From Ornithinibacillus sp. 4-3 (GTDB lineage Bacteria > Bacillota > Bacilli > Bacillales > Amphibacillaceae), in contig NZ_CP162599.1 in assembly GCF_040958695.1 (NCBI RefSeq), positions 1,770,001-1,834,000 of the forward strand: a stretch of DNA of 64,000 nucleotides, in the 5' to 3' direction. Position numbers and translations under genes: made by a program. Below are positions 1 through 64,000 of the stretch, piece after piece. The notes beneath the pieces were generated by a model. The model was not told the DNA's origin, searched no databases, and worked only from the letters and a program-made list of their open reading frames with translations. Position 1 is the first letter of the stretch. The number at the start of each line of letters is the position of its first letter.

Positions 1-257
1 TGTTAGATGTACTTCAGGATAAACGTGATATTTTGCAAACAGTTGGTGTTGGTGCATCTGTAGAAAATTTATTTGCTGTAGCAACAGCGTTCAGTAGATA
101 TGGAATAACAAGAGTAACCAGTATAGGCAGGATGACAAAGCTTCATCCCGGTTGGCATCAGGATGGTTATTCATTACTAAGAGAGCTTGTCCAATTAATT
201 GATATTGATCCAGCTACAATTAGAGATTTAGAAGCTTTAAATACATATACAGATTAG
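1..257 (+). CDS. LuxC-family acyl-CoA reductase, C-terminal fragment
   Basis: Only the last 84 or so codons are present; the reading frame is open from base 3 and the gene begins outside the window. The tail with RYGITRVTSIGRM followed by GWHQDGYSLLRELV resembles the C-terminus of LuxC-type fatty acyl-CoA reductases (NADPH-dependent reduction of an acyl thioester or acyl-enzyme to an aldehyde). It stops 12 bases before the ABC ATPase gene, so it is probably the upstream member of the same operon. The catalytic cysteine region is not in the window, so the assignment rests on the tail alone. Confidence 0.6.
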   Translation, partial: LDVLQDKRDILQTVGVGASVENLFAVATAFSRYGITRVTSIGRMTKLHPGWHQDGYSLLRELVQLIDIDPATIRDLEALNTYTD

Positions 258-269
258 GGGGAATACAAA

Positions 270-1019
270 ATGATGGAATTAGAATTGCAAGATGTTTCAT
301 TTCAATATGAACAGAGAGCTTTCTCTTTAGAAAAAATAAATTGGGTATTGCCTCCGGGTGAAATTCATTGCTGGCTTGGAAGAAGTGGAAGTGGTAAAAC
401 AACACTACTTCAAATAGCAGCCGGATTAAAAATACCAACAGCAGGACAGGTGCTACATCAGCAAAATCTAGTAAATAATCCACTTTCAGATATTGGTTTT
501 GTATTTCAAGATGCGACATTACTACCGTGGAAAAGAGTAATAGATAATATTTTATTGCCAATTCAGCTGCAACGAAAAATAGAAGCAAAGGATTATGCAT
601 ATGCAGAAGAGCTACTTCAGATGTTGCGAATTCCTAATTTAGCAAAACGTTATCCATTAACACTTTCAGGTGGTCAAAAAAGTAGAGTAGCAATTGCACG
701 AGCATTAATTACCAAGCCTACCTTACTTTTTTGTGATGAACCTTTTGCGGCACTGGACTTAATGACAAAGGAAGAATTACAAAATGAATTACTTTATTTA
801 AATGAGAAGAAAAAACTAGCAATGCTATTTGTTACCCATGATATTGCAGAAGCTGCTTTTTTAGCACATCGGGTTGGTGTTATGGAAAATGGTGCTTTTA
901 TTTATGATGGCAAGACACCTATATATGAGGAAAATAATACAAATCGACGAAATTCAAAACAATTTCATGATTATTGTCGAGAGATTAGACAGTCGTTAGA
1001 AGGTAGTATCTATGCGTAA
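270..1019 (+). CDS. ABC importer ATPase, nitrate/sulfonate/taurine (NMT1) type
   Basis: A 249-residue ATPase. Walker A GRSGSGKTT is at residues 37-45, the Q-loop is followed by LLPWK (typical of the SsuB/TauB group), and the signature LSGGQKSR, Walker B LLFCDEP and switch histidine FVTHD are all present, so it should be active. The start is preceded by AGGGGGA. It overlaps the permease gene by 8 bases and is read with the permease and binding protein as one importer. The substrate cannot be read from the sequence. Confidence 0.9.
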   Translation: MMELELQDVSFQYEQRAFSLEKINWVLPPGEIHCWLGRSGSGKTTLLQIAAGLKIPTAGQVLHQQNLVNNPLSDIGFVFQDATLLPWKRVIDNILLPIQLQRKIEAKDYAYAEELLQMLRIPNLAKRYPLTLSGGQKSRVAIARALITKPTLLFCDEPFAALDLMTKEELQNELLYLNEKKKLAMLFVTHDIAEAAFLAHRVGVMENGAFIYDGKTPIYEENNTNRRNSKQFHDYCREIRQSLEGSIYA

Positions 1020-1770
1020 GAATGCAGCAATAACATCTGTTATTCTTGGAATTTTATTAATTATTGTGTGGGAATATCTTGCGCGAGGACTATCAAATCT
1101 TATTTTACCGAATCCAACTGCAGTGTTTTTGAAATTACAAGAAGGTATTGTAAGTGGCGATTTTCTTCCTCATTTATTAACAACATTGACAGAAGTTATG
1201 CTTGGTTTATTTATTGGTATTGTTTTTGGTGTGGGACTTGGGATTCTAATAGGAGAGAATGAATTTTTAAGGAAGGTATCTTTTCCCTATATTGTTATCT
1301 CCCAAGCGATTCCTAAAATAGCATTAGCTCCATTATTTATGCTGTGGTTTGGTTATGGGATGACTTCAAAAATAGTGATTACAGCTTTAATTTGTTTCTT
1401 CCCATTGCTTGAAGCAACAGCAAGTGCTGTCCGCCAAGTTAATCAACAACAGCTTGATTTGTTTCGATTAATCCATGCAAGTCAGATGCAAACACTATGG
1501 CATTTAAAGATTCCAGCAGGGCTTCCAACCATTCTACAAGGATTACGAGTTGCAGTAATTTTAGCATTAGTAGGAGCAATTGTTGGCGAATTTATTGGTG
1601 CAAATCAAGGATTAGGTGCATTAATTATTGCATCACAAAGCATGATGGATACTACTTTAATGTTTGCTATTTTAATTCTGTTATCGATGATTGGCTTTTT
1701 ATTATATGGCCTTGTCAATTTATTAGAAAGTAAATTATTACGTTATAAAAAAGGAGATACAAAACATTGA
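1012..1770 (+). CDS. ABC importer permease, NMT1-type system
   Basis: A 252-residue integral membrane protein with about six hydrophobic segments and the C-terminal coupling-loop region ending in GEFIGANQGLG, as in SsuC/TauC permeases. The start ATG lies inside the end of the ATPase gene and the stop overlaps the start of the binding-protein gene, indicating translational coupling. Confidence 0.9.
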   Translation: MRKNAAITSVILGILLIIVWEYLARGLSNLILPNPTAVFLKLQEGIVSGDFLPHLLTTLTEVMLGLFIGIVFGVGLGILIGENEFLRKVSFPYIVISQAIPKIALAPLFMLWFGYGMTSKIVITALICFFPLLEATASAVRQVNQQQLDLFRLIHASQMQTLWHLKIPAGLPTILQGLRVAVILALVGAIVGEFIGANQGLGALIIASQSMMDTTLMFAILILLSMIGFLLYGLVNLLESKLLRYKKGDTKH

Positions 1771-2741
1771 AGAAAATAAAGGTTATCATACTACTTGTTT
1801 TTATAAGTTTACTAGTTGCTTGTGGTAAAGGTAATAGTAAAGATGGACAAATAGAAATCACATTAGCTAATTGGAGTCAGCTGATTGTTGAGCAGACTAA
1901 CTTACTAGTTGAGGAAGAGAAAGGATTTTTTGAAAAGGAAGGAATTGATTTGAAGCTTATTCCAGGTAACGGAGGACAAGATGCATTAAAAACAATGATT
2001 GCTGGTCATGCTGATATTGCTTTTACCGATCCGGGGGCTGTATATAGCGCATTAGCTCGAGGAGAAGATTTAGTTATTATTTATACCGTATATCCGCAAA
2101 ATGTCTTTAATGTGGTAGCTTCCAAAGACGCACAAATTTCAAGAATAGAAGATTTAAAAGGAAAAAAGGTCGGAATTTATAGTCGTGCAAGTGGTACATA
2201 TCAGAATTTGCTTGTTTTATTACATGAAGCTGGACTTTCAGAAGAGGATGTGGAGTTAATTGAAGTGGGTATTGCTAATTTTGCTCCATTAATCCAAGGA
2301 CAAGTAGATGCTACAGCAGCAACAGATACAGCCCTTGTTCCAGCCAAAAGAGAAGGATTGTCTGATGTTGAAGTTTTTGAAGTACGTGATTCTTTAAATA
2401 TCCCAAGCGATTTTTTTGTCGTAAAGCGTTCCACCTATGAAGAAAAACAGGTAGAATTACAAGCTTTTATTAGAGCATATGAGGAAAGTGCGAGCTGGAT
2501 GATGAATGAACCTGATGAAGCAGCAGAGTTAGCAAAAGAATATGCAATTGATGGAAGAGAACCAGAGATAAATCGTGAAATTATTGATTTACGTAATAGA
2601 GCTAGCTTAGACGATGAACAACAGCTTGGAGCTACAGATATAAATATGATTCAAGAAGGGGCAGATGCTTATTATGAACTTGGATTAATCCCTGAAAAGC
2701 TGAATATGGAAGAATATATTGAAGAGATTAAGGGGGATTGA
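1767..2741 (+). CDS. Substrate-binding lipoprotein, NMT1/THI5-like
   Basis: A 324-residue lipoprotein beginning with TTG; an AAAGGAG site lies about 8 bases upstream. The N-terminus is a lipoprotein signal with lipobox LLVAC (Cys19). The body (LAGHADIAFTDPGA-like motif, DLKGKKVGIYSRASGTY) matches the NMT1/THI5-like periplasmic-binding fold used for sulfonates, nitrate, riboflavin or thiamine precursors. It completes the importer with the two preceding genes. Ligand unknown; the neighbouring acyl reductase, dehydrogenase and VOC protein suggest an organic acid or aldehyde precursor (inference). Confidence 0.88.
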   Translation: MKKIKVIILLVFISLLVACGKGNSKDGQIEITLANWSQLIVEQTNLLVEEEKGFFEKEGIDLKLIPGNGGQDALKTMIAGHADIAFTDPGAVYSALARGEDLVIIYTVYPQNVFNVVASKDAQISRIEDLKGKKVGIYSRASGTYQNLLVLLHEAGLSEEDVELIEVGIANFAPLIQGQVDATAATDTALVPAKREGLSDVEVFEVRDSLNIPSDFFVVKRSTYEEKQVELQAFIRAYEESASWMMNEPDEAAELAKEYAIDGREPEINREIIDLRNRASLDDEQQLGATDINMIQEGADAYYELGLIPEKLNMEEYIEEIKGD

Positions 2742-2747
2742 TAAGTA

Positions 2748-3512
2748 ATGTTGAAACAAAAAGTAGTAATTATTAGTGGATCAAGTCGAGGAATTGGGGC
2801 AGCTCTTGCAAAAGGATTTGCAGCTCAAGGAGCTTCCGTTGTCGTAAATTATCGCCATAGTAAAACAGAGGCAGAAAATGTAGTAAAAGCTTGCGAAGCA
2901 GCGGGAGGTCAAGCTGTAGCTGTTGGAGCAGATGCGACAACGAAAGAAGGTGCTGAAGCAATGGTTGAGGAAGCAATCCTCTCTTTTGGAAGAGTAGATG
3001 TTCTAGTTAATAATGTTTTTGCTCCATATGTTTTTGATGCAGAAAATCGCAAAAAAGCTTGGGAATTGGATTGGCAGGACTACATGCTGCAATTAGAAGG
3101 TGGATTAAAAGCAGCACATATGCTAGTACAGGAGGTGCTACCATCTATGCGCCAATTTAACACAGGAAGTATTATTAATATTGCTTCTAATCTAGTTGCA
3201 CATCCAGTTGTTCCATATCCAGATTACACAACAGCCAAAGCTTCTATTATAGGCTATACAAGAAGTATGGCAAAGGATCTAGGAACATTAGGCATCCGTA
3301 TGAATGCGATTGCTCCAGGACTGGTTTATCCAACAGAGGCAACAAAACATACGAAAGAGAAATTAAAAAATGAATTAGCAGCCGTAACAGCACTTGGACG
3401 AATTGCACGTCCTGATGATATTGTAGGGCCAGCACTTTTTCTTGCCTCAAATTGGAGTAATTTTGTAACTGGTCAAACAATTTATGTAGATGGTGGACTA
3501 GTGATGAAATAA
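2748..3512 (+). CDS. Short-chain dehydrogenase/reductase, FabG-like
   Basis: A 254-residue Rossmann enzyme. The N-terminal SGSSRGIGAAL nucleotide motif is followed by NIASN with the catalytic serine and YTTAK carrying the catalytic Tyr and Lys. The usual NNAG is replaced by NNVF, a small departure. The C-terminal FVTGQTIYVDGG is typical of FabG-type 3-oxoacyl reductases, but many such genes act on other carbonyls. It starts 7 bases after the binding-protein stop with an AAGGGGGA site, so it belongs to the same operon. Confidence 0.88.
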   Translation: MLKQKVVIISGSSRGIGAALAKGFAAQGASVVVNYRHSKTEAENVVKACEAAGGQAVAVGADATTKEGAEAMVEEAILSFGRVDVLVNNVFAPYVFDAENRKKAWELDWQDYMLQLEGGLKAAHMLVQEVLPSMRQFNTGSIINIASNLVAHPVVPYPDYTTAKASIIGYTRSMAKDLGTLGIRMNAIAPGLVYPTEATKHTKEKLKNELAAVTALGRIARPDDIVGPALFLASNWSNFVTGQTIYVDGGLVMK

Positions 3513-3588
3513 ATAGTATTTTTAGCAAACCAAAAGAAATCTATATTTAGCATGTATGATAAGCTTAAGAAAAGAGGAGGAAGAATTG

Positions 3589-4026
3589 ATGAAAATTCAT
3601 CGGATAGATCATATAGGTATTATTGTGAATGATCTTGCTTCTGTCAAAGCCTTTTTTCTAGAGATGGGATTGAAAGAAGTAGGTGAAGCTGAGGTCCAAG
3701 GAGAGTGGGTAGAACAAATCATTGGCCTTTCTAATGTGAAAGAGACTGTTTCAATGCTAGAAATCCCAGGTGGACAAACAATGTTAGAATTAGTTAAATT
3801 TCATAGACCTTTAGATGAAATGGGTGTTCAACCTATCTCTGCAAATACATTAGGTATTCGACATATAGCATTTGCTGTAGAGGATATAGAAAGCATTGTT
3901 AGCAGATTAGAAAAACAAGGTGGAGAGCTAGTAGGCAAAATCGAGAACTATAATAACACATATAAATTATGCTATATACGTGGACCAGAAGAAATTATTA
4001 TTGAGTTGGCGGAGAAAATAAAATAA
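3589..4026 (+). CDS. VOC-superfamily (glyoxalase/methylmalonyl-CoA epimerase-like) protein
   Basis: The start is placed at 3589, 8 bases after AAGAGGAGGAA; an upstream in-frame ATG at 3556 has no binding site. The 145-residue product has two beta-alpha-beta halves beginning HRIDHIGIIVNDL and GIRHIAFAVEDIE and a final EIIIELAE strand, with metal-ligand-type His and Glu in the family positions. VOC proteins of this form include methylmalonyl-CoA epimerases and lactoylglutathione-lyase relatives. It is the last gene before a terminator. Confidence 0.85.
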   Translation: MKIHRIDHIGIIVNDLASVKAFFLEMGLKEVGEAEVQGEWVEQIIGLSNVKETVSMLEIPGGQTMLELVKFHRPLDEMGVQPISANTLGIRHIAFAVEDIESIVSRLEKQGGELVGKIENYNNTYKLCYIRGPEEIIIELAEKIK

Positions 4027-4041
4027 AGATAGAAGTACTAC

Positions 4042-4076
4042 AGCTCTTTGGACATTTTGTTCGAAGAGCTTTTTTG
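4042..4076 (+). terminator. Rho-independent terminator after the VOC gene
   Basis: Arms AGCTCTT (4042-4048) and AAGAGCT (4064-4070) are followed directly by a run of T. It closes the LuxC-ABC-SDR-VOC operon. Confidence 0.85.
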
Positions 4077-4204
4077 TATTTACTAACGTGAACTTTCATG
4101 TAGAATTTTTTGCATTTCATACATACTCTTTTGCATGTTATTCCATTTTAGACCGTATCTCCTTATTCATTTGCCATAATGTTAATAGGAGGGAGAGGAT
4201 AAAG

Positions 4205-5104
4205 ATGCTAAGTATTCAGCATGTTACCAAGCGTTATGAAAAAAACGTAGCTTTAAAGGATGTTTCGCTTACGGTTCCTAAGGGATGTTGTTATGGATTA
4301 GTTGGTCCAAATGGAGCAGGAAAATCTACATTAATTAAGATGATCACCTTTATTATTCGAGATTACGAGGGAAGCATCGTATTCAATGACGGACAGATTT
4401 CTAATAAAACAAAACAAAAATTAGGATATGTTCCGCAAGACATCGTTTTAGAGGAAGATCTTTCAGCAAATAGTAACCTACGTTTATTTGGTAGATTATA
4501 TGGACTGAAAGGTAATCAATTAGATCAACGAGCAAAAGAAGTATTAGCACAGATTGGACTTAGTGAAAGAAGTAAAGATAAAGTATCCACTTTTTCAGGC
4601 GGAATGAAGCGAAGATTAAATATTGGCTGTGCGCTAATGCATAATCCAGAGCTCATCATCATGGATGAACCTACAGTTGGTATCGATCCACAATCACGAA
4701 AATATATTTTCCAAATGATTGAAGAATTAAAAATGGCAGGTAAAACAGTCATTTATGCGAGCCATTATATGGAGGAAGTTGAAAGACTTTGTGATTATAC
4801 TGCTTTTCTAGACCAAGGAGAAATGATAGAAAATGGAGCTACAGATGCATTACTTCACCAATATGCAGTCCCATCCATTTATCTAAAAGCAAATGGAATA
4901 ACCGAGGAAAGCTTAGAGAAATACGGTAAGATTTTACGAAAAAAAGATGCATTTGTTATCAACACAGATGATCCTCTTCAAGTAATGGGAGATATTATCT
5001 CTTATTGCAGAGAGTATACAATTGATGTAGAACGTTTAGAGCTTGTTCATCCTCAACTAGAAGATGTATTTTTTAGCTTAACTGGAAATAATTTAAGAGA
5101 TTAA
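4205..5104 (+). CDS. ABC-2-type transporter ATPase (DrrA/CcmA-like)
   Basis: Translation is placed at ATG 4205 behind GGGAGAGGA; the upstream GTG-initiated extension (from 4088) has no homology-like content. The 299-residue protein has Walker A GPNGAGKST, signature FSGGMKRRL, Walker B LIIMDEP and a switch histidine in YASHYMEE. The C-terminal 90 residues after the nucleotide domain are the extension typical of DrrA-type exporter ATPases. Its permease follows 16 bases later. Confidence 0.92.
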   Translation: MLSIQHVTKRYEKNVALKDVSLTVPKGCCYGLVGPNGAGKSTLIKMITFIIRDYEGSIVFNDGQISNKTKQKLGYVPQDIVLEEDLSANSNLRLFGRLYGLKGNQLDQRAKEVLAQIGLSERSKDKVSTFSGGMKRRLNIGCALMHNPELIIMDEPTVGIDPQSRKYIFQMIEELKMAGKTVIYASHYMEEVERLCDYTAFLDQGEMIENGATDALLHQYAVPSIYLKANGITEESLEKYGKILRKKDAFVINTDDPLQVMGDIISYCREYTIDVERLELVHPQLEDVFFSLTGNNLRD

Positions 5105-5120
5105 TTTTGGAGGGATTCCT

Positions 5121-5867
5121 ATGAATGCAATTATGACGGTGGAATTGAAAAAACATCTACAAGACAAAGGGCTTATCTTTTGGATGTTAGTTTTACCTAT
5201 TTTATTTACTATTTTATTTATAGCCATATTTACAAGTGGCGCAGATGATCAAATGCGACAAGAGGTTATTCGATCAATTGTTCCAGGATACATTGTTATG
5301 TTTGTATTTTTTATTATGATTTCCATGGTGCAAGCCTTTATTAAGGATAGAGATAAAGGGATGGTAGCAAGACTAGCAAGTACTCCAGTGAAAAGCTCTG
5401 CCTATTTAGTTGGAAAGTGGTTACCGTTTGTATATATTGTGCTCATTCAGATTATTGTGTTATTTTTATTTGGAAAACTAGTTTATAATGTATCAATAGG
5501 AGAACCACTTATTTTAGTCATTTTATCCATATTTATCACATTTACTGTTACCGCAATTGGGCTCGTTATGGCGCTTACTGTAAATACAGAGAATATGGGG
5601 ATTGCAATCACACAAATTATTGCATTGGGTGGAGCGATGTTAAGCGGTCTATGGATGCCACTTGAAATGATGCCAGGATTTATGCAAACAATTGGACGTT
5701 TCTTTCCACAATATTGGGCACATCAATCCTTTCAAGATGCGATGGCAGGAACAACACAGATTTCAGAGTTACTTCAAACATTGGGAATTTTATTTGCTAT
5801 TGGAGTAGTTGCATTTATTTTTGCGCTCATTCGTTACCCATATTTTCTAAAACGAGCAGTTAACTAA
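5121..5867 (+). CDS. ABC-2-type transporter permease
   Basis: A 248-residue protein with a cytoplasmic N-terminus and about six membrane segments; the GLWMPLEMMPGFMQTIGRFFPQYW-like stretch near residue 190 is the familiar ABC-2 permease motif. GGAGG precedes the ATG. Together with the preceding ATPase it should form an exporter of a drug, lipid or peptide; substrate not inferable. Confidence 0.9.
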   Translation: MNAIMTVELKKHLQDKGLIFWMLVLPILFTILFIAIFTSGADDQMRQEVIRSIVPGYIVMFVFFIMISMVQAFIKDRDKGMVARLASTPVKSSAYLVGKWLPFVYIVLIQIIVLFLFGKLVYNVSIGEPLILVILSIFITFTVTAIGLVMALTVNTENMGIAITQIIALGGAMLSGLWMPLEMMPGFMQTIGRFFPQYWAHQSFQDAMAGTTQISELLQTLGILFAIGVVAFIFALIRYPYFLKRAVN

Positions 5868-5898
5868 GTTAGATGTCACACATACTTGGGGGATAAGC

Positions 5899-6348
5899 AT
5901 GAAAATAAACATTGATATTGATGACAGTCATAAGGAGACTCAGATCACTATTCAAGCAAACGAATGGACACAGGAAATAGAAGAGCTTGTGAACGTCATA
6001 AAAAAGAAAAAACAACGTCGATTATTTGCGATTGAAGAAGATCAAACTATTCTTCTTGAACCAGAAGAGATTGATTTTATTCATGCAGAAAAAAGGAAAA
6101 TATACGCTGCGCTCAAAGATACACGCTTTGAAGTGAAAATGAAGCTATATGAGGTAGAAGAATTTTTAATTCCATATGGTTTCATGCGTTTCTCAAAATC
6201 TGTTATTGGAAATATCCATCGTATTGAAAAATTTGAAGCATCCTTTAACGGAAATCTCTGTGTTTATTTTCAATCTGGTAACAAAGAATATATTACCCGC
6301 AAGTATGTAAGCCCAATTAAAGATAGATTGATTCAAGGGGGGCAGTAA
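5899..6348 (+). CDS. LytTR-domain DNA-binding regulator
   Basis: A 149-residue protein without a receiver domain. The C-terminal two thirds (from about residue 50, EIDFIHAEKRKIYA, through GFMRFSKSVIGNIHRIEKF to YITRKYVSPIKD) is a LytTR DNA-binding domain. It sits 31 bases after the exporter permease and 2 bases before a DUF3021 membrane gene, the usual stand-alone LytTR/DUF3021 pairing in Firmicutes in which the membrane protein is thought to restrain the regulator. Probably controls the upstream exporter. Confidence 0.9.
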   Translation: MKINIDIDDSHKETQITIQANEWTQEIEELVNVIKKKKQRRLFAIEEDQTILLEPEEIDFIHAEKRKIYAALKDTRFEVKMKLYEVEEFLIPYGFMRFSKSVIGNIHRIEKFEASFNGNLCVYFQSGNKEYITRKYVSPIKDRLIQGGQ

Positions 6349-6350
6349 TT

Positions 6351-6761
6351 ATGGTGCTTGAAATTTTAAAGCGTTCTATGATAGGTATAGCCTTTGGAGG
6401 GATATGTACATTTATTGCCCTTACCATTATGATGTTGAATGAATTTGATGCCACTGTTACTGAAGTATGGCAAAATATGGGTGCCAGCATGTTATTAGGT
6501 ATATATTTTGGCATATCCTCGCTTATTTTTGGAAGTAGCGGTAGCAATATCATAAAAAAATCGCTTATTCATTTTGCGCTATCTTATAGTATTTGGCTTA
6601 TTATTGCTAGTATAGTTGGCTGGGTACCACTAAGTATCAAAGCTGTTTTATGGAGCACTCTAGTGTTTATTTTAATCTATATTTTAAATTGGTTCGGATG
6701 GTATAGTTATTTTAAAAAGATAGAAACCGTTCTAAATAATCATTTACAGAAACATAAATAA
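6351..6761 (+). CDS. DUF3021 membrane protein
   Basis: A 136-residue protein with four hydrophobic segments and the GxxxSLIFGS-type DUF3021 pattern after the second segment. The start lies 2 bases after the LytTR stop with GGGGGG in the preceding codons. Members of this family are nearly always encoded after a LytTR gene and are taken to be its membrane-bound antagonist or sensor. Confidence 0.85.
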   Translation: MVLEILKRSMIGIAFGGICTFIALTIMMLNEFDATVTEVWQNMGASMLLGIYFGISSLIFGSSGSNIIKKSLIHFALSYSIWLIIASIVGWVPLSIKAVLWSTLVFILIYILNWFGWYSYFKKIETVLNNHLQKHK

Positions 6762-6769
6762 GGGTTTTT

Positions 6770-6805
6770 GGCTGAAATGTCTTTTTAAAAAGAGTTTCAG
6801 CCTTT
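6770..6805 (+). terminator. Hairpin terminator of the exporter/LytTR operon
   Basis: Arms GGCTGAAA (6770-6777) and TTTCAGCC (6795-6802), followed by a short T stretch. Confidence 0.65.
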
Positions 6806-6905
6806 AGCGTGTGTTCGAGTTAAAATATTGATTATATTTTTCAATTATATTAATCTGTTGGAAGCTTTCATTCTAGTAAAAGTCAAAACAATAAGGGGCA
6901 TTTGC

Positions 6906-7427
6906 ATGGAGATTTGGGATACATATGATAAGCATAGAAATTTAACAGGCAAGCAGATGGAGCGTGGAGCTGCATTTGAAAAAGATAACTATCATTTAGT
7001 TATTCATGTTTGCCTTTTTAATCAACAGGGAAAAATGTTGATTCAGCAACGTCGTGCAGATAAAGAAGGATGGCCAAGTATGTGGGATATTACAGTCGGG
7101 GGCAGTGCCATTGCAGGTGAAACGAGTCAACAGGCTGCTGAAAGAGAAGTAGGGGAAGAGATTTCCTACTCCATTAATTTAGAAAATCATCGACCTTCGT
7201 TAACAATTAACTTTGAAAATGGATTTGATGATTATTATCTTCTTGAGGTAGATGTTGATATTACTAGACTTTCATTTCCTACAGAAGAAGTCGCTCAGGT
7301 AAAATGGGCATCACAAGAAGAAATTCTTGAAATGATTTCTAAAGGTTCATTTCTTCCTTATCGAGAATCATTGATCGCATTATTATTTGATATGAAATCG
7401 AGTAGAGGAGCACATGATGAGGTTTGA
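6906..7427 (+). CDS. Nudix hydrolase, YfcD/IDI-like
   Basis: Start placed at ATG 6906 with a modest GGGGC site upstream; the N-terminus EIWDTYDKHRNLTGKQ is typical of the Nudix group related to isopentenyl-diphosphate isomerase (E. coli YfcD). The Nudix box runs GSAIAGETSQQAAEREVGEE, with the REVGEE core intact, so the enzyme should bind Mg2+ and hydrolyse a nucleoside diphosphate derivative or similar. 173 residues. Monocistronic; its downstream region is the interrupted palindromic repeat. Confidence 0.88.
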   Translation: MEIWDTYDKHRNLTGKQMERGAAFEKDNYHLVIHVCLFNQQGKMLIQQRRADKEGWPSMWDITVGGSAIAGETSQQAAEREVGEEISYSINLENHRPSLTINFENGFDDYYLLEVDVDITRLSFPTEEVAQVKWASQEEILEMISKGSFLPYRESLIALLFDMKSSRGAHDEV

Positions 7428-7436
7428 TGTAAAATA

Positions 7437-7506
7437 AAAACGAGATTGAGACAAAAGGAAAAACTAAGTTTGAAATCCGAGCGATATTCAAATGAAGCGT
7501 AGGAAA
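7437..7506. repeat. Long palindromic intergenic repeat, copy A, left part
   Basis: Left portion of an approximately 230-bp repeat also found intact at 61681-61911. It begins with the outer arm AAAACGAGATTGAGACAAAA, runs through GAAATCCGAGC and ends at GGAAA, where homology with the intact copy stops abruptly because an IS110 element is inserted. The remainder of the copy resumes at 9156. Confidence 0.9.
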
Positions 7507-7601
7507 AGTCTGAAATAAAGACCTCAAAGGTATCATTTAATTATAGACATGCCAAAGAAACCATCAAAAGATGATTTTTAAAAAATGGATTTGAATCAAT
7601 T

Positions 7602-8852
7602 CTAGGTAGCGGTAGGTCGCTCTAGAATGCGAAATCCTTGAGATTTTGCGAATGAAATTGCTTGTTCAACCGTGATCTCACGGCTTACTGGAAGAACATC
7701 TACTGTTTGGTATAATTCCGGATTATAAGGTTCTTTCTTCTTTAAAATATGATATATTGCAGTTAATAACATTCGTGCGATGGCGATAATCGCACGTTTG
7801 TGACCGCGTCGCTTTTTTATGTTTAAGTAGCGGTTTCGAATTTCGGGATGTTTATCGCTCTTCACTACACTAAGACAACATTGTACGAGGAGAGGTTTTA
7901 AATATACTCCTGCTCTCGAAATTCTAACAGACTTTTTCTTGCCGGCACTTTCATGATTGGTTGGTGTTAACCCTGCCCATGAACATAAATGCTTGGCTGT
8001 CGGGAACACGTCCATCTTCACACCTATTTCTGAGATAATAGTAATGGCAGAAAAGATGTTTTTAATGGACGGAACAGTCAGAAGTAAATTTATTTCTTCG
8101 GTGTAGGGTTCGGCAAGAAAAAGAATCATTTTCTCAAGCTCTTGCTTCCGTTCTTGAATATCCTCATAATGTTGTTTTATCACTGCCATTTTTCCAGCCT
8201 GTTCAGGAGTGATAAAACCATCCACCGCAAGCTTTAGTTCTTCGACTTTATGTTTCATTGCCCCAAAAACTAATGGTTCGATATCAAAATCAGTATGAGT
8301 TGGATGGTCTAAAAGTTTTTGAATAATATTCATAGAACCTTTTCCAAACGTGTCACTGACAGTGTTGGCAAGTTGAATGTTAGAGACAGTTAAACTATTT
8401 TGAAAACGATTTTTTTCACTGGAACTAAAATTAGTGAGTTTATAGCGATAACGCATTAAATCTCGAAGCTGCCTGATTCGAAATGGTGGCATAAAACTTC
8501 CAGCTACCAAGTCATGTTTGAATAAATCAGCTATCCATTTCGCATCTTTCTTATCTGTTTTTTTCCCTCGAATCGCTTTCACATATTTAGGATGTGCTAA
8601 GGTGATATCACAGGAATCCTCCAATATATTAAACACAGGAATCCAGTATTTTCCTGTTGATTCCATGCAGACATCTTTACAACGATGTTCATCAAGCCAT
8701 TTGGACAGCTCTCTCAATCCCTTTGTATAGGTTGAAAAGCGACGGCTTTGATAGGAAGTAACTCCATTGGTTGTGGAAGCAATCACCGCCACCACAAAAT
8801 TTTTGTGGACATCAATACCACAACAAATAGGGTAGACAATTTTTAAAGCCAT
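7602..8852 (-). CDS. IS110-family transposase (DEDD recombinase)
   Basis: An intact 416-residue enzyme. The N-terminal RuvC-like DEDD domain shows CGIDVHKNF (first Asp), CMESTGKYW (Glu) and KTDKKDAKWIADLF (two Asp). The C-terminal Tnp domain (SWAGLTPTNHESAGKKKSV then RISRAGVYLKPLL) contains the conserved serine region. The start follows GAGAGGAG by 8 bases. Full length and absence of frameshifts suggest recent mobility. Confidence 0.95.
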   Translation of the reverse strand: MALKIVYPICCGIDVHKNFVVAVIASTTNGVTSYQSRRFSTYTKGLRELSKWLDEHRCKDVCMESTGKYWIPVFNILEDSCDITLAHPKYVKAIRGKKTDKKDAKWIADLFKHDLVAGSFMPPFRIRQLRDLMRYRYKLTNFSSSEKNRFQNSLTVSNIQLANTVSDTFGKGSMNIIQKLLDHPTHTDFDIEPLVFGAMKHKVEELKLAVDGFITPEQAGKMAVIKQHYEDIQERKQELEKMILFLAEPYTEEINLLLTVPSIKNIFSAITIISEIGVKMDVFPTAKHLCSWAGLTPTNHESAGKKKSVRISRAGVYLKPLLVQCCLSVVKSDKHPEIRNRYLNIKKRRGHKRAIIAIARMLLTAIYHILKKKEPYNPELYQTVDVLPVSREITVEQAISFAKSQGFRILERPTAT

Positions 8853-9155
8853 AAAAAAGACTCCTCTCTAGAATATATAGAGACAAGCCACAGGGACTGA
8901 CTACCCAGCTGTAAACGTATTTGTTTTCTCCAAAGATAAGTCTTCGTGCTCGATAGGCACACTTATTTGTGCTTAAAAAGGTAATCTACACATATATATA
9001 CGCGGTCATCTCCTATTCGAGACAATCCACTCCCTACGACGTGATTTGTAGTATGTGACACATCTCTATATTTTTAGATTAATGATTCTGAGTCAGAAAG
9101 CAAATTTTATTTCCTGTCGTTTTGTGCCTCAAGCAAAGCGAGAGGCATGATTATA
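8853..9155 (-). ncRNA. Candidate bridge RNA region in the IS110 leader
   Basis: No gene lies in these 303 bases between the transposase start and the element end. IS110-group elements transcribe a bridge RNA from this leader that pairs with donor and target DNA. Visible structure includes TGCCTC/GAGGCA (about 9126-9147), a TTCTGAGTCAGAA dyad near 9087 and GCAC/GTGC pairing around 8958-8972. ATATACG at 8996-9002 also occurs at the insertion target, but seven AT-rich bases are not proof. RNA boundaries are not determined. Confidence 0.5.
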
Positions 9156-9326
9156 TATACGTAGACTCCTATGGGAGGAAGGCCTAGGCGAGACCCCGGA
9201 CTGCGTTAGCATGAGGAGGCTCACCAGCCGCCCATGGAAAGCGAAGTATATTTCCGAAGCGGGTATTTGCTCAATTTATGTTCGGAATTAACTAAGTATA
9301 AAACCTTTTGTCCCAGTTTCGTTTTA
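9156..9326. repeat. Long palindromic intergenic repeat, copy A, right part
   Basis: Continuation of the repeat interrupted at 7506. It is GC-rich against an AT-rich background and contains CTATGGG/CCCATGG arms, the GCCTAGGC palindrome and GTATATTTCC, which would pair with GGAAATATAC in an unbroken copy. The right outer arm (CCTTTTGTCCCAGTTTCG) is complementary to the left outer arm at 7437. The copy lies between the convergent Nudix and HAAS-protein genes. Confidence 0.9.
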
Positions 9327-9327
9327 T

Positions 9328-10338
9328 TTATTTTTTGCGTGCTTTGAGGAATCCGACAAGAGCATCTACAATTAAACCAACAAGTAGTAAGATTAGTAAC
9401 CAAAATGTTAGCTGATCCCAAATCTTTGTTATAATATTATATGCTTCAGAATTAACTATAAGCATACCTCGTTGTACTAATTCATCCATAAATTCTGGAT
9501 TCCAAAAATCAGGTCGAGTAATCAAGATTAATGTAGCTATGATAGAGACTATATTGATGAAAAAGATGTAAGTAGCTAATTTATACGTCCATTTTCCACT
9601 CACTAGCTTTAAGACTTCTTTTACAATTCCAACTCCAAATATAAGAATAATAAAAAGCAGGTAAGTTGTATAGGTTTGCTCATTTAAAAAAGGAATAACA
9701 CCGGAAAATTCATCTTGGAAAGTCCAAATTCCAAAATAATCACTTGAGAAAGATAAGAACACCAGCATAATCGTATAGAAAACAATTCCAGCTATTGAAT
9801 CACCACGTGGAATTTGTCGCTTTTTTTCTGGTACTTCAGGTAAATCTGCTGGATCCCATTCATTTTCCGTACCCAAGTCGATTGGTTGCCCTGTGCCAAA
9901 TAAATCAACCATTGCAAAAGAAAATGTCGTCCAACCAAAAGCCATCGGAATTCCAGTTACGATAGAAACAATCATGTCTATAAAATGAGATAAAATATTT
10001 GTTGGTTCCATAGCTGTTTGGACGATAAAGCTTATACCAATTCCACCAGCTACACAGATAAGAACAATTTTTAATACTAATAGATACGTATCAAATATTT
10101 CTGGACCAATGACATATCTTTTGGTTCCTCGGTATTTATTTGCAAGTTTTTTTGGGTGACCAAGCTCTAATAATATTTCTTTTACTAATTTTTCCTGTGA
10201 ATCTGTTTCTTGCATTCGTTCTTCCAACATATCTTCAATTAGTCCACGAAGTTCAATTGATATATCATTACGTTGGTTAACCGGGAGCTTTTGGGTTACT
10301 GCATAAATATATCGATCAATCATCTCCAATTTTATCAT
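9328..10338 (-). CDS. HAAS-domain membrane protein, PadR partner
   Basis: A 336-residue protein. Residues 1-70 (MIDRYIYAVTQKLPVNQRND, then a helix with EEILLELG-like HPKKLANKYRG) form the HAAS/DUF1700-type cytoplasmic domain, followed by about five to six membrane segments. It overlaps the PadR gene by 23 bases. HAAS proteins are typically coded directly after a PadR repressor and modulate it or the membrane system it controls. The stop is immediately next to the repeat arm. Confidence 0.8.
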   Translation of the reverse strand: MIKLEMIDRYIYAVTQKLPVNQRNDISIELRGLIEDMLEERMQETDSQEKLVKEILLELGHPKKLANKYRGTKRYVIGPEIFDTYLLVLKIVLICVAGGIGISFIVQTAMEPTNILSHFIDMIVSIVTGIPMAFGWTTFSFAMVDLFGTGQPIDLGTENEWDPADLPEVPEKKRQIPRGDSIAGIVFYTIMLVFLSFSSDYFGIWTFQDEFSGVIPFLNEQTYTTYLLFIILIFGVGIVKEVLKLVSGKWTYKLATYIFFINIVSIIATLILITRPDFWNPEFMDELVQRGMLIVNSEAYNIITKIWDQLTFWLLILLLVGLIVDALVGFLKARKK

Positions 10339-10678
10339 CTCCTTTATTTTCTATGGCATTGTCTAAACTCACGACAATATTTTTCCATTCAAGAACTAAC
10401 AAATCAAAAACCTTTTTACCTTCTTCACTCAATAGATAATATTTTCGTGGTCTGGATTCATTCGTATCCCATTCACTATCCAATAAACCTTGCTTCTCCA
10501 ATCTTCGTAATAATGGATACAATGTTCCAGCTTCCACATGTATGCCTTTATCATTTAACATGGAAACTAACGAATAACCATATTGAGGTTCTGAAAGCTG
10601 ACTTAATACTCCAATTGTAATGGTGCCACGTCTTAATTCTTGCATGATTTTATCTAGTTGTTCATTTGCATCAGTCAT
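10316..10678 (-). CDS. PadR-family transcriptional repressor
   Basis: A 120-residue winged-helix protein: RRGTITIGVLSQL, then YGYSLVSMLNDKGI, GTLYPLLRRLEKQGL and SRPRKYYLLSEEGKK are the PadR motifs in order. It overlaps and probably represses the HAAS membrane gene downstream and itself. A dyad 24-44 bases upstream is its likely operator. Confidence 0.92.
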   Translation of the reverse strand: MTDANEQLDKIMQELRRGTITIGVLSQLSEPQYGYSLVSMLNDKGIHVEAGTLYPLLRRLEKQGLLDSEWDTNESRPRKYYLLSEEGKKVFDLLVLEWKNIVVSLDNAIENKGDDKIGDD

Positions 10679-10701
10679 ATCATCAACTCCTGTAATTTAT
10701 T

Positions 10702-10722
10702 ATAGTGTATGACGCACACTAT
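10702..10722. promoter_or_regulatory. Probable PadR operator
   Basis: Inverted repeat ATAGTGT (10702-10708) and ACACTAT (10716-10722) with a 7-base centre, lying just upstream of the PadR start. Expected for an autoregulated PadR gene; the assignment is inference from position. Confidence 0.55.
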
Positions 10723-11099
10723 TGTAAAGTGTATATTAATAATAAAAATAAAATATTTTAGAAGAATCTAGAACATTTGAAATTTATCCAGATTCTTCTT
10801 GGGTTTGATGTTTAAGCTTTTACGGCAGGATCGAAATATAATTTGATACCAATGATTAAAATATCCAGCTAATTTTTGAAATAAGAAAAGAGATAAAACA
10901 CAGAACATCACAAACTGACTTCGATATATAGAATGACCTAGTTGTTAATGTTTGGTATTATTTTATTTAGAGGTATGTTAGTTCATTTAAAAGCAAACAC
11001 CATAATTTTTACAAAAAAGTTGTGTTTTAGTCATGCTGTTTTTCAATAGATAGATTAAGATAAATAATAGAGATAAAGTATGGAAGGAGCGTGAAGCGT
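10723..11099. other. Gene-free stretch between padR-like gene and PAP2 gene
   Basis: No open frame of note. It contains a hairpin with 10-base arms AGAAGAATCT (10760-10769, offset by one) and AGATTCTTCT (10790-10799) without a T tail, which may be an old terminator, and then AT-rich sequence that must carry the divergent promoters. Confidence 0.5.
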
Positions 11100-11645
11100 T
11101 TGAAATTAATGGAAAGCTTATATGAAATCGATTGTCGAATTTTCCGTAGTATTAATAAACATCACCATCATAAGATACTAAATAAATTCTTTCGTACCAT
11201 TACACATTTAGGAGGACCTGTATTTACAATTACCTTTGTATGTATGCTTTTCTTTTTTACAAATGGTACGCTCAAGATGACCGCACTAGCCAGCGCTATT
11301 TCCTTAACGATCAGTCATCTTCCAGTTGCTGTGACAAAGAAATTATATCCTCGACAGCGTCCATATTTAGTACTGACCCAAATTAATGTGCTAGCGAATC
11401 CATTAAAAGATCATTCTTTCCCATCAGGCCACACAACAGCAATTTTTTCGATAGTTACTCCATTCATACTTTCTTTTCCAACTTGGGCAGCTCTTTTTAT
11501 CATCATTGGCCTTTTAGTAGGAATATCACGTATTTTTTTAGGTTTACATTATCCATCTGATGTGATGGTAGGAATCATACTTGGTAGTGGTTCAGGAATC
11601 ATCTCATATGCAATTGTTCAGTCCTGGTTAGTAGATTTTTTCTAA
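11100..11645 (+). CDS. PAP2-family membrane phosphatase
   Basis: The TTG at 11100 is chosen because AAGGAG (11084-11089) stands 10 bases upstream; a GTG at 11091 is too close to that site. The 181-residue product has the PAP2 signature: KKLYPRQRP, then PSGHTT, then SRIFLGLHYPSDVMVG, plus five to six membrane segments. It probably dephosphorylates undecaprenyl pyrophosphate or a phosphatidyl lipid at the outer face of the membrane. Monocistronic. Confidence 0.88.
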   Translation: MKLMESLYEIDCRIFRSINKHHHHKILNKFFRTITHLGGPVFTITFVCMLFFFTNGTLKMTALASAISLTISHLPVAVTKKLYPRQRPYLVLTQINVLANPLKDHSFPSGHTTAIFSIVTPFILSFPTWAALFIIIGLLVGISRIFLGLHYPSDVMVGIILGSGSGIISYAIVQSWLVDFF

Positions 11646-11797
11646 AATAGGGTATAGGTAGTTTGAATAGGGAATTTGGTTTTTGATCTTTTAAAATAGA
11701 CAGTTATGAAACTATAAAATCTAGTTGCGTTCATGTTTATTCTCATTTAGGATGATTATTAGCAGTTGATAAATTAAACGAAAAGGGGAGATTAGTC

Positions 11798-12658
11798 ATG
11801 CAATTTACAAAAATGCATGGTTTAGGCAATAATTATATATATTTTGATCTTCTAAAAAATAATTTAGAAGGAATCGATTTAAATGAACTAGCTAAATCAG
11901 TATCAGACATAAATTATGGAGTAGGGTCTGATGGCATGATTTTAATCTGCCCTGCGGAGCATAAAGAAGCTGATTTCCGTATGAGAATCTTTAATGCGGA
12001 TGGATCAGAAGGAAAAAATTGTGGAAACGGCTTGCGTTGTACAGCCAAATACATATATGACCATGGATATACTTCCACACCAACATTTAAAATCGAAACA
12101 AAGGGTGGCATGATCGTAGAAGCAGAAGTATTTCCAAATGAAGGAATCGTAAAAATTGATATGGGAGAACCAGCGTTATTAAAGGAATCAATTCCAATGC
12201 AAGGAAATCCAGAATCAAAATCAATAAATGAATCCTTTGAAATTGGAGAGAAGAAGCTTAATTTGACATCGGTATCTATGGGAAATCCTCATACGATTTT
12301 ATTTGTGGATGATGTGAAGGCATACCCACTTGAAGATTTTGGACCAGTAGTAGAGAATGCAGCACTTTTTCCTGAACGAGTAAATTTTGGTATTGTTCAA
12401 GTAGTGAATGAACAAAAAATCGATTATCGGGTATGGGAACGAGGCTCTGGGATAACAATGGCTTGCGGTACTGGAGCTTGTGCAGCAGTGGTCGCTGCTA
12501 CATTAAATAATAAAGTTTCCAGAAATAAACCAATCACTGTTCATTTACCAGGTGGAGATTTAAATATTCTTTGGGATATGGATAATCATGTATGGAAAAG
12601 TGGTCCCGCAGAATATATTTTCCATGGAGAGTGGGATATAAAACCTTTTAGAAAGTAG
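11798..12658 (+). CDS. dapF: Diaminopimelate epimerase
   Basis: A 286-residue enzyme converting LL- to meso-diaminopimelate for lysine and peptidoglycan synthesis. Both catalytic cysteines are present: Cys75 in NCGNGLRC and Cys223 in ACGTGAC. The opening FTKMHGLGNNYIYFD is diagnostic (GNDY/GNNY motif). AAGGGGAG precedes ATG by 8 bases. The gene stands alone between PAP2 and a lipoprotein gene. Confidence 0.97.
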   Translation: MQFTKMHGLGNNYIYFDLLKNNLEGIDLNELAKSVSDINYGVGSDGMILICPAEHKEADFRMRIFNADGSEGKNCGNGLRCTAKYIYDHGYTSTPTFKIETKGGMIVEAEVFPNEGIVKIDMGEPALLKESIPMQGNPESKSINESFEIGEKKLNLTSVSMGNPHTILFVDDVKAYPLEDFGPVVENAALFPERVNFGIVQVVNEQKIDYRVWERGSGITMACGTGACAAVVAATLNNKVSRNKPITVHLPGGDLNILWDMDNHVWKSGPAEYIFHGEWDIKPFRK

Positions 12659-12720
12659 GGTTAGGTGATTTGTAACTAATCCTATCTCCTTACCGTCTAA
12701 CAGCGAAAGGAGATGATAAT

Positions 12721-13206
12721 GTGAAACATTTATTCATGTTGACTTTTATAATTATAAGTTTTGTCCTTTTATCAGGATGCGAGAATTCTAACAATGAAGG
12801 TTCGAATGAGAAAACAAACTTAACATCAACAACCTATGATATTGTCAATGATCTAGATGGAGTAACAATGAGGGTAAAAGAGAATACTGTTTCATCTACA
12901 GGTTTGACTGTGATATTGGAAAATCAATCTGATAAAGAGTGCATCTATGGAGAGGATTTTCTATTGGAAAAAGAAATAGATGGAAAATGGTACCAAGTTC
13001 CTATTGCACTAGAAGATAATTATGGTTTCAATGATATTGGTTATGATTTGGCTTCTTCAGAAATTAAAGAATGGACTGCTGAATGGAAATGGCTTTACGG
13101 AAGTTTAGGTAAAGGTAAATATAGAATTGTCAAAGATGTCTTAGATTTTAGAGGCACTGGTGATTATGATAAACACCATTTAGCAGCAGACTTCACATTG
13201 GAATGA
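12721..13206 (+). CDS. Lipoprotein with bacterial Ig-like (Big_14-type) domain
   Basis: Begins with GTG at 12721, 7 bases after AAAGGAG. The signal ends at a lipobox LLSGC (Cys20). The mature 140 residues (VTMRVKENTVSSTGLTVILE, EIDGKWYQVP, GKYRIVKDV) look like the immunoglobulin-like domain found in many Bacillaceae lipoproteins. Role unknown. It follows dapF after a hairpin (12660-12684) without a T run, and is 20 bases upstream of the L7/L12-like gene, so the last two may be cotranscribed. Confidence 0.8.
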   Translation: MKHLFMLTFIIISFVLLSGCENSNNEGSNEKTNLTSTTYDIVNDLDGVTMRVKENTVSSTGLTVILENQSDKECIYGEDFLLEKEIDGKWYQVPIALEDNYGFNDIGYDLASSEIKEWTAEWKWLYGSLGKGKYRIVKDVLDFRGTGDYDKHHLAADFTLE

Positions 13207-13225
13207 AAATTGAAAGGAGACAAGT

Positions 13226-13633
13226 ATGAGTACAGAAACTATTTTAGTTATTGTTCTTGCTCTTGGAATTATCTTATTTCTCAATATGCGAAATAAAGAT
13301 AAGCCAAAGAAAACATATCGACCACCAGAAGAAATTGTTTCTGAAGTACAGGAAAAACTCCAAGGTGGCATGAATAAGATTCCAGTTATTAAATATGTTC
13401 GCGAAGAAACAGGGCTAGGTCTTGTAGAGGCGAAAGAATTTGTAGAAAGACAAATGAATAGTGAAGCTAATCCAAATAGAAATGATGAAGATATTTTAGA
13501 AATTGTACAACAGAAGCTTCAAGCTGGTGAAGGTGAGATTCCGGTCATTAAACATGTTCGTGAAAAGACAGGGCTTGGGCTAAAAGAAGCAAAAGATATT
13601 GTTGATACTGTGAAAAGAGAAATGAATGCTTAA
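13226..13633 (+). CDS. Membrane-anchored protein with two L7/L12 C-terminal-like repeats
   Basis: A 135-residue protein. Residues 4-20 are a single membrane anchor. Two tandem copies of about 40 residues follow (36-75 and 89-130), each of the form E-L-Q-G-IPVIK-VRE-TGLGL-EAK-V. This resembles the C-terminal domain of ribosomal protein L7/L12 (GLGLKEAKDIV), and similar proteins are annotated as L7/L12 C-terminal-domain proteins. It has no L12 N-terminal dimer domain, so it is not a ribosomal stalk protein. Function unknown. Confidence 0.82.
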   Translation: MSTETILVIVLALGIILFLNMRNKDKPKKTYRPPEEIVSEVQEKLQGGMNKIPVIKYVREETGLGLVEAKEFVERQMNSEANPNRNDEDILEIVQQKLQAGEGEIPVIKHVREKTGLGLKEAKDIVDTVKREMNA

Positions 13634-13666
13634 AAAATGTACCTTATAATTTAGGGTGCATTTTTT
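13632..13666 (+). terminator. Rho-independent terminator
   Basis: AAAAAATGTACC (13632-13643) pairs with GGGTGCATTTTTT (13654-13666); T-rich tail. Confidence 0.8.
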
Positions 13667-13746
13667 CGTTCTTAAATTTTAGTGATCTAAATATAATCGA
13701 TATAAAATATATAATTGCTTCCTAGCCAATAAAAGAGTAAAATAAA

Positions 13747-13767
13747 TGATAATGAGAATCGTTATCA
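13747..13767. promoter_or_regulatory. Fur box upstream of the AraC-type regulator
   Basis: TGATAATGAG and CGTTATCA halves around a central AAT form a near-perfect 21-base Fur-type palindrome 20 bases before the ATG of the AraC-family gene, so that gene should be induced by iron limitation. Confidence 0.9.
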
Positions 13768-13786
13768 TTTATTTTGGAGGATAATT

Positions 13787-14626
13787 ATGATACAAGAATA
13801 TGAAAATTTAGTGGAATTGTTTGTGAAGCATCCCATTGATGTTCTTGGTGTGTATAAAACACGATTATCACCAAATGGGATTTACAAAGGACATAGCGAC
13901 CAACCTACAACAAAATGTGGTTTTTTATTAGGTATACAAGGTGAAGCATCTTTACTTTGCAATGGTAATAAAGAAATAAAAATGGTACCTGGAAAAGTCT
14001 TATTAGGTGGATTTAATATGAGATTAGAAATGGAAACAGGAGATAGGGGTTTCGCTTATTACTTAATCCATTATCTGCCAAGTCCTTCCAATAAAGATAG
14101 AGAAAAGATGCTTCATCAGGATCCAATTTTATTTGAACCAGGGCTAGATGCTTATATGATAGAACTAATAGATGAACTACTTCAAAAAACAAAAACTCAT
14201 AAGAGTATAGAGAAGTTAGAGAAAAAAATTCTGTTTCTTCAGCTTTTACATTTAACTATAACAGCAGATAGTGATTCTCACTTACAAGAAGAAAATGAAA
14301 TTATTACTAGTGCTTATCGCTATATTCAACAATATTATATGAAGTCATTGACTTTAGAAAAATTAGCAGCACGTTATCATTTAAATGCTAAGTACTTCTC
14401 CTATTTATTTCAGCGTCATATGGGAATTTCACCAATTGCCTATCTTATTCAATATCGGATGAGTAAAGCTTATAAAATGTTGGTACAAACTTCTGATTCT
14501 ATTAGCGATATTGCTTTACGAATTGGTTACACAGATGCTTATTATTTTAGTAGATTATTTAAAAAATATCATGGAATGACACCTACTGAAACTAGAAAGA
14601 AAGTGCAGAGTGATTTAAAGAAATAA
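13787..14626 (+). CDS. AraC-family regulator, iron-responsive
   Basis: A 279-residue regulator: an N-terminal cupin-like sensing half and two C-terminal helix-turn-helices (from about residue 178: YIQQYYMKSLTLEKLAARYH, then SISDIALRIGYTDAYYFSRL and FKKYHGMTPTETR). The Fur box in its promoter and the neighbouring iron genes suggest a siderophore-sensing activator like B. subtilis Btr. GGAGG precedes ATG. Its effector and targets are inferred only. Confidence 0.85.
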   Translation: MIQEYENLVELFVKHPIDVLGVYKTRLSPNGIYKGHSDQPTTKCGFLLGIQGEASLLCNGNKEIKMVPGKVLLGGFNMRLEMETGDRGFAYYLIHYLPSPSNKDREKMLHQDPILFEPGLDAYMIELIDELLQKTKTHKSIEKLEKKILFLQLLHLTITADSDSHLQEENEIITSAYRYIQQYYMKSLTLEKLAARYHLNAKYFSYLFQRHMGISPIAYLIQYRMSKAYKMLVQTSDSISDIALRIGYTDAYYFSRLFKKYHGMTPTETRKKVQSDLKK

Positions 14627-14656
14627 TCCATCATTGAAAAAAATTATAAATAACTA

Positions 14657-14685
14657 TTGACTTCGATAATGATTATCATTATCAT
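14657..14685 (+). promoter_or_regulatory. Promoter with consensus Fur box
   Basis: A -35 TTGACT (14657-14662) and -10 TATCAT (14680-14685), 17 bases apart, enclose GATAATGATTATCATTATC (14665-14683), essentially the 19-base Fur consensus. Binding would block the promoter directly. The unit downstream is only about 55 bases long before a terminator. Confidence 0.8.
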
Positions 14686-14691
14686 TTAATT

Positions 14692-14746
14692 AACCCCCCC
14701 TTAGTTAATTAAATCCAGGACTATTATAAATAGTTCTGGATTTTTT
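14692..14746 (+). ncRNA. Candidate Fur-controlled small RNA with 5' C tract
   Basis: Transcription from the Fur-controlled promoter should begin near 14692 and run through AACCCCCCC (seven C, 14694-14700), a short AU-rich stretch, then a 14-bp hairpin (14712-14725 with 14729-14742, one G-U pair, loop ATA) and a T run ending at 14746. No open frame fits. A C-rich unpaired segment plus Fur control is the hallmark of FsrA-type iron-sparing RNAs that pair with Shine-Dalgarno sequences. The hairpin could alternatively be only the terminator of the preceding AraC-family gene. Confidence 0.5.
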
Positions 14747-14870
14747 CATGACATTAATATTTATGGAAGGAGAAAATAATAAGGAGTGTAAATGAAAGAG
14801 AAGAAATAGTCCATTCTTTTTCGGAAAAATCTCCATTTCTTATTTTTTGTTCAAATGATATATTTGTTAT
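14747..14870 (+). other. Gene-free stretch with a five-codon frame and hairpin
   Basis: AAGGAG followed by ATG AAA GAG AAG AAA TAG (near 14791) gives only five codons. A second hairpin-like structure, AAGAAATAG pairing with CCATTTCTT before a T run, ends near 14848. It may be the remains of another Fur-regulated gene or a leader. Confidence 0.35.
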
Positions 14871-14890
14871 TGATAATGAGAATCATTATC
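14871..14890. promoter_or_regulatory. Fur box upstream of flavin reductase gene
   Basis: TGATAATGAGAATCATTATC is a consensus-quality Fur operator located 43 bases before the ATG of the reductase gene. Confidence 0.92.
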
Positions 14891-14932
14891 TTCGTAAAGT
14901 TGGTTAAAGGAAATAAGGAAAGGTTGTTAATC

Positions 14933-15982
14933 ATGACAGAATGTAAAGATGTAACAATTATTGGAGGCGGATCGGCAGGACTTTATGCCGCTTTTTACAG
15001 TGGGATGAGGGATTTATCTACTCGTATTGTTGAATTCAAGCCCCAGCTTGGTGGGAAAATTCACGTTTATCCAGAAAAAATGATCTGGGATGTTGGAGGT
15101 ATAACACCTATTACTGGTGCTCAATTGATGCAGCAAATGGAAGAGCAAGCTCGTACCTTTGATCCAGAAATCATTTTAAATGAAAAGGTAGAGAAGCTTG
15201 AGAAAAATGAAAAAGATATCTTTGTTGTGACTACTAGCTCAGGAAGAGAGTATTTAAGTAGAACAGTTATTTTAGCAACTGGAGGAGGGATTGTTGAACC
15301 AATAAAATTGGATATAGAAGGGGCAGATCGGTTTGAAATAACTAATCTTCATTATACGATACAAAGCTTAGAGAGGTTTAAAGGAAAGAAAGTTGTTATT
15401 TCAGGAGGCGGAAATACAGCTATCGATTGGGCCAATGAACTAGAGCCAATTGCAGAAAAAGTTACGCTTATCTATCGTGGTGAGGAATTAAAAGCAATGG
15501 AAGCACATATTGCTTACTTAGAATCTTCTTCTGCAGATATTTATAAAAATACTACAATTGAGAGAATCATTGGAAATGAAGAAGATCACCGTATTAAAGC
15601 AATTATAACTAAAAATAGTAAAACAGGTGAGGAAATCAAATTTAAAGTGGATGATTTAGTTATAAATTACGGATATGACAGAGAATTAAAATTTATTAAA
15701 GAAAGTCCTTTACAAGTAGATCTAGAACGTGACTTCTTTGTAAAAGGTACTGCTAAAGCTGAAACAAATATTACAGGATTATATGCAGCTGGAGATATTT
15801 TAGCATTTGATGGCAAGGTTGGTTTGATTGCGGGAGCATTCACAGATGCGGCTAATGCAGTAAACCAAGCGAAGGTCTATATTGAACCTGATGCATATTC
15901 AAAAGCAAGGGTTTCTTCTCATAATGCTAAATTTGATGCTAAAAACCGTGAATTACTTTCTCATTTATATACCAAAAGCTAA
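14933..15982 (+). CDS. Ferredoxin/flavodoxin-NADP+ reductase-like flavoprotein (YcgT/YumC type)
   Basis: Start at ATG 14933 behind GGAAAGG; in-frame codons upstream overlap the Fur box and are rejected. The 349-residue protein has an FAD motif GGGSAGLYAAFYSG at about 12-25, a NADPH motif ISGGGNTAIDWANEL near 160, and a C-terminal FAD motif GLYAAGDILAF. It lacks the CxxC of thioredoxin reductase. B. subtilis YcgT is the Fur-regulated relative. Likely supplies electrons for release of iron from siderophores or haem (inference). Confidence 0.88.
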   Translation: MTECKDVTIIGGGSAGLYAAFYSGMRDLSTRIVEFKPQLGGKIHVYPEKMIWDVGGITPITGAQLMQQMEEQARTFDPEIILNEKVEKLEKNEKDIFVVTTSSGREYLSRTVILATGGGIVEPIKLDIEGADRFEITNLHYTIQSLERFKGKKVVISGGGNTAIDWANELEPIAEKVTLIYRGEELKAMEAHIAYLESSSADIYKNTTIERIIGNEEDHRIKAIITKNSKTGEEIKFKVDDLVINYGYDRELKFIKESPLQVDLERDFFVKGTAKAETNITGLYAAGDILAFDGKVGLIAGAFTDAANAVNQAKVYIEPDAYSKARVSSHNAKFDAKNRELLSHLYTKS

Positions 15983-15994
15983 GGAGGTGGAAAA

Positions 15995-17722
15995 ATGAAG
16001 GAAGTTCTTAAGCGTTTTATTTCCTATTATAAACCTTATAAGAAGCTTTTTATTTTAACTTTTGTTGCCGCAATTTTTGTTGCATTACTTGAAATTGCCT
16101 TTCCTATGATTGTAAATCGTGTGGTCGACACACTATTACCACAAGGAAATTTAACACTAATTTTCTGGGCATGTATTGGTTTACTTGTTATCTACATGTT
16201 TAACTCAGGAGCACATTATATCGTAATGTATTGGGGCCATCGATTGGGAATCAATATTGAAACAGACATGAGAGCACAATTATTTGATCATATTCAAAAG
16301 CTTTCGTTTACGTACCATGATAATAATAAAACAGGACATCTACTTTCAAATTTGACGAATGATTTATTTGAAGTTGGAGAAGTAGCACATCATGGACCAG
16401 AAGATGTATTCATTGCAATCATGACATTTATTGGCTCATTTGGAGCTATGCTATATATTAATGCGCAGTTAGCTCTAATCATGCTGATTATGGTACCTCC
16501 ACTTACCTTTATCATCGTTTACTGTCAACGTCGCATGACAAAAACAATGAAACTGATGTTTAGCAGAATGGCGAATTTTAATGCCAGGGTTGAAGATACA
16601 GTAGGAGGTATTCGATTAGTTCAAGCATTTGCAAATGAAAAACATGAAAGCAAATTATTCCATAAGGATAATTATAATTTCCGAGATTCAAAGCTAGCGG
16701 CTTATCGAGTAATGGGAATAAATGGCTCACTTACTTATTTTATTATGAGAGCAATGATGTTAGTTGTCCTATTAGCAGGAGCGCATTTTATTCTTCAAGG
16801 AAATCTTTCGGTGGGAGACTTTATGGCTTTTGTGCTATTATCAAACATTTTTTTCCGTCCGATTGAGAAAATCAATGCAATTATTGAAAGCTATCCAAAA
16901 GGGTATGCAGGCTTCAAACGTTTTCTAAGCTTGCTTGATACAGATCCAGACATTACCAATAAACCTGAGGCTGAAAATTTAAAACAAGTAACAGGGGATA
17001 TTGTTTATCATAATGTTCATTTTGGTTATAAAGATTCACAACCAATATTAAATGGGATTGATTTAACTATTAAAGCAGGAGAAACAATTGCTTTTGTCGG
17101 TCCTTCTGGAGCAGGGAAAACTACTTTATGTAGCTTATTGCCACGATTTTATGATGTGCAAGAAGGATCTATTACAATTGACGGAAAAGATATTCGTGAT
17201 GTAACACTTGCTTCTTTACGTAGTCATATTGGGATTGTGCAGCAGGACGTATTTTTATTTTCTGGAACATTACGTGAAAACATTTCTTATGGAAAGCTTG
17301 ATGCAACAGAAGAAGAGATTATAGACGCAGTAAAGCGAGCTGAATTAGCAAGCTTTGTTGAAGCTTTACCTGAAGGACTTGAAACAATTGTTGGGGAGCG
17401 TGGAGTGAAATTATCAGGAGGTCAAAAACAACGTTTATCCATCGCCAGGATGTTTCTGAAAAATCCTCCTATTCTTATTTTAGATGAAGCAACGTCAGCT
17501 TTAGATACGGAAACAGAATTATCTATTCAGCGTGCTTTGAATGAATTATCAGATGGAAGAACAACACTTGTTATTGCGCACCGATTAGCAACAATTCGTC
17601 ATGCGGATCGAATTATTGTTACAACTTCAGAAGGGATTGAAGAGCAAGGAACTCATCACCAGCTTCTCAAACAAGGAGGCCATTATGCAACACTACATAA
17701 TGCACAATACAGGTTATCATAA
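15995..17722 (+). CDS. ABC exporter, fused membrane and ATPase domains
   Basis: A 575-residue half-transporter of the MsbA/LmrA type: six membrane segments in residues 1-310, then Walker A GPSGAGKTT, signature LSGGQKQR, Walker B ILILDEATSALD and an H-loop VIAHR. AAGGAGG precedes the start, 12 bases after the reductase stop, so it shares the Fur-controlled promoter. Such exporters in iron operons may export a siderophore or act on a haem or iron complex; substrate not shown by sequence. Confidence 0.9.
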   Translation: MKEVLKRFISYYKPYKKLFILTFVAAIFVALLEIAFPMIVNRVVDTLLPQGNLTLIFWACIGLLVIYMFNSGAHYIVMYWGHRLGINIETDMRAQLFDHIQKLSFTYHDNNKTGHLLSNLTNDLFEVGEVAHHGPEDVFIAIMTFIGSFGAMLYINAQLALIMLIMVPPLTFIIVYCQRRMTKTMKLMFSRMANFNARVEDTVGGIRLVQAFANEKHESKLFHKDNYNFRDSKLAAYRVMGINGSLTYFIMRAMMLVVLLAGAHFILQGNLSVGDFMAFVLLSNIFFRPIEKINAIIESYPKGYAGFKRFLSLLDTDPDITNKPEAENLKQVTGDIVYHNVHFGYKDSQPILNGIDLTIKAGETIAFVGPSGAGKTTLCSLLPRFYDVQEGSITIDGKDIRDVTLASLRSHIGIVQQDVFLFSGTLRENISYGKLDATEEEIIDAVKRAELASFVEALPEGLETIVGERGVKLSGGQKQRLSIARMFLKNPPILILDEATSALDTETELSIQRALNELSDGRTTLVIAHRLATIRHADRIIVTTSEGIEEQGTHHQLLKQGGHYATLHNAQYRLS

Positions 17723-17738
17723 AGAAAAGTAATCAGCG

Positions 17739-18195
17739 ATGCTTAAAATACTACATATTGCTGGTGGTGTTGTTTTTCTAGATGGTAAATTGATTGATTC
17801 ATAAATATTCAACCCGTCAAATTGATCAAGAGATGGCGGTATTACCCAAAGTACCTGAGGCACTAGAAGAGCTAAAGATTAGAGAGCATGTTGCTTATGG
17901 GCGTTATTCTCACCAGCTAGCAATGTTAGAAGTGTTTCAGGAATTAAATAAACAAGAGAAGCGAACCATTATTATGGTTATCCATGATTTAAATCATGCA
18001 GCTCGTTTCTCTGATTATATGGTTGCTATTCGCAATGGCTGAATTATAAAGGAAGGTACTCCTAATGAAGTAATGAGAGCAGAGGTTCTTCAAGAGGTTT
18101 TCCAAATTGATGCAGAGGTTGTTGCTGACCCACGCACAAATAAACCAGTTTGTATTACTTATGATTTACTAACAAAGTCTGCAATAAAACAGTAA
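17739..18195 (+). pseudogene. Decayed siderophore-uptake ABC ATPase (FecE/YusV-like)
   Basis: Residual coding sequence of a ferric-siderophore import ATPase. GGVVFLDGK (about 17762) is separated by a frameshift near 17786 from HKYSTRQIDQEMAVLPKVPEA (17801 on); after YGRYSHQ the frame jumps straight to LNKQEKRTIIMVIHDLNHAARFSDY, so the signature and Walker B are deleted; an in-frame TGA follows at 18040, and the tail IIKEGTPNEVMRAEVLQEVF ends at 18195. Walker A is also gone. At least four lesions, so nonfunctional. Confidence 0.88.
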
Positions 18196-18201
18196 TAAGC
18201 A

Positions 18202-18249
18202 AACTTCCGATTGGATAAATATATTTCATTTATCCAATCGGAAGTTTTT
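18202..18249 (+). terminator. Strong Rho-independent terminator of the iron block
   Basis: 18-bp arms AACTTCCGATTGGATAAA (18202-18219) and its complement (18229-18246), followed by T residues. Confidence 0.92.
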
Positions 18250-18476
18250 CTTGTAAAACTGATTTTTTTGCTCCATTGACCCTGTTTAATTCTCCATTCA
18301 TCCATTCGGAATCTCTGAAAATCCTATTCTAGCAAGCTTTCATACCATTTGATACCACTCACCGTTTTTTAGGTTCCATTCAATGCTTTTTTCCCTCCTT
18401 TCATCCAAAAATTAATGCGACAGTGGGATATCTTTTTTATGCTTGGGTCAGTCAAATAAAAAGGAGTGTTTTAATA

Positions 18477-18974
18477 ATGGAATGGTTTCAAGAGTTATTA
18501 ATCAATTTAATGGAGGCAGATAGATGGATACAATATTTAAGTGTATTTATTACATCAATTATTCCATTTTTTGAATCTTATGTCGCAATTCCAATAGGGA
18601 TTGTATTTGGATTTCCGAGCGTTCAAGTTGTTATCATTGCTGCTATAGCAAATTGGTTGTCTGTCATGGTATTTATTTGGTTGATTTCTGGTTTGCGTAA
18701 GAAAATAGTTAAAAATAAAGATACTGGTAATAAACGAAAAAATCGTGCACAAAAAATATTTAATAAGTATGGTGTCGCTGGTTTATCTTTTGCAGGGCCA
18801 ATTATTTGCTATCATGTTTGTGCTGCTATCTCCATTGCTTCGGGTGCTAAGAAAGCTTATGTAAGTGTTTGGCAAGCAATAGCCATTACAACTTGGTCGG
18901 TAGCATTAGGAGTAGCTTTCCATTATGGTGTGAACCTTCTGGAATATCTCCCTAATCTTAATCCGTTTTCATAA
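18477..18974 (+). CDS. Small multidrug-export-type membrane protein (PF06695-like)
   Basis: Start at ATG 18477 behind AAGGAG. The 165-residue protein has four to five hydrophobic segments, with SIIPFFESYVAIPIGIVFG near residue 30 and FAGPIICYHVCAAISIASGA near 115, the conserved parts of the putative small multidrug export family. That name is historic; transport has not been shown for the family in general. 45 bases upstream of the next small membrane gene. Confidence 0.75.
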   Translation: MEWFQELLINLMEADRWIQYLSVFITSIIPFFESYVAIPIGIVFGFPSVQVVIIAAIANWLSVMVFIWLISGLRKKIVKNKDTGNKRKNRAQKIFNKYGVAGLSFAGPIICYHVCAAISIASGAKKAYVSVWQAIAITTWSVALGVAFHYGVNLLEYLPNLNPFS

Positions 18975-19019
18975 AGACTAACTCTATAAACAATATTTTT
19001 AAATAAGGAGTGGTGAAAT

Positions 19020-19223
19020 ATGAAAAAAGTGATACAAAAAATTGGACCTGTATTAATGATATTACTCACAATTTTTCCGATTTTGGTGATCTATCAGCCT
19101 ATATCTAAGCAGGTTCCATCGTTGCCAAATTTTGAAGCTCCTAGCTGGTTAACCCCTGTTGGCTTCATCAGTATTGCTTGCATCTTTGTTCTTTCCTTTT
19201 TGATTAAAAATAAAGGGGAATAA
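19020..19223 (+). CDS. Small two-helix membrane protein, unknown
   Basis: A 67-residue protein with two hydrophobic helices (about 8-27 and 46-62), joined by a short external loop containing PSLPNFEAPSW. An AAGGAG site precedes the start and it follows the previous gene closely, so it is probably expressed with it. No recognised family. Confidence 0.6.
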   Translation: MKKVIQKIGPVLMILLTIFPILVIYQPISKQVPSLPNFEAPSWLTPVGFISIACIFVLSFLIKNKGE

Positions 19224-19292
19224 AAAATAATGGCTAAATTATTTTACTTTCTATATGATTAGTACTAAGAAAATAAAGGAGTCGTCAACTAG

Positions 19293-20300
19293 ATGGTCAT
19301 TGCTTTTAATCAGCTAAGGAGAATTGAAAAAAATGTAATCTTATTACCAGAATTTAGCTTAACAGTTCAAAAGGGTGATATTATTACCGTTCAAAGTGAA
19401 AACGAGTATATTGGACATTTCTTTGAATTGTTAAATCACCCAGATTATATACCCCAAAATGCAATCACTATACAAACAGGCGGATTTAGAAATGTGCATT
19501 TGTTTCAGCAAACAGACGGATTGTATAAACGATTGACAGTTACACAAATGCTGCGCTTTTGGTGTAATTTATATAAAAAAGAGCCAGATTTAGAAAACCT
19601 TTTAAATCTTTGTGAATTACAATCCTGTGCTTACAAAAAGGTAAAACACTTAACCTTTTCCGAGCAACAGCGTTTATTATTCGCAGCCGCATTAATCCAT
19701 CAAACGGATGTGTTTATTTTTGAAGATCCTTCTTTAGGGCTGGATCTTCAATCTAAACATGTATTGCACAATATACTTATCCACCTATCTAATCAAGGTG
19801 CTGCAGTCTTAGTATTTACACCAACATTAGAAGAAGCTATCCGTCTTGGCAATTTGGTTTATCGTTATTCTGATCGAGGCATTCAGCAATTGGAACAAGA
19901 TGCAGAGAAAGTAGAGGAGATTGTTGAAACTGAGCATGAAGAAGAGCCTACCAGTATGCAAGTGCAATTAGATAAAATAAGTGCAAAAATTGAAGATAAA
20001 ATTATTCTGTTTAACCCACTTGAAATTGATTATATTGAATCATGCGATGGACAGACTTATTTGTTTGTTAATCACGAGGAATTCGCTTCTTCTAGTACGA
20101 TAAAATATTTGGAGGAGAGATTACAACCCTTAGGTTTTTTCCGTTGTCATCGTTCTTACCTTGTTAATCTACAACGTGTACGGGAGATTATCATTTGGAG
20201 CAAAAATAGCTACAGCCTTAGTTTAGATAACTCTGCTAAAAGTACAATTCCATTATCAAAAGGAAATTATAGTAAGCTGAAAGAGCTGATTCGTTTATGA
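19293..20300 (+). CDS. ABC-ATPase-like domain fused to LytTR DNA-binding domain
   Basis: A 335-residue fusion. Residues 1-200 look like an ABC nucleotide-binding domain that has lost Walker A (the position reads QKGDIITVQSENEYIGHF) but keeps a degenerate signature LTFSEQQRLLFAAALI and Walker B-like DVFIFEDPSLGLD. A charged linker (EKVEEIVETEHEEEP) leads to a LytTR domain (235-335, EIDYIESCDGQTYLFV through FFRCHRSYLVNL). Its stop overlaps the next membrane gene. Most likely a regulator controlling, or sensing through, the adjacent ABC-2-type permease. Confidence 0.82.
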   Translation: MVIAFNQLRRIEKNVILLPEFSLTVQKGDIITVQSENEYIGHFFELLNHPDYIPQNAITIQTGGFRNVHLFQQTDGLYKRLTVTQMLRFWCNLYKKEPDLENLLNLCELQSCAYKKVKHLTFSEQQRLLFAAALIHQTDVFIFEDPSLGLDLQSKHVLHNILIHLSNQGAAVLVFTPTLEEAIRLGNLVYRYSDRGIQQLEQDAEKVEEIVETEHEEEPTSMQVQLDKISAKIEDKIILFNPLEIDYIESCDGQTYLFVNHEEFASSSTIKYLEERLQPLGFFRCHRSYLVNLQRVREIIIWSKNSYSLSLDNSAKSTIPLSKGNYSKLKELIRL

Positions 20301-21002
20301 TGCAAAAATATTTACATCAATGTAAAACAATACTGTATAAAGATTTATGTGACTTGCGCTGGAATGGACAAGTACTTATCAATATAATTGCTGGAATTGT
20401 GGTGATTATACTCATTTCCTATTTTCCAAACAATCAATTTTCAATAGCATTCCTATTTGGATTTATTTTTTGTATGCTAACAATGATTATGCAAGGATAT
20501 TTAATTGTAGAGGAGCGAGAACAGAAAACGATAAGACGTTTAAGACAAGCTGATTTTTCAATTTAACATTATTATTTTATCCAAAGCTTTGATTACTTTT
20601 ATAACAACCCTATTCATATTCATCTTGTTCTTTATACTTTCTGGAAACTCTTTTTTGTTTCATTTTAAACTGATTCTCTTATCTCTACCTATAATTGGTC
20701 TGTTTCTTATTGCTGGAACATATTTAGGTTTGAAAACGAAGAATACGATTGAAGTCAGTCTTTTTGCCACACCTATTATTGTCTTATATCTTTTCATCAA
20801 TGGCCTTTTAATGAATAGTAGTAAAGGAGAGATGCCTTGGTTGGCCATTTTTCCAAATTTTCATTTTCATTATGGGATAGTAGCCCTTTATGCTAAAGAT
20901 CCTTTTCTTATTTATCTAATCGTACCAATTATTTGGTTAATAGGGATTTTCTTCCTTTATACACACTGGTTTAAAAAGCAGAAAAATCGTTTCAATGGTT
21001 AG
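20297..21002 (+). pseudogene. ABC-2-type permease broken by a frameshift
   Basis: The first part (20297-20566) reads MMQKYLHQCKTILYKDLCDL and three membrane segments, ending EEREQKTIRRLRQADFSI then stop. One frame over, AACATTATTATTTTATCC gives NIIILSKALITFITTLF and continues in frame to 21002 with three to four more membrane segments. Joining them gives a normal permease of about 235 residues. The shift lies near 20555-20568, close to a T5 run, so a single-base error or mutation would explain it. Overlaps the ABC/LytTR fusion gene by 4 bases. Confidence 0.8.
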
Positions 21003-21027
21003 CAAGCTAGCATTGGAACGATTTTTG
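20985..21027 (+). terminator. Rho-independent terminator
   Basis: AATCGTTTCAATG (20985-20997) and CATTGGAACGATT (21011-21023) form a hairpin followed by T; it overlaps the last codons of the permease. Confidence 0.85.
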
Positions 21028-21068
21028 TATAGAAATTTATTGACATTTTTCTATTAAAGAAATATGAT

Positions 21069-21090
21069 TATGTTAGTTATTACTAACATA
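21069..21090. promoter_or_regulatory. Probable TetR operator
   Basis: Arms TATGTTAGT (21069-21077) and ACTAACATA (21082-21090) with a 4-base centre, 27 bases before the TetR start. The same half site GTTAGT recurs at 22116, in front of the NAD(P)H-binding gene. Confidence 0.7.
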
Positions 21091-21116
21091 CATTTTGATG
21101 GAATAAAGGTGATACC

Positions 21117-21704
21117 ATGTCTAATAAAAAACTAAGTACTTCTGAACGAATTTTACAAGCAGCACTTCAATTAATGAAGGATAAAGGCTTTCAATTAGTA
21201 ACTATTAAGGAAATTGCAGATGCGGCTAATGTTAGTGAGATGACGGTTTTCCGTCATTTTGAAACTAAAAAAGGACTCCTGGAGGCTGCGGTCGAAAGAA
21301 ATACAGTTATTCCCAGTTTTCAAGAAACACTTGAAAAGGATATTGCTTGGGATCTTGAGCATGATTTATTACTATTTGCTCAGTTATATCTTAGCTTGAT
21401 GGAGCATAATGAATCTATATGTCTACTAGCAGTTCAAGAAAGAACGACGATGCCTGAATTAATTGATTTAATCTCTAATAATACAGAACACCTAAAGGAT
21501 TTTATTACAAAATATTTTAATAAAATGCAGGAAGAAGGCAAAATGATTGAAGTAGATTCTTACACGCAGGCAGCTATATTTATCGCTACTTTATTCAGCT
21601 ATTTTATTTCTACTGCCCTATGGCAAGATAAGTTTATGAATATATCTAAAGAAGAATTTATTAAAAATAGTGTGCAATCTTTTTGTCATGGGATTCTTAA
21701 ATAA
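21117..21704 (+). CDS. TetR-family transcriptional regulator
   Basis: A 195-residue repressor with the N-terminal HTH (SERILQAALQLMKDKGFQLVTI, EIADAANVSEMTVFRHFETK) and an alpha-helical ligand-binding C-terminus. It is followed after 14 bases by a small membrane gene and then a NAD(P)H-binding gene with a matching operator, so these three probably form its regulon. Inducer unknown. Confidence 0.92.
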   Translation: MSNKKLSTSERILQAALQLMKDKGFQLVTIKEIADAANVSEMTVFRHFETKKGLLEAAVERNTVIPSFQETLEKDIAWDLEHDLLLFAQLYLSLMEHNESICLLAVQERTTMPELIDLISNNTEHLKDFITKYFNKMQEEGKMIEVDSYTQAAIFIATLFSYFISTALWQDKFMNISKEEFIKNSVQSFCHGILK

Positions 21705-21718
21705 AGGAGGTGTTAACT

Positions 21719-22093
21719 TTGGAAAATTTGCATCGCCGTATTCATATATCTAGGAAAATCTTTCTTATCCTAGCTTGGATATATGTTGCTTGTATTGTTG
21801 TTCAAACATTTATTGCAGGGATGGCATTTTTTACTAGTTCTACGTGGAAGTATCACACAACATTTGTCATTTGGTTTCAATTTACTCCCATTATCATGCT
21901 GATACTTTCTTTTATAGGTCAGCTTCCAAAGAAAATTCGCTGGCAGGTGGTTGGTTTATTTCTGCTGATTGTACCACTTCAGTATATCAGTATAAATATT
22001 CCTGCTATTGCTGCCATTCATCCAGTCATTCCGTTAGTTTTATTTTGGTTAGGCTTGGTGATTATCAAGCAAACAAGAATGATAATAAAGTAA
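21719..22093 (+). CDS. DUF6220-type four-helix membrane protein
   Basis: TTG at 21719 is chosen because AAAGGAGG (21703-21710) lies 8 bases upstream; the GTG at 21710 overlaps that site. The 124-residue product has four hydrophobic helices, with YVACIVVQTFIAGMAFF in the first and HPVIPLVLFWLGLVII in the last, as in the DUF6220 family. Probably cotranscribed with the TetR gene. Confidence 0.7.
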   Translation: MENLHRRIHISRKIFLILAWIYVACIVVQTFIAGMAFFTSSTWKYHTTFVIWFQFTPIIMLILSFIGQLPKKIRWQVVGLFLLIVPLQYISINIPAIAAIHPVIPLVLFWLGLVIIKQTRMIIK

Positions 22094-22113
22094 AGTATAT
22101 TTTTTTGAAGTAA

Positions 22114-22134
22114 ATGTTAGTTATCAATAACTAA
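22114..22134. promoter_or_regulatory. Probable TetR operator in front of the NAD(P)H-binding gene
   Basis: GTTAGTTAT (22116-22124) and ATAACTAAC (22127-22135, one-base spacing uncertainty) form a near-perfect dyad sharing GTTAGT/ACTAAC with the site at 21069, but with a wider centre. Probably bound by the TetR regulator encoded just upstream. Confidence 0.6.
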
Positions 22135-22151
22135 CTAAAGGAGTGATCAAT

Positions 22152-22793
22152 ATGAAAATTATAGTCTTTGGAGCTACTGGTGATACAGGTATTCAATTGG
22201 TGGAGCAATTATTAGCCGAAGGACATGAAGTAACCGCCATTGTACGTAATCCGGAAAAATTAAAAATATCAGGAGAAAAATTACTAATCGAAAAAGGGGA
22301 TGTATTGAATCCAGTTACTTTGAGTGGAAAGATAAATGGAGCAGATGCAGTATTTTCAGCATTAGGAGGAAATCATCGTCAAGCAACAATTGTTTATTCA
22401 CAAGGAATAGAGAATATTATAACTGAAATGCAGAAATCTGGAATAGAGAGGTTAATTTGTCTATCTGCAGAAACACTCAAATCCAAGGAAGAAGCTACAT
22501 TTGTAGAACGTATTTTTATTAAAATTTTATGGAAGCTATTTTCTAATTTATATAGAGATATGCAACAGATGGAACAGAAAATTCTTTCTAGCTCTTTAGA
22601 TTGGACAATTATTCGCCCTCCAAGACTTACAAATGGAAGCAAAACAAATGATTTTCAAATGAGTATAAATCATTCTATTTCAAAAGGGAAAGGGAAAGGG
22701 AAAATATCACGTGCTGATTTGGCAGTATGTATGATTCAACAATTAACCAATCAAGATTCCTATCAAAGCATTGTTTACGCTTCGAGTAAATAA
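22152..22793 (+). CDS. NAD(P)H-binding (NmrA/SDR5-like) oxidoreductase
   Basis: Start at ATG 22152, 8 bases after AAAGGAG. The 213-residue protein opens with a Rossmann motif FGATGDTGIQLVEQLL and carries DWTIIRPPRLTNG near residue 155, the pattern of atypical SDR/NmrA-like proteins such as BVR-B or YtfG/QorB relatives. Probably an NAD(P)H-dependent quinone or flavin reductase induced by the TetR ligand (inference). Confidence 0.85.
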   Translation: MKIIVFGATGDTGIQLVEQLLAEGHEVTAIVRNPEKLKISGEKLLIEKGDVLNPVTLSGKINGADAVFSALGGNHRQATIVYSQGIENIITEMQKSGIERLICLSAETLKSKEEATFVERIFIKILWKLFSNLYRDMQQMEQKILSSSLDWTIIRPPRLTNGSKTNDFQMSINHSISKGKGKGKISRADLAVCMIQQLTNQDSYQSIVYASSK

Positions 22794-22912
22794 AGAAATA
22801 GATAAATGACAGCCAAACTCTTTTGTAACGAAGGTTTTTACTTGATGAAGTATTTCTTTTACCAACATTTTAGTATAATTGGTTACATGAAGAGAGAGGG
22901 AGGGATTGATCC

Positions 22913-23518
22913 ATGTCAATCATATCATTTCACAAGCCACCTGTATTAAGAGGAGAACAATTAAATTTGATTCCGATGGAGCATGAACATGCGCCATTTC
23001 TTTTTGAAATCAATCATCCGGATATATGGGAATTCATGTTAAGTAATATAAAAACATTAAAGGACATGGAAAAATGGGTTGCTACAGCAATTCAGCAACG
23101 TGAACACGGAACAGCTCTACCATTTGTAGTCGTTTTGAAAGAAACAAATCAAATTGTCGGTGCTACCCGACTTTTTGATATAATCCTTGGTCAAAAGTCA
23201 TGCGAGTTGGGACATACTTGGTATGGTAAAGATTTTCAGAAGACTTTCGTAAATTCAAATGCTAAAAATATGCTATTAACCTATTGCTTTGAAGAATTAA
23301 AATTAGTTAGAGTTCAATTCACGACAGATGAAAGAAATAAACCTTCCCAAAATGCAATCGCACGATTAGGAGCAGTAAATGAAGGTAGAAAAAGAAATGG
23401 AAGAGTACTTGCAGATGGATCTGTTCGTGATGCCATTGTTTATTCCATTACAAATAATGATTGGATTTCCGTAAAGCAAGGATTTCAAGATAGAGATGCT
23501 AAGTACTCAATTAAGTAA
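22913..23518 (+). CDS. GNAT-family N-acetyltransferase
   Basis: A 201-residue RimJ/RimL-type acetyltransferase: LRGEQLNLIPMEHEHAPFLF at the start, the acetyl-CoA region around ELGHTWYGKDFQKTFVNSNAK and the closing VRVQFTTDERNKPSQNAIARLGA. This subgroup modifies protein N-termini or amino groups of small molecules. Own promoter and terminator. Confidence 0.9.
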   Translation: MSIISFHKPPVLRGEQLNLIPMEHEHAPFLFEINHPDIWEFMLSNIKTLKDMEKWVATAIQQREHGTALPFVVVLKETNQIVGATRLFDIILGQKSCELGHTWYGKDFQKTFVNSNAKNMLLTYCFEELKLVRVQFTTDERNKPSQNAIARLGAVNEGRKRNGRVLADGSVRDAIVYSITNNDWISVKQGFQDRDAKYSIK

Positions 23519-23529
23519 ATGTAGATAAA

Positions 23530-23567
23530 AATCAAATTCTTCATTATAGAGGAATTTGGTTTTTTTA
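23530..23567 (+). terminator. Rho-independent terminator
   Basis: AATCAAATTC (23530-23539) pairs with GGAATTTGGTT (23551-23561) and is followed by seven T. Confidence 0.85.
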
Positions 23568-23647
23568 TTGAAAATAGTTTTAAGGTTTCCTGTTCACTTT
23601 GAAGTGGGAATGTCAGAATAGAGTTAAAAGAGTGGAGGTGAAGTAAA

Positions 23648-24373
23648 ATTAGTTATGAATTTCATATGGTATCAATGATCATTATTTCATTGATCGCTGT
23701 ACTTATAATATTCATCTTTCGGAAAAATAAAAGAATTTCTATTCGAATTGGTAGTATTAGTTGGATTGCATTAAGTGCTTATTTTTTTATTGAAGCATTT
23801 GTGATTCATGCAACGACTGCACCTTATGATTTTTTAAAACAACCAATGAGTGATTTAGGTGTTACAACTTGCGGAACAGATACGTATGTGCTCGCAAATT
23901 ATATGATTTGTTCACCTTATCATTGGCTAATGAATTGGACGTTTTTCTTAACTGGATTAGCTATTTTACTTGGTACTGTTTTCCTGTATCCTTTATGGCC
24001 AAAAGCCCGTACTACTAAAATAGCAAGCTTTTTCATCGGTATTTTTGGAATAAGCTATGGTATGTCTGGGATTATTCCTGCTGATATTCATTTTTATGGG
24101 CATACATTAACTGCACTACCGGGGATGGTTGTGCAAATTCCAGCAATGATCTTAATCAGTATTGTTATTTATAAGAAGATGCCTCGTATATTTTGGTGGA
24201 CAATACTTTGGTTAATTGTAAACATACTAGCATTACTAGGAATATTCCTCCAGCCAGTATTTAGCAACCTTCCAGGAGGGTTGCTACAGCGTATTCTATA
24301 TGTTTCGGTGTATATATGGCTAACAGGAATCGCTATTGGATTTTGGCAAAAGCGTCACCGATTTATTGATTAG
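23648..24373 (+). CDS. DUF998-family membrane protein, possible ATT start
   Basis: A membrane protein of about 236-241 residues with six helices; FLKQPMSDLG, GIIPADIHFYGH and the final helix pattern fit DUF998. The only good Shine-Dalgarno, GGAGGTG (23634-23640), points to ATT at 23648, giving ISYEFHMVSM; the first in-frame ATG (23666) is 25 bases from it. I therefore place the start at the ATT, with the ATG as the alternative. Function unknown. Confidence 0.75.
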   Translation: MSYEFHMVSMIIISLIAVLIIFIFRKNKRISIRIGSISWIALSAYFFIEAFVIHATTAPYDFLKQPMSDLGVTTCGTDTYVLANYMICSPYHWLMNWTFFLTGLAILLGTVFLYPLWPKARTTKIASFFIGIFGISYGMSGIIPADIHFYGHTLTALPGMVVQIPAMILISIVIYKKMPRIFWWTILWLIVNILALLGIFLQPVFSNLPGGLLQRILYVSVYIWLTGIAIGFWQKRHRFID

Positions 24374-24430
24374 TGCAGAAGCTTTTAAGGTGTATACAGT
24401 AAATCCTAATCAAAAAAATGAATTGATATA

Positions 24431-24483
24431 CTTCCTATTAGTAAGATGATACATTAAATCATTTTCCTAATAGGAGTTTTTAT
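24431..24483 (+). terminator. Rho-independent terminator
   Basis: CTTCCTATTAG (24431-24441) and CTAATAGGAG (24467-24476) with a T run. Confidence 0.8.
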
Positions 24484-24537
24484 AATTTATCATAAAACTA
24501 GCATTATGGTAGACCACTTTTGAACCTTGACCATAAA

Positions 24538-24750
24538 TCATACACTTAATCTTCTGCTAATTTTTTGTACAGATAATATATTTTGAAATTTGAACATCCT
24601 TACCTGTTTACGATAATAGCAGTAAGCTAGCATCTCATCTTTCTGTATCTTAATTACTCTTATAAAACGTTGGGTCATCTTTCCATTAGCAGAAATATAA
24701 ATCATCTCTAAAGTTGCTCCTTTTTTGATTATGTTGTTAAACAACTTCAT
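24538..24750 (-). CDS. Small WYL-like domain protein
   Basis: A 70-residue protein with the core of a WYL-type SH3-like fold (LEMIYISANGKMTQRFI, then AYCYYRKQVRMFKFQNILSV). Stand-alone small WYL-like proteins are common in Bacillaceae and uncharacterised. GGAGTGAT precedes the start. Two LexA-like palindromes lie immediately upstream, hinting at control by DNA damage. Confidence 0.65.
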   Translation of the reverse strand: MKLFNNIIKKGATLEMIYISANGKMTQRFIRVIKIQKDEMLAYCYYRKQVRMFKFQNILSVQKISRRLSV

Positions 24751-24771
24751 CTGATTATCACTCCTATTATA

Positions 24772-24815
24772 GAAACGTACGTTCTATTTTATCACGAATA
24801 AAAGAACGTATGTAC
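24772..24815. promoter_or_regulatory. Two LexA-like (SOS) boxes
   Basis: AAACGTACGTTC (24774-24785) and GAACGTATGTAC (24804-24815) each match the Bacillus LexA form GAAC-N4-GTTC with one mismatch and lie in the promoter region of the small WYL-like gene on the minus strand. Confidence 0.45.
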
Positions 24816-25027
24816 TGTTATGTTTTACCATTGTTATTTTATGATTTCTCATTGGTAATGAGAACTAATATTCTTATATGGAGGATTATTTTAAAAATGT
24901 TACAAAGCTATAGTTAAGTTATGTATCAATTAAAGCGCTGCACCATTTTTTTAATGGGACTTGAAGTTAATATCTAAAGCAATCATTGAAAATTGCTTGA
25001 AAAGTATTATTAATAAATGATTTTAAA
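24816..25027. other. Gene-free stretch with a dyad
   Basis: No credible gene. TTCTCATT-GGT-AATGAGAA (24846-24864) is a perfect 8-bp dyad resembling a Fur/PerR-type half-site arrangement. It is followed by GGAGG and a six-codon frame (ATG at 24898), which looks like the promoter and start of a gene that has been lost. Confidence 0.35.
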
Positions 25028-25072
25028 AAACAGAAAAACATGAGTCCAGCTTAGCTTAGAGCTCATGTTTTA
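25028..25072 (-). terminator. Rho-independent terminator of methyltransferase gene
   Basis: AAACATGAG (25036-25044) and CTCATGTTT (25062-25070) pair; on the minus strand the second arm is followed by a T-rich run. Confidence 0.8.
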
Positions 25073-25090
25073 ACAAATTTTATTTAATTA

Positions 25091-25867
25091 TTAATGTCCC
25101 TTTTTTATTGCTTTTAATAATAAGGCTTCTCCTTGAAATGATTCAATTTTATTATTATTTGATTGAATGCGAAATTTCCATTTCACTTTTTCTGGAGTTT
25201 CAAGCATTAAATTGTTTAAAGTTTCTTTCTCTGCACCTGATAAATGCATTCGCTCACACCAATTCTCAAATTCAAATCGCTTTTCAAAACGATGGAATTC
25301 TTGAATTTCAAAACCATTTAATTCTAACATGCGAAGCCATTCTGTCTTTTTCCATGCCCGGAAATGGCTATAATCTCTCATTTTTTCTACTTTATTATAA
25401 AAATCGTCTAACATATCATCTTCAGGGGCAACATTGTCATCCAATAGGAAAGTTCCATCAGGTTTTAGAACGCGATAAACTTCTTTTATAAAGTCAGTAA
25501 TGTTTGGAAAATGGTGAGGAGCAATTCGGCAAGTAATCATATCAAATGATTCATCTGGGAAAGGCATTTTTTCTGCATCACCTTCCACAAAAAGTACATT
25601 AGAATGACCATTACCTTTTATAAACTTTTCAGCAGATGCTAACATTTCCGGTGTTAAATCCATAGCTGTTACCTGGCGAACAAGAGGTGCTAAAGCATTC
25701 GCCGTATGTCCACCTCCTGTGGCTACATCGAGAACATCTTCCACTCCTGTTGCACATGCCATTTCTACTAATTTATTCAAATCCCCACCATTGCGGTGTA
25801 TTTCACTTTTAACGTAAGAATCAGCGCTACGACCAAATTGATTTTTAACATCTTGTTTGGTTTCCAT
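25091..25867 (-). CDS. Class I SAM-dependent methyltransferase (UbiE/YcgJ-like)
   Basis: A 258-residue methyltransferase with SAM motif I DVLDVATGGGHTANALAP, motif II MDLTPEMLASAEKF, and post motifs FVEGDAEKMPFPDESFDMITCRIAPHHF. The layout is that of B. subtilis YcgJ and other small-molecule methyltransferases. Substrate unknown. Separated by 100 bases from the tautomerase gene upstream. Confidence 0.9.
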   Translation of the reverse strand: METKQDVKNQFGRSADSYVKSEIHRNGGDLNKLVEMACATGVEDVLDVATGGGHTANALAPLVRQVTAMDLTPEMLASAEKFIKGNGHSNVLFVEGDAEKMPFPDESFDMITCRIAPHHFPNITDFIKEVYRVLKPDGTFLLDDNVAPEDDMLDDFYNKVEKMRDYSHFRAWKKTEWLRMLELNGFEIQEFHRFEKRFEFENWCERMHLSGAEKETLNNLMLETPEKVKWKFRIQSNNNKIESFQGEALLLKAIKKGH

Positions 25868-25967
25868 TTATTTGCTCCTTTTTTATATCTAGATTGGATT
25901 TATTAATTCCTTAAAAACTAAGTTCGCACTATTACCTTAGCATAAAAATCTACGAATAGAGTTCTTT

Positions 25968-26171
25968 TTATTGATCATTTTTTCTACGAGCGGTTATTGT
26001 TTCTCCAGCAATGCCCCAATTATCCGTATCCACTTCATCAATAACTACAACAGTTGTCTGTGGATTCTTATCTAAAACATCAACCAATAATTGTGTTGCT
26101 CCTTTAATAAGCTCAGCCTTTTTGTCAGGTGTAACATGCTCATTTGTAATTTTTATATTTATGTAAGGCAT
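25968..26171 (-). CDS. 4-oxalocrotonate tautomerase-family protein
   Basis: A 67-residue member of the tautomerase superfamily: the residue after Met is the catalytic Pro (MPYINIKI), with TVVVIDEVDTDNWGIAGE in the second half, where Arg11 of classical 4-OT is missing but the WGIAGE motif is kept. Keto-enol tautomerisation of an unknown substrate. It follows the MFS gene with 24 bases spacing and is probably cotranscribed with it. Confidence 0.92.
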   Translation of the reverse strand: MPYINIKITNEHVTPDKKAELIKGATQLLVDVLDKNPQTTVVVIDEVDTDNWGIAGETITARRKNDQ

Positions 26172-26195
26172 TAAAATTCCCTCTTTTCATTTAAT

Positions 26196-27353
26196 TTAAC
26201 GCTCATATCGAATACCACTTATAAGCAATACTGCACCAATGAACACCGCGCTAGCTGCTGCAACTAACGCTGAATTAAAACCTTGTGTATGGGATAATAG
26301 AATTCCAGCAAATGTTGGTCCAATCATTTGACCAGCAGCATATACGGCAGTTAAATAACCTATGATTCTACCACTGTTTGATGGGCTCATTTGTCGTGCT
26401 AATGTTGTAGCCAATGTGGTAATGCCCATAAATGTAGCTCCAAATAATAAAGCACTTAACATTAAACTAGATTTACTTAACGAGAAAACGGGCAGTACAA
26501 TACCAATGGATTGTAGAAGCATCGAAAATACTAGTGATTTTACAAACCCCCATTTTTTTGCAAGGTTCGACCAGATGATGCATGATGGAATTGCAGCCAA
26601 TCCGGCAACCATCCAAACAATAGCTGGGTCATTGCTAAAGGTTGAGGTCTGTTCAGCAATCGATACGATAAATGTTCCTGTTATAATGTAACCTAATCCT
26701 TCAAGTCCATAGGCAATAATTAACCAAGGAAGCCATTTGAGGGGAGGTGCTTGCGTAACAACCACTTGTTCTTCCTTTTTCATAATCCTGTTTGGGGAAT
26801 CTTTTAGCCATAACCATACGAAGATAAAAAGAATTACGCTTATAATGGCTAATCCTATCCATACGCCTTCCCACTCAAATAAATTATTTAAACTAGGAAT
26901 AAAGAGTGTAGAGAAAAAGATACCAAATCCTACGCCTGCATAAAATAATCCTGACCAATTTGTTTTACCTATAGCAGCTAGTTTATCTAGTACAATACTT
27001 GAAGCTAAAACAAAAATGAATGCACTTGTCACTCCTGAAATAAAACGAACGATAAGCATCAAAATATAAGAATGAGAAAAACCCATCAAGCATGTAGTAA
27101 CTATATTTATCACAAGGCTTGCTCTTAAATAAAATGTTTTATGCTTTTTCAAAGGGAGAACTCCTGCTAAAATTGCTCCAATGAAATATCCTGCATAATT
27201 GCTAGAAGCAAGATAACCCGCCACAGCATCAGTAAAAGAAAGAGAACTCTGCATCAAAGGCAGAATAGGTGTATAAGCAAACCTTCCAATCCCCATTGCA
27301 ATCATCAAGGAAAAAATTCCACCAACCAAAAATAAAAAAGGATGTTTCTTCAA
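26196..27353 (-). CDS. MFS transporter, YbfB/YjiJ family
   Basis: A 385-residue 12-helix transporter; the opening GMIAMGIGRFAYTPILPLM-type stretch and YAGYFIGAILAG in helix 2 are diagnostic of the YbfB/YjiJ family. It is divergent from a LysR gene, the usual arrangement for this family, and is likely induced by that regulator. Confidence 0.9.
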   Translation of the reverse strand: MKKHPFLFLVGGIFSLMIAMGIGRFAYTPILPLMQSSLSFTDAVAGYLASSNYAGYFIGAILAGVLPLKKHKTFYLRASLVINIVTTCLMGFSHSYILMLIVRFISGVTSAFIFVLASSIVLDKLAAIGKTNWSGLFYAGVGFGIFFSTLFIPSLNNLFEWEGVWIGLAIISVILFIFVWLWLKDSPNRIMKKEEQVVVTQAPPLKWLPWLIIAYGLEGLGYIITGTFIVSIAEQTSTFSNDPAIVWMVAGLAAIPSCIIWSNLAKKWGFVKSLVFSMLLQSIGIVLPVFSLSKSSLMLSALLFGATFMGITTLATTLARQMSPSNSGRIIGYLTAVYAAGQMIGPTFAGILLSHTQGFNSALVAAASAVFIGAVLLISGIRYER

Positions 27354-27432
27354 TTTTTCACCTCCAACTAAAATAATCTGTATTTCTAATTTTATCTTAG
27401 CCGTTTTTTGTTATATGGTATAATACTTAAAA

Positions 27433-27450
27433 ATGATACAGTGATATCGT
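27433..27450. promoter_or_regulatory. Probable LysR-type binding site
   Basis: Imperfect dyad ATGATA-CAGTGA-TATCGT, with the T-N(11)-A form of LysR regulators, in the divergent promoter between the MFS and LysR genes. Confidence 0.45.
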
Positions 27451-27480
27451 TTTTTTATATATCAGAAGGGGAAAGAGCGT

Positions 27481-28344
27481 ATGACTATGGATTTACAAGC
27501 ATTAAACTTTTTTCAAGCTGTTGCTAAATCTGGAAGTATATCAAAAGCAGCGAAAGAACTAAACTACGCGCAATCAAATTTAACAGCAAGAATTCAGCAA
27601 TTGGAATCAGATTTACAAACAAAACTGTTTTATAGACATAATCGTGGAGCCACGCTAACCGACAAAGGAAAAATCCTACTATCATATACAGAGGAAATAT
27701 TTCAACTTTTTGATGAGGTTAAAAACGTGATGAATGATGATCAAACACCGAAAGGACCTTTAGTAATAGGATCGATGGAAACAACTGCAGCAGTTCGTTT
27801 ACCAGTGTTCCTTTCAAATTTTCATCGTCAATATCCTGCAGTTGATCTTACTTTAAAAACAGGTCCAACTGAGCAAAATATCGCAGGCGTTTTACAATAT
27901 GAATTGGATGGAGCTTTTATTGCTGGACCTATTGAACATCCTGATCTTACTCATAAAATGATAGTAGAGGAAGAATTAGTCCTCATAACAGATGCTTCCC
28001 ATCAAACCTTATCCTCTATAAACAAAATAGAAAATCGTACAATATTAGTTTTTCGTAATGGCTGCTCATACCGGGCAAGATTTGAAGCATGGTTACATCA
28101 TGAAGGAGTAATTCCAGAAAAAATCATGGAATTTGGAACACTTGATGGAATTATCGGCTGTGTTTCCGCGGGGCTAGGTATCAGTTTACTTCCTCGAAGT
28201 GTAGTAGATAAACATATAAACGAAGAACCCATTATCCAACACGCAATTCCGAATAGATACGGTAAAGTTAAAACCTTCTTTATTTATCGTAATGACAAAC
28301 ATATATCAACTTCTTTGAGAGGTTTTTTGGAAATTTTAAATTAA
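27481..28344 (+). CDS. LysR-family transcriptional regulator
   Basis: A 287-residue regulator with the N-terminal winged helix (LQALNFFQAVAKSGSISKAAKELNYAQSNLTARIQQLES) and a co-inducer domain ending GLGISLLPRSVV. Starts at ATG 27481 after GGGGAAAG; ATG 27487 is an alternative. Presumed activator of the divergent MFS/tautomerase genes. Confidence 0.92.
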   Translation: MTMDLQALNFFQAVAKSGSISKAAKELNYAQSNLTARIQQLESDLQTKLFYRHNRGATLTDKGKILLSYTEEIFQLFDEVKNVMNDDQTPKGPLVIGSMETTAAVRLPVFLSNFHRQYPAVDLTLKTGPTEQNIAGVLQYELDGAFIAGPIEHPDLTHKMIVEEELVLITDASHQTLSSINKIENRTILVFRNGCSYRARFEAWLHHEGVIPEKIMEFGTLDGIIGCVSAGLGISLLPRSVVDKHINEEPIIQHAIPNRYGKVKTFFIYRNDKHISTSLRGFLEILN

Positions 28345-28446
28345 GAAATGAGATTAGTTAATTTTGGTATTTGTTTTTTTCAGTATGATTAAAAAAACTA
28401 AAACAAATGGTTGTATGAGCAGATGATCTATATAATTTAAATTTAT

Positions 28447-28605
28447 TTGGAGGATTTTTTTACGGCAGAAAGAGGGAAATACGCATTAGAAAGCCCAATT
28501 TCTCTATTTATTCAAGGAGAAGTTGGGCACTTTTATTTAGAAATAGCATTGGATCGACCGGAAAAAGTAAGCTCTCTTAAGCTCCAGTTACGTCTAACAA
28601 CATAA
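28447..28605 (+). pseudogene. Possible gene remnant
   Basis: The 400-base gap between the LysR and class V aminotransferase genes holds a 52-codon frame beginning at a TTG that itself forms part of GGAGGA. It reads TAERGKYALESPISLFIQGE and then HFYLEIALDRPEKVSSLKLQ, an amphipathic coding-like sequence with natural codon use but no proper start. I do not recognise the family; it looks like the end of a protein whose front is gone. Confidence 0.35.
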
Positions 28606-28766
28606 AAAATAAAGAGGAAGTAGTTCAAAAATATAGAAAAAAGTATATATCGTTATAATTTTTTCGTATTGGATTTTAGAAATGCTGACACTTACTATTA
28701 AATTATAGGCATATTATGAAACGCAAACTAACTTAGAAAATTGTACCGATGGGGGATTTTATAAAA

Positions 28767-30044
28767 ATGGCGAATGAAATACTATTTAGTAAAGAGCTAT
28801 TAGATGAAATTAGAGAAAAATTTGCATATGTTGATACAGATCCTTTAACACAAAAGAAAAGATTATACATGGATAATGCGGGGGGATCATTAAGATTAAA
28901 AAGTACGGTAGAAAAATTTATGCAATATGATTTAATACCAGATCACCCACAACGAGAGCATAAGACAGCGAAATATCTTGCTGATGTGGAAAGTAAAGGA
29001 TTAGAGGATACAAGATTAATATTTAATGCCAAAGACGGTAGCATTGTAACATGCTTCACTGCATCTCAAGCAATTTTTGAAATCACTGGTAAAATTGCTG
29101 AAAATATAGAAGGAACAAATATTGTAACTACTGCACTAGAACATCCATCTGTTTATGATTCTGCAAAGTTTTATGCAGATAAATTAGGAAAAGAACTTCG
29201 AGTAGCACCAACCAATCGTGTTACTGGAGGAGTAGATGTTGAAGAAATTACAAAGCTAATTGACCAGGAGACTATTTTCTTAAGCGTAATTTATGCATCA
29301 AATATTTCTGGAGCTATTCTTGATATCGAAACAATTGTAAAAGAAGCAAGAAAAATTAAGCCAGATCTTTATATTATTGTTGATTCTGTACAGCATGCAC
29401 CACATGGACTGATTGATTTAGAAAAAACTCCTGTAGATGTGATGAATTTTGCTCCATATAAGTTTTTTGGAGTAAGAGGATGTGGAGTTGCTTATCTTTC
29501 AGAAAGAGCAGCTAAATTACCACATCACCGTTTAATTGGAAAAGAAGAGGGCGATTTACAGCTTGGAAGCCCAGTACCAGCTCATTTTGCTGTGATTAGC
29601 GAGATTGTTGATTATGTCTGCTGGATTGGTAGCAAATTTACAAAAGAACAAGGTAAAAGAGCTCTATATGTGGAAGGTATTAAAAGAATTGGTTTACACG
29701 AAAAAGGCTTGCTAGAGGTCCTGCTAAATGGGACAGACAAAACAACGGGATTAAGAAACATTCCAGGTGTGACAGTGCATCTTGATTATGAAGATTTATC
29801 CAAACGTGATTTTATCATTGCAATTAGCATTGATCAATTGGGATACAAAGAAGCAGTAAAGCAGTATGAAGCAGAAAATGTCATTGTATATGATCGCGTG
29901 GCATCAAGTATTTATTCGAAGCGAATGTTAGAATCATTTGGCTTAGATGGAGCTGTCAGAATTTCTCCATTACATTGCAATACTGTGGAAGAAATTGAAG
30001 AATTCTTAGAAATTACAGCAAAAATTGCAAAAGCAAATGCTTAG
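28767..30044 (+). CDS. Class V aminotransferase (cysteine desulfurase-like fold)
   Basis: Start at ATG 28767 with GGGGGA upstream. The 425-residue PLP enzyme has IIVDSVQHAPHG (cofactor Asp and His/Gln region) and PYKFFGVRGCG with the Schiff-base lysine near residue 239. It lacks the flexible cysteine loop of true desulfurases, so it more likely acts on an amino acid such as a cysteine, serine or kynurenine relative. It is followed convergently by a LysR gene. Confidence 0.85.
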   Translation: MANEILFSKELLDEIREKFAYVDTDPLTQKKRLYMDNAGGSLRLKSTVEKFMQYDLIPDHPQREHKTAKYLADVESKGLEDTRLIFNAKDGSIVTCFTASQAIFEITGKIAENIEGTNIVTTALEHPSVYDSAKFYADKLGKELRVAPTNRVTGGVDVEEITKLIDQETIFLSVIYASNISGAILDIETIVKEARKIKPDLYIIVDSVQHAPHGLIDLEKTPVDVMNFAPYKFFGVRGCGVAYLSERAAKLPHHRLIGKEEGDLQLGSPVPAHFAVISEIVDYVCWIGSKFTKEQGKRALYVEGIKRIGLHEKGLLEVLLNGTDKTTGLRNIPGVTVHLDYEDLSKRDFIIAISIDQLGYKEAVKQYEAENVIVYDRVASSIYSKRMLESFGLDGAVRISPLHCNTVEEIEEFLEITAKIAKANA

Positions 30045-30091
30045 GAAATGGGGAAAAGGACTGAACATGGTGTGTGTTTAGTCCATCCCTC

Positions 30092-31048
30092 TTAAATATC
30101 TGAAAGACTTCTTTGATTTAGAAACTGAATGAAATCCGTGTCGATTTTAGAAAGTGATTCCAGATTTTTATGGTACAACATAATATTTTGGTAGGCATTC
30201 TCATCATTAATCTTATAAAAATATAGCTTGTTAGTACTTTCAAGATAGCGAGCAACTCCTGCACGAACAAAAGCAATGCCTTTTCCATTATGAGCAATAT
30301 AGTAAGATGTAAGCATTTGATCGAGATGCATAGATACCTTAGGATTAAACCCTGCTTTTTTACACATTTTTAATCCTCTTTGGTGCATATCATTGCCCTT
30401 TTTTAACAAGACAAAATTCTCGTTTTCAAATGCATTAAGATCTACTTTCAGCTGCTTCTCATTCAAATAGTGACCATTTGCAACTTCATCAAATGTAAGA
30501 CGATACTTCTTCAAATGTTCATTTATTTCAAGAGCAGCTGGAACTGCTAGCAAAATATGTTCCTTAGCCCAGGCGTAAGAACGAAAGTATTTTGGAATTC
30601 CTTTCTTTTCAACATCAATGACCATATCAACGATACCAGAGCGAAGGCATTGCATTAAGTCATCTGCGTTAGCTTCCAAAAGGCTTACAGTATGACCAGG
30701 ATATTCCTTTTTAAACTCCTGTACAACCTTTGGTAAAATGTACGTGCAAAAGAAGGAAGCACCACCAATATTTAATGTTTTTAAGTTTTCATCACGCAGG
30801 CGATTGAAATAGGATTTCATTTTTTGTTCTATGTTCATAATGTTTTCAATAGATTCAATATAATATTCACCGGCTGTTGTTAACTCGATGGGGTTACTGC
30901 TTCGATCAAATAAGGGGATTCCAATTTCTTCCTCTACTTTTTTAATCTTAGCACTAAGCGCTGGCTGTGAGATATATAAATTTTCAGCTGCTTTGGAAAA
31001 GCTTTTATTTACATATACTGCATAAACATAATCCATATCTTTAAGCAT
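30092..31048 (-). CDS. LysR-family transcriptional regulator
   Basis: A 318-residue LysR protein (MDYVYAVYVNKSFSKAAENLYISQPALSAKIKKVEEEIGIP, then a long sensing domain). It is divergent from the class I aminotransferase/RidA pair and close to the class V aminotransferase, so it probably controls one or both. A dyad in the divergent promoter is its likely site. Confidence 0.9.
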   Translation of the reverse strand: MLKDMDYVYAVYVNKSFSKAAENLYISQPALSAKIKKVEEEIGIPLFDRSSNPIELTTAGEYYIESIENIMNIEQKMKSYFNRLRDENLKTLNIGGASFFCTYILPKVVQEFKKEYPGHTVSLLEANADDLMQCLRSGIVDMVIDVEKKGIPKYFRSYAWAKEHILLAVPAALEINEHLKKYRLTFDEVANGHYLNEKQLKVDLNAFENENFVLLKKGNDMHQRGLKMCKKAGFNPKVSMHLDQMLTSYYIAHNGKGIAFVRAGVARYLESTNKLYFYKINDENAYQNIMLYHKNLESLSKIDTDFIQFLNQRSLSDI

Positions 31049-31105
31049 AAATATATCTCCTTATGTATGTCATTATTATTTTTTGAAGCGTAATTAAGAA
31101 GTCTT

Positions 31106-31119
31106 CTTATAACTATAAG
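31106..31119. promoter_or_regulatory. Probable LysR operator
   Basis: CTTATA-AC-TATAAG, a perfect 6-bp dyad, in the 130-base divergent promoter between the LysR gene and the aminotransferase gene. Confidence 0.45.
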
Positions 31120-31178
31120 GAATAAGAGGATGCTCTGTAAAGTATTAAAAGTATTGAAAAAGAAAAGGATGATGAATA

Positions 31179-32393
31179 ATGGATAGAATAGAGAAAAAGT
31201 TTATTAAATTAGGAGCTGAATATGCTCCAGGTCAAGAAGTAAGACAACGTACAGATGATATTAAATTATCCTTCGAAAAAATCCCAGGAACTCCAGTTGA
31301 TTTTTCACATGGTGATGTAGACGCTTTTGAACCAGTATCTGGATCATTAGATGTCTTTGTTGAAGGTGTTCACCTTGGTGGAAAACAAGCTTATACAGAA
31401 TATCGTGGAAGTAAGAATATCCGTGAAAATGTTGCGGAGAAGCTTACACGTTTTACGGGTGCAAGTATTGATGTAGATAAAAACTTCATTATTACTCCTG
31501 GTACACAAGGAGCTCTTTTCCTAGCAATGGGAGCTAGTGTTATTAAAGGAGATAAGGTTGCAATTGTAGAGCCTGACTATTTCGCTAATCGCAAGCTAGT
31601 AGAATTCTTTGATGGTGAAATTGTACCTATTCAAATGGATTATTTAAGCACAAATACTGCTGCTGGGCTAGATTTGACTCAACTAGAAGAAGCGTTTAAA
31701 TCAGGTGTTAAACTTTTCTTATTTTCAAATCCAAATAATCCTACAGGTGTTATTTATTCCCAGGATGAAATTCATTCTATTGCTGAGCTTGCAAGCAAAT
31801 ATGGAGCAAATGTAATTGTTGATCAGTTATATTCTCGACTAATTTTTGACGGCAGAAAATATACACATTTAGCTGCGCAAAGTAAAATAGATCCTGAAAA
31901 TGTTATCACTATTATGGGACCATCTAAAACAGAATCGTTGAGTGGATATAGACTTGGTGTTGCATTTGGATCTGCTAAAATTATTGACCGTATGGAAAAA
32001 CTTCAAGCAATCGTATCCCTACGTGCAGGAGGATATAGCCAAGCTGTTTTAAAAACATGGTTTTCTGAACCAGAAGAGTGGATGGCAGAACGTATTGTTC
32101 AACATCAAGCAATTCGTGATGATTTAGTACACAAATTACAGGCTGTTGAAGGATTTAAAGTAAGACCTACGGAAGCGGGAAGCTATTTATTCCCAAAAAT
32201 TCCTGCATTGAATATTTCTATCAATGAATTTGTTAAATTACTTCGCCTACAGGCTGCGGTTACTGTAACACCTGGCACTGAATTTGGACCACAGTTTACA
32301 GATAGCTTCCGCATTAATTTTTCACAGGATCATAAAGCTGCCGTTGACGCAATAACACGTGTTATACAAGTAGTAGAGGAGAATCGTAAATGA
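31179..32393 (+). CDS. Class I/II PLP-dependent aminotransferase
   Basis: A 404-residue fold-type I enzyme: LFLFSNPNNPTGVIYSQDE around residue 190, VIVDQLYSRLIF with the cofactor Asp and Tyr, and the lysine in MGPSKTESLSGYRLG. The N-terminal 70 residues are longer than usual for AspAT. Its stop overlaps the RidA gene by 4 bases, suggesting that the reaction yields an enamine/imine which RidA hydrolyses. Confidence 0.9.
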   Translation: MDRIEKKFIKLGAEYAPGQEVRQRTDDIKLSFEKIPGTPVDFSHGDVDAFEPVSGSLDVFVEGVHLGGKQAYTEYRGSKNIRENVAEKLTRFTGASIDVDKNFIITPGTQGALFLAMGASVIKGDKVAIVEPDYFANRKLVEFFDGEIVPIQMDYLSTNTAAGLDLTQLEEAFKSGVKLFLFSNPNNPTGVIYSQDEIHSIAELASKYGANVIVDQLYSRLIFDGRKYTHLAAQSKIDPENVITIMGPSKTESLSGYRLGVAFGSAKIIDRMEKLQAIVSLRAGGYSQAVLKTWFSEPEEWMAERIVQHQAIRDDLVHKLQAVEGFKVRPTEAGSYLFPKIPALNISINEFVKLLRLQAAVTVTPGTEFGPQFTDSFRINFSQDHKAAVDAITRVIQVVEENRK

Positions 32394-32815
32394 GTAAAAA
32401 GAATCCTATTCCCCAAGGAAAATATGTTCCAGCTACAAGATTTGGGAATATCATCTATACAGCTGGTATGACACCAAGAAAAGATGGTGTTTTAATTCAA
32501 AGTGAAAAAGTAAGTGCTAATAAGCCACTTGATTATTATAAAGATTCTGTTTTACAAGCAATGTCTAATGCATTAATAGCCGCAGAAAATTTATTAGAAG
32601 ATCAAGAAAAACTGGAAAAAGTCTTATCACTTAATGTGTATGTAAATGCAGAAGAAGATTTTTTGCAACACACAGCTTTGGCAGATTTTGCATCTGAATA
32701 TTTATTTGAGGTATTAGGGGATGCAGGTATAGGAAGCCGTGCAGCTATTGGTATCGCATCATTGCCAGGTAATGCGCCAATTGAAATTCAATTAGTCGCT
32801 GGAGTTTCATCATAA
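32390..32815 (+). CDS. RidA-family enamine/imine deaminase
   Basis: A 141-residue RidA-family protein overlapping the aminotransferase stop (ATGA). The start KNPIPQGKYVPATRFGNIIYTAGMTPR and the end SRAAIGIASLPGNAPIEIQLVA follow the family, though the canonical C-terminal arginine region is altered to GIGSRAAIG, with Arg present. It probably clears reactive enamine intermediates made by its partner. Confidence 0.88.
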   Translation: MSKKNPIPQGKYVPATRFGNIIYTAGMTPRKDGVLIQSEKVSANKPLDYYKDSVLQAMSNALIAAENLLEDQEKLEKVLSLNVYVNAEEDFLQHTALADFASEYLFEVLGDAGIGSRAAIGIASLPGNAPIEIQLVAGVSS

Positions 32816-32816
32816 A

Positions 32817-32862
32817 AAATAAAGATAGAGTCCATGACATCATGGACTCTATCTTTATTTTA
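32817..32862. terminator. Bidirectional terminator
   Basis: A very stable hairpin, AAATAAAGATAGAGTCCATG pairing with its complement across a 3- to 4-base loop, between the convergent RidA and threonine-synthase-like genes; T-rich on both strands. Confidence 0.95.
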
Positions 32863-32865
32863 AAT

Positions 32866-33957
32866 TTAATTTGATTTAATTCCAGCACCGCAGAGAGGAA
32901 TAATCACTATTTCATCTTTTGTGCGTTCATACTTTAAATAGCCTGCATAATTAATAGCAGAAGTAATTTCTACATAGAAGCCTTTTGCTGCAAGCTGTTC
33001 ACGAGCCTCTGAAATCTCTTCTTCTCCAATGGTAATAATCATACCATCTGTCTCGCGAATAGCTTCTAATATTTGCTTCGATCTCGCTGGGGCTGCAATA
33101 GCAATTCCTTCTGCTAAAGTTCCTTCATTAATAACAGGATTTGCCACTAATTCTTGATTATTAAATGCTTTAGCTAATGGTGCGCAATTTTCAGCTTGAA
33201 TAGCTACAATTTTTGGCATACGATCGATTTTCTTTGCTTCTAAAAGCTCTTTAAATCCATAATATACACCTAATACTAATGTTCCATTTCCTACTGGTAC
33301 AATCAATGTATGTGGAGCCTTTTTTAGCTGTTCAAATATTTCAAAGGCATATGTTTTTGTACCTTCATAAAAATATGGATTATAGACATGACTCGCATAA
33401 AATACTTTTTCTTTTTCAACTGCAGTTTGAGCTGCAGCTGCAACATCTTCTCGTGTTCCTTTAATTGCTTTCACTTGTGCTCCATGTGCCTTAATTTGCG
33501 CTAATTTTTTAGGTGAGGTATCTGCACTTACATAGACATCACAGTTGATACCAGCTCTTGCACTATATGCAGCAATAGCTGTTCCTGCATTTCCACTACT
33601 ATCTGCTATCATCTTTTTCACACCTAATTGTTTTGCCATTGTGACCAAGACAGCTGCACCACGATCTTTAAAGGAAAGAGTAGGCATCATATATTCCACT
33701 TTCACAAATGCATCTGGTGCTGTTTGATCTAATGGGACAAGCGGTGTTTGTCCTTCGCCAAGGGTAACAGATGACCACCCAACTAAATTTTCTTCCGTAT
33801 CCATTGAGTTAACATATCTCCAAATGGATGGATGGTCTGTCCAGTTAATATCTGATTCGGATTTTTGTAGATTCAAGAGTCCACCACAATCACATTTCCA
33901 TAGCGTTTCATGAATAGGATATATTTTATCGCAATCTGAACAAATATAATTGGTCAT
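32866..33957 (-). CDS. Threonine-synthase-like PLP lyase with zinc-ribbon N-terminus
   Basis: Start at 33957 (MTNYICSDCDK), the Met 8 bases after GGAG; two upstream Mets lack a site. A rubredoxin-like zinc ribbon (CSDCDKIYP and WKCDCGG) precedes a fold-type II PLP domain with LSFKDRGAA (lysine) and DSSGNAGTAIAAY. This architecture is that of threonine synthases, but the gene is far from hom/thrB and is coupled to a RidA gene, so a catabolic lyase is more likely. Confidence 0.85.
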   Translation of the reverse strand: MTNYICSDCDKIYPIHETLWKCDCGGLLNLQKSESDINWTDHPSIWRYVNSMDTEENLVGWSSVTLGEGQTPLVPLDQTAPDAFVKVEYMMPTLSFKDRGAAVLVTMAKQLGVKKMIADSSGNAGTAIAAYSARAGINCDVYVSADTSPKKLAQIKAHGAQVKAIKGTREDVAAAAQTAVEKEKVFYASHVYNPYFYEGTKTYAFEIFEQLKKAPHTLIVPVGNGTLVLGVYYGFKELLEAKKIDRMPKIVAIQAENCAPLAKAFNNQELVANPVINEGTLAEGIAIAAPARSKQILEAIRETDGMIITIGEEEISEAREQLAAKGFYVEITSAINYAGYLKYERTKDEIVIIPLCGAGIKSN

Positions 33958-33971
33958 TTGTATCATCTCCA

Positions 33972-34349
33972 TTATTCTGTATAAGCAATTGCTTCGATTT
34001 CAATTTTAAAGCCGAAATGTAAATCTTTTGTTGGCACAACAGTTCTTGCAGGTTTATGTGAGCCAAAAAATTGTTCATAAACCTTATTCACTCGATCCCA
34101 TAATACAACATCTGGAATGTACAAAGTCATACGCAAAATCTGTTCCTTCCTGCTTCCAGCAGCTGCTACTATTGCTTCCACATTTTTCAAGGCTTGTAAT
34201 GTTTCCTCCTCAATCGTTCCAAATTTCTTTTCTCCTGTTTCTGGATCAAAAGAAAATTGTCCTGATACATATACAGTTCCTTGATGTACTGTTGCTAAAG
34301 CATAGTGGCCATTTGATTTTAAATTTCCAACTTCAAATAAACTCTTCAT
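33972..34349 (-). CDS. RidA-family enamine/imine deaminase
   Basis: A 125-residue RidA protein (GHYALATVHQGTVYVSGQFSFDPETGEK through YEQFFGSHKPARTVV, then IEIEAIAYTE), with the catalytic Arg in PARTVV. Its stop overlaps the upstream ATG of the threonine-synthase-like gene. Second RidA gene within 2 kb, each coupled to a PLP enzyme. Confidence 0.92.
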   Translation of the reverse strand: MKSLFEVGNLKSNGHYALATVHQGTVYVSGQFSFDPETGEKKFGTIEEETLQALKNVEAIVAAAGSRKEQILRMTLYIPDVVLWDRVNKVYEQFFGSHKPARTVVPTKDLHFGFKIEIEAIAYTE

Positions 34350-34550
34350 TTTTTAACTCACTCCTATTCCTGTGCTTTTCCGAAGTTAAACATTTCTATC
34401 TATTTCCTATTATAGTGATAATTTTCATCTTATAAAAGAGAAATATTTTGCTTTAGTTAGGCTAGAGCTAAGATTCAATTTATTACTTGAAAAAATATTC
34501 GAAATATTATATGATATAGTTATATTTATTAGAAACGGGGGTGGATCGAG

Positions 34551-34688
34551 ATGTTAAAATCAACTGTTTTAGTGCATGGATTTTGGACGGAATTCTTATT
34601 TCTTAACCATGCAAAATTTGCTGATGTTGTTATCAACGGGAGAAGTGTGTCCTTTTTTAACAACTTTATAGCAGATTTAAAACAGTGA
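34551..34688 (+). CDS. Small ORF upstream of ABC-F gene
   Basis: A 45-codon frame with GGGGGTGG 9 bases upstream, coding for a basic-hydrophobic peptide that contains STVLVHGFW, the motif at the start of many alpha/beta-hydrolases. Either a broken hydrolase fragment or a leader peptide; it ends 30 bases before the ABC-F leader hairpin. Confidence 0.35.
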   Translation: MLKSTVLVHGFWTEFLFLNHAKFADVVINGRSVSFFNNFIADLKQ

Positions 34689-34718
34689 AAACATCTCTAA
34701 ATCCATCATTATATTAGA

Positions 34719-34745
34719 GAGGAGCTTTCATGCTCTTCTTTTTTT
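34719..34745 (+). terminator. Leader hairpin with T run before the ABC-F gene
   Basis: GAGGAGC (34719-34725) and GCTCTTC (34732-34738) followed by seven T, placed 84 bases upstream of the ABC-F start and within its likely leader. It may act as an attenuator, as is known for antibiotic-resistance ABC-F genes, or simply end an upstream transcript. Confidence 0.55.
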
Positions 34746-34828
34746 ATGGATTCATTTATGTAATGAAGTCATGGGAGTGTTTTTCCTATGGCTTTTTTTG
34801 CATTTTAAGATTAAAGGAGGCTATCATA

Positions 34829-36457
34829 ATGATCGCATGCAGTATACAAGATGTTACAAGGATATATGGAGGCAACACCATTTTTAAAAATATATCATTT
34901 GAAATTAAAATGGGTGATAAAGTCGGTTTAGTTGGCCGAAATGGAAGTGGTAAGACAACTTTATTAAAGCTATTAGCCGGAGAAGAAAATATTGATTCTG
35001 GACAAATTCACTGGAAAAAAAGAACTCAAATTGGATATATGAAACAAATGCCAGATTTTGATCACCATATGATGACTAAAGAAATATTACGGATAGCTTT
35101 TGCTAGCTTATTACAAATTGAACAGAACATGAAGAAAATAGAATTGCAAATGAGTAATCCCGGAAATAATCAAAAAATGGAGAAGCTGATTAATGAATAT
35201 GGTCAATTGCAGGAAGCTTTTTTATCACAAGGCGGGTATGAAATCGAATCAGAGATAAAGAAGGTTGTCAGTGGATTAAACATGCTAGATTTATTAAATA
35301 AGCAGTTTTCCATGCTTAGTGGTGGAGAGAAAACGAAAGTTGAGCTTGCTTATATTCTTTTGAAAAATCCAGACTTTTTATTATTAGATGAACCTACAAA
35401 TCATTTAGATTTAATATCCGTGGAATGGCTAGGAAACTTCTTAAAAAGCTATGAAGGAACAATTATAATCGTATCCCATGATCGTTATTTTCTAGATGAG
35501 ATGGTCAATAAAATTTTAGATTTAGACGAAGGAGAAATTCAACAATTCAATACAAATTATTCAGGATATGTGAAAGAAAAAGAAGCGCTCCTGCTTAAAG
35601 AATTTCATGATTATCAAGAGCAGCAAAAGAAAATAAAGAAGATGAAAGAAGCAATTAAAAGACTACGAGACTGGGCAAACAGAGCAAATCCACCTAATGA
35701 AGGGCTCCATAAACGAGCAAGAAATATGGAAAGAGCATTAGAAAGAATAGAAAAGTTAAATCGTCCCACACTTCAACAAAAGAAAATGAATTTGGATATT
35801 GAATCTTCTAATCGTAGTGGAAAGGATGTTGTTATTTTAGAGGATGTAGATAAAGGATTTGCAAATCACAATTTGTTTGAGCAAGTAAATATGCATATCC
35901 TCTATGGACAAAAAGTAGCGATTGTCGGAGAAAACGGTACTGGAAAATCAACATTGATTAAATTAATCCTTCAAGAAACACTTCCTGATAAAGGGGAAGT
36001 TAAAGTAGGAAGTAACATTAAAATTGGTTATTTATCTCAGCATGTTTTTACAACACGAGATGATGAATCGATGCTCCATGTATTTCGGGAGGAAGTAAAA
36101 GTAACAGAAGGGCAAGCTAGACAAATTTTAGCAAAATTTTTATTTTACGGACACTCTGTTTTTAAAAAGATATCTCAATTAAGTGGTGGAGAAAAGATGA
36201 GATTACGCTTGGCACAACTAATGCATCAGGATACTAATTTTCTTATTTTAGATGAACCTACAAATCATTTGGATATTGAATCACTAGAAATATTAGAAGA
36301 AGCACTTGAAAATTATAATGGAACAATCCTAGCAGTTTCCCATGACCGTTATTTTCTTAATAAACTATTTGAAAGGATTTATTGGATTAAAGACGGAAAA
36401 GTATATGGTTTTGAAGGAAACTATAGCTGGGCTAAAGAAAAAATAATGATGTATTAA
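34829..36457 (+). CDS. ABC-F family ATPase, possible ribosome-protection protein
   Basis: Start at ATG 34829 after AAAGGAGG. The 542-residue soluble protein contains two nucleotide domains (Walker A GRNGSGKTT and GENGTGKST; signatures LSGGEKTKVEL and LSGGEKMRLRL; EPTNHLDL and EPTNHLDI) joined by a long charged interdomain linker (NRANPPNEGLHKRARNMERA). There are no membrane segments. The length, the WANRANPPNEGL-type linker and the hairpin leader suit the target-protection ABC-F group (VmlR, Lsa, CplR); housekeeping ABC-F proteins are also possible. Confidence 0.85.
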   Translation: MIACSIQDVTRIYGGNTIFKNISFEIKMGDKVGLVGRNGSGKTTLLKLLAGEENIDSGQIHWKKRTQIGYMKQMPDFDHHMMTKEILRIAFASLLQIEQNMKKIELQMSNPGNNQKMEKLINEYGQLQEAFLSQGGYEIESEIKKVVSGLNMLDLLNKQFSMLSGGEKTKVELAYILLKNPDFLLLDEPTNHLDLISVEWLGNFLKSYEGTIIIVSHDRYFLDEMVNKILDLDEGEIQQFNTNYSGYVKEKEALLLKEFHDYQEQQKKIKKMKEAIKRLRDWANRANPPNEGLHKRARNMERALERIEKLNRPTLQQKKMNLDIESSNRSGKDVVILEDVDKGFANHNLFEQVNMHILYGQKVAIVGENGTGKSTLIKLILQETLPDKGEVKVGSNIKIGYLSQHVFTTRDDESMLHVFREEVKVTEGQARQILAKFLFYGHSVFKKISQLSGGEKMRLRLAQLMHQDTNFLILDEPTNHLDIESLEILEEALENYNGTILAVSHDRYFLNKLFERIYWIKDGKVYGFEGNYSWAKEKIMMY

Positions 36458-36493
36458 ATAAACGCCCGTCAACAAATTGGCGGGCATTTATTC
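36455..36493. terminator. Bidirectional terminator
   Basis: GCCCGTCA (36464-36471) pairs with TGGCGGGC (36478-36485), extended by AAATAAAC/ATTTATT; between convergent genes. Confidence 0.85.
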
Positions 36494-36661
36494 TTTTCTT
36501 TCGAAAAAATAATGATTAATTAAATAGGCGGCACATATTATCAAAAGAATAACACCTACAAAAAATAGAACTATTAATAAATCAGGAAAGTAATTGGCAA
36601 GAAAAACTATAGTAAAAGTCGTGAGTAAAAAAAGTACTATAAAAATGCCGTCATATTTCAT
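36488..36661 (-). CDS. Small two-helix membrane protein
   Basis: A 57-residue protein from MKYDGIF, with two hydrophobic helices and a short charged C-terminus FFERKE. The internal Met is preferred because AGTAGG lies 7 bases upstream, while the earlier ATG (36679) has none. Unknown function. Confidence 0.55.
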   Translation of the reverse strand: MKYDGIFIVLFLLTTFTIVFLANYFPDLLIVLFFVGVILLIICAAYLINHYFFERKE

Positions 36662-36679
36662 TGGGTAACCTACTTTCAT

Positions 36680-37004
36680 TTATAAAAATGATCATATGAA
36701 TTAAGCTAGCATGTTAAAATAATCGAGATATGTTAAAGCTATTACAGAGCATAAAAAATATTTCTTACAACCCAACTTCAGCATAACTATTCCAAAATAT
36801 TAATTAAAAATGCGACTAATAGAAAATATTCTGTCCTGTTTCTATCATCTAATTGCTTAAATCAAACAATAGATTTGGTCGTAATAATATATGATATGCT
36901 CAAAGTGTGATTAAAATAACATTAATAATTCTGTAAATGCTTTAGCGTGGTAACAAGTATCCAGCTTCGATTACTAAGTACACAGTTTCTCAAATAGTTA
37001 AATA
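36680..37004. other. Gene-free AT-rich stretch
   Basis: No open reading frame, repeat or clear RNA structure was found; only AT-rich sequence between the small membrane gene and the terminator of the GntR gene. Confidence 0.6.
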
Positions 37005-37064
37005 AAAAGTAAAACTAGGTAGACTAGAAACTTTTTCAAGTTCTTAACCTACCTAGTTTTTAAT
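37005..37064 (-). terminator. Terminator of the GntR gene
   Basis: AAAACTAGGTAG (37011-37022) pairs perfectly with CTACCTAGTTTT (37049-37060); the minus-strand tail is T-rich. Confidence 0.85.
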
Positions 37065-37080
37065 TTCATCCAATAACTTA

Positions 37081-37752
37081 TTATTTTTCTTCTGTATACA
37101 AACGAATACGTTCTAAACTATTTTTCCAATTCATTTTTATCGCATCCAGTGCTGGATCTAGCTTTTGATTTTTTATAGCATGAATGATTTGTTGATGTTC
37201 CATATAAGATGTGTTTTTAGCATCCATCTTACTGAAATAATATATTTCCATTCTTTGAATTCTCATTTTTAAACTGCATAGCAACTTTGCTAGTTCTGAA
37301 TTATTAGCTAGCTGGATAATTTTATGATGAAATTCATTATCTGCTTCCACTGTACTAAAAATATCTCCACTATGAATTGTTTGATCAAGCTTTTCATTAA
37401 ACTGCTCTAATTCTTCCACATCTTTTGCAGAAAAATAAGGAAAAGCTTGTTCGATAGCTAAGCATTCAAGTGTCCATACAAGGGGATAAATCTCTTCTGC
37501 TTGCTCCACATCAATTGGAGCTACTAATGTCCAACGATTCGCTTTCGTAACTACAAGTCCATCATTTTCAAGTCTTAATAAAGCTTCTCTAATTGGAGTA
37601 CGACTAATACCAAGAGATTTGGATAAATCAAGATCTCTTAATTTTTCACCTGGCTTCAGTTCTCCGGTAATAATCGAATTTTGGAGTTTATTATATACTT
37701 CATCCTTCATAAAGGTACGTTTTAGTTTAGGTTCATTTTTATCTAAGCTCAA
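37081..37752 (-). CDS. GntR/FadR-family regulator (FCD type)
   Basis: A 223-residue regulator: winged helix (GELKPGEKLRDLDLSKSLGISRTPIREALLRLENDGL) plus an all-helical FCD sensing domain that has the metal-binding pattern with FHHKI (His) near residue 145. Divergent from the diaminopropionate lyase/M20 hydrolase operon. Two perfect dyads lie in the intervening 134 bases, one for each promoter. Confidence 0.92.
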   Translation of the reverse strand: MSLDKNEPKLKRTFMKDEVYNKLQNSIITGELKPGEKLRDLDLSKSLGISRTPIREALLRLENDGLVVTKANRWTLVAPIDVEQAEEIYPLVWTLECLAIEQAFPYFSAKDVEELEQFNEKLDQTIHSGDIFSTVEADNEFHHKIIQLANNSELAKLLCSLKMRIQRMEIYYFSKMDAKNTSYMEHQQIIHAIKNQKLDPALDAIKMNWKNSLERIRLYTEEK

Positions 37753-37783
37753 TGACTAGCACTCCCTAAATATTTCTTTAACA

Positions 37784-37802
37784 TACAATATATCATATTG
37801 TA
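37784..37802. promoter_or_regulatory. Probable GntR operator 1
   Basis: TACAATAT-ATC-ATATTGTA, a perfect 8-bp dyad 32 bases upstream of the GntR gene on the minus strand. Confidence 0.6.
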
Positions 37803-37835
37803 CAAAAATGAAGTCTATTCATTAGTATGTGAAAT

Positions 37836-37867
37836 GTGATATATTACTGTAAAGAGTAATATATCAC
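37836..37867. promoter_or_regulatory. Probable GntR operator 2 / leader hairpin of the lyase gene
   Basis: GTGATATATTACT (37836-37848) and its exact complement (37855-37867) flank GTAAAG. The second arm ends 5 bases before the AAAGGAG of the lyase gene. Such a long perfect dyad could be the operator or a leader RNA stem near the ribosome site. Confidence 0.65.
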
Positions 37868-37885
37868 TTTGTAAAGGAGAATATA

Positions 37886-39088
37886 ATGCTAAATTTAACA
37901 AAATTACAATATGTAGAAAATAATAACGCAAAATCCGAAAAAGAATCTGTAGCTGTGATGAGCAGTAAAGTAATGGAAGAGGTAAGAAGCTTTCATCAAA
38001 GCTTTCCAGAATATCAAATCACGCCATTACATTCTTTAGATCATTTAGCTAAAAAGCTAGAGATAAATAAGATTTGGGTGAAGGATGAATCTTATCGATT
38101 TGGTTTAAATGCTTTTAAAGTGTTAGGTGGTTCTTATGCAGTAGGTAAATATCTAGCAAGAAAATTAAATATGGATATCTCAGAGCTTTCTTTTGAAAAG
38201 CTGAAAAGTAAAGAGATTAAAGAACAGTTAGGTGATATTACTTTTGTAACGGCAACAGATGGTAATCATGGGAGAGGAATTGCTTGGGCAGCAAGTCAGC
38301 TTGGACAAAAGTCAGTTGTCTATATGCCAAAAGGAGCTTCTGAAATAAGATTAAATAATATTAAAGCAGAAGGAGCAAAGGCTTCAATAACTGATTTGAA
38401 TTATGATGGTACAGTACAACTAGCTAGTCAAATGGCTGAAGAAAATGGTTGGATATTAATACAGGATACAGCTTGGGATGGTTATGAAGACATTCCAACT
38501 TGGATTATGCAAGGGTATGGAACGATTATTGATGAAGCTATCGAACAACTTGAGGGAGATAAACCAACTCATGTATTCCTACAAGCAGGAGTTGGCGCTT
38601 TTGCTAGTAGTATACTTGGATATTTGGCAAGTAGATTTGGTGAAGAATACCCAATGACAGTTATTGTGGAACCAGATGAAGCTGCTTGTTATTACAAATC
38701 TATGAAGATTGCTGATGGGAAAGCTTATGCAGTAACAGGGAGCTTGGACACAATTATGGCTGGTTTAGCTTGTGGGCAACCAAGTAAAACTTCTTGGGGA
38801 ATTATAAGAGATTATGCAGCGTTATTTTTTGCTTGTCCAGATGAAGTAGCAGCAAGAGGAATGCGAATTCTTGCAAATCCATTAGTTTCTGATCCGCAAA
38901 TTGTCTCAGGGGAATCAGGTGCTGCAGTTGGGATAGGATTAATGAGCTTAGTAGATAGAGAGAAACACCTAAAAGAAATCCTAAAACTTAATAAAGATTC
39001 AAAAGTACTTATAATTAGTACAGAAGGAGACACAGATCCAGATCATTATGAAAAAGTCGTATGGGATGGAGCATATCCATCTATATAA
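37886..39088 (+). CDS. dpaL: Diaminopropionate ammonia-lyase
   Basis: A 400-residue fold-type II PLP enzyme with NAFKVLGGSYAV (Schiff-base Lys), FVTATDGNHGRGIAWAA (phosphate grip) and VFLQAGVGAFASSIL, the pattern of YgeX/DpaL, which splits 2,3-diaminopropionate to pyruvate and ammonia. It is followed by an M20 hydrolase, as in N-acyl amino acid degradation. Regulated by the divergent GntR repressor. Confidence 0.88.
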   Translation: MLNLTKLQYVENNNAKSEKESVAVMSSKVMEEVRSFHQSFPEYQITPLHSLDHLAKKLEINKIWVKDESYRFGLNAFKVLGGSYAVGKYLARKLNMDISELSFEKLKSKEIKEQLGDITFVTATDGNHGRGIAWAASQLGQKSVVYMPKGASEIRLNNIKAEGAKASITDLNYDGTVQLASQMAEENGWILIQDTAWDGYEDIPTWIMQGYGTIIDEAIEQLEGDKPTHVFLQAGVGAFASSILGYLASRFGEEYPMTVIVEPDEAACYYKSMKIADGKAYAVTGSLDTIMAGLACGQPSKTSWGIIRDYAALFFACPDEVAARGMRILANPLVSDPQIVSGESGAAVGIGLMSLVDREKHLKEILKLNKDSKVLIISTEGDTDPDHYEKVVWDGAYPSI

Positions 39089-39103
39089 GGAGTGTTTACT
39101 AAT

Positions 39104-40261
39104 ATGAGTAATGAAAATTTTAAACAGGAACTAATTACTTGGAGACATTATCTTCACGCACATCCTGAAAGTGCTTTTGAAGAAGAAAACACAGCTCGGT
39201 TTGTAGCAGAAAAATTACTAGAAATGGGTTATGAAATTGTTACTGGTATCGGAAAGACAGGCGTAGTAGGTACTTTGAAAAATGGTACTGGAACTGGAAT
39301 TATTGGCATTCGTGCGGATATGGATGCATTAAATATTCACGAAAAAACGGATCTACCATATGCTTCTGAATATCCAGGAAAGATGCATGCATGTGGGCAT
39401 GATGGACATGTAACAACTGCTTTAGGTGCAGCAAAGCTACTTGCTGATAATAAAAACTTTAATGGAACTGTTCGTTTTATTTTTCAACCTGCTGAGGAAC
39501 ATGGTGAAGGAGCACTCGCCATGTTAAAAGATGGTTTATTGGAAAAGTTTCCAATGGATGAGCTATATGGGTTACACAATAAACCTAATTTGCCTGAAGG
39601 AGAAATCCATTCTAAAATTGGTCCTATCATGGCAAGCGAGGATAATTTTGAAATTCGGATAAAAGGGAAGGGAGGACATGCCTCAACGCCAAATATGGGT
39701 GTAGACCCATTAGTTACTGCATCTGAAATCATTCTAGCTTTACAAACAATTGTCTCAAGAAATATTGATCCCATTGATCAAGCAGTAATTTCTTGTACAG
39801 AAATTCATACAGATGGTGCAGTAAATGTTATCCCTACAAATGTAATCATCACAGGTGACTGTAGAAGCTATAAACCAGAGGTACAATCAATTATAAAAGA
39901 AAGAATGCAAGCAATCAGCGAAAATATTTGTAAATCGAATGGCGCAACCTGTGAATTTACCTTTAGAAATTCTTTTTCACCAACTGTGAACTGGGAAGAA
40001 TGCCATCTCACAGCAATCCAAGCAGCAACAAATATTTTAGGAAAAGAAAATGTGGTAGATCAGGCTCAACAAGTAATGGGTTCAGAGGATTTTGGTTATT
40101 TTCTAAATAAAATTCCAGGGTGCTATGTATTTTTAGGGGGGAAACGTGAAGGAAAAGGAGTATATCCACTTCACCATGCTCAGTATGATTATAATGATGA
40201 TAATTTAGTTCGAGGCGCTGAATTTTTCGCAGAAATAGTGCGTCTGAAGCTACCTAGTTGA
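39104..40261 (+). CDS. M20-family amidohydrolase
   Basis: Start at ATG 39104, 8 bases after AAGGAG; a GTG at 39092 overlaps that site. The 385-residue metallohydrolase has GIRADMDALNIHE, MHACGHDGHVT and PAEEHGEGA with two-metal ligands plus KGKGGHAS from the dimerisation domain. Family members release amino acids from N-acyl conjugates (hippurate/IAA-amino acid hydrolases). Paired here with a diaminopropionate lyase, it might free diaminopropionate from an acyl or oxalyl conjugate (inference). Confidence 0.9.
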   Translation: MSNENFKQELITWRHYLHAHPESAFEEENTARFVAEKLLEMGYEIVTGIGKTGVVGTLKNGTGTGIIGIRADMDALNIHEKTDLPYASEYPGKMHACGHDGHVTTALGAAKLLADNKNFNGTVRFIFQPAEEHGEGALAMLKDGLLEKFPMDELYGLHNKPNLPEGEIHSKIGPIMASEDNFEIRIKGKGGHASTPNMGVDPLVTASEIILALQTIVSRNIDPIDQAVISCTEIHTDGAVNVIPTNVIITGDCRSYKPEVQSIIKERMQAISENICKSNGATCEFTFRNSFSPTVNWEECHLTAIQAATNILGKENVVDQAQQVMGSEDFGYFLNKIPGCYVFLGGKREGKGVYPLHHAQYDYNDDNLVRGAEFFAEIVRLKLPS

Positions 40262-40283
40262 ATGAAATAATATGTATGTCAGC

Positions 40284-40326
40284 TCGGTTAAGTTTGTGAT
40301 GTTTGTGATGTCACAAGCTTAATCGA
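40284..40326. repeat. Imperfect hairpin downstream of the M20 gene
   Basis: TTAAGTTTGTGA and TCACAAGCTTAA, 11 of 12 paired, around a TGTTTGTGATG core. No T run follows, so it is a weak terminator at best. Confidence 0.4.
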
Positions 40327-40511
40327 ATTTCCTCTATTCTTGCTTTTATGATAGGTATAAGCGCTACTTTCCTCAATATAAATAACACTTCCTTAATCAA
40401 GCTTAATAAAAGCCAGTTATATTAGACTTTTTTTCAAAACCTTAAAAAGTAATATTTTAGATAGCTGTGATATGATATTTTTAAGCATTAGCTAGGTAGG
40501 AGGAAAGAATT

Positions 40512-41606
40512 ATGAAATATCCCGTTGTTATTATTGGGGCTGGTTTATCAGGTCTATATACTGCATCTTTATTGTCAGAAAAAGGTGTAGATTGTAGAGT
40601 ATTGGAGGCTAGAGATCGTATTGGTGGAAGAGCTTTGAGTATTCCCCATCCAAATAATTCAGAGTTAGGAAACTTTGATCTTGGCGCAACATGGTTCTGG
40701 CCACAATTTGAAAATACGATTACCCAGCTTATTGAGAAATTAAATCTTGAAACTTTTGTTCAATATAATAAAGGGTCAATGCTAGCAGAGCAGACTATCA
40801 ATGAATCTCCTCGACGTTTTGAAATCCCAAATAATTCTCATTCTATATCTATGCGATTTAAAGATGGGGTTCAGTCTCTGATTTATGCCATAGCAGATAG
40901 TCTTCCTGCAGAGCTGATAGAAGTAAATAAAAAAGTGACAAAAATGTCATTGGTTGAAGAAGACCATATTAAAGTAGAGATTGTACTCTCTAATGGAGAA
41001 AGAGAATTCATTTTTGCAAGCGCTGTTATTTTAGCTTTACCACCCCGAATTGTAAAGGAGCATATCGAATTTTCTCCGTCACTTCCAGATAATCTGATTT
41101 CAGAAATGATAAATAAACCAACTTGGATGGCTGGTCAAGCTAAATTTATCGCTATATATGATGAACCATTTTGGAGAGAAGATGAACTTTCAGGATTTGT
41201 ATCTAGCTGGGTTGGCCCTTTACAGGAAATTCATGATGCTTCTCCAGAAACAGGCTCTGGTGCACTATTTGGTTTTGTAGGCATTCCTGCTAAAGTTCGT
41301 CAGCAAATTACAAAAGATGAAATGACTGAAATGATTGTCGATCAATTGATTCGTCTGTTCGGCTCTTCTGCACAAAATATAAAGGAAATGATATATAAGG
41401 ATTGGTCAGAAGAATACGAAACCGCTGTTGAAGCAGATTGGGAACCACTTAGGAGCTTTCCACAATATGGTCCATTGGCAGTCACAGAAGCATGGCAAAA
41501 GAAAATCATTTTTGCGAGCACAGAAACAGATGCACAATTTGGAGGACACCTTGAAGGTGCGCTTCGATCAGCTAAGCGCGCTGCTTCTGAAATTATTGAA
41601 AAATAA
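40512..41606 (+). CDS. Flavin-containing amine oxidase
   Basis: A 364-residue monoamine oxidase-like flavoenzyme: FAD motif IIGAGLSGLYTASLL, LEARDRIGGRA, LGATWFWP, and the C-terminal FASTETDAQFGGHLEGALRSAKRAA. The ATW motif replaces the usual GGSWI/GATWI. Oxidises a primary or polyamine to the aldehyde. It is monocistronic; GGAGG precedes the ATG. Confidence 0.9.
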   Translation: MKYPVVIIGAGLSGLYTASLLSEKGVDCRVLEARDRIGGRALSIPHPNNSELGNFDLGATWFWPQFENTITQLIEKLNLETFVQYNKGSMLAEQTINESPRRFEIPNNSHSISMRFKDGVQSLIYAIADSLPAELIEVNKKVTKMSLVEEDHIKVEIVLSNGEREFIFASAVILALPPRIVKEHIEFSPSLPDNLISEMINKPTWMAGQAKFIAIYDEPFWREDELSGFVSSWVGPLQEIHDASPETGSGALFGFVGIPAKVRQQITKDEMTEMIVDQLIRLFGSSAQNIKEMIYKDWSEEYETAVEADWEPLRSFPQYGPLAVTEAWQKKIIFASTETDAQFGGHLEGALRSAKRAASEIIEK

Positions 41607-41741
41607 ATACTAAATAAGTACTAAACTATTTTCAATTAATAAAGCGACTTTTTGTGGAGGTAAAGGCACTCTGCGCTTTTCGTTCATATTTTCTAAAGCA
41701 AAAAGTCCTTTTCTATTTAAGAACAGTTGTAATAATAATTC

Positions 41742-41765
41742 ATATATGATAATATGCTCATATAT
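41742..41765. promoter_or_regulatory. Probable ArsR/CzrA operator
   Basis: ATATATGA (41742-41749) and TCATATAT (41758-41765) form a perfect dyad with 8-base centre, typical of zinc-responsive ArsR operators, 24 bases before the regulator start. Confidence 0.75.
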
Positions 41766-41788
41766 TGAAATATTGAGGAGGAAATTAA

Positions 41789-42109
41789 TTGGAAGAGTTT
41801 CAAGAGAGTGTACTTCCACAAGACCTTGATGATGAAACATTATTTATTGTATCGCAAACCTTTAAAGCATTAGGTGATCCAACAAGAGTCAGAATTCTTC
41901 ATTTGCTCTTTAAAAAAGAATGTTCTGTAAACGAAATTGCAGAGACATTGGATATACGGCAATCAACGGTTTCCCATCAATTACGCTTTTTAAAAAATTT
42001 ACGGTTAGTGAAATATCGTCGCGCAGGAACAACACTTTACTATTCACATGATGATGAGCATGTGATGTGCATTTTGGAACAAATGATAAATCATGCTTGT
42101 CATAATTAA
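41789..42109 (+). CDS. ArsR-family metal-responsive repressor (CzrA-like)
   Basis: Begins with TTG at 41789 after GAGGAGGA. The 106-residue repressor contains [16 protein letters not shown] and the recognition helix [18 protein letters not shown], and ends in [18 protein letters not shown], whose Asp/His residues match the alpha-5 zinc site of CzrA/NmtR. It precedes a CDF zinc exporter gene by 90 bases. Confidence 0.9.
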
Positions 42110-42199
42110 TTTGAAGTAATCACTTATTTTAGATAAGTGATACTTATTATATTGTTATATGCATATATATAGATATAAACATAAAAGGGAGGTTTTAAC

Positions 42200-43156
42200 A
42201 TGGGACACGATCATCATGGGCATGATCACACGCATGGTGCAAATAAAAAAACATTATTAATTAGTTTTCTTATTATTACAGCATTTATGGTTGTAGAAGT
42301 AATTGGTGGTATACTTACTAAAAGTTTGGCACTATTAGCTGATGCAGGACATATGCTAAGTGATTCTATTTCATTATTGATTGCTTTAATTGCCTTTACA
42401 TTAGGAGAGAGAGCAGCCAATTATGGAAAAACGTATGGCTATAAACGTTTTGAAATACTGGCAGCAATTATAAATGGTGTGACCTTATTTATTATCTCTA
42501 TCTACATTTTTTATGAAGCTTATCAAAGGTTGTTAGACCCACCTACAGTAGCTTCGACTGGTATGCTTATTATTGCTTCTATTGGGTTAATTGTAAATAT
42601 TATTGTAGCATTTATAATGCTACGTGGAGGAGATACCGAAAATAACCTGAATATGCGTGCTGCATTTCTTCATGTTTTAGGTGATTTATTAGGATCAGTT
42701 GGTGCGATTATCGCAGCTCTTCTTATGATTTTCTTTAACTGGATATGGGCAGATGCCGTAGCAAGTGTGCTTGTAGCAGTACTTATTTTGATCAGTGGAT
42801 GGCGAGTTACAAAAGCTTCTTTCCATGTTTTAATGGAAGGTACACCTTCTAATATTGATGTAGAAGAAATTGTCACTATGATGAAGGGTGTAGAAGGAAT
42901 TCAAGGGATTCATGACCTGCATGTGTGGAGTATTACAAGTGGGCAAAATGTACTTTCATGCCACATTATTGTTGATGGAAGCATGACAATAGAGGAAAGC
43001 CAATCTTTACTTCGAACAATCGAACATAAATTGGAACATAAGGGTATAGGTCATGTTACAATTCAAGTTGAAACAGAGGACCACCCACATGAAGATTCCA
43101 TTATGTGCCAAGCAAAGTATAACATGGAAGCACATCATCATGGCCATAGCCATTAA
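42200..43156 (+). CDS. czcD: CDF zinc/cadmium exporter
   Basis: A 318-residue cation diffusion facilitator. It starts and ends with His clusters (HDHHGHDHTHG, HHHGHSH), has six membrane helices with the ALLADAGHMLSDS and HVLGDLLGS metal sites, and a cytoplasmic ferredoxin-like domain. Zinc (and perhaps cobalt or cadmium) efflux by proton antiport, repressed by the upstream ArsR-type protein. A TATATGCATATA palindrome in its leader (about 42154) may be a second operator. Confidence 0.92.
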   Translation: MGHDHHGHDHTHGANKKTLLISFLIITAFMVVEVIGGILTKSLALLADAGHMLSDSISLLIALIAFTLGERAANYGKTYGYKRFEILAAIINGVTLFIISIYIFYEAYQRLLDPPTVASTGMLIIASIGLIVNIIVAFIMLRGGDTENNLNMRAAFLHVLGDLLGSVGAIIAALLMIFFNWIWADAVASVLVAVLILISGWRVTKASFHVLMEGTPSNIDVEEIVTMMKGVEGIQGIHDLHVWSITSGQNVLSCHIIVDGSMTIEESQSLLRTIEHKLEHKGIGHVTIQVETEDHPHEDSIMCQAKYNMEAHHHGHSH

Positions 43157-43190
43157 TAAGACAGATTCAATAAATAGATAAAATAGAAAA

Positions 43191-43236
43191 TCTGAAAACT
43201 TCAATGCAATCTAGTATTGGAATTTTTGGATTTTTT
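43191..43236 (+). terminator. Terminator of the CDF gene
   Basis: TCTGAAAACTTCAAT pairs with ATTGGAATTTTTGGA with one mismatch and several G-U pairs; six T follow. Confidence 0.7.
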
Positions 43237-43239
43237 ATT

Positions 43240-43455
43240 TTGGAGTAAGAAAGCCGCAAATTAATGCTGATATACTAGTGCGGATGTTGCCCTCGTTACG
43301 TGGCGTACTTAATTCGCATTTCTCTAGCGTTTTTATGCGACTTACGCTTTTCTTTCAGGATATTATCTTAAATGAATAAAACGTAGTATTTTACATACAC
43401 TATCTTCTGATTTAAAAAATGATTCAAGTAAATATTTTTCATCAATAAAAAAAGG
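43240..43455. other. Gene-free GC-rich island
   Basis: No gene. The 43250-43350 stretch is richer in GC than its surroundings and contains GCCGCAAATT (43253) and TGCGGATGT (43279), both of which also occur, on the opposite strand, in the island at 52744-52830. It may be a degenerate copy of a shared repeat or RNA. Confidence 0.35.
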
Positions 43456-43461
43456 GGGTTA

Positions 43462-43485
43462 CATACTATATAGGGGTATAGTATG
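43462..43485. promoter_or_regulatory. CsoR operator upstream of csoR
   Basis: CATACTATA-TAGGGG-TATAGTATG: pseudo-palindrome with the central G tract of CsoR sites, in front of csoR. Confidence 0.85.
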
Positions 43486-43538
43486 ATGTTTTTAGAATTA
43501 AATTAGTTTTAATCCTTGAAATAGAGAGGAGAATTGAA

Positions 43539-43883
43539 ATGGGAAAGACAGCTGAACAAATAAAGTCCATAGATCAAAAGAAAATGTGTTGTATTGAAAA
43601 AGAAGAGTCCAGTACACATATATCAGATGAGCTTCAACGAAAATTAATGAATCGCATGAGCCGGATTGAAGGTCAAGTCAAAGGTGTTAAACGGATGATT
43701 GATCGAAATGTATATTGCGATGATATATTGACACAAATGTCAGCAATACAATCTGCATTGCATTCTGTTTCAAGAGTGCTTCTGGAAAATCATATAAATA
43801 CCTGTGTGATTGAAAAATTAGAGAATAAAGATCCTGAAATTGTCGCTGAGTTTATGACAACTATCTCAAAAATAATGAAATAA
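43539..43883 (+). CDS. csoR: Copper-sensing repressor CsoR
   Basis: A 114-residue four-helix repressor. The copper ligands are present in the order Cys60 (VYCDD), His75 (ALHSV) and Cys89 (NTCVI). This is the CsoR-type C-H-C set rather than the persulfide-sensing CstR set. It has an unusually Cys-containing N-terminal tail (MCCIE). Cu(I) binding releases it from G-tract operators at 43462, 43901, 44212 and probably 48418. Confidence 0.94.
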   Translation: MGKTAEQIKSIDQKKMCCIEKEESSTHISDELQRKLMNRMSRIEGQVKGVKRMIDRNVYCDDILTQMSAIQSALHSVSRVLLENHINTCVIEKLENKDPEIVAEFMTTISKIMK

Positions 43884-43894
43884 AAATTTTTCGC

Positions 43895-43925
43895 TTGACA
43901 ATACCTATCCAGGGTATGGTAATAT
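43895..43925 (+). promoter_or_regulatory. Promoter with CsoR operator upstream of copZ
   Basis: TTGACA (43895-43900) is followed by ATACCTATCCAGGGTAT-GGTAAT, a good match to the CsoR site, ahead of copZ. Confidence 0.8.
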
Positions 43926-43957
43926 GGAAGTGAATTAAAAATTAGGAGGTAATTTAC

Positions 43958-44164
43958 ATGGAAAATATAACACTTAATGTACAAGGAATGTCTTGTGGAC
44001 ACTGCGTGAATTCAATTGAGGGAAGTGTGGGGAAATTGGATGGAGTTGAATCTGTCAAAGTTCATTTAGACAATGGAAAAGTAGATGTAACCTTCAATTC
44101 AGAAAGAGTAAATTTAAAAGAAATTACAGAAGTGATTGAAGAACAAGGTTATGATGTTAATTAA
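43958..44164 (+). CDS. copZ: Copper chaperone CopZ
   Basis: A 68-residue heavy-metal-associated domain with the GMSCGHC Cu(I) loop (Cys13, Cys16). Delivers copper to CopA and to CsoR. Preceded by TAGGAGG. Followed by its own terminator. Confidence 0.95.
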   Translation: MENITLNVQGMSCGHCVNSIEGSVGKLDGVESVKVHLDNGKVDVTFNSERVNLKEITEVIEEQGYDVN

Positions 44165-44171
44165 AATAAGC

Positions 44172-44203
44172 GGTCGTGCTGCTCCAGCACGATCTCTCTT
44201 TTA
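44172..44203 (+). terminator. Terminator between copZ and copA
   Basis: GGTCGTGCT (44172-44180) pairs with AGCACGATC (44186-44194), T/C-rich tail. Confidence 0.75.
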
Positions 44204-44211
44204 ACATTTTT

Positions 44212-44232
44212 AATACCCCTATACAGTATATT
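44212..44232. promoter_or_regulatory. CsoR operator upstream of copA
   Basis: AATACCCCTATACAGTATATT: the reverse complement contains ATACTGTATAGGGGTATT, matching the csoR site. Confidence 0.8.
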
Positions 44233-44246
44233 GAGAGGTGATGATT

Positions 44247-46673
44247 ATGGGCGCACAAAAGGAAATAAATTTACAAATTCAAGGTATGACTTGTGCTGCA
44301 TGTGCCAATAGAATTGAAAAAGGGCTTAATAAGATAGATGGAGTAGAAAATGCGAATGTCAACTTTGCGATAGAAAAAACAAAAATTATTTATGATCCTG
44401 AAAAAACAAATGTACAGGATTTTGAAGATGAAATTGAGAAATTAGGATATCATGTCGCACATGATAAACAAACATTTGATATATCAGGTATGACCTGTGC
44501 TGCATGTGCCAGTAAGATTGAAAAACAATTAAATAAAATGGAAGGCGTTTCTCATGCATCTGTTAACTTTGCTTTAGAAAATGTAGTGGTAGATTATGAC
44601 AAGGGTCAAGTTACTGTTAACGATATGATGGAAGCAGTTAAAAAATTAGGCTACAACTTAAAAGTGCAAGCATCTAAAGAAGAAACAGCTAATAATAAAG
44701 AGGAAGAGATAAAACATCAAACTGGGAAATTTATATTTTCAGCTATTCTAACACTTCCTTTATTGTGGACGATGGTGACACACTTTGAGTTTACATCGTT
44801 TATCTATTCTCCAGATATGCTAATGAATCCATGGGTACAATTAGCATTAGCCGCACCTGTACAATTTATTGTTGGAGCACAATTTTATAAATCTGCCTAT
44901 AAAGCATTGAAAAATGGCAGTGCTAATATGGATGTTCTTGTTGCATTAGGTACATCTGTTGCTTTCTTTTATAGTATTTTTCTAGGCTATGAATGGCAAG
45001 TACAGGGTCAAGTTGGTATGCCAGAGCTATATTTTGAAGCTGCGGCAGTTATTATCACGTTAATTCTTCTTGGAAAACTATTTGAAGTTCGTGCCAAAGG
45101 AAGAACAGGTCAAGCAATACAAAAATTACTAGGGATGCAGGCAAAAACTGCTCGAGTTATAAGAAACGGTGAAGAACAAGAAATTGCGATGGAAGAAGTT
45201 ATTGTTGGAGATACTGTTATTGTACGTCCAGGTGAAAAGATTCCAGTTGACGGTCAGATTATTAAAGGAGAATCGGCAGTTGACGAATCAATGATTACTG
45301 GGGAAAGTATCCCTGTTGATAAAAAATCGGGAGATGTAGCTATCGGTTCTACTATTAATAAAAATGGATTGTTAACCATTGAAGCTACAAAGGTTGGTAA
45401 AGATACAGCCCTTTCTCAAATTGTGAAGGTGGTAGAGGAAGCTCAAGAAAGTAAAGCGGATATTCAGCGTGTAGCTGATCGTGTATCCAGGATCTTTGTT
45501 CCAATTGTTGTAGGTATTGCGCTTATAACTTCGCTTATATGGTATTTCTTTGTTGCACCAGGTGATTTACGTGCTGCCTTAGTTCCTGCAATTACCGTAT
45601 TGGTTATTGCCTGCCCTTGTGCGCTTGGTTTAGCTACTCCAACGTCTGTTATGGCTGGATCAGGAAGAGCAGCAGAGCTAGGAGTTTTATTTAAAGGTGG
45701 AGAATATTTAGAGAATACACGTAATCTAAACACGATTGTGTTAGATAAAACAGGAACGGTAACGAAAGGAGAGCCTGAATTAACAGACGTTCTCCCAGGG
45801 CAAGGTTTTTCAGAAGAAGAAGTACTTACCTTAGTTGCTTCTGCTGAAAATAATTCTGAGCATCCACTTGCAGAAGCTATCGTAAAAGGCGCTAAAGCAA
45901 TGCGCGTTCAAATTAAAGAAACAGATTCTTTTGAAGCAATACCTGGATACGGTATTCAGGCCTCTGTAGATGGAAAAATGATTTTTGTCGGTACAAGAAA
46001 GCTGATGAAACGAGAAAACATTGATGTTTCTTCTGTAGAAGATAGCATGGTTAAACTTGAATCCGACGGAAAAACAGCAATGTTAATTGGATTGGAAAAT
46101 CAACTGGCTGGTGTTATTGCGGTGGCAGATACAGTAAAAGAAACGTCTAAAGCTGCTATTAAGAGAATGCATGAGCAAGGATTAGAAGTTATTATGTTGA
46201 CCGGAGATAATCAACGAACTGCGGATGCGATTGGTAAACAAGTAGGTATTGACCGTGTAATTGCAGAAGTTGTTCCAGAACAAAAAGCAGAAGAAATTAA
46301 AAAACTCCAGTTAGAAGGTAAGAAAGTTGCGATGGTCGGTGATGGTGTCAATGATGCACCAGCACTCGCAGTAGCAGATATCGGAATGGCAATTGGTACA
46401 GGTACAGATGTAGCCATCGAAGCAGCAGATATTACACTTATGCGTGGAGATTTAAATAGTGTGGCAGACAGTGTACAAATCAGTGAAAAAACGATGCGTA
46501 ATATCAAGCAAAATCTATTTTTTGCTTTCTTCTATAATACAGCATCCATTCCAATTGCTGCCGTCGGTTTACTTGCTCCATGGGTTGCTGGAGCAGCAAT
46601 GGCATTTAGCTCCGTGTCTGTTGTCTTAAATGCTTTACGATTACAACGCTTGAAATTAAAAGGAGGCCAGTAA
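44247..46673 (+). CDS. copA: Copper-exporting P1B-type ATPase CopA
   Basis: Start at ATG 44247, 8 bases after GAGAGG. The 808-residue pump has two N-terminal metal-binding domains (CxxC at Cys16/19 and Cys84/87), eight membrane helices, the TGES actuator motif, VIACPCALG in the transmembrane copper site, DKTGT phosphorylation site, SEHPLAEAI and [10 protein letters not shown]. Exports Cu(I). Controlled by CsoR. Confidence 0.97.
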
Positions 46674-46674
46674 T

Positions 46675-47256
46675 ATGTCTATTAAAAAATGGGTTTCCTT
46701 AGGGATCATCTATGTAATAGCAGTTTTTACGGCATTCGGTATTATTACAGGACAGAATCCCTTTGCCAGTAAAGGAATGGAACATAATGAACACGGACAT
46801 GAAGGGATGAATCATTCAGCTGAAGAAATGTCCAGTTCTGGAGAAATCCCTATAGGTCTTAAAGAAGCAGTAGACCCGACATTTGAAATTGGCAGTGAAG
46901 TAATAATTAACGCTGACCACATGCCTGGAATGGATGGTGCTGTTGCGAAAATCTCCGGTGCATTTGATACGACTGTTTATACAGTATCTTATACTACAGA
47001 TGATGGACAAGAAATCGAGAATCATAAGTGGGTGATTCATGAAGAATTGGAAAATCCACAGGCTGCACCACTAGAATCTGGTACAGAAGTTATATTGAAT
47101 ACAGATCATATGGAAGGGATGTACGGTGCTAATGCAGAAATCGAATCAGCTGAAGAAACCACTGTCTATATGATTGATTTTGAAACAACAGATACTGGAG
47201 AAGATGTCCAATACCATAAATGGGTAACAGAGGAAGAATTATTGCCTGTAGAGTAA
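46675..47256 (+). CDS. YdhK/DUF1541-family copper-associated protein
   Basis: A 193-residue protein with an N-terminal membrane anchor or signal (residues 8-25), a Met/His-rich segment (MEHNEHGHEGMNH), then two repeats of about 60 residues (each with INADHMPGMDGAVA-like and HKWV elements). Family members (B. subtilis YdhK) are repeatedly encoded beside copper genes. It starts one base after copA and is probably the extracellular copper-binding partner. Confidence 0.85.
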   Translation: MSIKKWVSLGIIYVIAVFTAFGIITGQNPFASKGMEHNEHGHEGMNHSAEEMSSSGEIPIGLKEAVDPTFEIGSEVIINADHMPGMDGAVAKISGAFDTTVYTVSYTTDDGQEIENHKWVIHEELENPQAAPLESGTEVILNTDHMEGMYGANAEIESAEETTVYMIDFETTDTGEDVQYHKWVTEEELLPVE

Positions 47257-47349
47257 GAGTTATTATGTAAATTCTCTCATAGTACTTGACGAAGTAAATG
47301 GAAATGCAATGAATCATAATATGAAAGCAAATCAAAGGAGGAAGAAAGT

Positions 47350-48018
47350 ATGAATCATAGCCACCATCCCCATAATCATTCAGGTAAATCAGAGGTAAAA
47401 ACAACGGTAACGTATAAAGATGGAAAGATATCTATAACCCTAGAAGATAATACAGGAAAAGTACCAGAACTTGCTTTAGCACATGAAAAAGAAATGCACT
47501 TTATCATGGTGTCCAATAATTTGGAACAATACTATCATTTACATCCGAAAAAAGAGCAGGAAGGCCTTTATACCATTCAACAACCTTTAAAGGATGGAAC
47601 CTATAAAGCTTTCGTTGATATCACGCCAAAAGATAAGGCATATCAGGTAGCTCCCAATACAGTTCAGGTCGGAACTAGTGAAACTGGTAAAGCTGTCTTA
47701 GATCATGACTATGATTGGACCAAAGAAGTGGATGGTAAGACTGTTATTTTAGAGGATGTCAAAGCAGAGGCTGGTAAAGCAGTTCCACTAGATTTTAATA
47801 TGCATGGAGAAACTCCTGAAGCACATTTAGGTGCTTTAGGTCATGTAGTCATTGTGGATGAAGCTGCAGAACACTATATCCATGTTCACCCAGATTCAGA
47901 AGATACAACAAGCTTTCATGCTCTTTTTCCGAAGCAAGGAATGTATAAAATTTGGGCAGAATTTCAATTTGGTGATAAGGTACACACCTATTCATTCATT
48001 ATTGAAGTTAGTAAATAA
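47350..48018 (+). CDS. Histidine-rich copper-operon protein without signal peptide
   Basis: A 222-residue protein beginning MNHSHHPHNHSG, with further His clusters (YYHLHPKK, EAHLGALGHVVIV, YIHVHPDSEDT). Two beta-sandwich-like halves are suggested by alternating strands. No signal peptide or membrane helix is visible, unlike its neighbour. AGGAGGAAG precedes the start. Placed in the copper operon, it may be a cytoplasmic metal buffer; I do not know a named family. Confidence 0.7.
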   Translation: MNHSHHPHNHSGKSEVKTTVTYKDGKISITLEDNTGKVPELALAHEKEMHFIMVSNNLEQYYHLHPKKEQEGLYTIQQPLKDGTYKAFVDITPKDKAYQVAPNTVQVGTSETGKAVLDHDYDWTKEVDGKTVILEDVKAEAGKAVPLDFNMHGETPEAHLGALGHVVIVDEAAEHYIHVHPDSEDTTSFHALFPKQGMYKIWAEFQFGDKVHTYSFIIEVSK

Positions 48019-48054
48019 GTAATGGCATATTACCTGGAGGAGGTAAGTTAATAG

Positions 48055-48333
48055 ATGGCTAAATATAATTTAGAAATCTTTACAAGACCAACTTGTTCAG
48101 ATTGTCAGGACTTGAAAAACTTTTTGGAAGAACATCAAATTCCACATAAACAGTATGATTTAGCAAAGCAACCTGAGAAAGAAAAAGAGTTGAAAAAGAT
48201 AACGGGCAATCGAATCGTTCCTGGCATCGTTTTTTCTCAATCTTCTATGTTAGGTTTAAGGAAAAAAGCTAAAAGTATGACAGGATTTGAGCAAAATAAA
48301 GAAGAAATAAAAAAGCTGTTAGAAATTAGCTAA
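48055..48333 (+). CDS. Glutaredoxin/thioredoxin-like protein
   Basis: A 92-residue thioredoxin-fold protein with redox-active CSDC (Cys14, Cys17), then KKITGNRIVPGIVFS (cis-Pro region). The motif is unlike NrdH/Grx (CPYC) and closest to the Fe-S/unknown Grx-like group. Start after GGAGGAGG. Probably thiol reductant or copper-transfer partner in the operon. A strong terminator follows. Confidence 0.85.
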   Translation: MAKYNLEIFTRPTCSDCQDLKNFLEEHQIPHKQYDLAKQPEKEKELKKITGNRIVPGIVFSQSSMLGLRKKAKSMTGFEQNKEEIKKLLEIS

Positions 48334-48346
48334 TAAAAATAAACAG

Positions 48347-48400
48347 ATTCCATAAAGAAATTTGATAAACATTTTATTTCTTTATGGAATATTGTTTTAC
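48347..48400 (+). terminator. Strong terminator of the copper operon
   Basis: ATTCCATAAAGAAAT pairs perfectly with ATTTCTTTATGGAAT; T-rich tail. Confidence 0.9.
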
Positions 48401-48417
48401 TATTTTAAATACCCTAC

Positions 48418-48441
48418 ATATTGTATATCAGGGGTATAGGG
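48418..48441. promoter_or_regulatory. Fourth CsoR-like box
   Basis: ATATTGTATATCAGGGGTATAG shares TATA-x-AGGGGTATAG with the csoR operator and lies 10-30 bases before the siroheme-protein gene, overlapping its expected promoter. Confidence 0.65.
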
Positions 48442-48450
48442 GGAGTCCAT

Positions 48451-49062
48451 ATGGATAAGAAGATAAAAATCACTGTCAATGGAGGTATCGGATTTGGATC
48501 AAAATTAAATGCCAAACAGCTACTGACCATTTCCAAGTATATGGATGAGAACGAAGAGCTGGAATTAACCACATTTCAACAGCTTTATATAGAAATACCA
48601 GAAAACAATAAAGATGAAATTATAAAGGAATTTGAAAAGGCTGGATTGTCTTGTTATCCGGTAGGAAATTATATCAAGAGCTTGAGAACATGTAACTTCT
48701 GCAAAGGAGAAGAAAGAGAAGGAATGCCTGTAGCAAAAGAACTCAATAAGCGATTTGCCGGCAAACAGGTTCCTTTTACATTAAAGATGGCTTATACAGG
48801 CTGTCCAATTGGATGTGGAGAACCAATGGTGAGTGATATAGGCGTTATGAAGTTTAAAGATCAGTACAATTTATATGTAGGTGGAAAAGGCAAAGGATTT
48901 GATGCAGAAGTTGGTACACTTCTGAAAGAGAACTTAGATCCGAAAGATTTATACGAAATCATAGAGATCATTATTGATAGCTATGCACAGCTAGGCAAGA
49001 AAAGAGAAACATTCTTTAAATTTTGGAGAAGAATTGGGAAAGAACAATTGGTGAATATATAA
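48451..49062 (+). CDS. Small siroheme nitrite/sulfite reductase-like protein
   Basis: Start at ATG 48451 after GGGGGAG. The 203-residue protein has the NIR/SIR ferredoxin-like half domain (LNAKQLLTISKYMDENEELELT) followed by a cysteine cluster CNFC (81/84) and CPIGC (118/122), which would hold a [4Fe-4S] cluster and siroheme. It is far shorter than true NirB or CysI, so it is either a reduced siroheme protein or an electron-transfer relative. It stands under a CsoR-type box. Confidence 0.75.
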   Translation: MDKKIKITVNGGIGFGSKLNAKQLLTISKYMDENEELELTTFQQLYIEIPENNKDEIIKEFEKAGLSCYPVGNYIKSLRTCNFCKGEEREGMPVAKELNKRFAGKQVPFTLKMAYTGCPIGCGEPMVSDIGVMKFKDQYNLYVGGKGKGFDAEVGTLLKENLDPKDLYEIIEIIIDSYAQLGKKRETFFKFWRRIGKEQLVNI

Positions 49063-49114
49063 ATAATGGATTTTTAAGTGCTTTAATACTGGTAACATTG
49101 GAGGTAAAAAAACG

Positions 49115-50533
49115 ATGTCTACACATACAAATACCATTTCACAACCAGATCCTAAACGATGGAAGGCACTGTTTCTGCTATGTTTTGCAAACTTTCTTGT
49201 AATAATGGATGCATCTATTATTCAGATAGCATTACCTTCTATTAAGGAAGCGCTTGGTTATACGCAAGAGAGCTTGCAATGGGTGATGAGTGCTTTTCTT
49301 CTTTTCTTTGGAGGGTTTCTTTTATTAGGGGGAAGATTAGCAGATTTATTTGGTAATCGACGTATATTTAATTTAGGAGTTGTCATTTTAGCTATTTCAT
49401 CTTTATTTGCGGGTTTAGCCTGGAGTGAAATGATTCTGAATATATCCCGTGCGGTTCAAGGTATGGGATCCGCATTAATTGCTCCTGCAGCACTCTCTAT
49501 GGTTATGCAACTGTTTTCTTTTAGTAATAAAGAAAAGGGGAAAGCACTTGCCTTTTGGGGGTTATCTGGTGCAGCTGGTGGAGCATTTGGAATTGTTTTA
49601 GGAGGAGTGCTTACAGGATTCTTTAGCTGGCGCTGGCCGTTGCTTATTTATGTTCCACTTAGTGCTCTTGTTCTTATTTTAAGCCCAATGCTTTTACGAA
49701 AATCTGATCGTATAGTTAAGGGAAATATTGATTATATTGGAGCAGTTTTAGTTACTGCATCCCTTATGTTGATTGTATATGGCATTGTAACAGCAGAACA
49801 CAGTGGGTGGCAGTCATCGAATACAATTATTTCTCTTATCGTTGGTGTAGTCTTGTTTCTCATCTTCTTATTAGTTGAATCGAAAACGAAAGAAGCTCTA
49901 TTACCTTTAAATATATTTAAAACACCTCATTTAGGTATTGGGAATATAGGTGTCTTTTTCGTTCAGGCAGCATGGTTCCCATTGATGTATATGGTTATTC
50001 TTTATTTACAGCAAGTTTTACAATTTTCTCCATCTGCTGGAGCAATGGCCGTATTACCTGTACCTATATTTATGGCATTTTTCATGGTGGTAGTAGCAGA
50101 AAAAGTACTGGCTAAATTCGGGATGAAAATGACAATGATTCTTGGATTTATTATCCTTGGTGCAGGAAATATTTTATTCTCACAATTAGCTACTGTAGAT
50201 GGAACCTATGTAATAAGTGTATTATTTCCTTCGTTTTTTGCAGCACTTGGTAACGCACTGGCTTATTTAGCAGCTACAACTGCTTCTGTATCAGAAGTCG
50301 AATCGGAAAAATCAGGAGTAGCCTCCGGTCTATACAATACTAATTTTCAAATTGGTTCTGCAATCGGTCTTGCAATTATGGTTGCTATCGCTGGTACAAC
50401 TACAAATTCCAGTAATGCTACTTCTGCAGTGACGGCACTGAATGAAGGATTTCAGCAAGCCTTCTTCTGGTCAGGAATTGTGGCATTTATTGGAGCAATA
50501 CTAGCTCTGTTGTTTATGCGTTCTAAAAAGTAG
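49115..50533 (+). CDS. MFS multidrug exporter, DHA2/EmrB family (14 helices)
   Basis: A 472-residue transporter; FLVIMDASIIQIALPSI opens helix 1 and GGRLADLFGNRRIF is the family's motif A between helices 2 and 3. Length and segment count fit the 14-helix DHA2 drug exporters. It follows the siroheme protein by 52 bases with GGAGG before ATG and may share its promoter. Confidence 0.92.
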   Translation: MSTHTNTISQPDPKRWKALFLLCFANFLVIMDASIIQIALPSIKEALGYTQESLQWVMSAFLLFFGGFLLLGGRLADLFGNRRIFNLGVVILAISSLFAGLAWSEMILNISRAVQGMGSALIAPAALSMVMQLFSFSNKEKGKALAFWGLSGAAGGAFGIVLGGVLTGFFSWRWPLLIYVPLSALVLILSPMLLRKSDRIVKGNIDYIGAVLVTASLMLIVYGIVTAEHSGWQSSNTIISLIVGVVLFLIFLLVESKTKEALLPLNIFKTPHLGIGNIGVFFVQAAWFPLMYMVILYLQQVLQFSPSAGAMAVLPVPIFMAFFMVVVAEKVLAKFGMKMTMILGFIILGAGNILFSQLATVDGTYVISVLFPSFFAALGNALAYLAATTASVSEVESEKSGVASGLYNTNFQIGSAIGLAIMVAIAGTTTNSSNATSAVTALNEGFQQAFFWSGIVAFIGAILALLFMRSKK

Positions 50534-50612
50534 AAAGGCTTTATAATACTTTTGATTTAAAGCAGCATATTTAAATATTTGAAACGATTCAAATTAATTT
50601 CGATTTTAATGA

Positions 50613-50655
50613 AATGGCACAAAACTAAGCATTGGTTTTGTGCCATTATTATTTG
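50613..50655 (+). terminator. Rho-independent terminator
   Basis: AATGGCACAAAAC (50613-50625) and its perfect complement (50635-50647), T-rich after. Confidence 0.9.
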
Positions 50656-50684
50656 AGGTGAATTCATTTTTTAATTTTTTATCA

Positions 50685-50722
50685 ACTATCTTGCTTTACA
50701 CTATATTGTAATGTAAGATAGT
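50685..50722. promoter_or_regulatory. Probable PadR operator
   Basis: ACTATCTT (50685-50692) and AAGATAGT (50715-50722), extended inward by TTACA/TGTAA, before the PadR gene. Confidence 0.65.
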
Positions 50723-50753
50723 ATAAACAAAGAAAGAATTTGAGGTGAGAACC

Positions 50754-51095
50754 TTGTCTACGACTAGTCAAATGCTAAAAGGTTTATTAGATGGAAGTTT
50801 ACTTGCATTGATCGCAAAAGGGGAAACTTATGGCTATGAAATTACAGAAAAGTTGAAAGAGCATCACTTTGCTGTCGTAAGTGAAGGGAGTATTTATCCT
50901 GTATTAATGCGATTACAAAAGAACAATTATGTAACAACTGTGCTAAGAAAATCACCAAGTGGGCCGAAAAGAAAATATTATTCTATTACAAAAGAGGGAA
51001 AAGAAGAACTAGAGAGGTTTAAAAAACATTGGAATAAGCTGTCATCTGGTGTATTTTCACTACTAAAAGAAGGAGATGACGAGGATGTTATCTAA
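50754..51095 (+). CDS. PadR-family transcriptional repressor
   Basis: TTG at 50754 is chosen because GAGGTGAG lies 7 bases upstream; the GTG within that site is rejected. The 113-residue protein has YGYEITEKLKEHHFAVVSEGSIYPVLMRLQK and PKRKYYSITKEGKEEL. It overlaps the HAAS membrane gene. Second PadR/HAAS pair in the window. Confidence 0.92.
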   Translation: MSTTSQMLKGLLDGSLLALIAKGETYGYEITEKLKEHHFAVVSEGSIYPVLMRLQKNNYVTTVLRKSPSGPKRKYYSITKEGKEELERFKKHWNKLSSGVFSLLKEGDDEDVI

Positions 51096-51825
51096 GAAAG
51101 CAAATCAATTTATGATTGAATTAAAGATGTATTTGATGTCAAAGGGGAAGAAGGATAAAGAAATTAATGAAATTTTAGATGAATTAGAGGATCATTTAAT
51201 ACAAGCAGAGGCAGAAGGTAAAAGTATTCGAGATATCACTGGAGATTCTCCGCGGGCATATATGAAAAGTGTTGGTCAAGAAATGAGCTTTGATGGAAAA
51301 CAATTCTTAAGTTTAGTTCCTATGACTGCCTTACTATTAATAGCATTTATGGCTTTTACTCCATCTATCCAAGGTGACTTCTCTCTTTCTAAAATAGGTG
51401 TGTGGGGAGCAGTTATTGGAATGGTCCTATCATTTGCTCTCTATGGATTTTTATTCACACGTGTTTTGCCAAAGGTTTTATATTCTAAATGGTTTTATGT
51501 CATCGTTATGATAGCTTATGTAATTTTAACTGGTTTTTTTGTGCTAGTATTTCTATTTGATAAAAACCCATTTTTTGTAGCAACTCCATTACAAAATAAT
51601 CTAATATTAATTGGATGTATTGCTGTTTTTATTATTTGGTCTTTATATGCTAAAACTTGGATAACCATTCTTATCCCATTTATTATGTCAGTAGGACCAA
51701 TGGGTGCTCGCTTTGTTCCTCCAGAAATTAATGAGGATCCAATTTTTATAACGATAGCAATTGTTATCCTTCTCCCGATAACAATTGCTGGATTTTATTT
51801 TCTATACCGAAAGGAAAAAGCATAA
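51085..51825 (+). CDS. HAAS-domain membrane protein
   Basis: Start at ATG 51085, 10 bases after AAGGAG. Residues 1-75 form the HAAS-type domain (NQFMIELKMYLMSKGKKDKEINEIL, then GDSPRAYMKSVGQEM) and the rest has six helices. Overlap with padR suggests joint regulation. Function of the membrane part unknown. Confidence 0.8.
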   Translation: MLSKKANQFMIELKMYLMSKGKKDKEINEILDELEDHLIQAEAEGKSIRDITGDSPRAYMKSVGQEMSFDGKQFLSLVPMTALLLIAFMAFTPSIQGDFSLSKIGVWGAVIGMVLSFALYGFLFTRVLPKVLYSKWFYVIVMIAYVILTGFFVLVFLFDKNPFFVATPLQNNLILIGCIAVFIIWSLYAKTWITILIPFIMSVGPMGARFVPPEINEDPIFITIAIVILLPITIAGFYFLYRKEKA

Positions 51826-51974
51826 AGAGTTAAGACTTTTTGTATTGTTGTTTTCTTAACCAATTTGGAAATTCTAAATCTAATTAGGCAAATTGATGAA
51901 TATGCTGTAAATAAGATATTGAATGTCCAATAACATGGAATTTTGCTAGATGTAAAAAGAAATGGGGGAAAGAA

Positions 51975-52676
51975 ATGGGACAATTTACACAAGCAATATT
52001 AGGGGATAACTTTTCAATTATTGTTATTCGTTTGGTTATTGCCTTAATTTTGTCAGGAATCATTGGCTTTGAAAGAGAATGGAATAATCATTCAGCAGGT
52101 TTTCGTACACATATTCTCGTAGGTATAGGTTCTTGTCTCATGATGCTCTTATCCTTGTATGGATTCTTACATTTTCTAGAAACATATGATAATGTACGAT
52201 TTGATCCTGCACGAATCCCGTCATATGTAATTAGTGGGATTGGATTCCTTGGTGCTGGAACGATTATTGTTTATGGTGGTACTATACGCGGTTTGACGAC
52301 TGCAGCTTCTATATGGGCAGTAGCAGGAGTAGGGCTTGTTGTTGGAGCTGGGATGTATGGGCCAGCACTTGTAGCAACTATTATCATTTTAGTAAGTCTT
52401 GTTCTATTAAATCGAATTGAAAAAGCATTTCAATCCAGAAAAAAGACAACGCGAATTGAAATGGTTGTTGAACAGGAATTGGATGTATCAGAGCTGATAA
52501 AAATACTAGAATCACATCGAATTACGCTAGCAGATTTGGAAGTAGAGAAAATGAATAATCATTTAAGAACCATTTTTATTAAAATAAATAACGTAGAAGA
52601 TAAAAAGCTGTTAGAATTATTTGAAGCCATTTCTAAGCTCGATTCCGTAAATCATGTAGCAAGACTAGTGGGATAG
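51975..52676 (+). CDS. MgtC/SapB-family membrane protein
   Basis: A 233-residue protein: four to five helices with LSGIIGFEREWNNHSAGFRTHILVGIGSCL and GIGFLGAGTII, the family signature, then a C-terminal ACT-like domain (residues 155-233). MgtC proteins act in low-Mg2+ and acid adaptation and modulate F-ATPase in some bacteria. Alone in its transcription unit. Confidence 0.92.
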   Translation: MGQFTQAILGDNFSIIVIRLVIALILSGIIGFEREWNNHSAGFRTHILVGIGSCLMMLLSLYGFLHFLETYDNVRFDPARIPSYVISGIGFLGAGTIIVYGGTIRGLTTAASIWAVAGVGLVVGAGMYGPALVATIIILVSLVLLNRIEKAFQSRKKTTRIEMVVEQELDVSELIKILESHRITLADLEVEKMNNHLRTIFIKINNVEDKKLLELFEAISKLDSVNHVARLVG

Positions 52677-52710
52677 TGAGTGAGACATTTGAAAGATTAA
52701 GAGAGTATTA

Positions 52711-52743
52711 AAAAGCCGCCAGTATCAGGTACTGGCGGCTTCA
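52711..52743 (+). terminator. Terminator of the mgtC-like gene
   Basis: AGCCGCCAGTA pairs with TACTGGCGGCT across a TCAGG loop; a short TT tail only. Confidence 0.75.
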
Positions 52744-53012
52744 CGAAATTTGCGGCGAAAGACCATGGGGTTCACATCCGCATGTAATACGTTGTCCTTC
52801 GTCTTATGCAAATCAGCTCATCGCAGAGATAAGTATAGCATTATTTTGGTTAAATTGCTATACCACTTATATTCTTAATAATACTCTTTGTTGTTTCCCT
52901 GTAAAATAACTGCATACTACAGCTTTACATATAAGTATCCTATCCATAGTTCATAAATATACGCTATAAACTGATTAAGAATTACAAAGGGCAGACTACT
53001 GCTCTTTTTTTT
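52744..53012. other. Gene-free stretch with structured GC island and an orphan terminator
   Basis: 52744-52830 is GC-rich and self-complementary: TGCGG (52751-52755) pairs with CCGCA (52778-52782) around GACCATGGGGTTCACAT. It shares two words (AATTTGCGGC, ACATCCGCA in reverse complement) with the island at 43240. After an AT-rich interval, AAAGGGCAG-ACTA-CTGCTCTTT plus T run (52986-53012) is a good terminator with no gene upstream. A small RNA or conserved repeat is possible. Confidence 0.4.
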
Positions 53013-53106
53013 ATGAATTTTCCTTTTAACAGATAGTACCTTTAGTCCCTGTCTAGTCCATATTTATTGCATGCAATTAAATAAATATAATTCTTCTTGA
53101 TTTTTA

Positions 53107-53153
53107 TACTTACTCAGTATATACTTACATAGTAAATATTTACTGAGTAAGTA
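53107..53153. promoter_or_regulatory. Probable PadR operator of the ABC operon
   Basis: TACTTACTCAGTA (53107-53119) and its exact complement (53141-53153) with a 21-base centre lie 14 bases before the operon's first gene; the operon ends in a padR gene. Confidence 0.75.
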
Positions 53154-53166
53154 AAAGAGGAAGGTA

Positions 53167-53838
53167 GTGAGTTATTATTTGAAGGAATTTATTATTGATT
53201 ATCAATGGGAATTATTTATTTTTGCAGAAATTATTTCTTGGTTATCTTTGGTTTTATTTTTGCTTATACGATATGCATTTCGACGTTTTTCTATAAGTAT
53301 TTTATTTCTAATGTCTTTCTTGGTAGCAACAATATTCGAGGTGGTTCTAGCTATATTTGATTATCAAGAAACAGGAGAAATTGCCACCTTTCAAATAATT
53401 ATTTTTGTTTTTATTCTTTATGCGTTCACATTTGGAATTGGAGATTTCAAAAAAATGGATCGTTATTTAAAAATTAAAATTGGAAAATGGCAAGGGAAAG
53501 ATCTGTTGACGGAAAAAGATAAACACATGATGAAACAAAACAAGAACCCAGCTTATCTTGCGAGAAAATATCGGCGAACTTGGGCAGCACATGCCGTTAT
53601 TTTTATTGTGGTACATTTATTGTTTTGGATATTCAACCGCTTACCAGAAGAATCGTTCCTCGCGTTTTTCACACAGGTTAGCTGGATAACGGAATCTGAA
53701 GTTTTTCGTGAACCATTTGTTAACCAGATAAGCGCAATTTGGAAAATTATTTTCTTCGTCGATACAATTTGGTCATGGTCTTATACACTATTTCCAGACA
53801 AACCTAGTCAACAAAAGGAAAAGGAGAATGATATATGA
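53167..53838 (+). CDS. Membrane protein, first gene of PadR-controlled ABC operon
   Basis: Starts with GTG at 53167 after GAGGAAGG. The 223-residue protein has three helices near the N-terminus and two to three more after a basic cytoplasmic loop (KHMMKQNKNPAYLARKYRRTWAAH). No named family recognised with confidence; similar Bacillus membrane proteins accompany MacB-type systems. It overlaps the ATPase gene by 4 bases (ATGA). Confidence 0.75.
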   Translation: MSYYLKEFIIDYQWELFIFAEIISWLSLVLFLLIRYAFRRFSISILFLMSFLVATIFEVVLAIFDYQETGEIATFQIIIFVFILYAFTFGIGDFKKMDRYLKIKIGKWQGKDLLTEKDKHMMKQNKNPAYLARKYRRTWAAHAVIFIVVHLLFWIFNRLPEESFLAFFTQVSWITESEVFREPFVNQISAIWKIIFFVDTIWSWSYTLFPDKPSQQKEKENDI

Positions 53839-54566
53839 TTGAAGTGACAGATTTACAACGAGAGTTTCAGGGTGGAGAAGAAAGCCTCCAAGTATTAAAG
53901 CATGTACAATTATCTATTTCTACTGGAGAGTTTGTTGCCATTATGGGGCCAAGTGGTTCTGGTAAAAGTACCTTACTACAGCTACTCGGTGGTCTGGATA
54001 CACCTACAAAAGGAGAAGTGCGTATCAACGATATTGCTCTACATGAACTTTCAGAGAAAGAACGAACATTATTCCGTCGTCGCAATATCGGGTTCATTTT
54101 TCAAAACTATCAACTTCTCCCAATGTTAACCGTAGAGGAAAATATTGCTTTTCCCTTGGACGCGGACAATGTTCCACAAGTGGAAATAAAATCACGTGTG
54201 AATCGGTTACTAAAAGCAGTGGGATTAGAAGGTAAAGGCGATATGTTTCCAAATGTGCTAAGTGGTGGACAACAGCAGAGAATTGCTATTGCTAGAGCTT
54301 TGTCAAACCAGCCTCGCATCGTATTAGGAGATGAACCAACAGGAAATCTCGATCGAAAAACTGGTACAACTATTTTAAATCTGCTTTCTAAAATGCATCA
54401 GGAAGAAAAACAAACCATCGTTATGGTTACTCATGATATTTTTGCTGCAGGATATGCAGACCGTGTCATTATGTTGAAAGACGGGAGAATAGAAGCGGAA
54501 ATAGAACGAGAGGAGGCTAATAAAGATGAACTCATGGCGAGTTTCTTGGCGGAACTTAATGCGTAA
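53835..54566 (+). CDS. ABC transporter ATPase, MacB/LolD type
   Basis: A 243-residue ATPase: Walker A GPSGSGKST (residues 37-45), LSGGQQQR signature, IVLGDEPTGNLD Walker B, VTHD switch. The LolD/MacB-type FRRRNIGFIFQNYQLLP Q-loop matches its FtsX-family permease, whose gene overlaps it by 41 bases. Confidence 0.95.
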   Translation: MIEVTDLQREFQGGEESLQVLKHVQLSISTGEFVAIMGPSGSGKSTLLQLLGGLDTPTKGEVRINDIALHELSEKERTLFRRRNIGFIFQNYQLLPMLTVEENIAFPLDADNVPQVEIKSRVNRLLKAVGLEGKGDMFPNVLSGGQQQRIAIARALSNQPRIVLGDEPTGNLDRKTGTTILNLLSKMHQEEKQTIVMVTHDIFAAGYADRVIMLKDGRIEAEIEREEANKDELMASFLAELNA

Positions 54567-57036
54567 AAAATGGCGTTCCTTTTTAACGCTTTTAGCTATT
54601 ATTCTTGGAGTAGCTGCAACGGTTTCAGCCTTTGCTATGGTTCAGAGTACTCAAAGTATTATCTCTGATTATGCAAGCCAAGGTCAGGGCAATACTGATT
54701 ACTATGTATTTAGCCAGCAAGGTTGGACAGACACCGATTATATTAATCAGCTTTCCGAAGAGCATGTAATAGAAGAAGTATTGGGTCAATCAGATCAGCG
54801 ATTAATATTGGATAAAGAAATATGGAAGAAAGAAAACGCTCAACTAGATGTCCAGGCAATGGGCATCAATGATTTAGAAAACGCGATTTATGATATTATC
54901 GTGTTGGATGGAACATTAGATGGGAACGGTCTTGTGATCGATGAACGTACAGCTGAGCTGTGGAATGTAGAGGTCGGTGATGAAATCAACTTTTCGCTGC
55001 ATGCTCAAGAAACTGAAGAAAGCGTTCAGATACAAGTAGATGCTGTGGTGGAAAATACAGTTCTACTGACAAATCCGCAAAGCTGGGAAGAAGCAGAAAA
55101 TAACGAATGGCATGTGTTCATAGGCTTAGATACGCTACAAGCATGGACAGATACAGAAGGACAAGCAAAACAGCTACTTGTACTGGGAGCAGAGGGTATC
55201 TCACATGAACAACTAGGGAATCATTTGAGAGATTTCTTTCCAGCTGAAGAGAATATGATTGTCCAGCCAGCTATAGTGGATGAGAGTCAAATTGCAACTG
55301 GGTTTGAAGAATTATATGCGAGTTTATACGTCGCTGGTGGTTTAAGTCTACTAATTAGTGCGTTTATTCTATATAACACGCTGTACATCAGTGTAGTAGA
55401 ACGCCGAAAAGAATTTGCCTTAATGAAAGCAGTTGGTTATACACCAGGGCAAACACGCGGATATATTTTAAGAGAAGTCTTTATTCTCTCACTCATGGGA
55501 ACAGCTTTGGGACTCGGAGTTGGAGTATTACTCTCCTATGGTTTTATGGAGCTTCTTTCAGAAGTATTTACAAATGTTTTATATGAATTAAAAATAGGAA
55601 TACCGCTACTCATTGCCGCTGGTGCCGGATTGGTAATTCCAATTATCGCAGCATGGGTTCCTGTTATGAAGGCTTCCAACACAGAGGTAACAGATGTGTT
55701 TCGAGAAACCATTAGCAAATCAGAGAGAAAACCAACCTTCTTTTTAATTATAATAGGAATGCTTTTACTAATTCCTGGATTTTTTTGGGATGATATGCTA
55801 GCCTTTTTACCTTTGTTTATCGGTATTGCAATTCTGTTTCCATTCCTATTTAGTTCAATAATATGGCTGTTGCTGCCTGTTTCTAAACTATTGTTTCAAC
55901 GAGCCGGAAAATTTTCTGCTCGTAACTTAAATCGTCAAAAATTGCGGACAGCATTAACAGCAGCTATTTTAAGTTTCGGAGTAACACTACTTGTCTTTCT
56001 CAGTTCAATGGCTTTATCTGTAAGTGATAGCATGTCTAAATTAATTGAAGAAACAATTGGTGGAGATGTATGGATTACTTATGATGATTCTATTTCAGAA
56101 GAAACATTCCATACCTGGCAAGATATTAAAGGTGTAAAAGACGCAGTAACTTACTCAGCATCTTCATTGCTTTGGCATGTAGATAAAGAAGAAAAGGATA
56201 TGCGAGTTATGAATGTAAACAGTGTTACCGCAGAAAGAATGGAAAACTTCCCTGTTTTTCAGTATAATCAAGGTTATGAGCAATTGTTGCGTGATTTAGA
56301 AGAATCAAATACGATAGCCCTAGGAAGGGAAGCTTTTGAACAATGGGGCGGAGATATCGGTAATACGTTGACAGTAGAAACAGTAGATGGCACAAGGGAC
56401 TGGACAGTAGTGGGGCTAGTCGATACATCTCGTAATGGAGGATATGTCGGTTTTATCCATGATGAACAGATGGAAAAGCAACTCGGTTTTAATGATCAAA
56501 ACGAGGCCCTTTTATTAGCGGAAAATGATACGTCATCCTCTATCAAAACAGCAATTATATCAGAAGAGGATGCTTCGCTTGCAACTGTTAAAACAGCGGA
56601 AGAACAAATAGATGCATTTCAGCAGCAGACAGAGGATATCTTTTTCATATTAAATGTTTTGATTATCTTTGGAATGGGAATTGCCGGCATCGGTATCGCG
56701 AATACACTGTTGATGAGCACGATTGAACGGGTTCCTGAGTTCGGTACAATGAGGGCTATTGGCAGCACAAAATGGCAAATACAAAAGACCATTTTAAGTG
56801 AAGCATTCTTTATTGGAACAGGAGCAGCCATCATTGGTAGCGTGATAGGAATAGGAATTATGTTCCTAACATCTGTGCAGGAGAGTGACTTTATGTTAGA
56901 TATTCCTTTCCGTATTTCCTGGTTGTCTATCCTGTTAGCATTTGTTTTCTCTATCTTAGTAAGTGTGCTCGCTTGTATCCTTCCTGCACGACGAGCAGCA
57001 AAAGTTAATATTAGCCGCGCATTGCGGTATGAGTGA
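54526..57036 (+). CDS. FtsX-family ABC permease, two repeats
   Basis: Start ATG 54526 inside the ATPase gene with GAGGAGG upstream. The 836-residue protein has an N-terminal helix, a large extracellular domain, three helices (FtsX), a central helix, a second extracellular domain and three more helices, with the repeat of ALMKAVGYTPGQ and TMRAIGSTKWQIQ. Typical of lipoprotein/peptide-antibiotic-type systems (MacB, BceB relatives). Substrate not known. Confidence 0.92.
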   Translation: MNSWRVSWRNLMRKKWRSFLTLLAIILGVAATVSAFAMVQSTQSIISDYASQGQGNTDYYVFSQQGWTDTDYINQLSEEHVIEEVLGQSDQRLILDKEIWKKENAQLDVQAMGINDLENAIYDIIVLDGTLDGNGLVIDERTAELWNVEVGDEINFSLHAQETEESVQIQVDAVVENTVLLTNPQSWEEAENNEWHVFIGLDTLQAWTDTEGQAKQLLVLGAEGISHEQLGNHLRDFFPAEENMIVQPAIVDESQIATGFEELYASLYVAGGLSLLISAFILYNTLYISVVERRKEFALMKAVGYTPGQTRGYILREVFILSLMGTALGLGVGVLLSYGFMELLSEVFTNVLYELKIGIPLLIAAGAGLVIPIIAAWVPVMKASNTEVTDVFRETISKSERKPTFFLIIIGMLLLIPGFFWDDMLAFLPLFIGIAILFPFLFSSIIWLLLPVSKLLFQRAGKFSARNLNRQKLRTALTAAILSFGVTLLVFLSSMALSVSDSMSKLIEETIGGDVWITYDDSISEETFHTWQDIKGVKDAVTYSASSLLWHVDKEEKDMRVMNVNSVTAERMENFPVFQYNQGYEQLLRDLEESNTIALGREAFEQWGGDIGNTLTVETVDGTRDWTVVGLVDTSRNGGYVGFIHDEQMEKQLGFNDQNEALLLAENDTSSSIKTAIISEEDASLATVKTAEEQIDAFQQQTEDIFFILNVLIIFGMGIAGIGIANTLLMSTIERVPEFGTMRAIGSTKWQIQKTILSEAFFIGTGAAIIGSVIGIGIMFLTSVQESDFMLDIPFRISWLSILLAFVFSILVSVLACILPARRAAKVNISRALRYE

Positions 57037-57048
57037 GTTGAGTGAGCG

Positions 57049-57549
57049 ATGTCTGTAAAACATGCGATGTTAGCATTATTATATGAGCAGCCCCACCATG
57101 GGTACGAAATTAAAACCGGTTTTGATGATCTTGTTCAAAAAAAGTGGCCTCTAAACCCTGGGCAAGTCTATACAACACTTGATCGATTAGAGCGGGACGG
57201 GTTAGTGGATTCTCCTGGATCAGATGAAAAAGACCGGAAAATATACAAGATTACGGATGCAGGAAAAAAAGAATTCATGGATTGGCTGTATACTCCAGTC
57301 GAATATTCATTATTAAAGAATACCTTTTATTTTAAATGGTTATGCTCCCAAAAAGTAGATGTCGGTCAAGAAAAAGAAATGGTGGAGCATCAACGGAAAA
57401 CAATTATTAAAAACATTTTACAGCTGACCAAATTTAAACAACAGCTAGAAGTGGAAAATGAACAAGAAAATATGCAATTGTTAGTAGAAGGCGCCTTACT
57501 TCATTTGGAAGCAGACTTAAAATGGCTGGATATGATTAAGAAAAAATAA
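57049..57549 (+). CDS. PadR-family regulator with C-terminal dimer domain
   Basis: A 166-residue PadR protein with Vir-type C-terminal helices: LLYEQPHHGYEIKTGFDDLV, LNPGQVYTTLDRLERDGLV, DRKIYKITDAGKKEFMDWL. Last gene of the ABC operon and its likely autorepressor, via the dyad at 53107. Confidence 0.92.
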   Translation: MSVKHAMLALLYEQPHHGYEIKTGFDDLVQKKWPLNPGQVYTTLDRLERDGLVDSPGSDEKDRKIYKITDAGKKEFMDWLYTPVEYSLLKNTFYFKWLCSQKVDVGQEKEMVEHQRKTIIKNILQLTKFKQQLEVENEQENMQLLVEGALLHLEADLKWLDMIKKK

Positions 57550-57615
57550 GTATTTACCAAAGTTAGATTTCAAAGAAACTTGCAATATAGTATGTAATTA
57601 AATATTTAGCTTATT

Positions 57616-57654
57616 AAACCCAATTGTTCTTTGATCAATTGGGTTTCTTTTTTG
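57616..57654 (+). terminator. Terminator of the PadR/ABC operon
   Basis: AAACCCAATTG and CAATTGGGTTT with a T-rich tail. Confidence 0.9.
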
Positions 57655-57731
57655 TGTCTTTGGCAATAGCTTGATTACTGGTGAAATAATTCAACTAAGA
57701 TAATAAATTTCAAAAAAACATACGAAACTCC

Positions 57732-57762
57732 TTGCACTTCACGTTACGGAAGCATTTATACT
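57732..57762 (+). promoter_or_regulatory. MerR-type promoter with 19-base spacer
   Basis: TTGCAC (57732-57737) and TATACT (57757-57762) are separated by 19 bases containing CTTC-ACGTTACG-GAAG, the overlong-spacer dyad bound by MerR regulators. It drives the MerR gene itself. Confidence 0.75.
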
Positions 57763-57786
57763 TAACTTATAAAGGAGTTGGTTCAA

Positions 57787-58554
57787 ATGTATACCATCGG
57801 TGAATTTGGAGCAAAAACCGGATTTTCAACAAGGACGTTACGATTTTACGAGGAGCTTGGAATTCTTTATCCAAGTAAAAGAAATGAGAGCGGTCATCGA
57901 TTATATGGCTTGGAAGAACTTGCCACTTTACAGCGTATTCAATCATTAAAGTTTATTGGTTACTCGCTTCAGGAAATTAAAGAAATGTTAGATAAAGAAG
58001 AGATTACTTTAGAAAACTTTGCAGATTCTCTACCTGTCCAAAGAAAAGTCTTAGTGCACAAACGTGAAGAAATAGACTCGGCCATTGCAGCTATTGATCA
58101 AGTACAAGAGCTTTTAGATGATGATTTTCCATTAGATTGGACTGTTCTCACTTCACTACTTCATGGAATGGAATTTGAAGAAGAACAAAAGGCTTGGATG
58201 CAAGAGCATTTTCCAGATGATTTTGCATCGTTTTTCACTGATATATCAAAAGAAGAGCGCAAAAAATTAGATAGAGAATGGCTTTCTATCCTAGCTGATG
58301 TAAAAAAGTTGATGAGAGAAAATATTCCTCCGCATGCTCAAGAGGCACAACAAGTTCTTTATGATATCAATGAATTATTCCTTAAAATGGTTCCAGAGAA
58401 TGTCATTGTAGAAAATATTGATAAATGGGAAAAACAATTAGAATCTGCTGAAGCTGACGATTTTATCGCTCCAACCTTCTGGTCAAAAGAGGAAGAAGCC
58501 TATATGGAGGATATAGCAAAAGTCATGGAAGAAAATTATAAGGAAGAGAAGTAA
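57787..58554 (+). CDS. MerR-family regulator with long C-terminal domain
   Basis: Start at ATG 57787, 9 bases after AAGGAG. The 255-residue protein has the MerR winged helix (YTIGEFGAKTGFSTRTLRFYEELGILYPSKRNESGHRLY), a dimer coiled coil (about 75-118), and a 130-residue helical C-terminus resembling TipAS-like ligand-binding domains. No partner gene is adjacent on the same strand; it may act on itself and on distant genes. Confidence 0.9.
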   Translation: MYTIGEFGAKTGFSTRTLRFYEELGILYPSKRNESGHRLYGLEELATLQRIQSLKFIGYSLQEIKEMLDKEEITLENFADSLPVQRKVLVHKREEIDSAIAAIDQVQELLDDDFPLDWTVLTSLLHGMEFEEEQKAWMQEHFPDDFASFFTDISKEERKKLDREWLSILADVKKLMRENIPPHAQEAQQVLYDINELFLKMVPENVIVENIDKWEKQLESAEADDFIAPTFWSKEEEAYMEDIAKVMEENYKEEK

Positions 58555-58566
58555 TCTAAAAATCAT

Positions 58567-58601
58567 CCTCAAAGTTAGATTTTCTACTCTAACTTTCGAG
58601 G
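58567..58601. repeat. Perfect-stem hairpin after the MerR gene
   Basis: CCTCAAAGTTAGA (58567-58579) with TCTAACTTTCGAGG (58588-58601), one mismatch. No T run, so terminator status is uncertain. Confidence 0.5.
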
Positions 58602-58602
58602 T

Positions 58603-58800
58603 TCAGTACCTTATTGGAGTTGTCGGTTTTATTTGTTAGCTGGTGTTTTGTTGCTCGTTGGAAGCATAATTAACAATGATGAATTTCGTGAGTTCATATA
58701 GGAAGAGGCAAAGATATTTCCATCATTTAAAGCGTAGTTTCAAATAATATTTAAGCCTTCGCTTATGGTATAGTTGAGCTAAGAGAATACAGAAAGGAGA
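58603..58800 (+). other. Gene-free stretch with possible membrane-protein remnant
   Basis: One frame (58612-58701) reads FYLLAGVLLLVGSIINNDEF, which looks like one helix and the tail of a small membrane protein, but it has no start or ribosome site. Otherwise nothing beyond the promoter of the following gene. Confidence 0.3.
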
Positions 58801-58807
58801 TTTTATT

Positions 58808-59224
58808 ATGAACGGTAAGTCCATTTATAAAGTTTGGGTTAAAGCATGGAATGAGGATATAAATGTGCTTGATGAAATAGTAGATGAAAATTGTATAGTC
58901 CATCAAGCAAGAACAGATGGTAAAGATTCAAAAAGCAAACAAGGTTTAGAAGCTATGAAAGATGTAATTATTTCAAGTACTAATTTCTTCGATAATATTC
59001 ATATGTCTTTGGTTGTTGGACCGATTGAGGAAGATAATTATGTTTCCGCTAGATGGTTATTTAACGGGAAATATAACGGTCAAATGAGTGGTGCAAATGC
59101 TGAAAAAGGTAAAGAAGTTTCCTTTGAGGGAATTGATATTTTTCAAATCAGAAATGGAAAAATTGTAGATTATTGGGTATCATCTGATGTTGTTGATTTT
59201 ATGAACCAGCTAGGAATGTATTAA
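58808..59224 (+). CDS. SnoaL-like ester-cyclase-fold protein
   Basis: A 138-residue NTF2-fold protein: KAWNEDINVLDEIVDENCIVHQ, YVSARWLFNGKYNG and FEGIDIFQIRNGKIVDYWVSSD match the SnoaL-like polyketide-cyclase group, which in bacteria often has unknown or ester-cyclase function. AAAGGAG before ATG. Confidence 0.88.
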   Translation: MNGKSIYKVWVKAWNEDINVLDEIVDENCIVHQARTDGKDSKSKQGLEAMKDVIISSTNFFDNIHMSLVVGPIEEDNYVSARWLFNGKYNGQMSGANAEKGKEVSFEGIDIFQIRNGKIVDYWVSSDVVDFMNQLGMY

Positions 59225-59262
59225 TATAAAAATGAATATTTATCAACAGTAAGATGGATGTG

Positions 59263-59299
59263 ACCCCCAATTGTTAGATACCATCTAATAATTGGGGTG
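59263..59299. terminator. Bidirectional hairpin between convergent genes
   Basis: ACCCCCAATT-GTTAGAT and ATCTAA-TAATTGGGGT pair almost fully; little T tail on either side. Confidence 0.55.
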
Positions 59300-59323
59300 C
59301 AGTTCATAGAAGAGATTTTCCAT

Positions 59324-59740
59324 TTATTTATGTGACTCACTATATCTTTTAAAATTATCTAAAATTGCCTGCCAGCCATCTCGTTGCATTTCAATAGAAT
59401 TTTCAGCTTCTGCTTCAAAAACCTCTGTAATTTTTGTTTTATTTCCTTGGTCAGCGAAAGTGATAGTAACCTTTCTACCATCATCAAGTGTATAAGAAAT
59501 CAGTCTGTGCAAGTTTACTTCATCGTAGATACCACCAAAATCAAATCCAAAACTTCCATCCTTGGCTTCCATTCTTGTAATAAATTTCCCTCCAGCTCGC
59601 AAATCATTCTCAGCCTTTGGCGCATGCCATTCATCTGAAGCAGCAGACCATTTCGTTATATGTTCTGGTTCTGTCCAATAAAACCATGCATCCTCAACAG
59701 ATACGTGAACAGTTGTTTCAATAGTTATCATTGTCCCCAT
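59324..59740 (-). CDS. SRPBCC (AHSA1-like) protein
   Basis: Start ATG at 59740, 7 bases after GGAGG (a GTG one codon earlier is possible). The 138-residue START-like protein shows VSVEDAWFYWTEPEHITKWSAASDEWHAP and VTITFADQGNKTKITEVFEAE, the AHSA1/SRPBCC pattern of a lipid- or stress-ligand binding fold. Confidence 0.9.
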   Translation of the reverse strand: MGTMITIETTVHVSVEDAWFYWTEPEHITKWSAASDEWHAPKAENDLRAGGKFITRMEAKDGSFGFDFGGIYDEVNLHRLISYTLDDGRKVTITFADQGNKTKITEVFEAEAENSIEMQRDGWQAILDNFKRYSESHK

Positions 59741-59970
59741 CACAAAACCTCCCTAAAGGCTAAAGGATTTAACATTCTCTACTTATCATATCACTTATCA
59801 AAGATCTAGTTAATATTTTGCATGCAGAAAGAAAATTTTTATTCATCTAAACATAAAAGCATCTTGATGCTTGAAAGGAGGCTCTCTTTTTAATGGGTTA
59901 TTTTTCCTTTTTATTTCATAATCTATTAAACTAGAAATAATCATCTTGTTAATAAATGGGAGAGGGATAT

Positions 59971-60774
59971 ATGAATAAGCAAAAAATAACAGTATCATCT
60001 TATGTTCGTCAAGAATACAAAAAAATGTATTCGGGAGGAAATTTGCTTATTGTTTTTATCATTCTAGCTTTAAGCATTTGGGGAACAATCGATAGTTTTT
60101 TTGATGCAAATGGTAACAGGGTACTTGGTGTGGTTCCACTAATAACGCCAGCTCTTTTATCTGCATGGTATCTCGTGTCCATTTTAAGAGAAAAGGAACA
60201 GCAGGATACGCCTAATATTGTGAGGAAATTTTTAAACGCTACTGCTACGATTTCACTTCCAATCGTTATTGTAAATGTATTAGTACTCCTTATAGCTTGG
60301 ATGATTCCTTCTATACGTACATTAGTAGAAAATTATGAGGGGTATCATTATTGGTGGGATGGATCTATTAATATGCAAATCATGCTGACAGGTCTTGTTG
60401 GGCTAGTTGGGCAGGGACTAGGAGCATTATTTGCAATGTTGGTCATCGTTTTACCAGTACTAGCAATCAAAAAGCCAGAAGCAGTTGCAGGTGGATCAAA
60501 TATAGAGAGGATAGAGGATAAAGAACAGAGTAATAAAATAGCTAGAAACCTTTATATAGGCTTAGGTATTTTTATGTTAGGTTTAATTTTAATTTTCACT
60601 ACAGATGGGATGGATTTTAAATTAGCGAGTCTGAGACTTAACATGATTTTAGAATTTGGTTATGCTCCAATGCGGTGGATTATTTGGCTACTCGGTAAAG
60701 CATTATTCATTATTGGTATTGCGTTAGTAGCAAAAGCTTGTATATCTGTACTTGCTGCGAAGAAGACGAATTAA
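59971..60774 (+). CDS. Membrane protein of unknown function
   Basis: Start at ATG 59971 after GAGAGGG. The 267-residue protein has six to seven hydrophobic segments, a basic N-terminus (VRQEYKKMYSGG) and a cytoplasmic loop rich in E/K (ERIEDKEQSNKIARN). No family recognised. Ends at a terminator. Confidence 0.7.
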   Translation: MNKQKITVSSYVRQEYKKMYSGGNLLIVFIILALSIWGTIDSFFDANGNRVLGVVPLITPALLSAWYLVSILREKEQQDTPNIVRKFLNATATISLPIVIVNVLVLLIAWMIPSIRTLVENYEGYHYWWDGSINMQIMLTGLVGLVGQGLGALFAMLVIVLPVLAIKKPEAVAGGSNIERIEDKEQSNKIARNLYIGLGIFMLGLILIFTTDGMDFKLASLRLNMILEFGYAPMRWIIWLLGKALFIIGIALVAKACISVLAAKKTN

Positions 60775-60784
60775 TATAATGACA

Positions 60785-60816
60785 AAATGATGGGTGATTA
60801 TTACTCATCATTTTTG
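60785..60816 (+). terminator. Rho-independent terminator
   Basis: AAATGATGGGT and ACTCATCATTT with a T run. Confidence 0.85.
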
Positions 60817-60948
60817 TATTTGATAAGTTTCATGATAAAATCCAACTGCATTATTGTTGGGGACTTTATTATTAAAATTTCTCCGTGTACCAAGTTTTTT
60901 CCCTCTTGCATAAGCAAGCAGATCTTCAGTAGATCACTAATATTGCAC
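60814..60948 (-). pseudogene. Fragment of a DUF4188 gene
   Basis: About 135 bases closely match 62041-62176 in the intact DUF4188 gene on the same strand (shared ATTTGATAAGTTTCATGATA, then AAATCCAACTGCAT and TCTTGCATAAGC). It includes substitutions, a small indel near 60886-60893 and stops, and lacks both ends of the gene. It is a decayed paralogous fragment. Confidence 0.85.
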
Positions 60949-61012
60949 TTTATTAATATAACCAAATATAATTAATTTCCCCAATATTATTACTAACTTC
61001 TGGAGGGGTGTT

Positions 61013-61531
61013 ATGGATAAAATTAAAGTTTTAGTATCTAAATACAATGGTAAAAATCATTATGAATGGAAATCTAAGCTATTAAAAGAAACAGAAGACT
61101 ATATTATGATTTTTGGTGAGCCAGGTAGAAAGTTGTATCATCATAGCAAAAATAAGGTATATGAATTTGGGACATATTCAATAGAGTTTTTTCAAAAAAA
61201 TACTTGGTATACGGTAAATTTAGATATTTATGAGAATGGAGATGTAGAATATTATTGTAATATTTGTTTACCTCCAGAGTTCCATAAAAATGAAATTAGA
61301 TTTATAGATATGGATATTGATGTGATAAGAAGCAAGGATGGCGAATGGTCGGTTGTAGATGTGGATGAATTTGAAGATAATGCTAAGGAGCTTTGTTATT
61401 CTTTAGAAGTAAAGGATAAAGTACAGAAGAGTTTGAGTAACTTATTGTATAGGATTGAACAAAAAGAGTTTCCGTTTAATGGTTTTTTTGAAAAGTATAT
61501 TAATTACCTACTGGCTAAGGAATTTTTATAA
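61013..61531 (+). CDS. DUF402-family protein (nucleoside-phosphatase-like)
   Basis: A 172-residue protein. The DUF402 pattern is present: EFGTYSIEFFQKNTWYTVNLDIYE, then DVEYYCNICLPPE, then RFIDMDIDVIRSKDGEW and DVDEFEDN, whose Asp cluster binds metal in related nucleoside tri/diphosphatases. GGAGGGG before ATG. Frame stays open for 36 more codons beyond the TAA. Confidence 0.85.
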   Translation: MDKIKVLVSKYNGKNHYEWKSKLLKETEDYIMIFGEPGRKLYHHSKNKVYEFGTYSIEFFQKNTWYTVNLDIYENGDVEYYCNICLPPEFHKNEIRFIDMDIDVIRSKDGEWSVVDVDEFEDNAKELCYSLEVKDKVQKSLSNLLYRIEQKEFPFNGFFEKYINYLLAKEFL

Positions 61532-61680
61532 GTGATAAACAGTTCTAGTTATTTAAAAGTGTATGAAGAGATATTTAAGATTAGCGCTTTTGAGAACAAG
61601 CCTACTTTTAGAGGAGACACAAATGGATCAATAATTTGAATAAAATGGTTTAACGTATATTATAGATTTTCAACACATAA

Positions 61681-61911
61681 GAGTTTGGGATAAAAGGAAA
61701 AATTAAGCTTGAAATCCGACCAATATTCAAATGAAGCGTAGGAAATATACGTAGACTCCTATGGGAGGAAGGCCTAGGCGAGACCCCGGAGTGCGTAGCA
61801 CGAGGAGGCTCACCAGCCGCCCATGGAAAGCGAAGTATATTTCCGAAGCGGGTGTTGGCTCAATTTAAGTTCGCAATTAGCTAAGTAATAAAACCTTTTG
61901 TCCTAGCTTCT
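61681..61911. repeat. Long palindromic intergenic repeat, copy B (unbroken)
   Basis: A 231-bp nested imperfect palindrome. Outer arms GGATAAAAGG and CCTTTTGTCC; then AATTAAGC.. with ..AATTAGCTAAG; GGAAATATAC (61742-61751) with GTATATTTCC (61835-61844); CTATGGG with CCCATGG; GTGC-GTA-GCAC at the tip. It matches copy A (7437-7506 plus 9156-9326) apart from scattered changes, and lies between convergent genes. Confidence 0.92.
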
Positions 61912-62397
61912 TTGTTGTTGATTTATTCCTTCCAGACGTTTTCGTGCAGAACCATATTTTGCTGGGACAGGAATATGGTTAATGGCATTGCCCATACCAA
62001 ATAAAGGCATATTGATATAAACAGATTCATAATTCCCTGGTTGTATTTGATAAGTTTCATGATAAAATCCAACTGCATCATTGTTGGAGGCTTTATTATT
62101 AAAGTTTCTCCAGGCAGCCAAATGCTTTTTACCTCTTGCATAAGCGAGTAAATCTTCAGTAGACCGCCAATATTGCACCATCAACGTTGTTCGTAAACCA
62201 AAATAGCTTTCCATAGAAAGGAATCCTAATTCTTCCTTATTTTCATAAAGCTCACGAATCATCCCAGGCATTGCAGTAAAAACAGGTCCCCATTTGCGAA
62301 TCGACCACCATTTATTAACACGCATACCAATAATAAAAACAACCATATCTTTACTGTTTTCCGTTGTGTATCGACCTTTGTGAATTTTTTTAGGCAT
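61903..62397 (-). CDS. DUF4188 (monooxygenase-like) protein
   Basis: A 164-residue DUF4188-family protein (MVVFIIGMRVNKWWSIRKWGPVF, then MVQYWRSTEDLLAYARGK, HLAAWRNF, VGFYHETYQI and YESVYINMP). Its fold resembles dimeric alpha/beta-barrel monooxygenases. The stop (TAG 61903-61905) lies inside the outer arm of repeat copy B, so the last codons are repeat-derived. The PadR gene 23 bases upstream is its likely regulator. Confidence 0.88.
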   Translation of the reverse strand: MPKKIHKGRYTTENSKDMVVFIIGMRVNKWWSIRKWGPVFTAMPGMIRELYENKEELGFLSMESYFGLRTTLMVQYWRSTEDLLAYARGKKHLAAWRNFNNKASNNDAVGFYHETYQIQPGNYESVYINMPLFGMGNAINHIPVPAKYGSARKRLEGINQQQRS

Positions 62398-62420
62398 TGA
62401 GCATTCCTCCTTTTAAAAAT

Positions 62421-62960
62421 CTATAGATTTTTAATTGTTTCCTCACACCATGCTAAAGCAGCTTCCGTCACTTTTTTTCCATAATCAAGTGTAAACAGCC
62501 AGTATTTCGCATCATTCTTGTTATTGTCGTAATAAGAAATCATTTCTTCGATTCCTTCGTATTTTTCATATGTTGCTTTTAATTTTTTCTGATAATCTTC
62601 TAATAGCTGAAGCGTCTGTTCAACTGTTTGATGCTGTCCAAAAAATAATTTTAGCAGTACTTCATTTCTTTCTACTGGTAATTGCTTTAACGGTTGCTCT
62701 AGCCATTCCTTTAATGCTTGCATACCTTTTTTTGTAAGAGAGTATTCTTTACGTGTAGGCTTTCCTTCGTCTGATGTTATTTGAACTGTTGCTAATTCAT
62801 CTGCTTCTATAAGCTTTAAAGTTGGATAGATTTGTCCGTAGCTAATTTTCCAGAAATGAGTAAGGCTGTTATCAATAAAACTTTTTATTTCATAACCAGA
62901 TCGGCAGTCTGTTGTTAGGATTCCAAGTATCGCGTATGTTGTATCATTGTATTTCTTCAT
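62421..62960 (-). CDS. PadR-family regulator
   Basis: A 179-residue PadR protein with long C-terminal dimer domain: AILGILTTDCRSGYEIKSFIDNSL, ISYGQIYPTLKLIEADELA, PTRKEYSLTKKGMQALKEWL. Followed by the DUF4188 gene, a common pairing. Autoregulation is likely through the dyad upstream. Confidence 0.92.
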   Translation of the reverse strand: MKKYNDTTYAILGILTTDCRSGYEIKSFIDNSLTHFWKISYGQIYPTLKLIEADELATVQITSDEGKPTRKEYSLTKKGMQALKEWLEQPLKQLPVERNEVLLKLFFGQHQTVEQTLQLLEDYQKKLKATYEKYEGIEEMISYYDNNKNDAKYWLFTLDYGKKVTEAALAWCEETIKNL

Positions 62961-62985
62961 TTATTTCACCACATATCTTTAAGAT

Positions 62986-63004
62986 ATATATCATTTAGAT
63001 ATAT
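62986..63004. promoter_or_regulatory. Probable PadR operator
   Basis: ATATATC-ATTTA-GATATAT: perfect 7-bp dyad 26 bases before the padR start on the minus strand. Confidence 0.6.
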
Positions 63005-63217
63005 AATACATATTTCAATCGAAAAAGTAAAGAGAGATCAATTAAAAAAGAGGCATATATACGTAAAGTAAAAAGAATGTCATAATAAATATAGAAGTAT
63101 TCATTTTTAACGAAGTAATAGACTAACTTTCTATTTTGATGGGAAAAATAGCAGTGATGCTACTTTTCTAAAGGTGTTAGCTAATAAAATGCTAATAAGG
63201 TATAAGGGGAAACAAAT

Positions 63218-64000
63218 ATGAGAAGTATGCAAAGCTGGATGATAGAACGATTACTTATGCGTTTTAGTAATAAAAATAGCTTTACGAATAAGAAAAAGTA
63301 TAAGGCTTTTTTAAAAAAGCGACGAATCGAAAATGAAAAACCATATAAATTATCAAAATATATTCAGCAAAAATTTAATATCAAAAAAGAAATTTTTGCT
63401 GAAATGGAATGTTACATATTTAATTCAGACCTTGCCGACTCAAAAAAATCCATACTCTATTTACATGGAGGAGGATATATTAAACAGCCTTCCATATACC
63501 ATTGGCATTTTCTCGGAAAACTAGCAAAAGCTACAAATGCTAAAATATATGTTCCAATTTATCCAAAAGCACCTAATCATCAATATAAAGAGTCTTTTGA
63601 TAAAGTTCTGCCAATATATAAATGGATTTTAGAGATATCGAATAAAAAAGATATTATTTTAATGGGAGATTCTGCTGGTGGAGGATTCGCATTAGCGCTA
63701 GCACAATTACTTTTAGAGAAAAAATTATTACAACCAAGACATATTATTTTACTATCTCCTTGGCTCGATCTTACCTTGAAGAATCCAGAAGCTTCCAAAC
63801 TAGAGCGCAAAGATCCAATGTTAGGTATTTATGGCTTGATTCAAATGGGTAAAGCATATGCAGGAGATACTGATCCAAACCATTATTTATTAAGTCCAAT
63901 CAATGGAAAATTAAAGGGATTAGGAGAAATTACTTTATTTGTAGGGACACATGAAGTCTTTTTGCCAGATGCAAGAAAGCTTATTGAAATGGCTAAACCA
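63218..64000 (+). CDS. Alpha/beta hydrolase (HSL type), truncated at window end
   Basis: Starts at ATG 63218 after AAGGGGA and runs open to base 64000 (261 codons). The hormone-sensitive-lipase-type motifs HGGGYI (oxyanion hole) and GDSAGGGFA (nucleophile Ser) and the acid region TDPNHYLLSPI are present; the catalytic His lies beyond the window. An esterase or lipase of the group with Ser-Asp-His triad. Confidence 0.85.
   Translation, partial: MRSMQSWMIERLLMRFSNKNSFTNKKKYKAFLKKRRIENEKPYKLSKYIQQKFNIKKEIFAEMECYIFNSDLADSKKSILYLHGGGYIKQPSIYHWHFLGKLAKATNAKIYVPIYPKAPNHQYKESFDKVLPIYKWILEISNKKDIILMGDSAGGGFALALAQLLLEKKLLQPRHIILLSPWLDLTLKNPEASKLERKDPMLGIYGLIQMGKAYAGDTDPNHYLLSPINGKLKGLGEITLFVGTHEVFLPDARKLIEMAKP

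Follow-up and report, generated by a model that had tools for sequence, protein, structure and literature searches.

A stretch of 64,000 nt from Ornithinibacillus sp. 4-3 (here called the window) carries, between the gene for an AraC-type regulator and that for an FAD/NAD(P)-dependent oxidoreductase (the reductase), a promoter with a Fur box that runs into seven cytosines and then an intrinsic terminator (Table 1). At the level of sequence, this is a Fur-controlled transcription unit without a gene. We give an even chance to the reading that the unit is an orphaned Fur promoter shut by a terminator, whose ~55-nt transcript would be a by-product with no role in trans. At low iron, Fur would leave its box and RNA polymerase would start at ~14692; the transcript would stop at the hairpin near 14746, producing an RNA of ~55 nt whose 5' C7 is free. 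The promoter would most likely have belonged to a siderophore gene of an AraC-controlled locus. Two origins can be envisaged. In the first, a siderophore-binding-protein gene adjacent to the AraC gene would have been deleted, with the promoter and terminator left behind. In the second, an old upstream promoter of the reductase would have been cut off by the terminator. Both origins alike leave a promoter without a gene. If the unit is only a relic, it illustrates that a promoter and a terminator without an open reading frame do not alone make an sRNA gene.

Table 1. Features of the AraC-reductase region, in window coordinates
Feature	Position	Strand	Remarks
AraC gene's own Fur box	13748-13766		17/19
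AraC-type regulator, 279 aa	13787-14626	+	Pfam HTH_18/HTH_AraC
Half-operator A, AGAAATAATCCATCAT	14619-14634	+	At AraC stop codon; adjoins promoter
Promoter, TTGACT-17-TATCAT	14657-14685	+	TTGACT 14657-14662, 17-nt spacer, TATCAT 14680-14685
Fur box 1	14665-14683	.	18/19 on +, 19/19 on -
Predicted ~55-nt RNA, begins AACCCCCCC	14692-14746	+	Start inferred from -10 position; no start codon inside
C7 run	14694-14700	+	At predicted start, +3 to +9
Intrinsic terminator, 15-bp hairpin and T6	14711-14746	+	Predicted fold
Full AraC-type operator B, two half-sites	14802-14846	+	Top score of the window
Fur box 2	14872-14890	.	18/19
Reductase	14933-15982	+	Pfam Pyr_redox_2
ABC exporter, membrane and ATPase domains	15995-17722	+	Domain match
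Ferric-siderophore-type ABC ATPase fragment	17794-18042	+	FecE model positions 172-214 of 255

Architecture of the unit

The promoter (10/12) ranked first among 14 promoter-like sites in a scan of positions 14000 to 15400. Fur box 1 is placed within its spacer, as the original prediction had proposed, and overlaps the -10 element as well. Eight places in the genome lie within two mismatches of the Fur consensus on either strand, two of them sharing one promoter, and Fur box 1 is the sole perfect box among the eight. As judged by eye from their flanks, the other places lead to the AraC gene, the reductase, two binding-protein genes (both confirmed by Pfam; L123 and L125) and an ATPase gene, while the place at 481689 is uncertain. 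There (481689-481734; L127 1501-1546), a Fur-box-like palindrome ~200 nt upstream of an ABC ATPase gene is directly followed by a small hairpin and a T run.

The hairpin at the end of the unit has 15 predicted pairs, rather than the 14 first reported, with a loop of 3 and a predicted stability of -17.3 kcal/mol that none of 200 shuffled sequences equaled (z, -5.2). Its T6 occupies 14741-14746. A scan for consensus terminators did not list the hairpin at 14711-14743 among its sites, which counts against the unit; we think that the scan missed it because the T run is partly taken up in the stem. The message of the AraC gene is probably also ended by this hairpin, which begins 85 nt past the AraC stop codon. 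The scan listed no terminator-like site between the AraC gene and the reductase, and no further hairpin was found there by eye. These observations would suit a plain AraC terminator that insulates the reductase, with the promoter contributing little. We judge this improbable as the full explanation, since it leaves unexplained a promoter that is close to consensus and carries the genome's best Fur box, and six of the other Fur places lead directly to iron-related genes as judged by eye, with 481689 again uncertain.

No ATG, GTG or TTG occurs within 14692-14746, in line with the initial view that no coding frame fits. Two short frames were put down to chance: a mini-ORF (MKEKK) near 14792 and, on the minus strand, one of 13 codons that crosses Fur box 1.

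A binding-protein gene is absent next to the AraC gene

Btr and feuABC of B. subtilis exemplify an AraC-type regulator beside siderophore-uptake genes, and the locus analyzed here resembles this type in having an AraC gene, an operator motif and a Fur box in order. It differs in that the binding-protein gene is absent and a full operator now precedes the reductase. To place this difference, relatives of the AraC protein were collected. The protein has no close relative in its family (best E value, 5.7e-35). Among 398 genomes of the class, 7 matches were obtained at an E value of 1e-45, one being the protein itself, and among 296 genomes of the order of G403, 19 matches were obtained at 1e-50, five of them already counted. 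In total, 20 distinct relatives from 12 genera were examined, a count that leaves out the more distant family loci L063-L066 (about 30%).

In all 20 loci, the AraC stop codon, a Fur box and a siderophore-binding-protein gene follow in this order, with the Fur box (15-19 matches) 44-192 nt past the stop codon. The next long ORF is the binding-protein gene in 18 of the 20, each matching PF01497 (18/18); in the remaining two (L254 and L258) the frame is interrupted and PF01497 is still matched. The 20 loci are not independent, because 7 come from one genus. In the window, the unit takes the place of the binding-protein gene, which is absent.

Several further observations support the deletion of such a gene, the first origin proposed above. 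In L090 the reductase is immediately preceded by a PF01497 gene, and in L083, which holds the closest reductase relative (81%), the gene upstream is an AraC-type helix-turn-helix domain fused to PF01497. The promoter of the unit shares 30 of 33 positions with the promoter of another PF01497 gene, located elsewhere in the same genome. Downstream, the ATPase remnant (17794-18162) lacks its N-terminal part and gives a broken match when compared with intact ATPases from this genome. Half-operator A, which lacks its second half, is also in line with such a loss.

Other points argue against a relic. The AraC relatives are only 37-43% identical and come from other orders, and this was counted against the loss of a gene. 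With eight binding-protein queries, six from the AraC relatives and two from the same genome, nothing left of such a gene was detected in the gap, even at E values up to 10. A decaying relic need not have kept its promoter, Fur box and terminator whole, as is the case here. By eye, the Fur box of the AraC relatives follows a different, activator-type promoter, and for this reason the promoter of the unit is not a simple copy of theirs.

AraC-type operator sites

The AraC relatives share a double site upstream of the Fur box, with the consensus GGAAATAGTCCATCTTAAAATCGGGAAATTCTCTATTTGCAT, derived from 11 of the 20 loci. The operator profile was built from these 11 sites; nine were left out, because of shorter spacing (L170-L173 and L261-L263), near repetition of L169 (L256) or a TCTAT variant (L257). 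Half-operator A has the best first-half-site score among 127,968 window positions, while its second half is absent (second-half score, -17). It lies 38 nt from Fur box 1, compared with 62-64 nt in 10 of the 11 aligned relatives and 69 nt in one, a mismatch that also speaks against the relic. The second-ranked half-site in the window (8003-8018) lies within a transposase gene and is probably a chance match.

Operator B scores 23.1, against 17.2 for the next site on both strands of the window and at most 14.1 in 500 shuffles of the gap. The relatives' own operators, from which the model was built, score 31-43, making operator B a weaker version. The first TCCAT of operator B lies 62 nt from Fur box 2, which matches the 62-64 nt of the relatives. 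As far as can be read from sequence, operator B probably makes the reductase the present target of the AraC regulator, which may formerly have worked next to Fur box 1.

Promoters and leaders of related reductase genes

The reductase, which we take to be ferredoxin-NADP-reductase-like, has relatives at an E value of 1e-80 or better in 120 of 159 family genomes. The 30 top loci, minus the own locus and two that were not parsed, left 27 for comparison. In most of these, no PF01497 gene precedes the reductase. Two relatives that are 80% and 76% identical (L084 and L086) carry a promoter of the build TTGACA-17-TATCAT with a Fur box, and the distance from the Fur box to the reductase is 397 nt in L084 and 257 nt in L086, compared with 268 nt in the window. 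The equal build makes the second origin possible, that is, an old reductase promoter cut off by the terminator. Under either origin, the reductase would now be served by its own operator B and Fur box 2.

The same promoters, as well as the hairpin and T run behind the Fur box at 481689, would fit an attenuated reductase leader, in which transcripts from the promoter of the unit sometimes read through the hairpin. This we regard as very improbable. A Fur box within ~160 nt of the reductase, like Fur box 2, occurs in 17 of the 27 loci; the leader of L086 has no terminator-like site and that of L084 none on the reductase strand, and the reductase leaders align at their ends only. In L084 (2548-2944, minus strand), the ~400-nt leader between Fur promoter and reductase shows a long-range helix enclosing a CCCCC stretch.

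The C7 run and a possible iron-sparing RNA

The C7 run, which the promoter had been predicted to enter directly, is indeed present next to the predicted start. It is the sole plus-strand run of at least six cytosines in the window, and C7 has 6 plus-strand and 6 minus-strand matches in the 3.69-Mb genome. As inspected by eye in 10 stretches, the remaining C7 places are copies of repeated elements, coding sequence or unrelated intergenic sites. For the 30 nt flanking each of the eight Fur boxes on both sides, the expected number of C7 runs is about 8e-4, a value computed post hoc with the site already seen. Because C7 is this rare in the genome, its placement is unlikely to be chance, as is the arrangement of promoter, C7 and hairpin; any function of the C run is putative. 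For debris left by a lost gene, the run is too rare to be comfortable.

The Gram-positive iron-sparing sRNAs FsrA and IsrR share a common logic and have separate ancestry. Here, CCCCCCCUU is unpaired in the predicted fold, and such an unpaired C-rich stretch with CCCCU is a trait of the FsrA type; for a second such trait, a Fur-repressed promoter, the unit has a predicted promoter with a Fur box, through which repression would act. FsrA (RF02273) and the unit thus have in common Fur control (for the unit, the box only), an unpaired C-rich stretch and a terminator hairpin. They differ in that FsrA, according to PMC12871923, is an RNA of 84 nt with a helix at each end that pairs via CCCCA/CCCCU, whereas the unit would give ~55 nt without a 5' helix and has no covariance match. 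For IsrR of Staphylococcus aureus, likewise Fur controlled (for the unit, as predicted), PMC9410917 gives CRR1 as four to seven C and presents C runs of 4-7 as thought to single out Shine-Dalgarno sequences; the C7 of the unit falls within this range. IsrR is conserved throughout its genus and combines three C-rich regions and three stem-loops with two Fur boxes, while the unit has one C run and one Fur box at its promoter, and its conservation was not found in the genomes searched.

These likenesses make it possible, if doubtful, that the unit encodes a minimal iron-sparing sRNA whose 5' C7 would pair with G-rich ribosome-binding sites (RBSs) in low iron and lower the translation of iron enzymes as FsrA and IsrR do; such an RNA may itself stem from an orphaned promoter. 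The Fur box, the unpaired C7 adjoining the terminator hairpin, the lack of a start codon and the rarity of C7 all favor it. The more specific proposal of a new, possibly species-specific ~55-nt iron-sparing RNA, newborn from a gene-less Fur promoter, we hold to be slightly more doubtful still. A Fur promoter running into a terminator would be a plausible birth route for an iron-sparing RNA. A C7 at +3 to +9 would invite slippage, lengthening the C run. If AraC-assisted transcription began near 14656, the longer RNA as modeled would form a UUAAUUAA hairpin whose loop holds most of the C run.

Search for conserved copies

The FsrA covariance model had no match in 61 genomes, including that of strain 4-3, at an E value of 0.001 or better with strict filters, under which weak matches are lost; the B. 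subtilis control was detected. An Rfam search at E values up to 10 returned nothing credible. The only Rfam match of the window at the gathering score is the BsrF small RNA (52715-52824, minus strand). In a nucleotide search of the 61 genomes with the unit, the top-ranked among the matches listed, beyond the own copy, cover the Fur box only.

The pattern ATTATCATT-N4..30-CCCCCC gave 26 matches in 19 of the 159 family genomes, all of which were scored. A strong Fur box accompanied the pattern in the own genome and at one other locus (L046 of G157; 17/19), the rest reaching at most 14. L046 was rejected as a conserved unit, as its Fur box serves an oppositely read gene, by eye one for a binding protein, whose promoter does not lead into the C run. 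Thus, for the ATTATCATT pattern, which is blind to C runs behind Fur boxes that lack this exact sequence, no C6 run follows such a promoter in any of the 159 family genomes besides the own. The conservation of the C run, on which the original prediction was to be judged, was not seen in the sampled genomes, a weak test given that it includes one other genome of the genus, in which no match to the AraC gene at 1e-15 or to the reductase at 1e-80 was found. A limited literature search found no earlier description of the unit.

Complementary ribosome-binding sites

A genome-wide count of AAGGGGG followed by 3-13 bases and ATG gave 81 occurrences, and the reversed control gave 25. From 30 loci and 44 stretches, excluding two places lettered as insertion sequence (IS) copies and the unit itself, we obtained 69 starts whose frames span 60 codons or more; removal of repeats left 64, and removal of alternative starts of one gene left 61, of which 9 are cut at the end of a stretch. 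An Fe-S domain was found by Pfam in 2 of the 61 (Fer2_4 in L174 and Fer4 in L243), and the others include genes for ribosomal protein L16, ribosome recycling factor, SmpB and chorismate synthase. The expected targeting of iron-using enzymes by the C tract found no support among these best-complementary sites, which show no bias toward such enzymes; judged from sequence, the set does not resemble an iron regulon, with the limitation that it holds exact complements only and FsrA-like pairing is imperfect. Of the proposed iron-sparing RNA, the gene-less Fur unit and a C run unlikely to be chance are retained at the sequence level, while the iron-sparing function finds no backing in an FsrA match, conservation or target bias.

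Predicted duplexes with AAGGGGG-type RBSs reach -13.3 to -21.9 kcal/mol, in favor of the sRNA, whereas pairing of C7 with model GGAGG sites is poor (about -7), which tells against it. Within the locus, the predicted RBS duplex of the ABC exporter has -16.3 kcal/mol, compared with -8.4 at the reductase and -5.8 at the AraC gene. Among the C7/G7 places, the longest stretch seen to complement the C run exactly was UAAGGGGGGG, 53 nt before a gene for a MOSC-domain protein (L113).
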